64,000 nt of DNA from Perkinsus chesapeaki (taxonomy: Eukaryota; Perkinsozoa; Perkinsida; Perkinsidae). Of this stretch, positions 1 to 64,000 are shown piece after piece. The notes beneath the pieces were generated by a model. It was not told the DNA's origin. It did not search any database and saw only the letters and a list, made by a program, of their open reading frames with translations. Positions within the stretch are counted from its first letter, which is position 1; each line of letters starts with the position of its first letter. The DNA lies in assembly GCA_013115145.1 (NCBI GenBank), contig JAAPAO010000093.1:1-64000 (forward strand), written 5' to 3'. A program made the position numbers and the translations under genes.

Positions 1-674
1 TGACACAATTTGCCATTGGGTCAATAGCACACAATGCCAGAACACCCTAATAGATGTCCAGTAGGTTCTGTATTGGTATCCGGAGCCAAGACAGGCAGTG
101 ACCGGCACAACTGTTCCATGGCGCTGCGCAATATTCTTGTCACAATACGCGTTGTGCTGTACGTGTGCACAAAGCGTCTTTCTAGCGTTAAGCTAGTAAC
201 CGTTTCGTGACTACTACACTTATGACTAAGTTATATATTTCTTGTATTTTCCTAATTATTTATGTCCTCCAGTATTTCTCAGTCTGCGTTGAGTTCAACT
301 TAGAGCATGGTCCACTTCATTTGCGAGGGAGTCGCTCTTCGATATTTGATGCTCATCTGCGAGTTGTCATACAATGAAGGCTCTCAAATAGAGCTTCTCG
401 TAACCCTTATTCTCTTGAGGCACATACATCTCATTTTCAAGTAGGGTATCACTCATTGCGTTTCGTAGTACAGAATAGTCCGAATCTACGGGGTGTTGCG
501 TTTCGTTCAATTGCCGCCATTTGGCTTGTAAGGCAATAACTATGCCACCAGCTGCGTTACTACTATAGACTTTTACAAGAATGCAGTCATAGAGTATGAC
601 TCACAGTGAGACAAGACTCTCTGTCGCAGCGCAAAACAGCAGGAAGCTCCAGGGTTCAGCCTCAGTGCTCTTCG
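1..674. other. 5' flank of the retrotransposon, no gene recognised
   Basis: No open frame longer than about 60 codons with coding character was found on either strand. The last bases before the element, CCGA at 675-678, are the left copy of its target-site duplication. Confidence 0.5.
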
Positions 675-678
675 CCGA

Positions 679-863
679 TATTCTCATCGCGAAGATTATA
701 AGTATCTTTCGTTATCGCGCGCCCTACTAGGCCGTTTCACATCGGAGTAGTATCAAAGCATGATGACTAATTAAGTAATCTTTTTGCCCTATTCCCATGG
801 TTGAGTTACTCCACGACATACCCGATCCATCTAACGAGACCATCCCCCCGACCAATGAGCACA
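679..863 (+). repeat. 5' LTR, 185 bp
   Basis: Identical to 7252-7436 at a constant offset of 6573. It contains the ATG at 797 and the first ~22 codons of the gag-pol frame, so the LTR is partly coding, as in yeast Ty1. The outer flank CCGA at 675-678 matches the flank beyond the right LTR. Confidence 0.9.
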
Positions 864-3800
864 ATCATCCGAGAAACGACATCGCCGATATTCGTCGATC
901 AAGGCGACTAGCCGGCGAGCTGCCTACGCCAAGAAGCCTGTCAGAAATTCAGAGACAAGCTAGACGCCGCGATTCACATCATGGACTAGAAGACCATCAC
1001 CACGAACAGTTCGCAAGAAGACCACTGCAAGAGCATCAGCGGCTAATAAGAGATCATACGGTCCAATACAATCCGTGTCTTCAAGACACGCTACCCGTGC
1101 TAACCGCTCGGCGACATAGTCTACCCCAGGAATTAGACATCAGCCCTACCGGTCAGCGACAACGTCTACCCCGAGAGTTCGACGTCAGCCCTACCGGTCA
1201 ACAACAGCGGCTACCTCAGGAGTTCGAGATCCCCGACAAGGCCCAAATCCTCAAGAGTCGGCAAATGGCTCACAATTTCGATGAATACAAACCAACTGCG
1301 CAACCACAATCTCGCCGCGCCCAGAACAACGGTCACGCGAGGCAGGCGTTCGAGGTTCGTGATCACCGAAATGAAGACTATATCAAGTACCCAACAACAA
1401 AGGAGCCGCCCGCTGGCGTCAACGACATTATAGCAGAGAACGAGCAACGTGATATTCACCGAAGTGCTACCTACCTGGCCGAAACCTGGCGCAAGAAAAA
1501 GCTACCGGTGTATACTGGCGAGGATGAGACCGACGGTGGTATCAGCTTCTCCAATTTAAGAAGGAAGTGGGAGGCCTTCTGCCAACAAGAATGGGTGTCT
1601 CACGAGAGTCCAGCGGCGGTGAGAGCTTTTCTGTCAGCATGCATCAGTGAAGAGCTGGCCGTCGACATCAAGGACGACCAGTATAACTACGTGGATGTTC
1701 AGCCTAATCGAAGAAGCTACTACAAGCAGTTCTACCACTACACTCTACGGTACCTGGGAACCAACCATCAGGACAAGTCCGTCATTACCGGGCTCATCCA
1801 GCAGATCCTCACCGACAAACAAGGCGGAAGGAAACTGAGCGATTTCTTCAAGGCCACCAATGAAAGGCTAAGGGAATTGGAGTACTGCAGCGTGGACAAG
1901 CACTCTCAGTTGCACCCCCTGCACGTTGGTTTCTCATTACAGGCATGTCTGGGAGCGCCTTTCAGAAGCTGGTGGTACGATGTATGCAAGGAAATGGGTG
2001 GCTCCGACAACATCACCACGTTCGACGATCTCAGGCATATTATGCGGGCCCTAGTAAAAAAGGCCCAGGCTCTTCGACAACAACGCCCCGATGGTTACAA
2101 TGCTGAAGGCCAGTATGTAGGACTTCCAGGAGAAGGACAGGTCTACTATGCCAACAACAACACCAACAAGAACAATCAATATCTAACCCTACAACACGGT
2201 CACGCTCCGGCTCCGACCACGGAGGAAGAAGCTCTACAACAAGCACGTCAGACTACCGGCAAAGGAGAAGACAGTCGAGTACGACAGCAGAACTACATCA
2301 AGGACAGCAGGAAGCCCAACTGCCTCCGATGTTTTGACCGGAACGGCGACCACGACGACAACTCTTGCCCGGAGGAAAAGCCCAAGCGTCAGCACGCGCG
2401 GTGTCGTTGTGGCAGCGCCCGTCACCAGCAACAAAGCTGTCCGTTATCGGACAAGGACCTCAAGTGTTTAAGATGTCACAATGATGAAAGAGCTGGTTTG
2501 CCGCATAGGTCCGGGATGTGCCCGCTGTCACTTGAGCAATTGAAGAAGGCCGATGACGACTACCAGCAGAACGAGTTCATGGAGGCTGGGTCACATCCTG
2601 TTGCTACAAGAATTTGCGTCGGCCCTCGACTGCTCGCCGATGTCATACTGGACTCGGGAGCGGGGAGATGCTATGGCCAAGCACGCTTCCTGAGGTGGCT
2701 GGCAGGCCAGCAAGGAGTTCAGCTAACTTGGGACGACGCAGAAGTCAACAACGCCGTTGGTCCTGTGGGAAACAGTCTGGACGTGAAAGGTTCCTGCAAA
2801 TTGGTGGTGTGGCCCCAGAAAGCGGCTGACGACGACAGCAAGGTCAAGATCAAAATTTATGTAGTCGAGAGGCTCATTCCCCAGCTCATCATTGGTGTCA
2901 GTGGCCTACGACTGCTGCGAGTGGGTTTGATGTTTGGCCCAGATGGCATCAGAGGCTACTCAGGGTTGACCCCGCCAGTTCATCTTGAAAAGGTAGACCG
3001 CCAGATCGTTCACAAATACATGAGCAAGGGCACAGAAGAGACCGTCAATCAGGAGGCCGACAATATCACATGCCTTTTTGATACTGTGAACTTCGTTGGT
3101 CTATGCGACGAGCCCGGCGACGACTACACTCAGGATCTGCTCATACCTGCAGGTGTCGCTGAATCGGAGGAGGCCAAGGTGACCACCGGTGTGTTAGCTA
3201 AAACCAAGCGAGGTCTCTCGCTCATAGAAGCACTGCGACATCCACTTGGAACTTTTCGAGGTATTATACTCGATGAGAAGAACTCCACCAACGAGCATCT
3301 GAGTTATAGAGCACTGCATGACTTCAATTGGACGAGAAGGCCAACTCCGACCCCAACCAACAGGAATGCAACCGAGAGACAGGCTCACAAACTGTTCAAC
3401 ACATTATCGAAGAAGAAGCTTCAGGCAGCTTACAACGACGTCATTAAGCAGTATGAAGAATTTGGTCATATTAAGAGGATCGCCCCCAACCAGATCGACA
3501 ACTACTACTACACACCCCACTTTCCTGTGGAGAAGGCTGACAACAACCGTACTACCCGCATAAGACCAGTCTACGATTGGCGGCGATGTAACCCGCTGCA
3601 ACGACTACCACCACCACAAGATGTTTCGATGTGGCCCAGCATCACGGTGACACGCTGCTACCCCTTTGCAGCTTGGTCCGACCTGAAGAATGCTTATCTT
3701 TTTGACCGCACCCCTCTAGCTACAAGAAGATCACATGGGTTTATGTTATACGAGGTGGAGAAAGGCGTCGCTTCCCTACGGCACTACCACTTCCTTGGGC

Positions 3801-4762
3801 TGCCTATGGGATCTAGCTCTTCAGCAGCAGCACTGCAAACCACCACAGGCATCCTGATGGAGATATCCAATGAAGCGTCGGTGGCCAGGATGTGTAGCGA
3901 TGTTATCACGCCAGCGGCGCCAATATGGGATACCTTGGTTGACCACCAAGCGGACGAGGAAGAACTACAAGGCCTACCAGAAGAAGATCTCTACGGTCCA
4001 AGTCCGGCAGCGTTAGCGCTAGCCGAGATCCTGCAACTACAAGATGAAAGCAAGAAGATGGTAAGTGCGGAAGACAGTCCAGACGGTGCTTGCAATTCAG
4101 TACACCCGAGGTGGTCGATGCTATGGAAAAGTGGCTCCAGAAGAGTGAAGTTTGTGGACGATGTCACCACCGGCGCCCAAACCAAGGCTCAGCTGCTATC
4201 TCTTCGGCAAGACGAGAAGGTATGCGCACAGAAGATTGGGCATATGTTCAACGACGCCAAGGAGAAGCACAGCGATGATGATAAGAGTGCCGAGGGCTTC
4301 GGACTAGTCTGGACAGGAGCAGCTGAGGGAGACCAGCTGAAACCAAGGAAGGTGAAGATTTCTTCAGCAGGGTCCGGCGCGATCCAGAAGCTCACGGTGC
4401 GCAATGTCTTATCGCTACTACATCAAGCCTACGATATCATTGGAGTGCTATCATGGACCCTTATGCCCATCAAGCTGATCCTGCGACAGTGCTACACTAG
4501 CAGGCTGCAATATGACGACTTCATTCCCGACAAGCAGACAAACGAAGTTCTGAAGACTATCGACAACTTCAACAAGGCCATAGATGAAACAACGATACCC
4601 AGATACATCGATGTGTCACGAGTGGTGGTACTTTATGCTGACGCCAGTGCCCATGGATTGGGATACGCCATCAGTAACGGTAACCCACGGGAGATTTATG
4701 TCGCTAGCAGTAAGCTCGTTCCCTTGCAGTCGATGCGGTATTCAATACTATTGAATCAATAG
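797..4762 (+). CDS. Gag-protease-reverse transcriptase polyprotein, N-terminal part
   Basis: A 1321-codon frame. The N-terminus is charged and Gln/His-rich, with about three tandem copies of a ~14-residue unit built on RLPxEFDxSPTGQ (codons ~108-150). Cys/His-rich zinc knuckles lie at ~508-585. An aspartic protease motif DSGAG is at residue 619. Reverse transcriptase follows: motif A SDLKNAY near residue 961, and the catalytic FVDD near residue 1119. The RNase H start (LYADASAHGLGYA) is near residue 1278. The frame stops at TAG 4760-4762 inside RNase H, and the domain resumes in the -1 frame, which is open from 4714. The start codon lies within the LTR. Capsid and nucleocapsid functions are inferred from position and knuckles only. 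Confidence 0.85.
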   Translation: MVELLHDIPDPSNETIPPTNEHNHPRNDIADIRRSRRLAGELPTPRSLSEIQRQARRRDSHHGLEDHHHEQFARRPLQEHQRLIRDHTVQYNPCLQDTLPVLTARRHSLPQELDISPTGQRQRLPREFDVSPTGQQQRLPQEFEIPDKAQILKSRQMAHNFDEYKPTAQPQSRRAQNNGHARQAFEVRDHRNEDYIKYPTTKEPPAGVNDIIAENEQRDIHRSATYLAETWRKKKLPVYTGEDETDGGISFSNLRRKWEAFCQQEWVSHESPAAVRAFLSACISEELAVDIKDDQYNYVDVQPNRRSYYKQFYHYTLRYLGTNHQDKSVITGLIQQILTDKQGGRKLSDFFKATNERLRELEYCSVDKHSQLHPLHVGFSLQACLGAPFRSWWYDVCKEMGGSDNITTFDDLRHIMRALVKKAQALRQQRPDGYNAEGQYVGLPGEGQVYYANNNTNKNNQYLTLQHGHAPAPTTEEEALQQARQTTGKGEDSRVRQQNYIKDSRKPNCLRCFDRNGDHDDNSCPEEKPKRQHARCRCGSARHQQQSCPLSDKDLKCLRCHNDERAGLPHRSGMCPLSLEQLKKADDDYQQNEFMEAGSHPVATRICVGPRLLADVILDSGAGRCYGQARFLRWLAGQQGVQLTWDDAEVNNAVGPVGNSLDVKGSCKLVVWPQKAADDDSKVKIKIYVVERLIPQLIIGVSGLRLLRVGLMFGPDGIRGYSGLTPPVHLEKVDRQIVHKYMSKGTEETVNQEADNITCLFDTVNFVGLCDEPGDDYTQDLLIPAGVAESEEAKVTTGVLAKTKRGLSLIEALRHPLGTFRGIILDEKNSTNEHLSYRALHDFNWTRRPTPTPTNRNATERQAHKLFNTLSKKKLQAAYNDVIKQYEEFGHIKRIAPNQIDNYYYTPHFPVEKADNNRTTRIRPVYDWRRCNPLQRLPPPQDVSMWPSITVTRCYPFAAWSDLKNAYLFDRTPLATRRSHGFMLYEVEKGVASLRHYHFLGLPMGSSSSAAALQTTTGILMEISNEASVARMCSDVITPAAPIWDTLVDHQADEEELQGLPEEDLYGPSPAALALAEILQLQDESKKMVSAEDSPDGACNSVHPRWSMLWKSGSRRVKFVDDVTTGAQTKAQLLSLRQDEKVCAQKIGHMFNDAKEKHSDDDKSAEGFGLVWTGAAEGDQLKPRKVKISSAGSGAIQKLTVRNVLSLLHQAYDIIGVLSWTLMPIKLILRQCYTSRLQYDDFIPDKQTNEVLKTIDNFNKAIDETTIPRYIDVSRVVVLYADASAHGLGYAISNGNPREIYVASSKLVPLQSMRYSILLNQ

Positions 4763-6027
4763 TTCGCAAGGAAACTCTCGCATTAGAGCACGGGTTACCT
4801 GCATTGCTGGAACGTGCTAGGGACTTCCCGTATTCGCCTCATCGTGTTTATTACGTATTAACCGACTCGAGTATTGTTCTTCAGAGAATCGAGAAAGTCC
4901 TGCGCCATAGAAGCGGAGTCACCAAAACTGTCTGGAAAACGCCCAAAGGTTGGAGTTCCTGGGAGGTCAATCACTGCAAATCTATCGTCAACCTCTTGCA
5001 CGAGCTCGAACAACTGGCAGGCGCTGAATCGGTCCATTTCGCACATTGTCCTGGTTTGGCCAACCTAGCTGACGGCTACAGCCGAGGTAGCAACCCCTTC
5101 AATGAGCACTTCTACGAGGTCGAGAACTTCTTGCACGAGCTCAACTCTAATATCAACAAAGGTCCCGCTCTTGGCACTAACCACCTTGTTGGCTTCGCAG
5201 CTGATCTAGAGGAGGAGACACAGCTCATGGACACGCCCAAAGAGAACGAGGTTACGGAAGCAACTGCGAACCTTTACAAGGAGATCGTCGACGCCCAGGC
5301 CGAGGACCCTTATACACAAATATGTGTGTTCCTACTCGCTGAGCAGGACACCGACACCAACAATCTCTCGAGTCATCTCCAAGAGCGATTGCGGGAATGG
5401 TCCCATGCCGAGCGAGCAAAGGTCCGAGCTCTATTTTTCGCCAGAGTAGAAGATGGAAGAAAGGTGTTACATTTGGCGGTAGGCCGTACTATTGTGGAGA
5501 ACGATGAGTCCAAGGCCCCTCTATATATACCAGAAACGGTGCGCGGCAGCGTTATCTCTAAGCTACACAGTTTTTATTGCCATCAGCCCGCTAAGTTTTT
5601 AATCGCCTATGCCGAAAGGCACTACTACTTCAAAGGATTGCGTAAGGCTATCAAGGCCTACTCGCGCAGTTGTCCGGGCTGCCAGCGAAGTAGAGGTCCG
5701 AAGGTATGGCCTGACACTAGACCAAGGGTGATACCAAGAGATTTCGAGGTGAACACTGTGTTAGCGCTGGATTGGGTCGGACCGGCTCGGGACCCAACTG
5801 ATAGTGGCACGGCAGTTCCCTTCGTTGGTGGTCACGGGCAACTGCTGCAACCTCTGACCGATGACCAAGCTCCGAAGTATGCGCTGCACATCTACGACAT
5901 CGTCTCTCGTTACAGCGCTTACTACTTGGCACAAGACATTGTCTTGAAGACAAATCTGCCCAATCTGCAAAGATCTTGGTCGACTTTCACCTCACCAAGC
6001 ACGGCTATCCGCAATACTTCGTTGTAG
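4714..6027 (+). CDS. Pol continuation: RNase H end, integrase zinc finger, start of catalytic core
   Basis: This frame is -1 relative to the upstream frame and has its first ATG at 4804. It holds the rest of RNase H (LTDSS followed by a His-Cys-Pro-Gly / LADGYSRGS stretch typical of retroelement RNase H), then the integrase HHCC finger (His pair in HSFYCH, CPGC) near 5570-5690, then the first catalytic Asp of the integrase core in LALDWVG near 5760. Conserved sequence leaves this frame near 5966-5970, at an AAA run, and continues in the next -1 frame. It could be read by recoding, or the change could be a single-base error in the assembly. Confidence 0.8.
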   Translation, partial: ARSLAVDAVFNTIESIVRKETLALEHGLPALLERARDFPYSPHRVYYVLTDSSIVLQRIEKVLRHRSGVTKTVWKTPKGWSSWEVNHCKSIVNLLHELEQLAGAESVHFAHCPGLANLADGYSRGSNPFNEHFYEVENFLHELNSNINKGPALGTNHLVGFAADLEEETQLMDTPKENEVTEATANLYKEIVDAQAEDPYTQICVFLLAEQDTDTNNLSSHLQERLREWSHAERAKVRALFFARVEDGRKVLHLAVGRTIVENDESKAPLYIPETVRGSVISKLHSFYCHQPAKFLIAYAERHYYFKGLRKAIKAYSRSCPGCQRSRGPKVWPDTRPRVIPRDFEVNTVLALDWVGPARDPTDSGTAVPFVGGHGQLLQPLTDDQAPKYALHIYDIVSRYSAYYLAQDIVLKTNLPNLQRSWSTFTSPSTAIRNTSL

Positions 6028-6926
6028 ATCAAGACAAGAGCTTTACAGGAAAGCTCTTTGTCGGATGGGCGGCTTCCCTAGGTATGGTGGTGGTTACCCA
6101 AGCCCCGTATGCGGCATTTCGACGGAGTTATTTGGAGAGGCAGCACCAAGAGTTTTGGGCCCTTATAAGAGCTATTCGAGAAGAACAACAAGCAAAAGGT
6201 TGCCCTTTATCCCCGTGGTATACCATAGTACCTCAAGTATCAGCGGTGCTAAACGCTACCCCTATTGTGGACGACATCTCACCCAACGATTTGGTGTTCA
6301 ATACTCCGCCGAAGCCGCCACCGTCGATTGCGCCTAGACCCCACCATTCGCCGAACCTCGAGGCTTTCATTTCAAGACACGAAAGTGCCCAAGTATACGA
6401 CGACGATAAGTACAAGCAATATGTGGCGGAGAAGAGAGACAGCTACCAAAACATGCTGAAGACCTTCCACGAGCACACCTTGCAGCGACTACGGCGCACA
6501 GCCATCAAGATGGCTGAAAAAAGCCGCCGCCGCCAGACTCCTACCATCACTCCGTACAGGAAGGGCGACCTACTGTGGTTAGCAACTAACGGTATCAGCA
6601 AACTAAAGCCACGTTGGACTGGCCCGGTACGGGTGGTAGGTGGCGAAGAAGTTACTGGCTCAGCACAGCTACTGAGCATTGCGTCTCTAGGAGGCCGACC
6701 ACGAGGACAAGTCCACATTGCCAACGTCAAACTAGCCATTCTTGATGCTCATCAGATCGAGATCTACACGAAGATGGAAACGTCGGAACCGTCAAATACT
6801 CGGCAGCACTGCTGCCGAGTACCACTGGACACCGGAAATACCCCAGCCTGCTGCCGCAGCAGGCTGGGGTATTTCCGGTGTCCGGAGATATCCCTATGGT
6901 TAAGTCCGACAAGTTCCCCGACATAA
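5976..6926 (+). CDS. Integrase catalytic core and C-terminal domain
   Basis: This frame carries the second catalytic Asp (VVDQDKSF) and the catalytic Glu (YLERQHQEFW) of the retroviral-type integrase core, about 35 residues apart region-wise as in D,D-35-E enzymes. It ends in a small beta-rich segment with KGDLLWL and KPRWTGPVRV, like integrase C-terminal domains. Coding similarity ends around 6750; the last ~55 codons run across two hairpins (6797-6821 and 6827-6883) and look non-conserved. The other frame open at 6746-7138 overlaps this end. The listed start is an alternative TTG; the true upstream junction is with the frame ending at 6027. Confidence 0.8.
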   Translation: MVDFHLTKHGYPQYFVVDQDKSFTGKLFVGWAASLGMVVVTQAPYAAFRRSYLERQHQEFWALIRAIREEQQAKGCPLSPWYTIVPQVSAVLNATPIVDDISPNDLVFNTPPKPPPSIAPRPHHSPNLEAFISRHESAQVYDDDKYKQYVAEKRDSYQNMLKTFHEHTLQRLRRTAIKMAEKSRRRQTPTITPYRKGDLLWLATNGISKLKPRWTGPVRVVGGEEVTGSAQLLSIASLGGRPRGQVHIANVKLAILDAHQIEIYTKMETSEPSNTRQHCCRVPLDTGNTPACCRSRLGYFRCPEISLWLSPTSSPT

Positions 6927-7138
6927 GATACTTCATGATGGAGAGCGACAAGGAGGACAGTCACTTAGTGGTTGCGAGGTCAGTGGTACCCTTGAGCAAG
7001 TCAACAGGTTTATGGTTACAGTGCGATCAGTGCGATATATGGACCGAATCTACTCCCGAGCTATATGACTCCTACAAGGGTGATGCTCCATTCAGTTGCG
7101 GTGTTCTCGGCGTTCCATGTGTGTTTCAGGATGTGTAA
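6746..7138 (+). CDS. CW-type zinc finger module at the 3' end of the element
   Basis: The frame is open from 6746 (first ATG 6878) to TAA at 7136-7138. Around 7005-7125 it encodes GLWLQCDQCDIW followed by FSC and GVPC. The spacing of Trp, Cys-x2-Cys, Trp and two distal Cys matches the CW zinc-finger family, whose known members read methylated histone H3 Lys4 in several eukaryotic chromatin proteins. The usual third Trp is Phe here. The frame is -1 relative to the integrase frame it overlaps, so it could be fused to integrase by frameshifting or expressed separately. A chromatin-targeting role, like that of chromodomains in chromoviruses, is inference. Confidence 0.6.
   Translation, partial: CSSDRDLHEDGNVGTVKYSAALLPSTTGHRKYPSLLPQQAGVFPVSGDIPMVKSDKFPDIRYFMMESDKEDSHLVVARSVVPLSKSTGLWLQCDQCDIWTESTPELYDSYKGDAPFSCGVLGVPCVFQDV
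6797..6821. other. Short hairpin, 11-bp perfect stem
   Basis: Bases 6797-6807 pair perfectly with 6811-6821 around a 3-nt loop. It sits six bases before a second, longer palindrome, inside the overlap of the integrase and CW frames. Confidence 0.8.
6827..6883. other. Perfect 57-nt palindrome, 28-bp stem
   Basis: Bases 6827-6854 are the exact reverse complement of 6856-6883, with the single base 6855 at the centre. Such a structure in RNA could act in frameshifting, packaging or 3'-end formation. As DNA it would tend to be unstable, which suggests selection or recent origin. Confidence 0.9.
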
Positions 7139-7251
7139 CGATTCACTGTATATCTAGTGTATTGTCGATCATTGTTTGATTTACTCCGCGGCCTCACGCG
7201 TATATATTGGAGTGGTAGCAACCAGTAGCTACACCTCCCGTGGCCCGCCAG

Positions 7252-7436
7252 TATTCTCATCGCGAAGATTATAAGTATCTTTCGTTATCGCGCGCCCTAC
7301 TAGGCCGTTTCACATCGGAGTAGTATCAAAGCATGATGACTAATTAAGTAATCTTTTTGCCCTATTCCCATGGTTGAGTTACTCCACGACATACCCGATC
7401 CATCTAACGAGACCATCCCCCCGACCAATGAGCACA
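7252..7436 (+). repeat. 3' LTR, 185 bp
   Basis: Identical base for base to 679-863. It ends in CACA and is followed by CCGA (7437-7440), the right copy of the target duplication. It includes the gag ATG and its first codons, which here run into flanking DNA. Confidence 0.9.
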
Positions 7437-7440
7437 CCGA

Positions 7441-8107
7441 TGATTGTTGAAGAGGTTGTTTTCAGCGAGAAGACAATTCAGACTCATTCTTAGATCCCCC
7501 CGTTGAGTACTCAATAGAGCACGTGGCGAGTTAAATGCAACCAGTAGTTGATTCTTGAGCTCTTATCAGTCATATAAACCACCATCATATAGTTATCAGC
7601 TATCCCAGCTTAATTGAGCCGTGACCTTTCGGAAACGTTGGCCTCACAACCATTCCAACAACGAGTCGGCCACACAGTCGCAGCTCTCTTTGAAGGAGCG
7701 TGGGTACTCAAGGAGGGCACATCTCATTCTAGCGTGATAAGGACCAAGGGCCCAACGTCAGGGCCTTGAAGATAGGACTTCAAGGTAAATACTGTAGTTA
7801 TACCGCAAGGAGCGACGATCTCGCCGGAACCGCCACGCCAGAACCAACGAACAAATGATTCTGTCGTGCAACTTGCATGAAAGGCGCATAATGAAACGCA
7901 TACGTGAGGGAATCTTTCCGTGACTTGTGCACTTGCCAGTTGCCCCTTGTTTGACAATCTCCTCTCCGCGGGCAAGTCAAGCAATATCACAGGAGAGGGC
8001 GCTGCATGCCTTCGAGCTGGCCGAGTTGATAGGTGTACGGCGAACACCAGAAATGATGTAATTTACACGCCCGGGTGAGCATTAGTGTGGCGAGTTAGAT
8101 ACGAGAG
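7441..8107. other. Spacer downstream of the retrotransposon
   Basis: I see no gene. Minus-strand open frames of up to 107 codons occur at 7724-8047 but show no recognisable domain, and no splice pattern links them to anything. Confidence 0.4.
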
Positions 8108-11100
8108 ATGGATGGTTCATCAAGCCATAACGGCAGCGACAAGGGAGAGCGAACTGATGGTAGAGGAACATAATAACTATTACACTCTAGATGTCCCGCA
8201 ACGGAAAGAAGATGTCGATAAAAGGCACTGAACGCCGGGCTCGGTGGAGAGGAATCGGCGGGTTCGATCAGTTACGCGGAGCAAATTCGCTACCACAAGG
8301 AGCAGCTATTGGAAAATCGAAAGCGATTAAAGAAGGTCCTTCGAGAGCAGGCGCGACCGTTGCCGTCTGAGGCGGCCACATCGGTCGCTGTCGGGTAGCG
8401 GATTTGGTGTCTTGTTCACAGTAAGGTGTTCGCAGTACTCCGCGGTGCTGGAGGGACCGCCGACAAGGAACGCCGGAGAAGCGGAAACTGCTCAGCAGCA
8501 CGCCGGAATCGTTCAAGTGGGATGCTGCTCTGGGAGAGTTAATTGCTTTGTTAGACTTCGGCTCGGCGATGCATCGAGGAGTGAATGGAAAAAGGGCGGC
8601 GCCGACGGCTCTGGGTAGTAAAGGGATGGTCGGGAAGGCTGAAAGCTGCATGGTCAGTGAGCACGGGCTGGAGTTCATTGGGCCGCTAAAGCCGACAATT
8701 CCACGAACTCCAAAAGGAAGGGAGGAGCGTAAAAGTGAAGGGAATAAGGCTATCAGTAAAAGTGATAGAAATTTGGGAAGTTCTGATGCCGCCTGTAGGG
8801 TCGCCATTTCGGAGGCGAGACGTGTTCAGACCTGTAATGGTCAGCCCAGGTCAGCAGTTATGGAGTGATGGTAGGTTGGGGATTATTCCTGTCGCTTGCA
8901 GCTCGTCCGGATCTGGTGAAGATGGGCCGACAACGCGGAAAGACAACTTCGTTCGAAGCTTGGTTGCAAAAACAGAGGGAGATTGAGGCCAGGTACTCAC
9001 CTACTTTTGTAGTGTCCCTTCCAAATCCACTAGGCACATCGCGATCGTTTAAACGTAGTGTTACGATATGACGGTGACATATTAGTTAGTGCCTGTCGTT
9101 TGACAGGCACGTCAAAGACAATGCATAGGTACTAATAGTAAATTGCTATATAGTAAATAGTGCCTAATAATGCGAGAGTTATGACATCATGAGGAGTATC
9201 CATTTTTTCTCAAAGCTGGTCAAAATTTCTCGAACACTTTTTTCGACCAGTCTTGATCGTGCTGCTCTGAACATGCTTCAGGAATGTGAAAAAGGGGAGA
9301 TAGATATAAAGCTGTTTGTGACATATTTCCTAAGCTTTAATATCATTATTAGAAATCGATCAGCAGCAAATTTGCTATAATTGAACCGATAAATTAAGAT
9401 GAGGTCGTTGTGGTATAGAAGGATGCATAGTAGTATAGCACTATGGGGGATTCTGCTAAAGATATGCGATATAGCAACCGGTATAGCACTATGTGGAGAT
9501 CGGACGGGCGATACACCATGTCTGAATGGCCTAGCCTTCGTTTGTATTGGTTCCCTACCGTCCTTCAGGGAAGCCGATCGAGCTCGAGCGAGAGAGACAA
9601 CGGGAGGACTGCTGCAGCTGGTGAAACCGTCTTCTAGGTGGTTCCCTGACATTGTTCTCGTGCATGAGTGTAGAGGTGTGGTATTCAGGCCTACCACTCC
9701 ACGTAAGAAGAGTATCGTACTAGAGGTCCCTGTGGACCTCGGCAGTCACAGCCATGCGGCGGATCTAGTTCGCAGTAGGACTCTACAAGTAGAATCGGTT
9801 AGTAAAGGTAATAGAGGGGGAAAGCACAGTCCGTGGTGGTATCCGGCGTGGGCTTCCATTCTGCAAGGCGTCGGCTTAGAATGCGTACGGTGTCGAGCGA
9901 TGTATTCGGGAGGGTATGGGGAGCGCAATATGGAGAGATGATTTACTCAGTGCCCGCGGGGGAAGATCGAAAGAAGGCTCAGAGCGAGGCATCTCTGTCG
10001 AGCTCCCGAAACTCTATGGATGATTTCCTTCTGAAGCGAAGACAGAGGTTGCCTATTAGAACATCGGGGATCCTGTAGTTTCACCATGGTGTTAAGCGAT
10101 TATAAGGTGATTTAGGTTTAACAACAGTCTGTTGTCCTGCGATCTCCATCCTACACTGGAGATGTTGCCGACGATATTCATGCACATTGTTAGTGATGAG
10201 GAGACTCGGTTGAGGGAGCTTGCAAAGGTAATGAGGTGATAGAGCGGATGCGGTAGGACGTCGGGAATTTTTAACTTGGCTCAGTTTGCTCCGGGTTATC
10301 GACTAGGGGGTGGGTTTCGCTTTTGGTTACCACCATTGTCATATTAATACTACTGAAGATACGTATATTAATAATTAAGTTGATGTGTTCAGCGATTGCG
10401 GCGCCGAAACTGATGCGTTTGATAGTGCGGGAGTCTGGGAGGCTTATTCCAAAGAGATTTGAGATCTATGCTTTTCAGCGATACGGCATGAGCATTCTCG
10501 ATGCTGAGAAAGTGAAGCAGGAATTCGATCGATTTGACACCGACAAGTCCGGAGCGATCGAGAGGGTGGGCGGCGGAGAGCGGGTGTTTTGTTATACTGG
10601 ATGTGAGCGGATCATTTAGGAAGAGTTCGACAATATTGTCCGCACGCTCCTCGGGGCCAAGGAGAAGTATGATCTCTCGGAAAAGCGGTTAGAGGTAGAA
10701 AAGTCGCTATGAGGGCCGGGGCGACTGTCGGCTGCTATCTGAGTTGAATAAACCAACGGAGTCGGGCGTTGCCTTTGTTAGCAGTGAATTACGCTTCCGC
10801 TGAGATGGTTGCTCTGCCGTCTCAGGAGTTCTGGAAGATGTTGGACACAGACGGCTCTGGGTCGGCTAATCTTGAGGAGTTCCTCGGCTTCTTTCGCAAG
10901 TACTTCTGGAGTAAAGATGGGGATCCTCCGGGATCCCAGCTCAACCTTGTAGGCCTTCTCTTTTGCATACGGGCTATGCGTATTTTTGCTTATCAGCTTG
11001 ACTGTATTGGGAGGGTGCCGCCGTGGTCGGAGGAGCGGATTGATGAGATCGCCTTCCGTAAGCGTTTGGGGAGTTTTTTCCCATATTAAAGCTGCGGCGT

Positions 11101-11463
11101 CTGTTTACAAACCCACCCACAAAATCATCATCACGCATGCATTCAACAAGATTTCTCGTTGGTTATTTAGCGTGGCAAAAAATTGTTAGATGAAAACTCG
11201 ACGCTTTCGCGCTGCAGCGTTGCTTTATTTCTCTCCTCTAGCCGAGCTGCGCCAACTGTTCTTCGAGGAGCTCGAGCCGGTGGGTTCGGATAGCAGCGAT
11301 GGTAGGGAGTTACTGAGTACCGATTGTTGACCTGATCATCTTAGAGGAAGGAGGGGAAGGTGAGGAGACCTATGTGGAGGTTGAGACCGGGAGGACCAAG
11401 CTGCAGAGAGCGGTGCTCTTGGGCACTTTGCAGAATAAGCTTCGAAGAGCAGCCACTGACTGA
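8108..11463 (+). CDS. Multi-exon EF-hand protein with N-terminal coiled coil
   Basis: Exons were pieced together by eye. The proposed start ATG 8108 opens a Ser/Asn/Gly stretch. A charged helical exon (SYAEQIRYHKEQLLENRKR) covers ~8260-8395, and a longer open exon ~8430-8840. An exon ending QKQREIEAR covers ~8930-8990, with phase-matched continuation near 9571. The best part is the 3' end. An EF-hand loop DTDKSGAIE (10535-10570) is completed across a short intron to give a full 12-residue loop with Glu at position 12. A second canonical loop, DTDGSGSANLEE, is at ~10850-10885. An intron opening in the middle of 'AFRKR' (11058) joins to ELRQLFFEELEP, and the protein ends Asp-rich/Lys-rich before TGA 11461-11463. 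This suggests a calcium sensor or scaffold. Exon borders between 9.1 and 10.4 kb are uncertain and more than one gene is possible. Confidence 0.5.
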
Positions 11464-11790
11464 TTGATGCCACGATTCTTGTACACGATTGTCACCCTGT
11501 TGTCCTGACAAGCTGCTGTGTTGTTGCTGTTACGTGGGCTATGGGCGTGCCCAATGGGTCTGGGGTAATAATTTCACCCCCTCCCTGAGATGCGCCTGAT
11601 ACCTCTTCTTGGAGGCTCAAGAAGTGTGGCTAGCTGCCACGGTGGAACAGCGCTGAAAATTAAGCGACGGCCGACGTTCCAGGGCAGACTGGATGAGCTT
11701 GACCAACGAGGCTTAAAAGCTTGAGTGCCAGAAAAAACCCACTCATCTGTCAATACTAGATTCAACACTTCGCCTTTGTAGCTACTTGAT
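11464..11790. other. Short intergenic spacer
   Basis: No supported gene. A minus-strand frame at 11574-11846 is Ser-rich and low complexity, and overlaps the next gene's start. Confidence 0.4.
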
Positions 11791-12665
11791 GTGCATGAAG
11801 AAGAAGAAGTGTGTAAACTGCATGAGCCGCAACTGCTTAGAGTCACTGCAATGTTTTTGAATCTATTTCGTCAGTTCTGGCCCCACTACTTTGCTATGGC
11901 CCCATTGGTCCTCTTCATCCTGGCATCTGCCCTCGTAGTACACGGAATTGCAGTACGTGGCAATCCAGCAGCTTTGCGCATCGGCGATGGAGATTTCGCG
12001 GCGCGTGAAGCTCGTGCGAATGTGCTGAGAGCTCAGACAGAGGAAGCGATGAAGAATTATGTACAGGGAGTGGACGGCTTGCTGAAACAGTAGGACCCTT
12101 GTTCAACCTAAGATACTCGATGTCTCCGGGGATGATGCCAGCCTGGCAGTACTGTGTTGTACTTTTCCTTTGTAGAGGCTTTCGCACAGCCCCTTCAGGT
12201 CTATAAGGCTTCACTGAGTTATGTGTAGGTATGGCGGTGGCCTTCCACCAGTTCCCGGGAGCAATATACTAGCGCCGGTGCCGGTCGCCGCTAGCATGCC
12301 GGCAAGACAGCCAGCAGCAGTAGATGGCTCACCGATGCAGTTGATTTTACTCAGTACAGCTGAGAGGGGTAATTCATGGCGCGTGACGGGCACGTTGTTC
12401 AGGCTGGGCACTGTGTGCGCTGCTACTGGGGGTTATTGCCGTTGGAGCTCTGTGGTACACGAAGGAACAAAACAAGGGGCGAGTGAAACCACAGAAGAGG
12501 TCGAGTCGAACTGCTCTCAGAAAGGTGAGGGCTTATCTGCGCTCTCTGGTGTCCCTACCTGGAGGGGCCGAGGGAATCGGTGTCTTATTTGAACAGAGAA
12601 AATTATATAAACCCAATAATTTTTTGAAACCCGAAGTGAATGGGGTTCGTCAGCAATGTGTTTGA
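11791..12665 (+). CDS. Unrecognised membrane protein with two hydrophobic segments
   Basis: The first exon opens at 11791 or, more likely, at the internal ATG 11851, just before FLNLFRQFWPHYF and a strong hydrophobic stretch (APLVLFILASALVV). It is followed by a charged helical region (AREARANVLRAQTEEAMKNY). A later exon near 12405-12525 encodes a second membrane segment (VCALLLGVIAVGALWY) and a basic tail. A clean GT-AG intron (donor near 12526, acceptor near 12596) joins to a Lys-rich C-terminus that stops at 12663-12665. Borders between 12093 and 12360 could not be resolved. I do not recognise the family; the layout fits a small integral membrane protein with a basic cytosolic tail. Confidence 0.4.
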
Positions 12666-12715
12666 TAAATGAGATAGGCATGCACTTGGCAATCGCTGTG
12701 TTTTAGCGTTTGACC

Positions 12716-15700
12716 ATGCGGGACAAGGTCCGGGCATACTACGAGAGCAAGGAGTCCTTCTGTGGATCAACAGGTGAGTTCATCAGCAGCGCCGACACGT
12801 CCGCATCTTTGAGTATCTTCAGCAGATTCTTCTGGAGCATCGACCTCATCGAGCTGTGAGGCTCGGGATGAGTTGGAGAGTAAGTGTCTGTTTTATGTTG
12901 CCTTCACAGCTCTGCTTTCGTGCAGCTCCCACGAATCGCCTACAGCTGCCGGTAACAGTGGTGTCGCCAGAGGATGCAATAGAGGCGATAGACAGGAGAA
13001 TTCAAGCTGTAAGCTCATCGAAGAGGAAGCTTTCGGCTTTCGATTGGAGCGTTCTCATTGCTCTTTCTAGGCTTTCACGCCATATAGGAACAAGACGACG
13101 GTAGGCCCCTCCAGCGCGGGCTCCACTATCTCGGGAAGGTCGGTTGTGTTCCCTTTTCTTAAGTTGTACTTTATGGCTTCTCAGCTCGGCTTCGGGCGTT
13201 GCTTCTACAGCAACCTCTGGCAAGACGCTTCACCCTGTCCTTCAAAGGCGAGCCCAGGCAGAGGCGGCTACCGCTGCGGCTAAATTGGCCGAGCAGGGAA
13301 GCAACGAGACGGCTCTGTCCGGTGAGGAGCGGCTATCGGCTCAATTGCATTGTCTTTTCAGGCACTACTCGTTTGTGATCCCCATTTATGCTGTATAGTT
13401 GTTTTTTTTCTTATTACCTTGATTGTTGTAGCCTCGAGCGGCGCCCATCCTCCTCCTCCTCCCGCTGCTGTCTCTGGTGGCAGTGGTGGAGAGCCCCTTT
13501 CGCGCGGTGCCAGTGTGTGGTCGTGCATGTTAGTGATGCCGGTGATAAAGTCGACGTTAATTGTATCCTTGGAGGCTTTTGCGTTGTTAACACCACCGGG
13601 CAGTCGTCGGCATAGTTGTTGCATGGCGACTCCTCTATGAGAGCCGCCTTCACTGGAGCGGGAAGCTGTGGAACGGAAGACGACTCTTCTATCCTTTTCC
13701 CCGAATCCTTGTTCCCTGAGGTCTCAGTAGTGCCTTGTTGCCGAAGGATTCCTGCGCAGGTTCGAACCTCGCGGCCGGAACCTCTGCCGTACCCCTACGG
13801 TCCGGCTTGCTGCGACAATCACAGCTTAGCAGCTGCAGCATTATTAAGGAGATCTAGGGAGAATGTGGGGCGCGTGACGGAAGTAATCATTGTCGATCAC
13901 TTTGTAGGTCCTGTCAGAGCTACAGGATAAGATTGCCCGAGTTCGAAAGTACCCGGGGTTGAACGGGAAGGTTTGGGTTGATTGGCTGCTGGACATCTCT
14001 GTGATGGCCGAGGCATCTCTAAGGGCGCTGAGGAAGCTGTCTGAGGTGGTGGTCGAGCGAGCGGTAAGAATTTTTTACGGAAAGAGGGGAACGGAGATGT
14101 TTAGGGCCGAGATGCGACGCTTGTTAACGAAGTGACCCGGGGGAGGTCGCATTGTGAGGAGCAGATGCTGACACTTCTGCAGAAGGCAATTCATGTACCG
14201 CAGGGAGCTAGAGGAGATTCGGGAGTTTCTGAACGAGTAGATGCAAGACTGGGCCGAGGCGAGTGTTAGGAAAATCGACGAGCTGACAGAGAAGAACGCT
14301 CGGCTTGTCGAAGCCAATAGCGGTCTAGAGGACAGGTGGGGGGTCAAATTGTTCGGCAGCCCAACTTCACCAGGTGCCGGAAGCTGGGCATTTCTCTTGC
14401 TGCGGCGCTGAAGAGGGGCGAGGTCCTTCGCAAAAGGGAGTTGTCCGTTACCGCGTTCCCGCCGTCGCCGTCGCCGCCGCTGCCGAGGAAGGTAATTTGG
14501 TCTTTTGAGTAATTTTGGTGGTTACCTGTGTCCTGCTGGGGCATCTCAGCTGGCTTGCTAGTCTTCCGTTCCTTAGGGTCGGTTGCCTGGCAAAGTGGGA
14601 GAAGTTGAGCGTAAATCTGACGATAAACCGGCAAAGTAGAATCTCGTTTCGGATCTCGTCAGTTTGGAATGCAGCTCACATCTGGACCCATCGGTTGTTC
14701 ATGCTGGCGGGAGCCAGTATAGCGTTCCGGTGGGCGACCTCGGACAGAGCAGCAGTCAGGTTTCTGAAGCGATTGCCAAGAAGGTCGAGGATAACGTATT
14801 TATGGCAGCCGCTGTGGCACCTCAGCCTAAAGTGAGAAGAAAACTCGTAGCTGTTTGTGAGGCACCACTCGGAATGCTTCGATTGATTAAAGCAATCCTG
14901 TGAGCATTGCAGCGCCATAGACCTGCGCGACTCCTGAAACTTACCTCGGGAACATGGCTTTTCTCATATGCTCTCCTCAGGCTACCCTCGAGGGTGAGAT
15001 AGTAGTCGCTCCAAGAATGGTTAAAGTTGGTCAGATTAGAACCGAAAATATTGCGAAGCCTAAAATTTTGCCACACGCTGTGGCGAAGCAATCTACTAAA
15101 GCTACACGTGGGACTCCGGTTCTCATCGCGAGCGCTCATAGACCAAAAGACCTAAGTGTGGTGACGTTGGGCAGAGCTGATGAGGAAAATGGTGGCCAAA
15201 AGAGAGTGGCAGATCGGGAGGAGCATACTGGGGAGGAAGCATTCCCAAAGCCTTCAAGTGGCAAAGGTATTGAGAGAACCGGTAGCTCCTCGGTGGTGCT
15301 GGCCAGTGAAGGGTGTGCTGAAATGAATGGACAGAGTGACGGTGGCCGAGCTGTGATCGAGGAGGACAGATTCAGTCGTGAGCGGGTGTTCGGACAGAGC
15401 GATAGGAGCAATACACTGCAAGATGGACTAATCGCTGCGGGGAATGTTAATGTTGCTGGTGGTTATGGTGGTGGAACTGTTCCACCTGGTAGAGATGGAA
15501 TGATCGTGCGAATTGTGGCTACTGCTGTTGAGAGTAAGCGAGACGTTCTGAAGGGAAATCAGGCTGAAGAGACACATCAGGAAGACGCGCTAAATCGATC
15601 TGCTACTGTTTTCGGTTCTGCGCAGCGTCGGGGTGGATGTCTCCGCGACACGTGCTCTGGAGGGGAAAAGACTGCCAATGGCGGTGGAGCCTGCAATGAG

Positions 15701-16430
15701 CAGCCTCATAGAAAGGACAAGAAGGAGATTGATTCCCAAGATAAACCGAGGATAATGGATGAGGGCGAGGATGTAGAAACTGTTGAAGCAGAGACAAGGC
15801 CGATGGAGGACCGAAGTGGCTTCTTGGATGCTTGGGGAGATGTGGCGAATGAGGAGGAAGCTGTTGTAGCTTGGACCAAAAGACAAGAGCCGGATGCCGA
15901 CCCGGGGGGAAACTCGAGTGTGTCCCCGACTGAAATTGGTGAGGCCGTAGAGAGGAGAATGCCAGCCGACGAAGGAGCCGCGTATCGATCGGAACAGGCG
16001 AGATGCTTGACGGGCGAAAGGCGACAGAGCGGCCTGAAGCGGTGTTCTGTGCAAGGGGTGAGAGAAGCGGATGGTCCCCAGATGACGGATGAGATGAAGG
16101 CAAGATTTGAAAAAATTGCAAAGTGGTGAGTCAGCATATGTCTTCGGTGTGCAATAGAGCTTTTACTGGGATCAGGTCTAGGCTTGTCGAGCAGATTCCA
16201 GATGCTGATTTGCAGGCTCACTTCAAGGAGGTAGGATACTCCCCTCTGCTGGCGGGTGGATAGATGTTTTAGATTATGGCTGATATGCAGCGAGGTATGC
16301 AAGTCCAAGTCGAACATGTCTGTCGCTTTTGTCGGCGACGGACGAGTGCAGCAGCTCCAGTGGTGGAGGTCCGATCGAGCACAGCACCGAGTGGCGAGGC
16401 GAGGTCGTAAGTGCCATAGTAAGCCGCTTG
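12716..16430 (+). CDS. Multi-exon Ser/Ala/Pro-rich coiled-coil protein, family unknown
   Basis: The proposed start ATG 12716 (MRDKVRAYYESKESF) is followed by exons that join in phase across 40-60-nt introns: a Ser/Thr-rich piece, VVSPEDAIEAIDRRIQ, an Ala-rich helix (QAEAATAAAKLAEQ), and a proline run. A helical exon (ELQDKIARVRKYPG ... LRALRKLSEVVVERA) covers ~13905-14050. Another coiled coil is near 14190-14330, and a very large exon from about 14983 to 16126 encodes a charged, low-complexity region. The large exon joins to a short exon (RLVEQIPDADLQAHFKE, ~16175-16230). A CRFCRRR motif follows near 16325. No catalytic domain is visible. It could be a cytoskeletal or scaffold protein. The far 3' end may run toward the kinesin pseudogene and is uncertain. 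Confidence 0.4.
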
Positions 16431-18305
16431 GTTCGGTCTCATATCATCTATACTAGTACCGTTCTCAGCCCGTTCTATACATTCTTATATAGCCTGATCG
16501 GTATTTCACATGTAACAGTTATGTAAATTGTTTTTGGCCTCACTTTTTTTCACTTCTACGGATGAGAGCTCGAACATTTTCAATAGTATGCACATGTACA
16601 GTGATATTCGTTAACAGCCTTCCCTCGTAGACTACCTAAGTTGCATTGCCACGACCGTAACGTTTTTTTTCTCAGTTCGATTCTACCCTCCACCGCGGCT
16701 TCATATCATCCGGGGGCATCGTTCCCCAGTGAGGGTAGCAGAATTGGTGCGTTGACCGTTGAGTTTTCCCGCCACACTTTGCAATTTTCCAGATTGGTAT
16801 CAGTGGTTGCACAGCTCTATCGAGTCGGGCATGCCCCGTAAAGCATCACGCAGCAGTGAGGCGGCGGCGCTACCGGCAACTCCTGCCTCGGTATGCCTCC
16901 ATTCAGATTCCGCTGTCGAACTACCGCGGGTTGTCGGACAGAGAGCTTCCACGTGAACTGGTGACCTCGCTTGTGATTTATTATTTTAGTCTGTCAGATT
17001 CATTAAAAGACGCCTCGTTTACACTTCTCAAGACAGAAGGCGAAGCGCTGATGCCTTTTGGCCGCCACATGCCTGATATTCCCCTTGTGCTTATGCCTGA
17101 GGGTTGTGTTGTTAGTTCACAAGTCGCGAGTAGAAGTAGTTGCCCGGAAGCAAGCCTTGTTAAGAGGCGGGTGAGTTGAGTGAGATATTGAACTGGCGTT
17201 GAAGGCTGCTTGTTGCAGCCGAACGGTGGTCGGTTGGGGCAACTGGACATAGTCTCCACGAGCAATCCTAGGGTTGTCGTACATGAATGTAAAGTGAAGG
17301 TCGATGGGATAACCAAGTAGGGGAGAATGATCAGTGATATTCTTGAAGGATTCTGGTCAGGTACTTGGAGAATCACGAGTTCACGTTTGATCGGGCCTAT
17401 TCGGAGCGTTGCGGCACTGGAGAGGTGTATTTATTAATGGAGGGCCATGATGTTATGGAATCCCTTTGTAGTTGTACAGAACATGCATTGAGGTGCCTGC
17501 GGAGGAGGTCCTCCAGGAGGGCGGCCGGGAAGAGTGGGATGTGGCTAGTCGCTTTGCAGCGGCAAATAGGTTCTCAGTTCTTGCATACGGCCAGGCATAC
17601 TTCTGAAACATCTACACGATGGTTCAGGTACAAGCTAAATTGACAGATGTGAAACGTAAGGCTGTTAGTCACAGTTTGTTTCACGTTATCGGAACTGCAT
17701 GACACCTTCGGCTGTGCCGGGGTTTCTGGCTTTTGTGTTGGAGCAGTTGCCGGGTGAACTGCTCGAACATGCTAACGCTATTGAGATCTGTAGACTACCC
17801 GATTCCATCCTCCCAGGTGGTTGGTTGTCGATACCCGAAATTGGAGCCCGGAACCCGCGGCCCGTACACCGCGGTAGGGCTTGCAGTATGATACTGGCAA
17901 TATCGTGGTACTTAGCACTCGGCCGATCAGGCCATCGGCAGTCATAATCTAGCATCAGAGCATTAAACACTAGGCTAGCTGGGGAGCCGAGAATAGTCTG
18001 GTGGGGAGACGCTTCACCAGAGCAGGAGGGTGTGGAAAATGGGAAGAATAACTACAACTCATTGAAGTTGAATGATCGAACAACCATTTCAATGAAAAGG
18101 CGAGATGCGGGAGGTGGGCGGGAGTCCAGCTCGCCCGCCCGACCTCATCGCACTCTAAAGAATCTACGTCACAAACCCGGCGGTAAACTTGGTCAACTAC
18201 GTTGACCCTTTGTAGAATTGTCTTTGCACTTAACAAGAGCCGTTTAAGGTGGTTCCAATAAAGTATTAATACATACAGTAATACGTACGGCGTAAAGGAG
18301 ACAGC

Positions 18306-18338
18306 GCGCGCACTTGTGCGCGCTTGATTGTCAATCAA
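18306..18338. other. Two back-to-back palindromes
   Basis: GCGCGCAC/GTGCGCGC with a 2-nt loop (18306-18323) is followed at once by TTGATTG T CAATCAA (18324-18338). The pair lies ~380 bp beyond the stop of the minus-strand secreted-protein gene. Function unknown. Confidence 0.7.
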
Positions 18339-18719
18339 AGATAACGATTGTGTGCACATTTCATCAAACCCTTATTCAGAATAAGTTATTCTAATCCGCA
18401 TTTATTGTTGTTTAAAATGCTCTTGCATAGGCATTAACTCTCACATGTGTGAAAAGAACTCACTGAACACACTGCCATTAAGGTTTCGAGAAAATGCTGA
18501 TTAATGAAGATGATACTCTAACGACAACTACGTCCCCTCATGGGGAGCCTTCTTCCATTCACTCACTGTCCTGAGAACAGTGCTATCTCATAATGATATA
18601 GCCATAGATTGGCCTGATTAGGAGCGGGCAAGTTTTACAGTTGCACGCAAGCTCCTGAACTACAGGCTTGTATATAGGAGTCCTATTATAGGACGGACTA
18701 AGACATCATTCGTAAATAA

Positions 18720-19223
18720 TTAGATGATGTTGGTTCTGTAGATCATATAGTGACCCCAGAACCTAGGCCGAGCCAGTGCCACGGACACCGAGGACATTGG
18801 AGGAATATCGCGTTGTAGAGCTATAGCACAAGATGAGTAGACACCAACCAATACGTCCAGGTCTTCGTCATACAGTAGGTGGTCCAGATTCCCGTCGTCA
18901 GCTGGGCGGTCACAACGCATGCCCTTAACTGAGTCTATGAATGCGACGTAGTCCTGCTGACTAGCTGCGTCGATTATAAAATCATTTGAGCTGGGCTCTT
19001 TGTAGTGGAGAATGACCGAAGACTTCTCCTCACCCTCACATGTGACTTTCAGAATTACCGTTGGAGTTTTCGCAACTTGCCAGCTGACTGAAACAGCCGT
19101 TTGGCTTGTTGCATCTGGATAGCCTTTAAAGGTTCCCGTAGGGAATGGAATGCCGGGAAGGCCATCTTTGGATTCACCGATGGCCAAGCTGCAGAGAATG
19201 CTGAGAATAACGAGGAGGGGCAT
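18720..19223 (-). CDS. Small secreted protein, paralogue of the gene at 23071-23493
   Basis: A 167-residue product if translation starts at the Met that begins a clear signal peptide (MPLLVILSILCSLAIG). Upstream in-frame codons to 19343 are open but would bury that signal. The mature part begins with a PTGTFKG motif and contains SVSWQVAKTPTVILKVTC, a WQ/KVTC strand pattern shared with the second copy (PTGNYCG, SVAWQTATIPMATLKVTC), plus a conserved MRCDR/MKCDR. The two proteins are clearly paralogous but well diverged. I infer a lineage-specific secreted family; no known enzymatic domain is visible. It lies antisense within the decayed kinesin-13 copy, in the intron that splits the motor's switch II region in the intact copy. 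Confidence 0.7.
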   Translation of the reverse strand: MPLLVILSILCSLAIGESKDGLPGIPFPTGTFKGYPDATSQTAVSVSWQVAKTPTVILKVTCEGEEKSSVILHYKEPSSNDFIIDAASQQDYVAFIDSVKGMRCDRPADDGNLDHLLYDEDLDVLVGVYSSCAIALQRDIPPMSSVSVALARPRFWGHYMIYRTNII

Positions 19224-20831
19224 TATTGAGATGGTTGCACTGAATAAGTAGCGAAAGGATATGCTAATGGAAAGGCGGCTGCGGAAGGAAGTAACCGCGA
19301 AAACGCGCGTTGATAGAAATGTTTTCCACGTAATACGATCCACCGGATAGGGAACGACTCAACGGGAAAAGTTTGGTAGTGATACCTGCACTCGCCATAG
19401 CAGTAGGGATAAGTTTCAGAAAAGCCTGCAAGCTAAGTTAGCTAACCACGAGATTTAAACTTCGAACAGCTGTTCTGGCTCCAGCCAATAATGAGGGATG
19501 TACTCGTGGCGCACACAAGGATTCCGGTAGCCTGCGAGGAGGACATTACTTGGGTGGTATATTGAAGGCTATATGATAACAAGATTCTCTGAGCTGAGGG
19601 CACAGACTCTCCGGCGGAGCAGGATCACAACAAGCCAATATTAAAAATAAGTTACAGTACGCGTCATCGAGAACGTCTAGAGTGTAAGATGACTCTCATG
19701 GGAAGGGGGATCCACCGGAGCCGCTCCAGTGGATCAAACAGGGTTTGACTAAAACGTGTGCGAACCCTAGTCCACTCGTCAACGCTGACAGCGTCGATTG
19801 TGCTACACTGCACGGGAAAGCTTTTAAGTGTGAACGCCGGGAACCAGCAGCTGAAAGAAGTACCTCATTCCAGTGCAAACGCGCTCAGTTACGAAGGGGA
19901 AAATGGGTGCAGGCGCGGAGACAATTCATTTGCTTGTTTTCGAGGTGTAGAGGTTGTGTCACGTACTTCTGTACGATAAGTGTCCCCGATATTCGGTTAT
20001 ATTTTTGCGAGAGTCGTAGAGTAAGCGTATTGGAGCATCGCCTACAGGTCCTGAAAGTTTCAGGGGATCTGTTGGGGCCGAGACAAACTATAGCAAATGC
20101 AAGGCTTTCATCAGCAACTTGACCGTCCGACCCAAGCTCACTGGTAGGGTGTCCAGCTCGAGCCAAGCGGAGCTGGTCATGGTAGTAGTTTTCTGCGGGA
20201 ATTCCCTGGCCCTAAGGCGGGCCCCGTATGATATGGTCGGGATACCAGCACCGGCCAGAACGCTAGTGTCAGTGAAGACTCTTAACTTCGCTCGTACACA
20301 GACTGTGTCCAAGTGTTCAACACCATTTCTTCCTTGCAACTTGGGCCACAACGAACAATTCTGATTTTACGGAGGGAGAAAAGGCCTACAGTAGGGTTTA
20401 CCTTTCAGCGGACCATTCAGGAATCAGGGCGGGCTTAACATTCTCAATTCCGCTCTTTGGATAGGCTAATCACAAGAACATGACGGAATGCGGTCGCGCT
20501 ATGGACTCCGGCCTTCCGAGGAAGCAAGCACACAATGTTTTGCTAGCGATCCGCTATTAGTACTGCCACTATTACACCAACCACTACAGATTCTACGAGA
20601 TACCTCCTTGTACAGCAGGACTAGGATGGCTATTGTGACTGTGTCTTTTGAGCCTTCTATGAGCCTCTTTATACAGCCTCACGTGCATGAGATGCTTTTT
20701 CAATTGGGCCCTTGTGTGAATCTCCATGACTTGCGTCGTCAGTTCAGTTCTCACGGCACCGGAGTGAGCGATTCTTGCAGTATCATGGCTAAGAACGATA
20801 AGTCCAAGCGGTTGTATACTGCATCTCGGCC

Positions 20832-26183
<5,352 letters not shown>

Positions 26184-26525
26184 GCAGAGGATAAACGAGA
26201 AGGTATGTCTGCTCTCTAATGAGAGGTGCTGCTGCTGGGAGGACTTTTTGTGCTTCAGCCTCAGGTGAAATCAAGCTAAGATATTCACCAAACATATCTC
26301 CGCTGCGTTGTGTGGCACTGTCTCCCCATAACCGCTCAGACAAACCCAGAGATTTTTCCTAATAGAGATTCTATTATTTAAAAATGCACATGCACGGCGA
26401 GTTAAAGAGCGTTGTCACATTTCGGTCGCTGCATATGTTTGGTTAGTTCGCTCCTCGCCAGTGGTACACAGTTCTGATTTCCGCTATTCAGTTTCAGTTG
26501 ATTTATTGTGATATTTATTTGAAAG

Positions 26526-27406
26526 ATGCCTTCCGTATTGGTTGCTGTTGCTAACGACTCCGAGGAGATCGAATTTAACGCTATAGTTGATGTTCTCGTT
26601 CGCGGCGGTTGCAAGGTTACCATAGCGTGCCCTGGTCGCGATCGTAATGTGAAGCTCAGCAGAGGCGTACATGTCGTGGCTGATATGACACTGGAACAGG
26701 TAGCGTGTTTTAGCGTACAACGGCTGCTTGTTAGTCTTTACTCAGGCCTCTGAGATGCAGTTCGATATGATCGCCTGTCCTGGTGGTATGCCCGGTGCCA
26801 AGTACCTGGGCGAAGATGCCTTCCTCTCCACTATGTTAAGGGTAAGACCCGATGTTGGTGACGATTAGGATTATTGCTCTTCTGTTCTCAGACCCAACAT
26901 AATGAGGGCAAATGGGTCGCTGCAATTTGCGCTTCTCCTGCGGTTGTTCTCGCCCCCAATGGAATTTTGGATGATGTAAGCTTCGAGGGGCTTACCTTAC
27001 GATTCTCTTAGGATTCCAAGGTTCTCGCTCTTCGATCAGGTTGAAAAGTGTACTTGCTACGACTCACCTGCATTCCGTGATGTCATCTCTGACAAGTTGA
27101 GCCCTGAGCGCGTTGTCGTTTCCAACAAGGTAGCTACGTTATGCTAGAGCGAATTGTACCATCATATTCGAATTCGACAGGTTATCACCAGTATTGGACC
27201 CGGCTCCGCCATCGAGTTTGGTCTCGAGTGCTTAGCCCGCCTTCAAGGTCGTGATAAGGCTGTAAGTACAGATATCCTCTCCGCTAAACGTTCATTGGAT
27301 CCTGAGCGTTTGAAATCTGTGCTGTTTCCAGGTTGCTGTTGCAAAGGGCCTCCTTGTTACCCCTGATGTTCTCAAGCAACTCGAAACTGCCGAGAAGAAG
27401 CACTAG
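26526..27406 (+). CDS. DJ-1/PfpI family protein (PARK7-like)
   Basis: Six exons give a 199-residue protein, close to the ~189 of human DJ-1: 26526-26699, 26746-26841, 26892-26975, 27040-27129, 27181-27261, 27332-27406. The order is an N-terminal strand and SEEIEF (Glu16, equivalent to DJ-1 Glu18), ACPGGMPGAKYL, the nucleophile elbow AAICASPAVV with Cys103, a CTCYDSP strand, VVVSNKVITSIGPGSAIEF, and a C-terminal helix. DJ-1 proteins are cytosolic/mitochondrial redox sensors with deglycase-like or chaperone activity. Exon 4 uses the AG at 27038-27039, not the one at 27010-27011, because only the former keeps frame and homology. A decayed copy of its 3' exons lies at 28305-28545. Confidence 0.9.
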
Positions 27407-27721
27407 AGGAGATCTTCATTGACATCGTCAGCATATAGACTATTGTGAATCTTATTCCCTTATGTGGTTCTCATTTCATCTATCCTCTTGAGTTCTTTAA
27501 GTGGTATCGTGGGTCATAGCTGCTGAAGTTGACTAGAGGAATACGTATGCAGTTGACCCTGCTGTTGCAGTAGTAGGCAGCTGCTCGGTAAGGGTAACGT
27601 TGTTTACTATATCGTCTCTTGAGCTAAAATCAGCACAAAGGCTTGATGGGAGGCAGGCTAGTTCTGGGAATTGACATGCTTTTTCTAGGCTCGTTTTAAT
27701 GGTGCATCGCACTTCGTCTCA

Positions 27722-27998
27722 TTGTGGTAGGTGGTATGGACATGGCACTGAATACACAGTCTGGGCGCTTTGTGGTGCTGAACAACTGTAGATGCCTAAC
27801 CCGATATCCGGATAATGATCCACATAAATTATCACGAGGGAAGCTCGTAGAGTCGGAGGCCTTAGAAAAACAGGAAAGGGGACAACCCAATCACTGAAAT
27901 GGACACAAACTGATAAATAGGCTTCCACGGCCGAGAATTGAACTCGGGTCTCCTGCGTGACAGGCAGGAATACTAACCTCTATACTACCGCGGATCTC
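27722..27998. repeat. 277-bp duplicated segment, copy 1
   Basis: Nearly identical (a few substitutions) to 29079-29355, offset 1357. It holds a TANGO2-like exon fragment (ALNTQSGRFVVLNNCR on plus) and a tRNA-Asp on minus. No first TANGO2 exon precedes it, so the protein part here is a fragment. Confidence 0.9.
27923..27994 (-). tRNA. tRNA-Asp (GUC), copy 1
   Basis: On the minus strand, acceptor TCCGCGG pairs with CCGTGGA (one G-U), the anticodon loop is CTGTCAC with anticodon GTC, the anticodon stem CCTGC/GCAGG is perfect, and the T arm has GTTCAATTC. 72 nt, no intron. The sequence equals copy 2 within the tRNA body. Confidence 0.93.
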
Positions 27999-28304
27999 AT
28001 ATTCATGTACCTTTGGCACGGTCTGTCATGCTAATGTTTACGTCACGTCACGCTGCAAATTCGTCCTGCCGTATGCTCCACCTGCATTATTTGGAACGTT
28101 TGCCACATATTGCTTTCCTCATCAGCTCTTGATCTTCCTGTTGGAACAACGTTTCGCAGCGGCCTAGGTGTTGCAAGTGAAGCAAAGAATGCGAAGTCGT
28201 CGCTGAGTTTGAGTCCCTGGCGCGCGGCTGTCTCCATTGGAGACTCTTTAAGCAGGTCCCGTCCTTTTGCTGTAGTCAACTCCGTCCAATTTCGATTAGA
28301 ATGA

Positions 28305-28545
28305 TCATGGTAAGGTTATCGCCAGTATTGGGAACGACTCCGACATCGAGTTCGTCGCGAGTGCTCGGTCACCCTTCAGGATCGTGACAAGTCTGCAAGT
28401 ACATGTGCCTCCTCCGCAGAACGCTCTTTGGCACATGTTCGACACTCATTGCCTCCCTACCATCCTTAGGTTTCAGGTGGACAGGGCTTCGTTACCCTGA
28501 TGTAGTAAGAAGTTCGAAACTCTCGAGACGGAGGACTAAAGGCGA
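28305..28545 (+). pseudogene. Decayed copy of the 3' exons of the DJ-1 gene
   Basis: The segment starting AGGTTATCGCCAGTATTGG aligns with DJ-1 exon 5 (27180 onward), including a damaged ATCGAGTT and GGATCGTGACAAG. It continues through a former intron into a remnant of the last exon (GTTACCCTGATGT, then TTCGAAACTCTCGAGAC). Substitutions and small indels break the frame. It precedes TANGO2, as DJ-1 precedes the TANGO2 fragment in the first unit. Confidence 0.75.
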
Positions 28546-28836
28546 TTTTTTAGACCGCTTGACTAAAGCGACTGTTCCGGAGCATATAGACTTGCTCAAG
28601 ATTATTTTTCTATGTGAATTAAAGTTATCATGTTTTGATCATTTGAGTTAATCATTGTGTGCGACATGATAACTACGTTGGTCAACAATGAAGGTCGCTG
28701 AGATCCAGGCACACTACGTTGTCGTATTATACAGTGATTAAATAAAGCCTTTGCGGTGAACGAACATCTCAGTAGTAGACGTTTTTTCTCACCCTAATAT
28801 TGGCCTATAATCCGTCGACGGGCGTTTATCCTGACA

Positions 28837-30377
28837 ATGTGTATTTTACTCGCACTTCGTCCGGCTGGTCCAACTGTGCGCTTCCCCCTCATCATTGCCC
28901 ACAATCGTGATGAACTCCGCTGTAGACGAACTGGCGAGCTTGCTGTGGAGGCTTCGACAGGGTTATGTTGTGCAAGAGACTTCCAAGGAGGTAGCAGAGC
29001 TAGCATTATTTCACGGCGCTTATCGGTGGTGCGCCGCCGCACTCGGGCCCTTGGTCAGACTTACTCTATATTTTAACGTTGTGGTAGGTGGTATGGACAT
29101 GGCACTGAATACACAGTCTGGGCGCTTTGTGGTGCTGAACAACTGTAGATGCCTAACCCGATATCCGGATAATGATCCACATAAATTATCACGAGGGAAG
29201 CTCGTAGAGTCGGAGGCCTTAGAAAAACAGGAAAGGGGACAACCCAATCACTGTAATGGACACAAACTGATAAATAGGTTTCCACGGCCGAGAATTGAAC
29301 TCGGGTCTCCTGCGTGACAGGCAGGAATACTAACCTCTATACTACCGCGGATCTGATATTACATTCATTTCGGGTGGCTCTTCCGTATGAATTTTTTCAC
29401 GTCACGTTCGCCCAGAATCCAGCTGCCGTTTTCCAAGCTTACGTCACAAACATGTTCGTAATGTATGATTCCAGATGATCCCTACTACTTGTTCTCTGTT
29501 GCTACAACATTTACAGCGGTGCCCATATTCCAAGTAAAACGGCATGTACCCAAACATCCTGCCTCGAACATAGATTCTGTGGAGTGGGATGAGTCAACTG
29601 TGGTTCCCGAAGATGAAGGTAATTATTGCTCCTCCACTTAACGCCACACACGCCTGTCAAAGTGCCTTGGATTTGTTCAGTTGTTGTAAAGTCTAACGAG
29701 GTGGGCTGGTCTGAGCATCCTTGGCCTAAGTCAGAGTTCCTGAGGGAGTGTGGTCTGGATCTCATCGCTGGCCTTCGTGGCAAGCCGTCCGTGGATGAAG
29801 CAGCTGCCGCGGTGATGGCAGCAATGTCCCACTCCGAACCCGTCTGCAGCAGAGGTAGCTCGTGAAACTCTAACTTTGCACCAATGATGTTTACTCAGAG
29901 CAATGGAGGGCGACGCCCTCAGATATCGCATCGTGGTCGCCAGATTCAGCACGCGAGTGGTGGATAGTTCAGGCCCCGTTTCTTGCCAGCACCAAGGAAT
30001 TCTCTGCGTATGTCATCATTTCATTCATTGTGCCATGCAGTGTGAACTCCTGCTTGCCCGTGCTGTCACTATTGCCGAATACTGATGTCATAACCGTACA
30101 AAATCCACCTAAAGGCTGTTTCCCACGGTGTCACGAGACGCGACATTACTACGTCACCGCACAGCTCGTGGGCGAGCGCAATCCATTACATTCGCTCCCG
30201 TCCCCTGATCATAGCTACCATGCTACCAGTGTTAGGTACGGTACAGTCTCCCAGACGCTACTCATGGTTGACCGCGAACTGCGTGCGACACATCTGTGGA
30301 TGCGGCCGGTCACCGTGGACGAGGACTCGAGAAGCGTCCTCGGTGATTGGACTAAGTTCCACTTCCCTTGGCCTTAG
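28837..30377 (+). CDS. TANGO2 / NRDE family protein, multi-exon
   Basis: The family begins Met-Cys-Ile and carries an NRDE signature; here exon 1 (28837-28990) starts MCILLAL and contains LIIAHNRDE and ARDFQGG. A GT-AG intron (28991-29087) joins in phase to exon 2 (29088 to about 29203): GGMDMALNTQSGRFVVLNNCR then SRGKL, matching the family's GGTWL...GRFA.LTN and SRG blocks. Later segments include HPWPKSEFLRECG (~29715-29760) and the C-terminal YGTVSQTLLMVD (~30235), equivalent to the family's GTRSQT.LLVD, with stop at 30375-30377. TANGO2 proteins act in Golgi/ER organisation or mitochondrial lipid and haem handling; their biochemistry is debated. Exons between 29.4 and 30.2 kb are not fully resolved. 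A tRNA-Asp on the opposite strand lies just after exon 2, apparently in an intron. Confidence 0.75.
29079..29355. repeat. 277-bp duplicated segment, copy 2
   Basis: Partner of 27722-27998. It contains TANGO2 exon 2 with its acceptor and a tRNA-Asp. The near identity contrasts with the heavy decay of the neighbouring DJ-1 copy, which suggests gene conversion or selection on the tRNA. Confidence 0.9.
29280..29351 (-). tRNA. tRNA-Asp (GUC), copy 2
   Basis: Same cloverleaf as the copy at 27923-27994, with anticodon GTC, perfect anticodon and T stems and a G-U pair in the acceptor. It is antisense to TANGO2 and close downstream of its second exon. Confidence 0.93.
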
Positions 30378-30728
30378 CACATCCCGATATTCATTTTTAT
30401 TATCTTCTAACTTTCATGGTACCACAGTTCTTTCTTGAGTTGCTTGTGGCGTGAGATTGAGAATAAATCTCTCGAAGAGTGAGGCATGCCTTCCGGCTTT
30501 CGGAATACAGCAGGAGGAGGACCATCGTGAGGCGTGGATTTTTCTTTGAGCAAAAGGATGTGGCTCATCAACCCGAGGACAGATTCCCTATGACTTCAAT
30601 TGATCCTTCGGGGCTTGCTTTTATTGTTGCATCTTAACAATAGAGAGGTGTTTGGGAAATGTAACCGTCACAATCTTCGAAGTTACTAACCATCTCGCCT
30701 TCGCTCAGTATCCTCTGTTCTCCTTCAA
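30378..30728. other. Intergenic spacer upstream of the YccF array
   Basis: No gene or RNA recognised; AT-richer stretches near 30600-30660 may belong to the promoter of the next gene. Confidence 0.4.
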
Positions 30729-31214
30729 ATGCCCGTCGTGTTCGTGAGAGAACATACAAGAGGTTGTTGCGCCTGGTACGGCAACTTTCTTTGGATCCTT
30801 CTGGCTGGATGGTACACCGCTCTCATCTGGCTGGCTTTCGCCATCATCCTCTGTATAACCATCGTGGGGATACCCTTCGGCAAGCAGTGCTGGAAGATGG
30901 CAAAGCTGTCATTCCTACCGTTTGGCTACGAGGTGGGCTATCTGTGAAAGCTCACAATATCGCATTTTCTATTTCAGGTACGAAGCAAGGCTGAACCAAC
31001 GTGTGGCCATTGCTGTAGTTGTTGTTGCAATGTCCTTTGGTTTATTCCCGGATTAATTATCGCCCTCTTCTATGTGCTGGCATCACTGCTTTTTTTCATA
31101 ACCATAATCGGGATCCCATTCGGCATACAGTGCTGTAAATTAGCCCGTCTTGCACTCACCCCATTCGGTTACGAAGCAACCCTGCCGAAGACAGTGGTTG
31201 TGTCGAGCGTTTGA
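30729..31214 (+). CDS. YccF-domain membrane protein 1
   Basis: Two exons, 30729-30932 and 30978-31214 (45-nt intron), give 146 residues, near the 148 of E. coli YccF. Each exon encodes one repeat: NFLWILLAGWYTALIWL...ITIVGIPFGKQCWKMAKLSFLPFGYEV, then NVLWFIPGLIIALFYVL...ITIIGIPFGIQCCKLARLALTPFGYE. The repeat core (N-x-L-W, two hydrophobic stretches, TI-V/I-GIPFG, PFG) is the YccF inner-membrane-component signature; each repeat probably spans the membrane twice. The second repeat starts with a Cys-rich linker. Function is unknown in any organism. It is first of four tandem paralogues. Confidence 0.9.
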
Positions 31215-31748
31215 TCGGCTCGTAAGCACATTCGAGGAGACAGCAGTTGTGTCGCTGAGGTTGAGGCCTCATAGCTAAGTTGCACGCAAACCTGATCTTA
31301 TCCTTCTTCGGTACTCGTACGTACATTGCCATCCCTCTCAACCCTTTCCTCTCATTGACCACAGATATCTCGCGCCGTGTTGAGTTACCGTGTAAGTCGT
31401 TCATTCAGTCGCACATTCGCCCGGGACAAAGGCTGCGCAGCTACGTGAACTCACTCCACGTGAGTCCAACCCTTTCGAACCACACTGTAAGGCGCTATGG
31501 TTTTGCTTTATTTCAGCGATTGGCTCGCTGATAGACTCTCACCGATTTAACTTATCCAGCGAGTAATTCAAATCACGGAAGATATGTTATCGTCTTGTGT
31601 CATTTTGTGTCGTACCTGTCCACATCGTCGTCCCCTTCGCGACCTAGCTGTGGCCCCTGCGTGATGACAGTTAGCGAAGGCTAACTTCTTGTGCGCTAGC
31701 ATCGAATATTTATTAGTTATTTTCATATCCATTACTGTTATTTGAATC
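31215..31748. other. Spacer between YccF genes 1 and 2
   Basis: No gene supported; only short frames without coding features on either strand. Confidence 0.4.
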
Positions 31749-32257
31749 ATGACAGAGATAGTCGTCAGTCAAGAGCAAGCCAGAGGTTGCTGCGCAGGTT
31801 TTGGCAACTTCCTCTGGATAATTTTAGCTGGCTGGTACACAGCCCTCATTTGGTTCCTTCTCTCTGCTATCCTATGCATAACAATAGTGGGAATACCGTG
31901 GGGAAAGCAATGCTGGAAAATGGCCAAACTATCATTCTTGCCGTTTGGCTACGAGGTACAACACGTCACACCGCGTTGTAGACACCAAATTTCCCTCGGC
32001 GAAATTACAACTACTCTCTTCTTCTTCAGGTGCGCGAAAAAGAGGATGCAGGCTGCTGTGGTTGTTTCTGCAATTGTCTGTGGTTTATTCCCGGTCTGAT
32101 CATTGCGATATTCTACGTGCTAGCCTCGTGCATATTCTTCGTAACGATTGTCGGGATTCCCTTTGGTATCCAATGCTGCAAGCTCGCCGGTTTAGCCTTC
32201 AGCCCCTTTGGTCATGAGGTTGTGGTTCCTAGTACAGTTCAAGTGGTTGACGTTTAA
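31749..32257 (+). CDS. YccF-domain membrane protein 2
   Basis: Exons 31749-31955 and 32030-32257 (74-nt intron) give 144 residues. It is the closest relative of copy 1: the first repeat has GNFLWIILAGWYTALIWF and TIVGIPWGKQC, and the second is preceded by a Cys-rich linker (GCCGCFCNCLW) and contains TIVGIPFGIQCCKLAGLAFSPFG. The intron sits at the same codon boundary, right after the FGYE of repeat 1, as in all four paralogues. It likely lies in an internal or plasma membrane; role unknown. Confidence 0.9.
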
Positions 32258-32642
32258 ATGCAGCGTTTTATCTGTTAAGCTATTTTGTATCACAGGGCTT
32301 ATTTCTCTCTTCGCTTGTGATTCACTGGCATTCCTAAATACAACTATGATTCTTCGTATTTCGCTCAAAGGAGCGACTCAGCAACGCAGCTAATCTGCAC
32401 TTTCCACACAACTCAAAGCCTCGTGTTTGGGGTGTTAATGTTCGTGAATATACCCGGGTTATTGCATACGTTGCATTTCGCGATGGCAGAGATCACTGCC
32501 ATTTTACAAAATCGAGTGGTTCACTTCTGCATCACAGTTGAGGATGGACAGTAACAAGTGCTTCAACCCGTGAGCCGTTGATTGGGACAATGGTTGTGTC
32601 GAAGTGGCATCGTTCGTTTAGTTTATATATCTTCCCCTTGTA
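32258..32642. other. Spacer between YccF genes 2 and 3
   Basis: No gene found; it presumably holds the promoter of YccF gene 3. Confidence 0.4.
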
Positions 32643-33223
32643 ATGAGTTCGTCTTCAAGCAGTGATAGTTCAGAAGGTGAAACGTTCCACGTAGAACGGC
32701 GCCGTGGGTGGGCAGCTTGGGTATGTAACCTATTATGGATATTGAGTGGTTCATTCTTTCCTGCCCTTCTTTGGTTTGCCTTGGCGCTGCTGTTGTGTAT
32801 ATCTATCGTCGGCATACCGTTCGGCGTTCAGTGCTATAAAATGGGGAAACTGGCGCTTCTGCCCTTTGGATACAAGGTAGGCTTTCTTGGCGCGCTCTGC
32901 ACTTTGGTCTCTCTAGCGTGGCGTTGCAGCTGCTCGCCAAGCTAGCGTGGCATAACTCTAACGTTGACGTGCAAACTATTTGCGATCAGGTTGTCGATAA
33001 GGGCGGAATTCTTTGCTGTGGAATCGATTGGTTGTGTAATTGTATATGGTGGATTCCTGGACTCTTAATTGCCGCTTTTGAGGTTATCTGTGCTGTAATA
33101 TCATTCATCTCTATTATCGGTATACCCTTCGGTATGCAACACTGTAAGCTTGCAAGGCTGTCGATGCACCCATTCGGACTCGAAATTCAAGTGCGCCGTG
33201 AAGTGCAAGTTCAAGACGTGTGA
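32643..33223 (+). CDS. YccF-domain membrane protein 3
   Basis: Exons 32643-32876 and 32990-33223 (113-nt intron) give 155 residues. It has an N-terminal Ser run (MSSSSSSDSSEGE) not found in copies 1 and 2, then a repeat with NLLWILSGSFFPALLWF and SIVGIPFGVQCYKMGKLALLPFG, and after the intron NCIWWIPGLLIAAFEVI and SIIGIPFGMQHCKLARLSMHPFG. The Ser/acidic head could be a phosphorylation site region. Only 125 bp separate its stop from the ATG of copy 4. Confidence 0.9.
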
Positions 33224-33348
33224 GCTCATCAGTTTCGACATTCTGTTCGGCAATTGTATTTACTTCGCTTAACTTAGGGTTTCAAAATCGTGTTCGTCTT
33301 CTCGTTAAAGTTGTCGGGCACGCGTCCAATTCAAGTTGTATTTTTCAC

Positions 33349-33837
33349 ATGGCTGAAGCTTTCAAGGTTGAAGATCGCAGAGGCTGTGGCCATTGGACCT
33401 GCAATGTTCTGTGGATATTGAGCGGCGGCTGGGTAGCCGCCCTTTGGTGGCTCCTTTTCGCATGCATCTTCTGTATCACCATCATTGGTATCCCGTGCGG
33501 CATCCAGTGCTTCAAGATGGCAAAGCTGTCATTCATACCATTTGGCTACCGAGTAAGTTATTTACTTTTGTTCTCCCAGCAATGTTTTTCGTCTCAGGTT
33601 GAAGATAAGGGTAGCTCACCGTGCTGTGCCTGCCACTGTCTTGGTAACTGCCTCTGGTTCATCCCTGGTTTAATAATCGCCATCTTTAATATAATTTCCG
33701 CTATTCTTTGTTTCATTTCTATAATCGGCATTCCGTTTGGAATACAGTATTGTAAGCTGGCCAGACTAGCCTTCTCTCCATTCGGTTTGGAAGTCACTGC
33801 CGACAAGGTTGTCGCTGTTGAAGTCGTCAACGTATAG
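33349..33837 (+). CDS. YccF-domain membrane protein 4
   Basis: Exons 33349-33552 and 33598-33837 (45-nt intron) give 147 residues. The start ATG 33349 (MAEAFKVEDRRG) was chosen because it aligns with the short heads of the other copies; the frame is open farther up to 33220 but that would overlap copy 3. The repeats carry NVLWILSGGWVAALWW, TIIGIPCGIQCFKMAKLSF, NCLWFIPGLIIAIFNII and SIIGIPFGIQYCKLARLAFSPFG. The intron has a length divisible by three and no stop, so an unspliced message would add 15 residues between the repeats. Confidence 0.9.
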   Translation: MAEAFKVEDRRGCGHWTCNVLWILSGGWVAALWWLLFACIFCITIIGIPCGIQCFKMAKLSFIPFGYRVSYLLLFSQQCFSSQVEDKGSSPCCACHCLGNCLWFIPGLIIAIFNIISAILCFISIIGIPFGIQYCKLARLAFSPFGLEVTADKVVAVEVVNV

Positions 33838-34224
33838 TCTGTCGTCAGTGTACTCCAACAATTGATTCTAATTATTTCCTTATTCGATTGTAGCTTTTCT
33901 TTTGTAATTCGAGAAATCAGTCAAACTATACTTCCTGTAGCGTTGTGTTTTTTGCAAGTTCCGTGGGCACCAGAAGTCACCTTTGCAAGCTTGACCTTTG
34001 TTCATCGAAGGCAGTCACTAAAAGCTTTTGATTTTCCGCCAGGTCACCTCAGTTCCCTATTACTAAGTCAATAGCATTTGACCTTACTGCGGTTCCTTGC
34101 TGGTGGATAAACCGAAAACTTATTGAAAATTTATGATAGGGTTTTTGCACCTTGTATTGTGGGTTCAATGTCATTCAACGCAAGACCATTGTAACGCGTG
34201 AAACGAATTAAAATAGCTTCATAT
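33838..34224. other. Spacer between convergent YccF 4 and PARP genes
   Basis: AT-rich sequence without a supported gene; it holds the 3' ends of the two convergent transcripts. Confidence 0.5.
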
Positions 34225-37200
34225 CTACCAGAATCCACCACCACTAGTCTCATTAAAGTTGAACTTGACATGCATAATATATTTCATTCTTACCTGAAAT
34301 ACATTTGTCAAGTAACAGTAGCGCCTCTGTATGGAAGCTGACTTGTGCTGTGTTGTATACTATGAATTCGTTATATAAAAGAGAAGCTGCTTCCCCTTGC
34401 AATCTAGCCTCCCTCTCCACCTCCTCACTAGCGTCGATCAAGGGCCCCATGGGAACGCTCACCTCATTGAGGGATGGTAGCTGAACGATGGTGATCTCAG
34501 CGAGTGGCCGGCAAATGCCCTCACCTTAACCTCCTTGGCCGGATCTGGAGCTGTTTTGCCCATACCCCAGGTGCTGTGTGCTTTGGCCTTCCTGGATGAT
34601 TTCTTGGCTTCGTATTCTGCAGCAACCTTCTTATATTGGTCACCTATGGATGCTTTGCAGTAGGTGAGTTAGAGAGGCCACCCTACCCAAAGCCACCTCG
34701 CACAGGACGAGCACACCGTATGGCGAACTAGGTGTGGCGAAGCAATAGTTGGCGGACTTCGAGGAACAGTCTGAAAAACAGCAAGACTAGCCAGAAAAGC
34801 GGCGAGCGATAGGAACCTGCGAAGTAGAGGCCTTTGCCGAACATGTATCCCGTCACTGGGGCCTCTTTGGGAGCGATCTTCAAACCCTTGCTCAAGATCG
34901 ACACCCAATTCGTGAGCCGACTGCCGTGCCAAAGAAGACGGCGGTTGTGCGAACAGACGGGGAACCTGAAGCGGCAAATCCGGCCAGAAGCCATGGCTCT
35001 TCTCACCCCTGAAATTTGTCCCACTCCTCATCGCGTCTGACTTCGAATGCCGAGACGATCTCCAGCTTGTAACCATCATGGGTCGGTGCGTGTGTTGTGA
35101 GCATACAGTCATTTATGACCTTGAAGGTTAGACTGAGAAAAATGATATCAAAGATGACACAGGCGGAGCGACGCACCTTTCTGTCGGCACCACTTCAAGA
35201 TGCACCCCGAGAGCGTTGAACTGTCTGTCGAGCACGTGCCCTTGGCCGCTTGCTGCTCTATCTCGTGCATCCGTGAAGTCAACGATCGACAGAAGGTCCG
35301 TCACATCTTCCACCTGAGACGACTTCCCTATTCATACGATAACTGGCAGCTCTCGTCCGTCGCACCGCTTTCTCGAGTTTCTTGAGCGTGTTCAGCTTGG
35401 CCTTGGCCGCTGCTGCTGTCGTCTTGGAGATCGTATGGGGTATGAGCGTATAGAACCTGCACTTCCCTTTACAGAGCTACTAATCATAGGCTGCACAACA
35501 AATGCACTCCACTTCCCCACGGTATACAGCTGAACAAATGTTAAGCCACGAGGTGAAGAAGAAATACACGACGGTCAGCCGGCTACAGCGTGATAACGTT
35601 GACACCTTTACACTAACTTGTTCATACCACACAGGTCCAGAAATATGCGATATGGGCTACTTCCCCACCTGTTGGTAGCATCCCTGACTCTGAGATCGAA
35701 ACCGTGTGTGGCACGCCTGGTGGCTTCATCAAGCCGCATGAGTGAAGAAAGCTCAGAGAGGACCTGAAAGCACGCCAGGACGACTAGCTCGGTGATTCCT
35801 CCCAGCACGGTAAGGCGCCGTTAGTATGAAACGTATGGGAGCATGTCGGCTTCTCGGACTCACCTCAAGGCCCCGCCTGAGCTGTGCTGCACTGAGTGTT
35901 CCCAGAGGCATCTTAGCCATGTCAATATGCAAGACCTTGGACATATGCTCTTCAATAACCTTCTCGTCGAATATCAGTGATACAAATGATCTCACGGCCG
36001 GCGTCAAGGAGCACACTACACCAGCGTTGTCATCTGAATGTAACGGTACGCGCTGTGGCAGGCAGGAGGGACTTGGCAGACCTTCTTCAGCGACCGCTTG
36101 AGTGGTTCTTCGCTTGCTGGAGTCAGAGCTGGTTCCCATTATCTCCACCATATTGTATCTATGCAGGGAATCTCAATGGAAAATCTAACTTGGCAGATCT
36201 CGCACCTTCCAGGCCGTTGCTCGAAGCTGTCCCTCTCCCGCCAGTCTGTCCCGGTCAGCTCAGTGAACTTGGTGAGGAACATATCAATGGCCTGATCTCA
36301 AACTCCGCTCGTTGGGGCTCTTCGCGCCTCACCTCTTCCCGGGCTGCCTTGCCCGATCCACACCGCACCGTCATCGAGTCGTTAGCCTTGGAGTCACTGC
36401 CACCAACCCGACCCCACTTGCGGAAGACAGCGTAGCGATTACGGGACGACCCGTGGACGAGGACCTGGTCGGTGGTACACCCTTGAGCGGAGCGAAGCTC
36501 CTTACTTGTATTTTGTAGAATTTATTAACATTGGTGGTAGTGTCAGTCTTGGTGCACATGACATGGTACACATTATTAGCGTTGTCCACATAGACCTAAC
36601 ATAGCAAATCAAAGCGGCCGTCGTCGAGACGGCCCCACCTGCGCATCCCTGGCAACGGAGCCGCCGACCTCTTCGTCGACCTCGAGCGCCGGGCTTCCCT
36701 CCTCTGGTGGCAGCCTCCGCTTTGGTCCTGCCCACATCCTAACTGCATCAGTCAGCTTGTCTTACCTCGCTTCACACTCTTTTTCTCGACCGCTTTCACC
36801 TCTCCGCCAACAATTTTCCGTCCTAGTCCGCCGTCGACCTTCCACAGCTTCAAGTGTTTACGCTGCCTCAACTTAGCGCCTCGCATTTTAACCCTGGCAG
36901 CAGCAGCAGCAGCATCCACTGCCTCCCTCGTGGTCGGAGCCTCGACTATCTCGCATTCTTCAATCTCGACCTGCGGGTCCTTCTCGAACTTGACGTCCTT
37001 CCCTCCAAATATCGACCAGCCTGTCGTCGGCGGCATCTCTCCCTCGGCCTTGCAGTAGCCAAGATGGCCCGAGTTGTCATCCAGTTTCTCATGGAGCTTC
37101 CACTTCCCGCCCTTAGCAGCATAAAAGCAATAGATGGACTTCCCCAGGTGCTTGAATGCCGGGCGCCCGTTGTGGTCCTGGTCAAGTCTCTTGTACTCGC

Positions 37201-38616
37201 CGTTGATTCTGCTGTTCTTGGCTTCACTACTGCGGCCCCTTACTCGGATGCCCTTTGCCGGCGCGGCCGCCTCGGCCATCGGTTCACCGTCGTCCGAGCC
37301 TGTCTTGTCACACAAAGCGTCGATGAACTCTGTCATGACGATAGGTAGACCATGCTGCAGCGCGCCGTCGTAGGCCAGGCCGTGGGGATCCGCATACAGC
37401 TCCTCCTCGCCGATAACAACGTGAGTGGTCCTGGCGGCGTCGAAGGCCTCCATCACATGCCCACCACTGTCCTTGATCAATTTCCTCAAGCGCTTGGCCT
37501 CGTCATCGTCGACACCCTCGAAAACGAAGCACATGTGTTTGGCCACCTCATCACCCTCATCCTCGGAGGCAGAGTCCAGGACCTCGGCAGCGGCGGCACT
37601 TGAACGTTGGAAGGAGGGCTCGACGCCGGTGAGCTTGCCGAGAATCTTCTTGCATTCCGCAGGGATCTCGACGCTTGCGAAGGCCTTGTGGCGCTGAAGC
37701 TCCGCGGGAATGCGGAGCCGTCGGTAACGCTTTAGCTTCTCCATGGTCACCACATCTCCGGTGGGCACCGCGAACTTCGGGCAGGCTGAGGTCTTGCGAA
37801 CTCGGGGGAGCATCTCGCGGTAACGGAACTTGAAGTCACAGCGAGTAGAGGCGGAAAAGTACCCCTGGCACCTGACGAGGCCCTCGCTGCCGATCAGGCC
37901 ATCCTGCCCACCTGACATCCTCTCCCTCTTGGACCAAGGATCGGTTGCCGCAGGTGGGACACGGCGGGAGGAGGCCAAAGAGGATCTGGTCGGCAACAAT
38001 GTAGGCTAGCTTAGGAGCCGGCCACTTGTCTTGGAAAAATATACCGTTTTCCGTCAGCACCTACAGTGAACTCGAGCTTCTCTCTACGGGGACAGCCGCC
38101 GCCTCTTCGGCCCACCTGACGCAATATCTTTGCATTCCCCATGGCCTGGAGGTGATCAGCTATCTCGGCCCTATAAGTTATATGTGTTGCGGCACGCAGA
38201 ATCTCAGGATTCTTGGCGTCGGGGGCGTCCAAGTCCAACACCTTGGCGAGGCGAAGGATATCGCTCCACCTAAGATGCCATCACGAACAGCAAGGCTCAG
38301 ATGATCTCACTTCAACCGTTGCCAATGCGCAAGCTCCTCCAGGCTCTCCAAGCCGTAACTGCTAGCGCAGGTGTCGTGGACCCAATGGACGTCGAAACCG
38401 TCGTGGAACGGCGACTGGACCTTCTTCCCGACTTTAACCTGCCAAAGCCGTGGCTCGACCCCACCCACGTTGCACGATGTTGCTCACTTTGCCTTGCACC
38501 AAGAGGGCCTGGCATCGTTTACAGGAGGCTCTGCTGGTGGGGGCGTACTCCACCATGAAGGGCTCTGGCAGCGCTGGTCGGGTTGTAGTGCTGCCCACGG
38601 AGGAACGTCTCGGCAT
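34225..38616 (-). CDS. PARP1-type poly(ADP-ribose) polymerase, multi-exon, with an extra module
   Basis: In the direction of the gene: ATG at 38616; a PARP-type zinc finger ([17 protein letters not shown], then HWVHDTC) at ~38570-38310; a PADR1/zinc-3 region ([20 protein letters not shown]) at ~38240-37850; and a BRCT domain (~37530-37290). Next comes an extra module with [21 protein letters not shown] and GWSIF (~37170-37000). The WGR domain is split over exons ([25 protein letters not shown]) at ~36600-36190. The alpha-helical regulatory domain ([12 protein letters not shown]) is at ~36050-35640, followed by the ADP-ribosyltransferase fold with FYTLIPH. The PARP signature ([19 protein letters not shown] ... 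[11 protein letters not shown]) is at ~34950-34820. The H-Y-E triad is visible in [10 protein letters not shown] and LLYNEFIVY. The protein ends KFNFN plus a short tail at 34225. PARP1 binds DNA breaks in the nucleus and modifies proteins with ADP-ribose from NAD. Only one N-terminal zinc finger is seen. Confidence 0.85.
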
Positions 38617-38733
38617 TATCAACTTACGTGAGTTCTACGCTGGGCTAGCCCTGACGGGGCCTCCACTTCAACTCAAAGGTCGAGTAGGTAAAAAACAATA
38701 ATAACATTAAAACTTAATACGTTCATCAACGAC

Positions 38734-41700
38734 CTAGCTGCCGGCAGACCCTCTCATTTCAGCTATTATGGACGACGGAACGGCACCATCAACCCTCAGC
38801 GGTGGGGGCATTGGGAGCTCTCGCGAGGAAAACTGCAGGTACCTCGGTGTAGCCGGGGTAGGCTGACCGCTCGAGGTTCTCGTGGCCGGCCCTCTCTCTG
38901 GTGTGGATGGCCCCGGGATGGGGCTGTGACCGAGATGGTGTGCTAGTAACATGTTGCTTGTGATACAGAGACAGATCTTCACAGAGATCACTATTGTGTA
39001 CTCTACTGCGAGAGTCGCCACTGTCATGACCGGCGAGCCCGGGGACGAAGCCGCGAGGCGTATGAGGAAGCCGGTTATGTTATTAATAAAAGTGGCGACA
39101 ACAAAGCAGACAAACCACCTGGCCCAAGGCGTGTAGGAGAGCACCACCCACACAGCCCCGAGTGTTAAAGCTAGCAGGTCCCCGAGCGGCGGCAAAACTA
39201 ACTGGATGAGGAAGGCAACTGGAGAGATGCCGAGGTACCACGTCAGCTGCATGGCCGTCAGAGTGGCATACACCAGGAGCAATAGTAAGACAGAAGCCTG
39301 CAGGGCAACGCGAGACATGATTACTACACGGTGCTGGGGCCGGCGGTTCGACAAGGAGACCTTCACCGGCGACCAGAGACCTTGTCCGATACTGGCCAGC
39401 AGGCTCGGACTGGAAGTGCTATATGCCCAGCGGAACGCATACTCGTGGATGTCCACCTCTTCTAGGGTAAATTGTGTGGCCAAGTCCAAAGGGGATCCTG
39501 GACACGCTGAGGGGACATCGGTGGGTCGGAGGAAGAAGAATGGCCTGTCGGACCTCTGTGGTGGGATGGAGGGGTCGTCGGAGTTCACCAAGACCAGACA
39601 AATCTGGCGGGTTTTGCAGAAGCCGGGAAAGCGAGTGCTCGACGAGGAGTTTGCAGCGATGACGTGCTCCACATTGCTGATCTGCTCGAAGGAACTGTAG
39701 CCCCCCAGAAACGGATCGGACGTGCTATCCCCGGCTGAGGCGACTCTCGCCGTCTCATCCGCCACGGCTGGCTCTGCGCCAGGCGGTTCCGGTATCATGA
39801 CCATCAGCGCCCGGATTCCATTAGGCACCAAGAAGGCATCGCTAGCTCTTCTCAAGGTAGCACAAATGCTGGAGAGCTCGGCGGGCGGCACCAGATCGCC
39901 ATGGAAGGTCATCGGCAGTAGAGTGTCGTTAACATTGGCAACAAAGGATGTCCACCCGCTGACGTCCTGTGGCATTACGGCCAGCCCGCTGGCCATCGGG
40001 TCCCATCCCGGACGGGGTATCCGCAACGGTGACATGTATGAGCCATCACCGCTGAGCTGGATGAGAGCCGGCAGGCTGGGGCTCGACTCCCAGTGCTCCA
40101 CGCGGACGCTCATGTCGAGCACATCAATGTGGGCCTTGGAGTAGGAACCATCCCGGCCGCCGTCACACCCGAAACGAATGGTGTAAATGCGGCCCGAGCG
40201 CCGCACCGCATCTGCCCTCCACAGAGATTCGTCACCTGACTCGGCGAAGACGACATCGCAGACGGTCTGGGAGCGACGCTCTTGTTGGCTCCTGCTGAGC
40301 CAACGCCATAGGGGGTAACAAAAGACCGAGAGGAGGGGTCGGGCCCACCGACCCCACAAGTTAATTAGCTGCGCCGCTGGCCCGCGGCCGCGACTGTTCA
40401 CAGAGGTTGCGAAGGAGCCCCATTGCTGGAGGCTCACCAACTCGGCCACGCACTGCGGAAGGTCTCCCAGCGATGGTGGCAAGCTGAAGGGGTCGGCGGG
40501 GATGTTCGCACCGTGGAGGTAGAGCCGGGAGACATGCCGAGGAATATCGTCCGCCGTCATCACTTTCCCTTCACCCGCCGCCGCCGAATCGTTCATCTCT
40601 CCTACGTCATCGCCCCTCGACCGCTTCCGAATCTCGGATGTAGCTATGGATGCTAGGAGCGCGAACAGCAGCACCAACAGCAAGGTGAACGCCCCTGGCA
40701 CTCCACCGATGAAGGAAAGCGTGTACTGCCACGGGTTCAGGCAGGCCGGGTTCTGCGAGACGTCCGGGTAGCCCGGCAAACAGGCGTAGGGGCAGTCCGG
40801 ATCCTGAACCCCCTCCTTGGTGTAGTTACTGACCCCCCAAGGAGCATTCGTACAAATGTTACACACGGGACCTCCGGTGCTACTCCAGGTCCCTCGAGGA
40901 CAGGAGGCGCATAGAGCACCGTGACGGCCGGATGGACAGGGAAGAATCTGACCCACATGACCAGGCTCGGCACCCGTCACCTCCAGTGGACCAGCGAAAT
41001 CATTCTCGCCGACTTCCGGGCCCAACCAACTGATGCCGATAAAGCCACCACCACCGTCGCCGCCCTTCAGGACCGGCGGGCCGCTACCGTTCCCTCCAGC
41101 CGCACTCACCATACCAGAGCCGACCAAGGAGGTGTTAACCAAAATTAAAACCGAGCCGCCGGCACCACCACCGCTGCCAGAAGTATCGCCGACGGTCCAG
41201 CCGCCCCGGGCGCCGTCCGAGCTCACGTTGCCATCTATCCTGGCCTGGGCCGCTGAGATCCACACCACGCCACCACCGGCACCGCCCTCCTCCCCTCCCC
41301 CTCCTGAGGCGCTGGCTGACGGTATCACGCCGGTCTCGAGGGGATCCTGGTCATCGTAGGACATGCCTTGGTTACCGCTGCACCCCGGAGCACCAGACCC
41401 AACATGCCCCCCACCACCTCCCCCACAATGCCCATCTCTACCGGGGCCTCCACTGCCCCGGCCCTCCCCTGCTGGGCAGCCACGACCCTTGGACGACACC
41501 TGCCCTCGAGGAGGCAGCTCCAGTTGACCTTGTGGCGAGCACATTATAACCACAGGAGCGTTCACAGACGCACCGGTGCTGAGTCTCATCCCGCCCGTCT
41601 TGGCCACAATCATGGTTCTGAGAGGCACTAGCCGATCCAGCCTGCCGGGGTCGGCCATGCACAAGTCTGGTGGGTCCTCTATCCACAGTTTTCGCTGCTT

Positions 41701-43598
41701 GCAGTAGGTCGCCGGCCCGAGGGTGATATTGCCGGACACGATGACATCACCGCGGGTTGCCCGGAACTCACTGAGGCCTGCCGGACTGGTTATGGTGCCG
41801 AGAGTGAGTCCAGCACCGGCCGACACAACTATCGGGACTTCCACTTCAGACACAACCTCCGACAGACTGATGGTCCCCGCCGCGTCCACATACAGGCCCG
41901 CGTCCTCGGTGATCCAAGCCGGCCTCGCTCGCCCCTGGCCGCGTATTGAGATTGTTCCGCCGGCATCGATATCACCTTGCGTCGAGATCTTCATACCAGC
42001 CGGGCCACAAGTTACACTAGATTGCCTCTCCAAGGCCACAGTCCCTCCGTTGCGTCCGACTATCCCAGAAGTCGCCGCTAGGATGCTCAGACTCCCCGCC
42101 GTCTCGACTGAAGAGCCCTTGCCGACTCTCAAACCGCCGTTCCCAACTGACATCACCATAGAAGAGCCGAGGCTGCTGCCCGAAGGACCAGCGAGTTTCG
42201 CTCCGCCGAGAATCGATGTGCCTTCGTCGGCCGAAATAGATACCTGCGTGTCGGCACCACCGGCACTGTCCACACAGGAGTTGCCGTCATCCTCACCGCA
42301 CAGCCTCACCGTTACATTGCCATCGATCACAATGAAACCGCTGACCTTCACCTTCTGCGGCACCACGGTCGTTTGGGCGCACCTATCACTTCCCGGCCTC
42401 CCTCCCACCGTCACAGAGGATCCATTAGCGCCTGCGTAGTAGACCGTGCCCGGGCTGCCGCAGAGGCATTCTGGGAGGCCGGCTCCTGACCCTCCGTAGG
42501 CGTGAATCTCTTCGCTAGGTGATACTGTGCCGTTCTGGCTGGCCAGGTGTATGCGGCCACCGCCCCCACAGCCGAGCTTCCCAGAGCAATCTCCGCCATC
42601 AGCTTGGACCTGCCCAGCCAGCACACCCAGTACCCCTGTCATCGACACCGCCCCTCCGCTGCCTCCACCACATTGCGCGTGAGCGTCAGAGCTGGCACCA
42701 TTAGCCTGGACGCAACCGTCAGAGACAACGTAGCCTTGGTCACTGATGAGGACGACCCCGCCTCCCCCTCGGCACTGGACAGCAGTGCCCTCGCCAAGCA
42801 GATCATCCGGCATGACAGTGAAGTCAATCCCACGGACTTGGTCACCCCTATCACATCGGCCCAGGGCCCCACCGGAGCCTCCAAGACTGCCACCGTAGCC
42901 TCGCTCGTCGTCTGTGGCCTCACCGTCAAAGACTGTAGCGGTTGAGTTTATGAGGGACGTCTTATCAAGAGTTAGGTTGCCTTCATGAGCCGCTATCTTC
43001 AACACCTAAAGGGATTAATATGACCACATGGATGTGAAATTTCTCCCAGATTTTTGCACTTTGCAGCATCGCCCATAGAGGGTGTTTTATAACTTTGTAA
43101 GCTACTTCAGTGAGCGAGATGAGGCGGTACATTACCAACATAGCAATGCCGTCACGCGCCACGAAACTAGGAGCCCTTTGAGGTGGTTTTTGTGCCGAAA
43201 TTGCCTTCACTGACCCTAATCGCAAAACTGAAGGTGTTTCCCGACGTCACTAAAGACGACCTTCATTGATACGGTTCACAGCCTACGAGAAAGGCAGCCG
43301 CTGACCACTCCCGACTCACCGAGCATCCACTAATGGTGGTGTTCTCCAGAGCCACACCGCTATGAAGGGCCTCCACCAGCAAACTGTTCGTACACTTCCA
43401 AGTAGCATTTATGAAGTGTACAGAGCCATTGCCTTTATAGGACAGCTCCGCTCCGCCAGGCAATGCCGCACGAGTCGAGTTAATCACACAGTTACCATCA
43501 ACCACTGCATCACACTCCAGGGTGGAGGCGAAGGACACGGTGAAAATGGCGAGGATCCATGCCGACAATATCACCATTAAAAACGCCTGCTGGCCCAC
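38734..43598 (-). CDS. Large glycine-rich surface/membrane protein, plant-like (~1515 aa)
   Basis: Two exons: 43598-43320 (signal peptide MGQQAFLMVILSAWILAIFTVSFA, then a Cys-containing ectodomain start) and 43005-38734; the splice joins in phase. The ectodomain (~800 residues) is built of Gly/Ser/Val-rich repeats like a parallel beta-helix, with several GGGxGG blocks. A Cys-rich patch (CPSGRHGALCASCPRGTW, ~40940-40900) leads to a first membrane segment (TLLLVLLFALLA). A cytosolic-type globular part follows, then four or five hydrophobic segments near the C-terminus, and a Pro-rich tail. Overall length and order resemble the ~1400-residue glycine-rich membrane proteins of plants and oomycetes; their role is not established. 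It probably acts at the cell surface. This match is from recall of the family architecture. Confidence 0.75.
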
Positions 43599-43784
43599 AG
43601 TGCTGATTTAAGTGCAGCTCGGCACCCCTGCGGCGGTCCTGTGTCAACTGTCATTGACCATCACATCGCTACATCCAAATCAAAGAGTATGTGCAATCCC
43701 TTGCCGCTACGAACATGACTGTTGCTAATGATCGAACGCAAGCGTCTTAGAAAGGGACTAACAGCATTGGAGGGCATGTGCGAC

Positions 43785-45083
43785 TTAGGCATACGCAACC
43801 TTTGGGTCACGGTCTAGAAGCTCTTGAGTCAGGACCTCGTAGTTGATCTCACCAGTCTTGTCAGGATCGCACTTGGACAGAGCAAAGTCTATGAAATTGT
43901 CCGCGGCCTCGCCCTCCAGTCTCTCCCCTAGTACCTGGCACGTACTTACTGAATAATAGTAAGCCAATAGGTGCTGATTAGACATCTGATAGGTTAGATT
44001 ATATAAACTATTGATAGGCGTGTTGAGAACGGTATGCCGCAAGGATAGGCCTCGTACGAATGTAAGAAGTTGCCAGACAGGTTGAGGTTCACACCGAATA
44101 CATAATCTCCATTGACCCAGACATATCTTCCACATCCTGTGGCACCAGGCAGTGGGCTCTTAGACGAATTCACCAATGTAGCACACTGGCTTTTCGCCGT
44201 CTTGTCAATTTAAGTTCGTCAGTTCCGTATGTCTCTTTTACCACCTCAGTCGTATCCATCCTATCTCACCTGCAGCATTCGACGGAGCACCTCCACCTTC
44301 AGCACCCCACGGCCATCCGGGTCAAACGCTCTGAACGCCTCCATCAGAATCTGAAACGACACCCGTTCCCTCCTCTCCCTCCGCCGTCGCTGCCGACCTC
44401 CTCCTTCATAGGGTCTTTGAAACTGTCCGACTCACAGATACGAAGGAACGTATCTAGGTCGAAATGCTTGGTACTGTTGGGGTCCCACTCCTCCACAATA
44501 GCCTCGATGTCCGTCTGGAGGCCAACAACAAGAGCAGCTGTCAGTGGCGGCATCCATAGCCGACGCTACCTCAGTCGGGTTCTGTCCAACACTTCGAAGA
44601 AGAGCTGGTAGCTCTGCGTAGTTGATGATGCCGAGCTTCTGCTTGTCAAAAATCTGACAAACGCCACACCAACCAAGACAATCGTTTTTGGGACTTCCAG
44701 ACGGCTCGAATGATGAAACGGTATTTGTATATTGTAAAGCAGGTGCCTTGCGAAGGTTTGAGGCCAGCAGGCTTAGCACTAGTGGAGCAACTATCTCAGG
44801 GATTAGCGTAACAAACGTCGCTGAAGCACTCTGTCTTGCCGGTATAATAATTATCAACGAGATCATTCTAGGTACTTCGTCATACTGATTTATTAATAGA
44901 TCTTGCCGCACCGAGGTTATATGATAAATCAATAACGATCAAACAGGCGAAAGCCGAAGGCGTTCCTGCAGGGACCCTGCAGTTCCGACGCTCCACCTCA
45001 AATGCCTCCTTGAATGCTGCCAGCTGATCAGGCGTCAACTGATACTCCTCGACAGTAGGCTCGGCGGCGGCGGTGGTCGACAT
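43785..45083 (-). CDS. Calmodulin-like protein with degenerate EF-hands
   Basis: Five exons splice in phase: 45083-44997, 44653-44570, 44514-44398, 44350-44270 and 43934-43785, giving 172 residues. It opens MSTTAAAEPTVEEYQLTPDQLAAFKEAFE, the usual entry helix of EF-hand 1. Four EF-hand positions follow (DKQKLGIINYAE, DPNSTKHFDLDT, DPDGRGVLKVEV, DPDKTGEINYEV). Positions 1, 3 and 6 are kept in the last two, but position 12 is Val instead of Glu, so calcium binding is probably weak or lost. This is typical of light chains (myosin essential light chain, axonemal dynein light chains) and other calmodulin-like adaptors. A light-chain role is an inference. Introns are 343, 55, 47 and 335 nt. Confidence 0.85.
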
Positions 45084-45165
45084 TGAAGTCTGCCAATTTA
45101 TTGACTAACTGACACTCAACATGTCCACCAACAGGCCAACCTTAACAACATCAACGTGGCTATTA

Positions 45166-47858
45166 TCATGCCCACTCTCCCCCTAGCTTTTTGGCGGCCA
45201 GCTTAGCCGCCTGTTTGGCATCCAAATCATCCTTTGCCTGCAATGCCGCGAACTTATTCATCTCCTTCTTAACCGGCGGGTCGTACAACGGCGAGATTAT
45301 GCTGTTCTTCCTCTTAGGATTCTAAGCAGCCAACTTCCCTCCTCCTCGAGCAGTATCCCTCCAGCCGGCCCTACTACCGTGACGATGCCCATGGCCTCCT
45401 TCTCCATAAGCTGCTCTCGAGTAGTCTTCCTCTTAGGTGGCGGTGGCACCTGCCCTCCGATCTCATGGAGCCGATGTCCCCGGCCACCAAGCGAGATCAG
45501 CCTGACCAACGACCCTTCCCTCCCCGAACCGTCCAGCCCTGGTCACCTGTCCATCAACTGGAAATGGTCATTAGCCTCGGCGTGGGCCACCGCAGTGTAC
45601 TCCTTAGAGTCCTCCGCGTTGAGGTCGGCCCCTAGCTCCAATAGGAGCATGGTCACTTTGATATGCCCTCCACCAGCAGCAAAATGAAGCGGTGTTCGTA
45701 GTCGCCTGATCGGTGTGGTGGTAAAGTCTGCCCGACAAGTCCCTCCTACTTGTCCCGCAGATTAACATCAGCTCCCCATTCGATAAGCCGGCAGATGCCA
45801 TCCACGTCATTGCAGGCTGTGGCCACATGTAGGGCCGCCTTACCCTCTGCATCTCTCGAATTGATCCGAACGCCGTAAGTGTACCTATACCACACTTCCT
45901 TCAACTCCTACCCGAATGTGTCATTATTCTGAACTAGTGTACTGTAACCTAGGCTGGATAACGAGGAGCTACTGTACTGTATATTATACACAAGCCACTG
46001 AGCCAGCTGTCATTTCCCTACAGGAATTCCATCATCCTATAATCCCTCTGTCGAGTGGCTATATTAAACGGCGTCTCGCCACTTTCCGTCTTAGCCTCCA
46101 ACGGTGCTCCCCTTCTATAGCACAACTTCGCTAACCCCATATTATGAGTTCTACAGGCGTATCTAAGCTTGAAGCGTGCACCAACCCTCGTCCCTGGCAA
46201 CAACCATACTCCAGCAGTGTGTATCCAGTCTCTGTATCCTTTGCATTAATGCTGGTAGTCTCGAGCATCCTCTCCAACACGTTCATCAAGACAGTGCCAT
46301 TCCTCGTGATAATCTGTTTCAAATTAAACGTCTGGCATTTCGCAGCCTCTCTCTTCGCTAGTGCCATCTTCTGCGCCTTCAATGCAGCTCCGCCGCCCGC
46401 AGCCCTACCAACCACAAGCCTTCACAGCAGCGGCGCTCTCCCCGGCTCACAGGTATCCAGCTGAGGCACTCCCCACTAGCTTCGGCTCCTCCTCAGTATG
46501 AGACACGTTCTCCTTTGCTGACGAGTCCACCTGGCCACACAGTCTTCCATCCCACTCTTCCACTACCTCACCGTCATTTCCCGAGACTGATCATCACTGA
46601 ATGATCCCCTAAAGGAAGACCATTCCCATGTGTTGAATAAGTACCTTACTCCCCCTCAACTGCCGGTAATATGGCCATTGCTGCGGTGAAGTTCTCACCC
46701 TGTCTGGCTGAGTAGCCCGGCACACCCGATGCATCCAGCAATACTATCTACGACAAAATGACGGCTTATGTCGGCCTCGTACACATCCAGCTCGATCCAT
46801 GCATTATTCCCAAAAAAAGATTCCCACCCCTGCGAAATAGGCATTCGCATCGGCTTGAAAACACGCACGAAGAGTCCAGCCTTAGTCCACATTTTCCCAC
46901 GCCATCCCACACACTACCTTCTCCAAGGCCTTGGCCATCCTCTCCAGCGTCCCCGGATCGAGCCTCTCCCACTGCGGCTGAGCCTCTGCCGACAGAGCCT
47001 CGGCGGCCGAAAGATCCTCGCTGCCTGATCTGCTCGAGTTAAGCTTCAATCCTTCTGTCTCTTCCACTATACGACATACCTGTTACCGATCTCCGTGAAC
47101 GCTGCGCCACGAAATTACCTGCGGGTGGCCAGTGTCGGCCATGAACCTCCAAAGCTCTACGCCGGCCCGATGGACCACAGAGGTAGCCATAATGGTGCAC
47201 TGGCGGCCCACCGCCCGGGACAATCTCTCGCGATAGTTCAAAATCTAAACATGCTCATTCCAGCCACCCAGAGACACTGGCATACCCATGAATTAGGCTT
47301 GCCGGGCTTCTTAGCTTCAAGCGCGGCTCCGATAATTCCGCCCGTCTTAACAACAGAAAGACTTCCTATTTCCGGTAAGCCTCTGGAGTCCCGCTCCATC
47401 AAGGCCGTCATGAAGTACCTAACCCACACTGCTCGCCGTGGGGAAGGGACAGCCTACCCTAGAGCTCTCAGAGGGAAGTAGCAACCGTCCAAGGAGAAGG
47501 TCTTGAGGCTTTTGCCCATTGACAGGAGCAAACATATGTCACTGCAGCATGTCATTGAGATATCATTATACGACACGTCGACGTGTTCCAGCGAGGGGCA
47601 TTGACTCTGAGAAGGACTGGGATCTGGGCGCCCAACACTTACAGACCTACAAGTATCTGCATTAACGTGGTGAAGCTGTTGTCAGTAAGACTGGTATCCT
47701 TCAGATCGGCCTCTGCCACATCCCGGTTCCTGTATAACACTTCCCCCCACAGGCCCCACAAACCTCTACCTCATCCACTCGTCCATGACCCCTCTGATTC
47801 GCTGCACTGCGGAGCTAACTGTTGGAGGCTCATCTGGTGTTGCATTAGTAGTAGACAT
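45166..47858 (-). CDS. Leucine-rich repeat / ankyrin repeat protein, multi-exon
   Basis: The start ATG at 47858 (MSTTNATPDEPPTVSSAVQR) joins across a 40-nt intron to LRR-like strands (ADLKDTSLTDNSFTTLMQIL, then CPSLEHVDVSYNDISM). More LRR-type exons lie at ~47580-46700. From ~46420 to 45550 come ankyrin repeats: INAKDTETGYTLLEY, GAPLEAKTESGETPFNIATR, INSRDAEGKAALHVA...GADVNLRDK, and TPLHFAAGGGHIKVTMLLLELGADLNAED. The C-terminus is Lys/Ala-rich (FAALQAKDDLDAKQAAKLAAKKLGGEW) and stops at 45166-45168. LRR plus ankyrin in one chain is unusual but known in protists. It is probably a protein-protein scaffold. Several middle exons were read by eye, and two adjacent genes cannot be fully excluded. 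Confidence 0.7.
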
Positions 47859-48354
47859 GTTTAACAGAATAGTACTTTTCCTTCCTCTTGGATTTGATCC
47901 TGCGCGGCGTCAAAAGCGCGCGCCATTCTGATCGATTTTAGGCGTCGAATCACTGCACTTCTCACTAATGCAGTGCTCAACACTGATTGAGATGAACACT
48001 GGTTGTGTTATTGATGGGTGGAGTGAAATCCAGAGCTGCTTGGGTTGTTATACAGAAAGGTTAAGCTCAGAGACATCGGTCTCGGCGAACCGCGCATCGC
48101 GTAGTGCGAAATCCAGGTAAAGCTCGCACGCTAGCAAACGACGAAAACGCTAAACGCTATACAAATCAATATGAATGGTAGATTAAAAAGACACTTACTA
48201 GCTTCAAGGGCTAAGATACTAGCGAGGTCGGCTCGGTCACGAAAAGCGCACTTGTGTTCACGCTAAGTCGTAGAGTCCACACACTTGGATACTGTTTGAA
48301 CCTATTATTATTGACCAGTATAAATATTTTCTAAATTCCTATAAAGAATACACT
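47859..48354. promoter_or_regulatory. Divergent promoter region between LRR-ankyrin and UDP-sugar pyrophosphorylase genes
   Basis: A 496-bp region between two divergent starts. It contains a 21-nt element at 47916-47936, shared with the RNR small-subunit promoter. Nothing else was recognised; no TATA box is obvious. Confidence 0.5.
47916..47936 (-). promoter_or_regulatory. Shared GC-rich promoter element, copy 1
   Basis: The 21-nt block GCGCGCGCCATTCTGATCG+AT matches 63866-63886 at 20 of 21 positions. On the minus strand it reads ...AATGGCGCGCGC, 58 bp upstream of the LRR-ankyrin ATG. The TGGCGCGC core resembles an E2F/DP site. Confidence 0.55.
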
Positions 48355-50879
48355 ATGTCACCTCTCACTGACGAAGAACGTCAACTTTACGACTACCTAA
48401 CATCTCCGGAGGCCCACCAAGAGCACCTTTTTGCCGGAGTGGATAATATCGAGACCAACGAGGGTAACCCAAGGGTCACTTTCACGATGACCGATTCGGC
48501 GTAGGTGCTCGAAAGCTCCTGGATCAGCTAGTTGCTGCCGACCACACGACGGCAGGTGGCCTTAGAGACTATATTGCGCGTGGTCAGAAACTGCTGAAGG
48601 AATCCAGTGAGGGAGTGAACCCTTTTGAAGGATGTACGGTTGAGGTCCCTCAAGGCGAGAAGCTTGAAGCTGGTAAGTTACAGAGAAAAAGATTCACCGG
48701 CAAAAACTGCTAAACAGGTACCCAGAAATTTTCGGAGATGGAGCAGGCCGGCATGGACTCCTTGAAGGGACTCTGCTTCTGCCTAGTTGCTGGTGGCTTG
48801 GGCGAGAGGCTCGGCTTTCCCGGCATCAAGGTACTCCGTCATCTTTTGCCGCTTGATCCCATCGCTCTCATCAGGTGGCCCTCCCCGTCGAGACCCAAAC
48901 GAACATGTGCTATCTTGAGTGGTTCTGCCGCAACATCCTAGAGATGCAGCGGGTGGCTCGAGAGAGGTCCGGCGATAACACTGTCACTCTGCCTTTAGCA
49001 ATCATGTGCTCTGCCGATACCTATCAAGGTTAGTTCCCGCTCAATGGTATCTTAGCTTCACGCGTGGATGTTATAGGCACCATAGATCTATTGAAAGAAC
49101 ACAATAACTTCGGTATGGCTGAGGGTCAAATATCTCTGATGCTTCAGGATAAGGTAAGTTACGAACTCCTTCCTATTAGTGACCCTTAACCCGTGTATTA
49201 GGTGCCCGGGTTCATTAACTCTAGTGGTAAGATCGGTGTTAAGAAGGACGATCGTTGGACCGCCGAGATGAAGCCTCATGGACACGGAGATGTAAGGGCT
49301 TGTCACTCACCAATGGCGGAAAGGTTGTCGACTCAGGTCCACACTCTCCTACTGAAGACAGGACTGGCCAAGAAGTGGGTATCAGAAGGCCGTACAAATC
49401 TAGTGTTCTTCCAGGATACCAACGCCTTGGCGATGCGCGCAGTAAGCCGAGATACTCCTAGTCAAATCCTCTTTATTATTCATCGCTCAGATCTGCGCCC
49501 TTTTGGGAGTCTCAAGGACGAACGGCTTCGCTATGAACAGTCTTTGTGTAAGTTCTCGACTCCCCCCAGTGCGGCCTCTGCAGCGCCTTCCTCGCCTCAG
49601 GTCCCTCGCGTTCCCGGTGAGGCCGCTGGTGGCTTATGCCGACTTTCCTATCCAGATGGCCGCCAGCTTACCTGCAATGTCGAGTAAGTTGGCTGCTGCT
49701 GTTGATGCCGCGATGACGATGGCTTTGTATTCATCATCAGATACAACCAGCTTGGACCACTGCTTCAGAACCAAGGCGGCGATGTTGCTGGCCCCGACGG
49801 GATCTCACCGTACGAGAGTAGCTTGCCTGGTTTCGATTTTTCCGGGCTCAGGTATCCTGGCAACATCAACTGCATCATGTTCGATCTTCCTGCATACTAT
49901 AAGACATTGGAGGAGTCAAAGGGAGTTGTCCCCGAGTTCGTGAACCCCAAGTAGGCCTTCTTACCGCCTCGAGTTTGAACCGATTGTCTGCTAGGTACCA
50001 ACCTGGCAGCAGAACCGACTTCAAGTCTGCCACGCGTTTGGAGTGTATGATGCAAGATTACGCTCGTCTCATGCACCACTGTACGGCCCTCTCGCTGCCA
50101 TCTGCCGCCGCTGGTCACTCTTGTTCCCCTTAGGCTCCTTGGGCTTCACCATGATGGAGCGTTGGTTATGCTTCTCCTGTGTGAAGAACGCTACTGCTGA
50201 TGCTGTCAATAAGGTCCAGACCGGCCTTCCCGCTGATGCAGCTTTCTCCGGCGAAGTCGAGTTTTGGGACCACAACACCAGGATGCTTCAGACCGCGGCC
50301 AAGGTTAACGGTACGTTCAATCGTCCCGGCTGGGTCAGGTGGAAGTTTGTTTCTGGTCAGGTCAGTCGTTCTCCGTGAGCCATCCCGTCAATATGGAGTT
50401 CTTGGGCCTGGCCCAGAAGGTCGGTCCTCGCGTTGTTCTCGAGCCCGAAGTTGGTTGCTGTCTTGATGAGATCAAGAGGATCGTCCAAGGCCCTATTGTA
50501 CGACTGCGGCTTACTTTTCGTGGCGAGTGACGTTTCTCGTGTGTCAGGCTCTCGGCAATGCCGACTGCAGTATGATCGTGGAGGGTCCGTGCACGATCAA
50601 GAGACTTCAGCTCACTAGTGGTGCCGTTGTAGTCCATTCCGGTACGTCGCATCATAATTCCGCGGCTTGCTGCTGAGTGTCAACTGTTCAGGTGCGGATG
50701 TTGATTGTGATGCGCCCGTGAACAACAAGGGTTGGAAGTTCGAGCCTGTCAAGGACGGCGATAAAGTGAGACCGAATTACCCAATCTCTTCCACTTGATT
50801 ATTGCCAATATCTTAGGTTGATGAAGCAACCGCCATCCGTGGGTTCAATGTTGACAAGGTTGAGGCGAGAGACTTCTAA
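48355..50879 (+). CDS. UDP-sugar pyrophosphorylase (UTP-monosaccharide-1-phosphate uridylyltransferase)
   Basis: A multi-exon gene starting MSPLTDEERQLYDYL and ending ARDF at 50879; introns are ~40-60 nt. The nucleotide-binding loop reads LVAGGLGERLGFPGIK (~48785-48830), followed by LPVETQT and LEWFCRNI. The substrate region has GQISLMLQDK, KPHGHGDVH, LVFFQDTNALAM and GVSRTNGFAMN. A VEYNQLGPLL block (~49735) and a C-terminal beta-helix (NKGWKFEPV, IRGFNVDK) complete the fold. The order matches UDP-sugar pyrophosphorylase, the broad-specificity enzyme that makes UDP-glucose, -galactose, -xylose and -glucuronate from UTP and sugar-1-phosphates; UAP1-type UDP-HexNAc enzymes are the nearest alternative. 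It is likely cytosolic and supplies glycan and wall synthesis. The first intron is 41 nt and begins inside the Gly codon of NEG. Confidence 0.85.
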
Positions 50880-51663
50880 ATTGTTTTTTATGTTTCGATT
50901 ATTCGGTACCCTACGAAACCAGTGCTGAAAGTGATTTTATACTAACCTAGTAACCTGCTGCTGCTGCTCGTGTTGTTAAGTATCATACCAAACTGCGTAA
51001 TCGTGTTTTGTTAACAGTAAATCGGTCATTCAAGCACTATTCATCACACTGAAGCAATGATATTACACGATTCTATGTAATCGAGAGATAAAGAGTGTGC
51101 TCATACGTGCGACCTGGCAGCTCGATAGAGTAGAACCAAGAGCCGGCATCCTACCAAACTCCGAGACTTCCATCGTGTATGTAACAACTCGTTAGTAACG
51201 CAGCAGATATAGTGTTTGAAACTGAGTTTCATTACTGAGAATTTTCGCTCAAGAAGGGCACGGATACCACCAAGAACTGATGAAAAACCCTTGTGAGATT
51301 ATGCACCCTCAATCGGGCAACTTCAGTACAAGTTATCGTCTTAGCCCGACCTCCTGCAGTGTAAATCCTTTCCCTAGTTTTGAAAATCTAATTTCTCTAG
51401 AACGCTGGAGTCCAGCGGCTGGACCGCTTCATCATAAGAAGATCATTATCAGGCTATATGATGCCGAACGAGTCACCAAAGTATTTTCCGAAAAAGTTGT
51501 TCAAAATTTGCGATTATTTTGAAACACCTTTACAGGGTTACCCTGTAGAGACCGCGAAGGAGGACGAAGCTCAAACCCTCCGTGATAAATCGTACGGCGA
51601 AGAAATAGGAATCGGCATGCTTCTTATGATTTCGATTCCTACAGAAGTTGTCTCGTTCATCGA
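50880..51663. other. Intergenic region
   Basis: Open frames at 51280-51522 and 51458-51685 overlap each other and lead up to the UbiA start. One could be an upstream exon (an N-terminal targeting part), but I see no decisive splice link. Confidence 0.4.
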
Positions 51664-52851
51664 ATGGCCGCCCTTAGCTCGATAGATGTACTGAGGGTAT
51701 CCCGGCCTTGTATGTGGTTCGTCCTGATTTGGTTCTATCTTTGGCCAACTGGTGGTATATGGGAGCTCTTCACCTCTTCCAGTTTTTATCTCGGACTGCT
51801 GACATCCACCTTCCCATTTAATCTGCTTATGTTTGGTATGAACGATATGTTCGACTTTGACGTTGACCAGCTCCATGAACGTAAAGGTGGTTTCGTCTTC
51901 GGTGCCAGATCGAGCAAAAAACAACTTGCCGAGCTACCTTTTCTCATCGCTATCAGCAATGCTGTTCCCTTAGCCGTCATGCTAGCTATAACAGGAAAGC
52001 TTACTCCGCTCTTGTGGGCTGGAGGCTTTCTCTTTTGCAATCTGCTTTATAATGTCCCTCCTATGTCGCTGGCGCGGAAGGGACCTTGGGAGCTCCCTTG
52101 CGTCCTTATCGGAGTGTCATGTGTCACTGCGTTCTCTTGTGCAGTTAATGACCTTCCGCTGCCCTCGATTGGTAGGAGTACGCTGTGACCACTGTGCTCT
52201 AGTTTGGGATGGTAATTCCAGCATCGTAGAGAACCTGGCTTACGCAGCACCCGGGCTCCTTCTGTTTATACTGTTCGAGACGGTGTTCACTAAGCCGTTT
52301 CGAGCAAAGAAATACGACAACTTAATATGACAAGTATCTTTTCTATCTAGCAAAGCTGTGTAAAGCTCGAATAGTATACCAATAGTCTCATTATGACTGT
52401 GGCCTGTCGCCCAAACTTCCGATGATCCCGTTCGTTACCTCAGGCGCCTGGCTTTACCACTGGATGGTTATGGCTCGCGGACAGTTACACGGCGAGATCA
52501 TAGACATTGATGACGATACCAGAGTCGGGAAGAATACGACTGCCGTTAAGATCGGCAAGCATCTATCTCACAAGCTCATGTTGAGCCTTACCGTAGGCAC
52601 ATGTGTGGTAAGTTCGTCGTTCTCCTATAACGCCTTGTGCCCCACAGCGACACGTCTGTGAAGTAGCCTCTTAGGTCTCCTATGTCCTACTGAAGTCGAG
52701 GCTCCTCGCGGCCTACTACGTCGTTGATATCCTTCTCGCTCAAATCATTACGAATCACGATTCTGAAAAGACTCTAGTGATATTTAAAATGCAAAGTTTG
52801 ATTGGTATACCATTCCTGGGGTACGCGTGGGCGAATAAGATATTTTCCTAA
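51664..52851 (+). CDS. UbiA-superfamily prenyltransferase, multi-exon
   Basis: A membrane protein with the two Asp-rich motifs of UbiA enzymes: NDMFDFDVD (~51838-51866) and DIDDDTRVGK (~52503-52532). Between and around them are 6-8 hydrophobic helices (e.g. FLFCNLLYNVPPMSLA, LAYAAPGLLLFILFETVF, LLAAYYVVDILLAQII). Introns lie near 52169-52200, ~52330-52400 and ~52613-52675. The last exon ends WANKIFS, stop 52849-52851. UbiA enzymes move a prenyl chain onto an aromatic or other acceptor in a membrane. The first motif lacks the NDxxDR form of COQ2, so ubiquinone synthesis is not the obvious role and the acceptor is unknown. The start at 51664 gives a short head before helix 1; an upstream targeting exon is possible. 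Confidence 0.75.
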
Positions 52852-54035
52852 CTAGTATGGTTACAGCTTTTTCCCTGCCTCCCTTGGTCTCGCGTTAACG
52901 TGGGAATACTTACGGCTTCTATTAAGCGCTGGGCAGCACCAGGGAATGTTGGAATCATCCTATGCATGGTCTGGTATTGGTTGGCCGTAGAGACGCAAGT
53001 AGAAAAAAGTTGTGAGGTATTTTGTTACAAATCGTGTAGCAAAGGCTGCTGATGTTAAAGCTAAACACCGAGTGCATCAATTTACTCTAATGTTTGAACA
53101 CCCGCCATTAGGCAAGGTTTATTCCTAGCCTATCAAGACTCAAGTCCATGTGCATCAATCGCAACCTATGGTGTACTCCCGTGGCGCCTCGGGGAGGACA
53201 GGGTTAACACTGACATCCTCAATGACAGTAGAGCCATTATCACATAGTAATACTTACCATCACGAAGAGCAAACCCCACGAGGAAATTCTACTGGCATCG
53301 CATGAAGACAGTCCTCAGAGGACCACATCCTGCTGGGCAGCCAATAGAATCCTAACTCAAGTAAGGAAGAAGGAACATCCGAAGTGGGTGAAGTGGGCAC
53401 CCATTCACTTCATGGTGTCAAGTGGGTAGAAAATTCGATGCCAGGGTACGAGATGACGTGGACTATTCTGTCTACTACTCGGTCGGGAGACATACCGCCT
53501 TCTTCAACCGTCGATTGTAGACGTATAATTGTGGAAATTTGTTGCTGCGAGCAACTTGCTGGAAGGCAACAGCATGTCTAACCTCACCAAGCTGGGTCGC
53601 ACGCGAACATCAAACGGAGTCTCTAAATACTGTTGCCACTGAAGGCCAGTTGGACGCCTCCTTGCGGCTACTCGTATACGTCACTCCCACCTGAGCCATT
53701 CGGGTGTCTACAAGAAGCACACTCAACACTCATGCATGATGCCTCCCAACGCGTCGTACGCCATACAGGTTGAGCTTCATGATCAAGTGCGGATGCATGA
53801 GCCTTTCTTTGAGTCACAGGTCGATTTGCAAAGACCTCTTATTTTCATTTATGATGCCATGAGGCATTAAATGTGGCAGGGATGCATGGCCTGATTGTCA
53901 ACACAACTTCTGCGCGTCATGGTGACGCCGTCACCAAAGCCCTCAGCTTGTCGCACTCACTTGCGAAGGTGTTTTTCCGTCTTCATTCGAGTTGCATCTT
54001 GAGCTTTATTACGATCGCAAGAAGCCTTTATCCTC
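52852..54035. other. Long intergenic region
   Basis: No gene supported in 1.2 kb. It contains some short direct repeats (GAAGTGGG near 53380-53425) and no long open frame with coding features. Confidence 0.4.
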
Positions 54036-54524
54036 ATGAATGTTCAAACCTCTAAAGGCCAAGTGAGGACTCAAGAGAAGGAATGGTCTCTTTATGGCAA
54101 AGGATGTTGTATGTTATTTCTACTTGGTATGATGCTGACCATGCTTGGATATGTTGGAGGCTTTCGTGACCCTCCTCCGATGCCTAGAAATGGCCTGTAT
54201 ACTGGCCTCAGTAACAGGTATTTCTTTCGTTGGTTCCTGCATGACTTTGACGCCGAACCGCTCATGGGTAGGGTTTATATTCATGCTATTGAGTATAATG
54301 TTATTTACCCGAGGGAATTCAATGCTTCTGGTATTCTATATTGGCGTGGTGGCCCTCCAAGATATCCTATCGAACTCAATAGATCGGATGATGGTTTGGT
54401 GAACCTCTCCCGTAACCTCGGAATGGACCCCCTTGATTGGCATGGGTTCGATCACGGATCAGATTGGATTGAATTATTTGGTGGCAGACTGCGATATAGA
54501 AAATATCCACCAGACGACATTTAA
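54036..54524 (+). CDS. Small membrane-anchored or secreted protein, lineage-specific
   Basis: A single 162-residue frame. A short basic head is followed by one hydrophobic segment (CCMLFLLGMMLTMLGYVGGF, ~residues 25-44), acting as signal anchor. The rest is exported-type sequence rich in Tyr, Trp, Arg and Asp, starting with PMPRNGLYTGLS. The P-x-x-G-x-Y-x-G start recalls the PTGNYCG and PTGTFKG starts of the secreted proteins at 23071 and 18720, so it may be a remote member of the same family. No enzymatic motif or cysteine framework is visible. Confidence 0.6.
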   Translation: MNVQTSKGQVRTQEKEWSLYGKGCCMLFLLGMMLTMLGYVGGFRDPPPMPRNGLYTGLSNRYFFRWFLHDFDAEPLMGRVYIHAIEYNVIYPREFNASGILYWRGGPPRYPIELNRSDDGLVNLSRNLGMDPLDWHGFDHGSDWIELFGGRLRYRKYPPDDI

Positions 54525-55162
54525 CGGAATACCTGGTATACGGTCTACCTGGTCTTTGGACCTCGATTATAACTCTTTAGATCTGACTTGTTAAGGATGA
54601 TAGTTCTGCCTCATTATTCTGGAAAATTCTCATATTTTATAGTAAGAAACAGTAAAGGTCTCGAAGCTGGATTCCACTCGTTAATGAGCTTGTGTTAAAA
54701 ACAAGTGTTCAAAGAGCTCAATAGTTGCTTTAACCTCTACAAGTTACCTTCAAGGTAATACCTCTTCCTCTTAAGAGGCCTAATCTCAGTAGCTTATTCC
54801 AGTTCATCCGAAACAGCTCACGAAACAGGAATGATGCACCTAGTTGTGCTAGGCCCTGTTGTCTACAACCGAACCCACACAACGTGATTCGGGATGGAGG
54901 AGTGTTATGCTAGTGTTGACGTGCGAAGTGGACTCTTTGGAATACTCCTTGTACTCCTCATCGAGCACTTATTCTCGCTAATGCCTGCTGTTCGGCAGCC
55001 GCCGGCCGGCGAAGCTGCAATGCTTGCCCCAGGCCCGAGCCTGGCTTAGGCCTTATCAGGAATCAGGCTACCGTAGTGCTTCCCCGCTGGTGGATGCTAT
55101 GCCTCCGTACTATCTTGACATACTGCGAAACACAACAGTGTCATAGGTATGAAAAAAGGAAA
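54525..55162. other. Spacer between convergent genes
   Basis: No gene recognised; a short inverted stretch near 55005-55050 (AAGCTGCAATGC, CCCAGGCCCGAGCCTGGC) is GC-rich and could be a 3'-end hairpin. Confidence 0.35.
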
Positions 55163-56716
55163 TTACACAGATGATAGCAGCGGTGGGTCCAACTCGCTAT
55201 GCCGCCGTCTTGTAACCCAATGCCCAGCAGCTTGGACCAGTGCAAGAGCTACAAACATTAAGCACGCTACTGCGACAAGATCTCCTAGGTAGACGGCCAG
55301 AGTCGTGCCGGTCCCAAGAGGCACAGTACCAACGATAACCTCCTGCGTGCACTTGCTGCGCTCGAAGCCTACAACCTTGTCGCCGAGAGGATCGATGATT
55401 GCCGAGTCCCACCCAACGTCCGCCTTGACTATAGCGACTCTGTTCTCGACCGCACGGAATACCGAAGTGGCGAAGTGATTCCGAGCGCCCGACCAATCCT
55501 CGGAGGGATTTGTGATGAGAGTGGCGCCTTCTGAGACCAGCTCCCGAGCAGCGCTCGGAAAGTCCATGTCATAGCAAATAAGAGACCCCATGCGGCCGTA
55601 GTCGAACGACGAGTGATCGAGTCCTTTGACGTGCTGATCAACCAAGGCAGGGTTCAACGGGATGGTAGGGTAGCCAAAAACAAGCTTGCTCTTCTCGCCA
55701 CTGATGCGGACAGGATGCTGCTTACCATAGATGCTCTCGACTTCGCCTGTGGGACCAATCGTCATAGCTAGGTTACCCCAACCGACAGTCTCCACCCCAA
55801 CAGTCATAGCAATCTCCAGCTCCTTGGCTAGAGGACTTATATTGCGTTCAACGAACATAGTAGCTGCGGTAACATTCTCGAAGGGACCAAGCCAAGTCTC
55901 TGGCCACACGACGATTTTCGCGCCGTACTCCTCGGCGGCTGTGCGCGTGCTAGCCACTTGGTCATGAAGGCTAGCAGTGCATGATACCATTTCCCCATAG
56001 TGGGGTATCTGACCATTCGTACACAATGGGCTCGGCAAGAAGCCACCTGGCGACACTGCGGCCACGGTCACAGTTGCCTGTCCGGGAAGCATAGACGTAT
56101 AGTAGAGGAGAACACTGAAGAGTGTCCAGCCAAGGACGCCGAGTTGCCAGAGATTCAAAACGTGCCTCGGAGTAAGAGAAGTTAGAGCCTGTGCCAGTGC
56201 TGCATTGCTACACATAACGGCAAACTCAAGACTATAGAAGCCGAAGAGAGCAATTGGCTGTATTAGCACTGGTGATACGTGAAAAGGTGTTGAAAGGGTC
56301 TCCAAGGTACCGAGCATGCGGGCAGTGGCGTACATCATGGCCACCCACATGGCAGCAATCCGAAGCGAGTAGTAGGCAGAATCGTTCTTGAAGGCAATGT
56401 TCTCGAATAGGCCGGCCAACCACCACAGTATGCCCCACGCCAAGCCAATGAGCATCCCTAGCCCAATGTCGAGGCCCATGTTCCAAAGCGTGATACCAAG
56501 GGCGAAGAAGAACGTCACAACCGGCGGCCAGATGGAGTTGCTGAGTCTCTGTGCCGCTAAGAGGGGGGATATGCAGAAGAGAGAGACAGGCCAGAGCTCT
56601 AGGAGATACGGCAGACCGATATGCACAGTCCTGATATTGAAGAGCACCACTGTGCTCAGACATAGAAGGAATAAGGTCGGAGCATTCGAATTGGAGGCCG
56701 TCAGCGCGAGGACCAT
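55163..56716 (-). CDS. Apolipoprotein N-acyltransferase-like membrane protein 1
   Basis: A single 517-residue frame, the size of bacterial Lnt (E. coli 512). About 200 residues with 6-7 hydrophobic segments are followed by a carbon-nitrogen hydrolase domain. The catalytic triad is present: Glu273 in VVWPETW, Lys332 in YGKQHP, Cys381 in ICYDMDFP; a further membrane segment follows near residue 480. Bacterial Lnt N-acylates lipoproteins through a thioester on that Cys. Eukaryotes lack the bacterial lipoprotein pathway, so the substrate here is unknown and may be a GPI- or secreted-protein terminus or a lipid. No intron is needed. A paralogue lies ~900 bp upstream on the same strand. Confidence 0.85.
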   Translation of the reverse strand: MVLALTASNSNAPTLFLLCLSTVVLFNIRTVHIGLPYLLELWPVSLFCISPLLAAQRLSNSIWPPVVTFFFALGITLWNMGLDIGLGMLIGLAWGILWWLAGLFENIAFKNDSAYYSLRIAAMWVAMMYATARMLGTLETLSTPFHVSPVLIQPIALFGFYSLEFAVMCSNAALAQALTSLTPRHVLNLWQLGVLGWTLFSVLLYYTSMLPGQATVTVAAVSPGGFLPSPLCTNGQIPHYGEMVSCTASLHDQVASTRTAAEEYGAKIVVWPETWLGPFENVTAATMFVERNISPLAKELEIAMTVGVETVGWGNLAMTIGPTGEVESIYGKQHPVRISGEKSKLVFGYPTIPLNPALVDQHVKGLDHSSFDYGRMGSLICYDMDFPSAARELVSEGATLITNPSEDWSGARNHFATSVFRAVENRVAIVKADVGWDSAIIDPLGDKVVGFERSKCTQEVIVGTVPLGTGTTLAVYLGDLVAVACLMFVALALVQAAGHWVTRRRHSELDPPLLSSV

Positions 56717-57608
56717 CGCAGGAAATTAGAACTACGAGGAGATCGCATTACCCTGACTGGAAAAGACATGAGTGGCTGGTGGTGGTGGCGCACAGTAAGA
56801 GGGCGCAGTTTTCTGCAGTAGCTTATCTCGAAGCACGAAAAAGGACTTTATATGCTATGCGGTGATATTACGACTAGCTGTGTGGGGCAGGACACTTCCG
56901 CGTCCTTCAGCTGATTATTCCCAACGTCTCGGAAAGGCTATCACCGGAGATACCCCCCAATTCTCAACACCAAGTTTCCGTCGAATCTCACTCAAAGAGG
57001 GACGGAGAAGTGAATGATAAGCAACACTCCACCTTGGGGTTCCCTGAAGACACAGTAAACCAAGGTGGACGCTGGAACACTGGATGAACTGGCCGAAAAC
57101 AGTTCAACGAGACCTTTCGTATTTGCCTCTCCCAACGCTAGAATACCGATGACCTCTCCGAGTCATCGGCAACGGCCAGAAGCTAGACGACTCCGAGATT
57201 CGGCGCACGACAGCTAGCGTGGAACACTCAACGATTGGTAAGGAGAATGTATCGATCATGCCCCTTCCCTATTAGAGCTCGTCTTCCCCACTTGGGCGCC
57301 GGTGGAACTTCCATCATGGAAGCAAGAAACTTGTGCTAGAGCTGTCCCCTGGTAGCTCCAATGGATACGATACGCGAGCCGTACAGCGGTTCACCTTCTG
57401 CTTGCTATTCGCAATCACGAACGCAAGACGACGACGGGATCAACAAAGGATTTTCTCTTACTGGGTTTGCTTGAGGGAAATCATCTCTGGAAGGAGGTAG
57501 AATAGGAGAAGGGGCGATCCAGAATGTACAGCATCACCCCAACACTTACAACAAAAGGCTAGGATGCAATAGTGAGATAATGTCGTAGCTTCCAACGGAG
57601 GTCTTCCT
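56717..57608. other. Spacer between the two Lnt-like genes
   Basis: An 892-bp region with no supported gene on either strand. It holds the promoter of the first Lnt-like gene and the 3' end of the second. Confidence 0.45.
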
Positions 57609-59258
57609 TTAGGAAAGCTTCACGTAGATTCCCAGCCCGTTTAGGCGCTTCCAGAAAACAGTATTCAGGAATAGTAAAAAAATCAACGGCACAACGCGCC
57701 CGTAGAGCGATGCCATTGTCGGTTCGCTCGAGCCCAGATGTACAGTGCCAGCAACAGCGTGACGCTGTGACACAGGACTCATATAGGAGGCTGTGATATC
57801 TCCTCGGGCATCAACAATAGCTGAATCCCAGCCAGTGTCGGCTTTCACAATTGGTACACGATTCTCTATTGCCCGGAAAACATAGGCTGCTATATGGTTC
57901 CGCATCGCCGACCAATCAGATGAAGGACTCAGAATCAGCTCAACTCCTCTTCGCTTCAATGAGGCCGCAGACTCGGGGAAATCCATATCGTAACAAATGA
58001 GGGGGGCCACTTTAACAGTTAAATTGCTGAGGCCGAGCCAACCACCTTCAACTTCAAGGTCGGTGTAACCGTAGGTAACAGTGCTCTTCTCTCCCAGGAG
58101 CTTCACTGGATGCATCTTCCCATAGTAACCGAGAACCTCACCTTCGGGACTTATCGTTACGGCAAGGTTAGCGCGGTCGAGGGTATGCATGCCCACAGTG
58201 AACAAAATGTGAAGCTCTCTGGCCAGCGGAGCGAAGGTCTCCGCCACGGCTTGTTCGAGCTCATCCAGGCTTTCGTATGCTCCAACCCAAGCCTCGCTCC
58301 ACACCACTATCTTGGCACCGCTCTCACTAAAAGCTCTGCGAGTGGCCTCCATCTGCTCGTCAAGCGATGCAGTGCAGGGTAGGGCTTCACCAAAATGGGG
58401 CCTTGTACCGTTACGGCAGAACAGCACTGCGGTCGGCAGGAGACCACCAGGCGATATCGCTGCCACTGGCGCGGTGGGACTGGTGGAGGAGCCCAAGGTC
58501 GAGTACTGAAGCACACTGGTTCCAACCCAAAGCGTTGTCCCCAAGATGAGCCCCTTGAAGATGCGGCGCCTACGCTGTTTAGAGGGTGTGAATAGCAGCT
58601 GAGCCACACATGCGTTGAAGGAGCCAAGGGCGAATTCGAGGCCGTAGAACCCGACCAAGGAGAGCGGCTGGATTAGAAATGGCACAACGTAGAGAGGCGA
58701 GGAAAGCGCCGGCATGGTACCAGCGATCTCAACAATCAGGTATTGAATACATGCCCACACCGAGCCCACAATGACAGGGAAAGCCGTACTGTCTCTCAGC
58801 GGGAGAAGTCGGAAAAATAGCGACCATAGCAGACCGACCACCGCGCCCAAGCACATTCCAACCGTAATGGGAACGGCGATGGTCCAAGCATAGCCAGCAG
58901 ATGCCAAGGCAAAGGTAAGAATTATGAGCCATAGCGGAGCACCGTTGCGCTGAGCCGTCAACACCGGAACTAGAACAATCAAACAAAGCGGCCAAAGTTC
59001 CAGGACCGGCCCACTGTCGAGCTTGATGGAGCGAAGTGGCCAGATTAGGGCTGTTATGAGGCTCACAGCAGCTGACCTTCTAGTGGACCACATTTGGAAC
59101 CACAAGCTGTAGAGGAAGCCTTGGCTCGTAGGACGGACGTATCCTTCGCTGTGCACCACGCCACTAGTGAACGCAAATGCCGTACTGATTAGTGCGGGAA
59201 ACTCGAGTGTATAAATGACACAGAAGGAGAGATACACCACCAGCAGCAGCAGGGGCAC
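57609..59258 (-). CDS. Apolipoprotein N-acyltransferase-like membrane protein 2
   Basis: A 549-residue single frame, paralogous over its whole length to the gene at 55163-56716. It shares GGLLP/GGFLP, GAKIVVW, the YGK-HPV stretch, ICYDMDFP, NHIA/NHFA and RAIENRVPIVKADTGWDSAI. The triad is Glu322 (VVWSEAW), Lys381 (YYGKMHP) and Cys422. Six to seven N-terminal hydrophobic segments and one C-terminal segment give the Lnt layout. It has ~30 extra N-terminal residues that may extend the first membrane helix. Divergence between the two is substantial, so the duplication is not recent. Both keep the active site, which suggests two working enzymes. Confidence 0.85.
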   Translation of the reverse strand: MPLLLLVVYLSFCVIYTLEFPALISTAFAFTSGVVHSEGYVRPTSQGFLYSLWFQMWSTRRSAAVSLITALIWPLRSIKLDSGPVLELWPLCLIVLVPVLTAQRNGAPLWLIILTFALASAGYAWTIAVPITVGMCLGAVVGLLWSLFFRLLPLRDSTAFPVIVGSVWACIQYLIVEIAGTMPALSSPLYVVPFLIQPLSLVGFYGLEFALGSFNACVAQLLFTPSKQRRRRIFKGLILGTTLWVGTSVLQYSTLGSSTSPTAPVAAISPGGLLPTAVLFCRNGTRPHFGEALPCTASLDEQMEATRRAFSESGAKIVVWSEAWVGAYESLDELEQAVAETFAPLARELHILFTVGMHTLDRANLAVTISPEGEVLGYYGKMHPVKLLGEKSTVTYGYTDLEVEGGWLGLSNLTVKVAPLICYDMDFPESAASLKRRGVELILSPSSDWSAMRNHIAAYVFRAIENRVPIVKADTGWDSAIVDARGDITASYMSPVSQRHAVAGTVHLGSSEPTMASLYGRVVPLIFLLFLNTVFWKRLNGLGIYVKLS

Positions 59259-59390
59259 TCAATCGAAACGTCCATAATAGCAGTGGTGACGGCCCCTTTT
59301 GGAGGGAGGCAACAGGAATGGATGTATTAGGTCAGCAGAAACAACAACAATACGTAACGCTAATAAGTATTGAATTCCTCTTCTAGTCCT

Positions 59391-61812
59391 CTACTGCATC
59401 CTCTTAAGCTCAATAGGCTCCTCCTCCTCCTCGTCCTTCTTGGCTTCAGCAGCAGCAGCTGGCGTGGCATCGGAGGAGAGGTCAGCCACGGACACTGCCT
59501 GTTCAACACAGACGTCCAACATCTTCTGGAGGCGGTCCAGGATGGTACGAGGATCCTCCACCATACCAGCGGCAATGCAGGCGTTATCAAAGAGCTGGCT
59601 GACGGCCACCTTGGCGATGTCCTCGGAGCGCGCGGCCTTGGAGGCAGCGAGATCGCCGAGCTTGCGGACTGTTGGGTGATCAGGGTTCAACTCGAGCGTC
59701 ATCGGGATGGCCTGAAGGCAATCGTCGACTTCCAATAAAAACTGCTGCATTCCCCCTTACCTGGAGCGCGTCGTTTTGATCGCCCTGGCCGGTTTGGGCC
59801 ATCATCTGCTTCATCATCCTCCGCATTTGTGGGGAAATGGCCGAGGTGACAACCGCGGGGGAGTTCACCAAACGATCGCTGAACTTCACGCCATTCACGC
59901 GCTCGCCTAGGACCTCCTTGACGAAGGACTCCAGCTCATCACGACGAGCCTCCGGCATGTCCTTCTTGCCCTCCTCGCTCTCCTCGTCACTTTTCAAAAG
60001 AGTCTTTTCTATCTCCTCCTCGCTGTCAACAGACACCAAACGCTTGCCCTTGAAGTTCTCTATGTAGCTCACTACGAAGGCGTCGATGTCCTCGGTCAAG
60101 AGCAGCACGTTGACACCCTTGTTCTCGAAGGCTTCCATGTACGGCGATGCCAAAGCCGTCTTCCTGTCCTTCGACTGGAGGTAATAAATGTTGTTCTGCT
60201 CATCGCCCATGGAGTCCACGTAGTCCTGGAGGCTCATCAACTCGCCGGCGCCACCGTTGCTGGACTCGAACCTCAGCAGCTTGAGGATAAGGTCCTTGTG
60301 GTTGCCGTTGTTATTTTGCTGGTCCTCCAAAAGTCCCGCCTTGAAATAGAAGCCATACTTCCTCCAGAATGCGTTGTATTTGTCGGCATCACGACGAGCC
60401 TGGTCGGCCAGGAACCTGCCGAGAACAACCGTCTCCAAACCAAAGTTGCCCTCCCCTCCCCACCTGAGGATCCTCCTCACCACAGCGGTGCTGAGCTTCC
60501 TCATCAAAGCCGTGTCTTGCATGTTCTCTCTGGAAATGTTTAAAGGCATGTCCTCGCAGTCAACAACTCCTCTAATCCAGTGAAGCCAGGCGGGAATGAT
60601 CTCATTCGCGTGCTTCTTGATGAGGACGCGACGACAATACAGGGACACCTGAGCCATACCGTATCCTCCGACAAAGTTCACCAATAGCCTACCTGCACGT
60701 CGGCGTCCTGCTGGAACCAACGGTTGGGAGCTTCCTCAGGGATGTAGAACACCGACTTGATCGAGAGCGGCGCATCTGTGTGGTACATGAGGGAGTACAT
60801 AGGCTCGCCATAGGAAGAGCCAGAGAGGTAGCGGTAGAAGTTGGTATGCTCCTCCTCAGTGGCGCTGCTCCTGGTCCACAAAGCATCCGTCTTGTTGATC
60901 TTCACCTTCTCGGCCTTCTCGCCCTCGGCCATTCTGATGGGGAAATCGACAAAGTTGGAGAACTTCGAGGCGGCCTTTTTGACGGTCTCTGGGTTGCAGA
61001 AGTCAGCAGCGTCCTCCTTGAGATGAAGAACGATCTTGGTTCCGCGAGGCAAGCCCTTCACTGGCTTAACAGTGAAGCTACCCTGCCCGTCAGATTCCCA
61101 AACATGTCCTTCCCCGTCCTCAGCGACATCCGCCGAACGAGAGAAGACCTCGACCTTATCGGCCACCACAAAACTAGAATAAAAGCCCACACCGAACTGA
61201 CCGATGATTTGGTTCGCTGTGTCCCCGGAGGCATTGACCTTGTCGGATGTTATAAATTCTTTAGACCCAGACCGGGCGATCGTGCCAAGATTCTCGATGA
61301 GCTCGTGCTTGGTCATGCCGATTCCCGTATCCTCTATAATGAACAGCCTGTGCTTAGGGTCGATCGTGATGCTGATCTCGATAGGAGTATCGGGGTCGGC
61401 AAGGGACTGGACCTTCCCGGCAGTTTGGAGGAACCGGAGCTTCTCGCAGGCATCCGAGGCGTTCGAGACTAGCTCACGGATGAAGACCTCCTTGTCCGTG
61501 TACAAGGACTTGGCGACTATGTCCAGCAGCTTGCGCGTCTCGGTTTTGAATTCGTGAGTAGCACTCGCGTCAGCACCGGCAGCAGCGCTGCTAAAGGCCG
61601 CGGTGAAAGCTGCCATCGGAGTCGTAGAAACCCAGGGCCTACCAGAATTCATACTCATTTACAGAGTAGCCGTCACCGCCTTACCTGAGTATCCGGCCTC
61701 CAGTCGGGGGAGGGGTCGAACGCCTGGCAGCACTTGTGGCGGCTACATTGGCAAGAGTCACTATGGATCTGTGGCTCATCTGCAGCCCTGTGTTGGACAA
61801 CTTCGATAGCAT
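59391..61812 (-). CDS. TRAP1: TRAP1, mitochondrial HSP90 chaperone
   Basis: Four exons: 61812-61685, 61638-60693, 60648-59761 and 59744-59391, giving 771 residues. Exon 1 encodes a basic, Ser/Ala-rich head without acids (MLSKLSNTGLQMSHRS ... AATSAARRS), a likely mitochondrial presequence. The ATPase domain starts EFKTETRKLLDIVAKSLYTDKEVF and has DTGIGMTKHEL and GQFGVGFYSSF. The middle domain carries IPEEAPNRWF and the conserved Arg region. The C-terminal domain has TLELNPDHPTVRKL and NACIAAGMVEDP; there is no MEEVD tail, as expected for TRAP1. The tail is Glu-rich. Introns are 46, 44 and apparently 16 nt; the last (59745-59760) needs checking. Confidence 0.92.
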
Positions 61813-62252
61813 CGCTGGATCTGCAATGGTAAATGAAACTGAAACAGAATGGATACCGCAACACCTATCAACAAAATAAAGGACGATATTACCAAATAGA
61901 AGACAGGAGGATTGTACGAAAAATGAAACTTACTCGATACCATCCAGAAGACCTGCCCAACAAATACCATGGCAGGATACTTTCCAACTCAACACGGCAA
62001 TATCCCCATCGTGACATACTTATTCAGCAAACCGAAACCATCACGGACCTTATTATAAATGCATGCATCACCTATTAGCCCGTTACTCTGGTACGGGACA
62101 TCCATGAGGTATCGAATAATAACAAACGTGGCGGAAGCGTGTCTAACCGTCACTGCTAATTTTCTATGTTACGGATTTGCGCCGCCGACCAGACAGCGGT
62201 GTCAACGTACGTATATCAGAGCATATAATAAATCTTCATTTGCAGAGTGATT
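61813..62252. other. Spacer between TRAP1 and RNR small subunit
   Basis: An AT-rich 440-bp region with no supported gene; it holds the TRAP1 promoter and the 3' end of the RNR gene. Confidence 0.5.
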
Positions 62253-63746
62253 TTAGAAGTCCTCGTCCAAGGAGAAATCGGCGCCTATGCTTTTGCGTCT
62301 CTCTTCGGGATCGCTGATGCCATTCTTATGAGCACTGGTACCAGCCATAACGCCTCCCTTTTGGTATTCACCTGAGTTGATGGAAAACCGATTACAATGG
62401 GAAAGGGGCCGGAAGACTTACCAACTCGTTTTTCGAAGAAATTGGTTTTCCCTTGTAAAGAGATCATTTTCATCCAGTCGAAAGGATTAGTGGCATTGTA
62501 CAACTTGGGATGGCCGAGAGCCTAAAGGGCAGTTCAGAAATCGGTAACCCCACCTGCGAACGTACCACGAGGAGTCGGTCAGCAACAAACTCGATGTAGC
62601 GGCACATTAACTGACTGTTCATGCCGATGAGGGAAACCGGCAAGGACTCCGAGATGAAGACTCTCTCCACGTCGACAGCTCCCTGAAATAGCCAGCTCTG
62701 AGCCTGCCTGAGCATCCCAGTCCTACCCTAACGATCTCATGAACTCGCTCATCGGGAAGACGTGTGTACTTCAACATATTGTATAACAAGCAGGCAAAGT
62801 CCGCATGCAAGCCTGGCAGAAAATGTCCAAGGAAACAAAGCGCCAGCCAACTCACCCTCATCACGGGATATAAGCTCGTTAGAGAACGTCAGCCCCGGCA
62901 TAAGCCCACGCTTCTTCAACCAGTAGATGGCGCAGAACGATCCCGAAAATAAAATACCTTCCACGCAGGCGAATGCAACCTGAAAAGCAAACGACCTTCA
63001 TCGACCCGGCGAGCAACCTCCAAAGATTCTCACCAAACGTTCAGAGAAGCAGTTGTCATCGTTGATCCATGACAAGGCCCAGTCAGCCTTCTTCTTCACA
63101 CTGGGAACCGTCTCGATAGCGCGAAAGATCTTATCTTTCTCCTCGGGGTCTTTAATGTAGTTGTCAATTAACAATGAATACCTGATTGGCGATGGCGAGT
63201 GGTAGACTGGGTCGAATTACGTCTCCGAGTGGATGTTCTCCATAGCTATCTGGAACCCGTAAAATGCACGAGCTTCCGGGCACTGGACCTCACCAGAGAA
63301 CTTGGCCGACAGATTCTCCAGTACGATACCATCACTTGCAGCGAAGAAAGCCAACACCTGACGGGAGAACGGTGCTACCAGTGTGATAGTAAGGAGCTTA
63401 CGTGGCTGATGAAGTGACGGTCATTGTCGGATAAAGTGTCCCAGTCTCTGATGTCCTGGCTCAAGTCGATCTCCTCGGCAGTCCAGAAGGACGCCTCGTG
63501 CTTCTTGTACCTGTCAGACAGGCCAAGATACTTTTGTGCAGCGCTTAACAGCGCAACTCGAGAGGAGTCCAACTACCAACGAGAATGACAAAGGACGTTA
63601 AAAATGACCGTTGAGACCTATTCAACTTACATCTCCCAGATAGCGAGGTACTTGATTGGGAACATAACGTAACGGTGAGGGTTCTCCCTGAGTAGGTCCT
63701 CCTTGGGCTCGAGAGCCTTCATTTGCTGGCTGAAAGTAGCGGCCAT
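62253..63746 (-). CDS. Ribonucleotide reductase small subunit (R2), class I
   Basis: The start ATG 63746 ([33 protein letters not shown]) splices, with an intron ending in CTGACAG near 63516, so that WEM joins [55 protein letters not shown] and DDNCFSERL follow. Later exons give [33 protein letters not shown], the iron-site helices with [11 protein letters not shown], and the C-terminal SLDEDF that binds the large subunit, stop 62253-62255. Class I R2 carries the diiron-tyrosyl radical cofactor and supplies dNTPs for DNA synthesis. Iron ligands in AEEID, ENIH and HADFA are present. About five or six short introns are needed. It is likely S-phase regulated; see the element at 63866-63886. Confidence 0.9.
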
Positions 63747-63865
63747 GGTTATCAACGAGTACAGTAAATCGCTAACTGATCACAATCGGCACAAGCTATA
63801 TTAATGAACCTAGTCCTTAAGTCCGCTGATGCTTGGCAGTTTCATGTTCGCGCATCTGGTCGAAC

Positions 63866-63886
63866 GCGCGCGCCATTCTAATCGAT
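63866..63886 (-). promoter_or_regulatory. Shared GC-rich promoter element, copy 2 (RNR)
   Basis: Matches 47916-47936 at 20 of 21 positions. It lies 120 bp upstream of the RNR small-subunit ATG on the same strand orientation as in the other gene. On the coding strand it reads ATGGCGCGCGC, like an E2F-type site, a known regulator of RNR genes in animals and plants. Confidence 0.55.
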
Positions 63887-64000
63887 CTATAAATCGTACT
63901 TTGTGGATGCGTGCTTGATGATATGGCCCAAGTTCCTGCCGTTTAGATACAGTAGGTCTCTGAGCAGATTCCTCAACTCTAAATAATGGAGCACAGGCTG

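What the first reader, a model, noticed from the sequence alone, without database searches (positions are those of the whole stretch)
6746..7138. CW-type zinc finger attached to an LTR retrotransposon integrase region
WLQCDQCDIW with two distal Cys matches the CW finger, a reader of H3K4 methylation. Placed after integrase it could direct insertion to active promoters, as chromodomains direct chromoviruses to heterochromatin. I know of no CW finger described in such an element.
Basis: partly seen in the sequence, partly recalled or inferred. Interest (0 to 1): 0.8.

Follow-up and report, generated by a model that had tools for sequence, protein, structure and literature searches.

The report
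Retrotransposon integrase with a CW finger
A family of jumping genes in a Perkinsus-like protist carries, at the end of the enzyme that inserts it into DNA, a small zinc finger of a kind that other proteins use to read histone marks, which may steer where the element lands.

Summary
Window 679-7436 is an LTR retrotransposon (identical 185-bp LTRs, 4-bp target-site repeat; BEL/Pao-like profile matches). After its integrase lies an open frame (6746-7138) that ends in a CW-type finger: W-x2-C-x2-C-x2-W-x16-F-x-C-x6-C. Alone, the window's tail only weakly matches the Pfam CW model (16.2 bits, cut-off 27.5). Relatives make the case. A Perkinsus olseni polyprotein ends in the same module (48% identical; the other pieces are 27-30%). 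A second element in this genome, one uninterrupted 1655-aa frame, ends in a CW-type finger, as does its public relative. A third, found by its finger, just reaches the Pfam cut-off on its tail alone. An integrase tree without the finger joins all five as one clade (support 92/78). In the window copy the integrase and finger frames differ, beside a 57-bp palindrome, so this copy does not encode the fusion as one chain. Both pocket tryptophans and all four cysteines are kept in all five tails. Steering of integration to H3K4-methylated chromatin is the likeliest role but untested. My literature searches showed no CW finger on an integrase. New variant of a known kind (reader-tailed integrases such as chromoviruses).

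The parts
675..678 (.). Target-site duplication CCGA, 5' copy
   Evidence: CCGA directly before the 5' LTR and directly after the 3' LTR
679..863 (+). 5' LTR, 185 bp
   Evidence: 185 of 185 bases identical to 7252-7436 (repeat found)
779..4762 (+). Open frame (frame 2, 1327 aa): gag with zinc-knuckle-like cysteine clusters, protease, reverse transcriptase, start of RNase H (gag, protease and knuckles read by eye and from the relative); its first in-frame ATG at 797 lies inside the LTR
   Evidence: Peptidase_A17 E 8.3e-9; 26.9% identical to P. olseni P0001 over 1288 columns
4714..6027 (+). Open frame (frame 1, 437 aa): rest of RNase H, integrase H2C2 zinc-binding domain (5527-5694) and start of the integrase core
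   Evidence: PF17921 E 3.6e-9; 29.6% identical to P0001
5865..6926 (+). Open frame (frame 0, 353 aa): integrase core and C-terminal domain
   Evidence: weak rve E 0.027 and MLVIN_C E 0.034; 28.2% identical to P0001, E 3.4e-31
6820..6890 (.). Inverted repeat (35-nt arms, 91% complementary; 98% over 6827-6883) with a smaller hairpin before it, in the overlap of the integrase and finger frames
   Evidence: RNA fold of 6790-6895 -81.2 kcal/mol, z -14.9
6746..7138 (+). Open frame (frame 2, 130 aa) holding the C-terminal module
6902..6934 (+). N-terminal extension of the module, KSxxFPxxRYF, shared with the P. olseni element
   Evidence: alignment
7013..7120 (+). CW-type zinc finger: W, C+3, C+6, W+9, F+26, C+28, C+35
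   Evidence: Pfam zf-CW 16.2 bits on the tail alone, below cut-off
7252..7436 (+). 3' LTR, 185 bp
7437..7440 (.). Target-site duplication CCGA, 3' copy

Best explanation
The polyprotein of this BEL/Pao-like LTR retrotransposon lineage ends in an integrase that carries a C-terminal CW-type zinc finger. Four cysteines hold one zinc ion and two exposed tryptophans form a pocket that grips methylated lysine 4 at the tip of histone H3. Tethered to the integrase on a linker (short in C643, P0003 and C371; longer, with an extra conserved segment, in the window and P. olseni elements), the finger docks the integration complex on nucleosomes with that mark, so that new copies tend to land in or near active chromatin. 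Shown here: the element, the position after integrase, the fusion in one frame in relatives, conservation of the zinc and pocket residues, and a single origin favoured on the integrase tree. Inferred: zinc binding, H3K4me binding, and steering of insertion. The window's own copy has its frames interrupted and probably does not make the fusion protein as one chain; it is the relatives that show the design.
Against: The window tail alone is under the Pfam cut-off and P0001's tail has no Pfam match at all; in whole frames C643 drops to 15.3 bits and C371 to 22.9; the precomputed Pfam list of P0003 has no zf-CW. The four-tail profile matches MORC3 only over the W-C-C-W segment, and its top hit is a designed peptide. 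C371 was found by its finger, so it is not independent evidence for conservation. The third, core tryptophan of CW domains is phenylalanine here (leucine in C371), although a host CW protein of this genome that passes the cut-off also has phenylalanine there. C159 matches the window's integrase better than C643 does and has no finger. The AlphaFold model is of modest confidence (mean pLDDT 65.7; blocks of 69-86 over residues 31-70) on three sequences, no fold match is significant, and PHD fingers tie with MORC3 CW in the VIA-align list. A simpler model gave the clade support of only 59. No binding data, no insertion-site statistics; searches for further copies of the LTR did not complete.
Confidence: 0.5

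Rival explanations
1. The finger is a real CW-fold zinc module but binds DNA, RNA or another integrase subunit rather than a methylated histone; it stabilises the integration complex or the cDNA.
For: [quoted passage not shown] Retroelement zinc fingers commonly bind nucleic acid (general knowledge).
Against: Both pocket tryptophans, not only the cysteines, are kept in five of five tails, which is what histone reading would predict.
Confidence: 0.25
2. The finger reads the H3 tip but mainly unmethylated or singly methylated K4, or a different lysine, so that targeting is to inactive, enhancer-like or other chromatin.
For: CW subtypes differ in preferred methylation state (PMC9043364: abstract in the listing, passages); several structural matches are to readers of unmodified H3.
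Against: No sequence feature examined here separates these preferences.
Confidence: 0.17
3. The module is another zinc ribbon or a PHD-like finger that resembles CW only at WxxCxxCxxW, and has no reader function.
For: The window tail matches a C2H2 model about as well as zf-CW; ASH1L chains (one entry named bromodomain and PHD) lead the single-sequence PDB search; the profile match to MORC3 covers only that segment.
Against: The C643 and C371 tails match zf-CW and no other Pfam family, over 42 and 39 residues, and the spacing W0-C3-C6-W9-F26-C28-C35 follows CW.
Confidence: 0.07
4. The open frame is a chance frame behind a decayed element.
For: Frames change three times in the window copy and a palindrome sits at the last junction.
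Against: 48% identity over 82 columns to the P. olseni tail, E 1e-21, and 0 of 200 simulated windows hold the motif.
Confidence: 0.01

Closest known systems
Chromodomain-tailed Ty3/Gypsy retrotransposons (chromoviruses; also Chronos in oomycetes and other lineages in Ectocarpus)
   Same: A small histone-reader domain fused to the C-terminus of an LTR-retrotransposon integrase (PMC12477816, passages); in chromoviruses it directs integration to heterochromatin (Gao et al. 2008, seen only as a title in a reference list)
   Different: Reader is a CW-type zinc finger, not a chromodomain; the mark expected is H3K4 methylation (active chromatin), not heterochromatin; the element matches the Pao peptidase profile, not Gypsy
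Tudor-domain Gypsy element of Ectocarpus (Gypsy-10_Ec32; PMC12477816, passages)
   Same: Another histone-reader class at the C-terminus of a retrotransposon polyprotein, in a protist lineage, retained over long divergence
   Different: Tudor, not CW; stramenopile Gypsy, not a Perkinsus-like BEL/Pao-like element
BEL/Pao LTR retrotransposons
   Same: Peptidase_A17 and Integrase_H2C2 profile matches, RT-RH-IN order, short LTRs, 4-bp target-site repeat
   Different: C-terminal finger; coding frame begins inside the LTR; low similarity to P0002, a public Pao-type polyprotein of unnamed source (31% over 22% of the query)
CW domains of MORC3, ZCWPW1/2, ASHH2/SDG8
   Same: Four cysteines and two pocket tryptophans at the same spacing
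   Different: Host chromatin proteins, not integrases; third core tryptophan replaced by phenylalanine or leucine in the element tails

Membership tests
CW-type zinc finger (PF07496) | Four zinc-binding cysteines in CW spacing | tested here: met
   C+3, C+6, C+28, C+35 in the window; C+3, C+6, then C+27-29 and C+34-36 in all five tails
CW-type zinc finger (PF07496) | Two pocket tryptophans nine residues apart | tested here: met
   W0 and W+9 in five of five tails; spacing 410/419 and 865/874 in known domains
CW-type zinc finger (PF07496) | Third conserved tryptophan in the core | tested here: not met
   F in four tails, L in C371; but a host CW domain at C113 with F there scores 39.4 bits, over cut-off. 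Hence 'CW-type, diverged' rather than a strict member
CW-type zinc finger (PF07496) | Score over the curated Pfam cut-off (27.5 bits) | tested here: not met
   Tails alone: window 16.2, C643 23.4, P0001 no match; only C371 27.6. Whole frames: window 13.5, C643 15.3, C371 22.9. P0003 was not scanned; its precomputed list has no zf-CW
CW-type zinc finger (PF07496) | CW fold | tested here: inconclusive
   CW chains lead the structural matches but weakly, PHD chains tie; model confidence moderate
CW-type zinc finger (PF07496) | Binding of H3 tail methylated at K4 | not testable with these tools
   needs a binding assay
LTR retrotransposon | Paired LTRs with target-site duplication around gag-pol | tested here: met
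   185/185 identical LTRs, CCGA on both sides
BEL/Pao superfamily | Peptidase_A17 and Integrase_H2C2 profile matches over cut-off | tested here: met
   36 bits (cut-off 22.3) and 37 bits (cut-off 25.5)
BEL/Pao superfamily | Falls among BEL/Pao elements on a reverse-transcriptase tree | not tested
   only an integrase tree was made, in which P0002 was a Pao-type row from outside, on a long branch
Chromovirus | Chromodomain at the integrase C-terminus | tested here: not met
   no PF00385 match in the two integrase-end frames, 5865-6923 and 6746-7135

The most novel reading that the evidence does not exclude
An ancient lineage of BEL/Pao-like retrotransposons captured a CW finger once and has used it ever since to dock its integrase on H3K4-methylated nucleosomes, which would be an integrase-borne, direct reader of the active-promoter mark, the mirror image of the chromodomain of chromoviruses.
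Probability: 0.45. Interest if true: 0.85.

Novelty: new variant of a known kind. Interest (0 to 1): 0.72.

Why it matters
Integrase-borne reader domains explain how some LTR elements choose where to land. The readers that I saw in print are chromodomains and one Tudor domain, on Gypsy elements (passages). A CW finger on a BEL/Pao-like integrase would add a different reader fold, a different superfamily and, if it reads H3K4 methylation, the opposite target: active chromatin. It makes a testable prediction in a Perkinsus-like protist, a relative of the dinoflagellates, and within one genome finger-bearing and finger-less elements can serve as each other's control.

Tried and rejected
Chance frame behind a dead element: rejected by the P. 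olseni homologue. Programmed frameshifting as the reason for the three frame changes: not favoured, because the C643 relative is one uninterrupted frame, but sequencing error, replication error and decay were not told apart. The palindrome as a functional element: nothing seen supports it; it is the only inverted repeat that one scan of the window reported (seed 14, arms of 20 or more, up to 120 apart), and a DNA search of the genome with the 759 bases around it found no other place. Own-genome hit C39:54700 (E 0.136): its alignment lacks the cysteines, taken as chance. Of the five zf-CW hits in the genome, C113, C192 and C599 look like host proteins or exons by eye (not scanned with Pfam), C371 is an element, and C687 (a 16-residue match) was not resolved. 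A weak hit of the C643 tail at C201 (E 0.0016, 31-aa frame with a stop) showed no motif when fetched and was left.

Searches that found nothing: protein search with the 130-aa frame, phage records, prokaryote genome contigs with P0003, viral contigs with P0001, NCBIfam, the dinoflagellate spliced leader in the window (its letters were recalled). The VIA-align list (120 chains) holds PHD chains as well as CW chains at nearly the same Z, so it does not separate them.

Not covered: of 59 H2C2 and 44 rve matches in the genome, about 19 places were not looked at; four of the 60 cut loci (two places) run off the end before the frame closes. A loose form of the motif also matched one stretch at C718 (seen in L072 and L075); it is not CW-like and fails the strict form. 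In the tree, 23 of the 60 loci were left out beforehand (16 duplicates or the window itself, 7 short or broken) and two rows were dropped for gaps, leaving 43 rows.

Full report
What is there. Window 679-7436 is one LTR retrotransposon. Its two LTRs (679-863 and 7252-7436) agree at 185 of 185 positions and are flanked by CCGA on both sides, so the insertion is probably young. The coding region falls in four overlapping open frames: 779-4762, 4714-6027, 5865-6926 and 6746-7138. Pfam finds Peptidase_A17 (36 bits) in the first and Integrase_H2C2 (37 bits) in the second, and only weak rve and MLV-integrase C-terminal matches in the third. In a public relative from Perkinsus olseni (P0001) all these parts lie in one 1989-aa predicted protein, so the window copy is interrupted, for reasons not determined here.

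The finger. The last frame ends in GLWLQCDQCDIW...FSCGVLGVPC. The spacing is W0, C3, C6, W9, F26, C28, C35. PMC9043364 (passages) describes CW domains as four cysteines and three tryptophans, with two tryptophans nine residues apart forming the methyl-lysine pocket and the third in the core. The window has the four cysteines and the two pocket tryptophans; the core one is phenylalanine. A host CW protein of the same genome that clears the Pfam cut-off (C113, 39.4 bits) also has phenylalanine at that place. The motif is absent from 200 of 200 simulated windows.

The profile test, told both ways. On the window tail alone zf-CW gives 16.2 bits against a cut-off of 27.5, and nothing on the P. olseni tail. 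Taken singly, the window would not be called a CW domain by Pfam. Two homologous tails do better when cut out: C371 27.6 bits (22.9 in its 299-aa frame) and C643 23.4 bits, E 5.8e-5 (15.3 in its whole frame). A profile of four tails finds MORC3 CW domains in the PDB at E 0.0042, behind one designed peptide, and only over the first, W-C-C-W, segment.

Relatives. (1) P0001 from P. olseni, found by reverse transcriptase, ends in the same module: 48% identity over 82 columns, E 1e-21, including an N-terminal extension KSxxFPxxRYF. The module is the best-conserved part of the pair: 47.6% against 26.9, 29.6 and 28.2% for the three other pieces. (2) G000:C643, found by integrase, holds a single 1655-aa open frame, gag with CCCH fingers to integrase, ending in SWIQCSKCLAWHE...FVC...RC, between identical 286-nt repeats. 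(3) P0003, found with C643's integrase-and-finger region and 40.6% identical to it overall, ends in the same finger, 45.8% identical. (4) G000:C371 (contig start), found by its finger, has the 3' part of an integrase ending in HWVECTRCGKWR...GC...SC. The six residues W, C, C, W, C, C are the only invariant columns of four aligned tails, and the fifth keeps them. Against: C159, which matches the window's integrase at E 3.1e-7, better than C643 at 2.5e-4, ends without a finger.

How common. Of 60 loci cut around integrase matches in this genome (45 places by my count of their coordinates), a frame-tolerant scan found the strict motif in 1, the window itself. Five further stretches (C223, C755, C171, C693 and C371:13.7-15.2 kb) had none. 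With C643 and C371 that makes three finger-bearing elements; about 19 matched places were not examined. The finger thus marks a minority lineage.

One origin. On a tree of 43 integrase rows that excludes the finger, the five finger-bearing elements form one side of a branch with support 92/78, and do so in 94% of 200 bootstrap trees; the label needs 1 change against a shuffled mean of 4.8, 0 of 500 shuffles as low. A simpler model gave the same clade with support 59. The tree has many long branches. Window and P0001 integrases are 31% identical over 164 columns, so the finger has probably been kept for a long time.

Mechanism. Best supported: the finger docks the integrase on nucleosomes through the H3 tip methylated at K4. 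Support is anatomical: both pocket tryptophans kept in five of five tails, a C-terminal position where chromodomains sit in chromodomain-bearing Gypsy elements, and a host group in which P. [quoted passage not shown] Zinc binding, peptide binding and targeting are inferred. Rivals are nucleic-acid or protein binding and a preference for another methylation state.

Literature. Full-text searches for CW domain + retrotransposon + integrase (none), zf-CW + retrotransposon (five, judged from the listing), CW-type zinc finger + transposable element + integrase (five, listing), retrotransposon + integrase + H3K4me3 + reader domain (two, one looked into), CW domain + transposon (28, of which 20 were listed), Perkinsus + LTR retrotransposon (12, listing) and Pao + PHD finger + retrotransposon (20, listing) showed none whose title or listed abstract describes a CW finger on an integrase. 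The closest is PMC12477816 (passages): chromodomain Gypsy lineages and, in its authors' words, the first reported TE with a Tudor domain. The library lacks most subscription papers, and bodies of the listed papers were not read for this.

Verdict. It is a new variant of a known kind: a reader-tailed retrotransposon integrase, with a reader class and a superfamily that I did not find described together.

Noticed in passing
window 6800-6890: A 57-bp near-perfect palindrome with a 1-nt centre, preceded by a smaller hairpin, in the linker between integrase and finger; z -14.9 on folding and the only inverted repeat that one scan of the window reported. It looks like a fold-back event and lies where the reading frame changes.
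   Followed up: partly
window 797 and L014 899: In both the window element and the C643 element the first ATG of the coding frame lies inside the LTR, so each 3' LTR repeats the start of the coding sequence.
   Followed up: partly
window 1103-1237: Three 45-nt tandem units inside gag (100, 80 and 64% identical to the reference copy).
   Followed up: no
window 55163-56725 and 57609-59258 (-): Two neighbouring frames with a carbon-nitrogen hydrolase domain (Pfam CN_hydrolase E 3.9e-18 and 3.9e-17) after a hydrophobic half; from memory this resembles bacterial apolipoprotein N-acyltransferase, which would be unusual in a eukaryote.
   Followed up: partly
window 36752-38005 (-): BRCT-domain protein whose second half resembles a PARP WGR region by eye.
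   Followed up: partly
L003 and L016: Host proteins at C192 and C113 each seem, by eye, to hold two CW-like fingers; possible donors of the element's finger.
   Followed up: no
window 27923-27994 and 29280-29351 (-): Two tRNA-Asp genes 1.3 kb apart with the same Rfam score.
   Followed up: no
P0004: A public polyprotein found with the C643 integrase region (25% identity over 52%) carries a chromodomain (PF00385, precomputed), a reader-bearing element of the classical sort.
   Followed up: no
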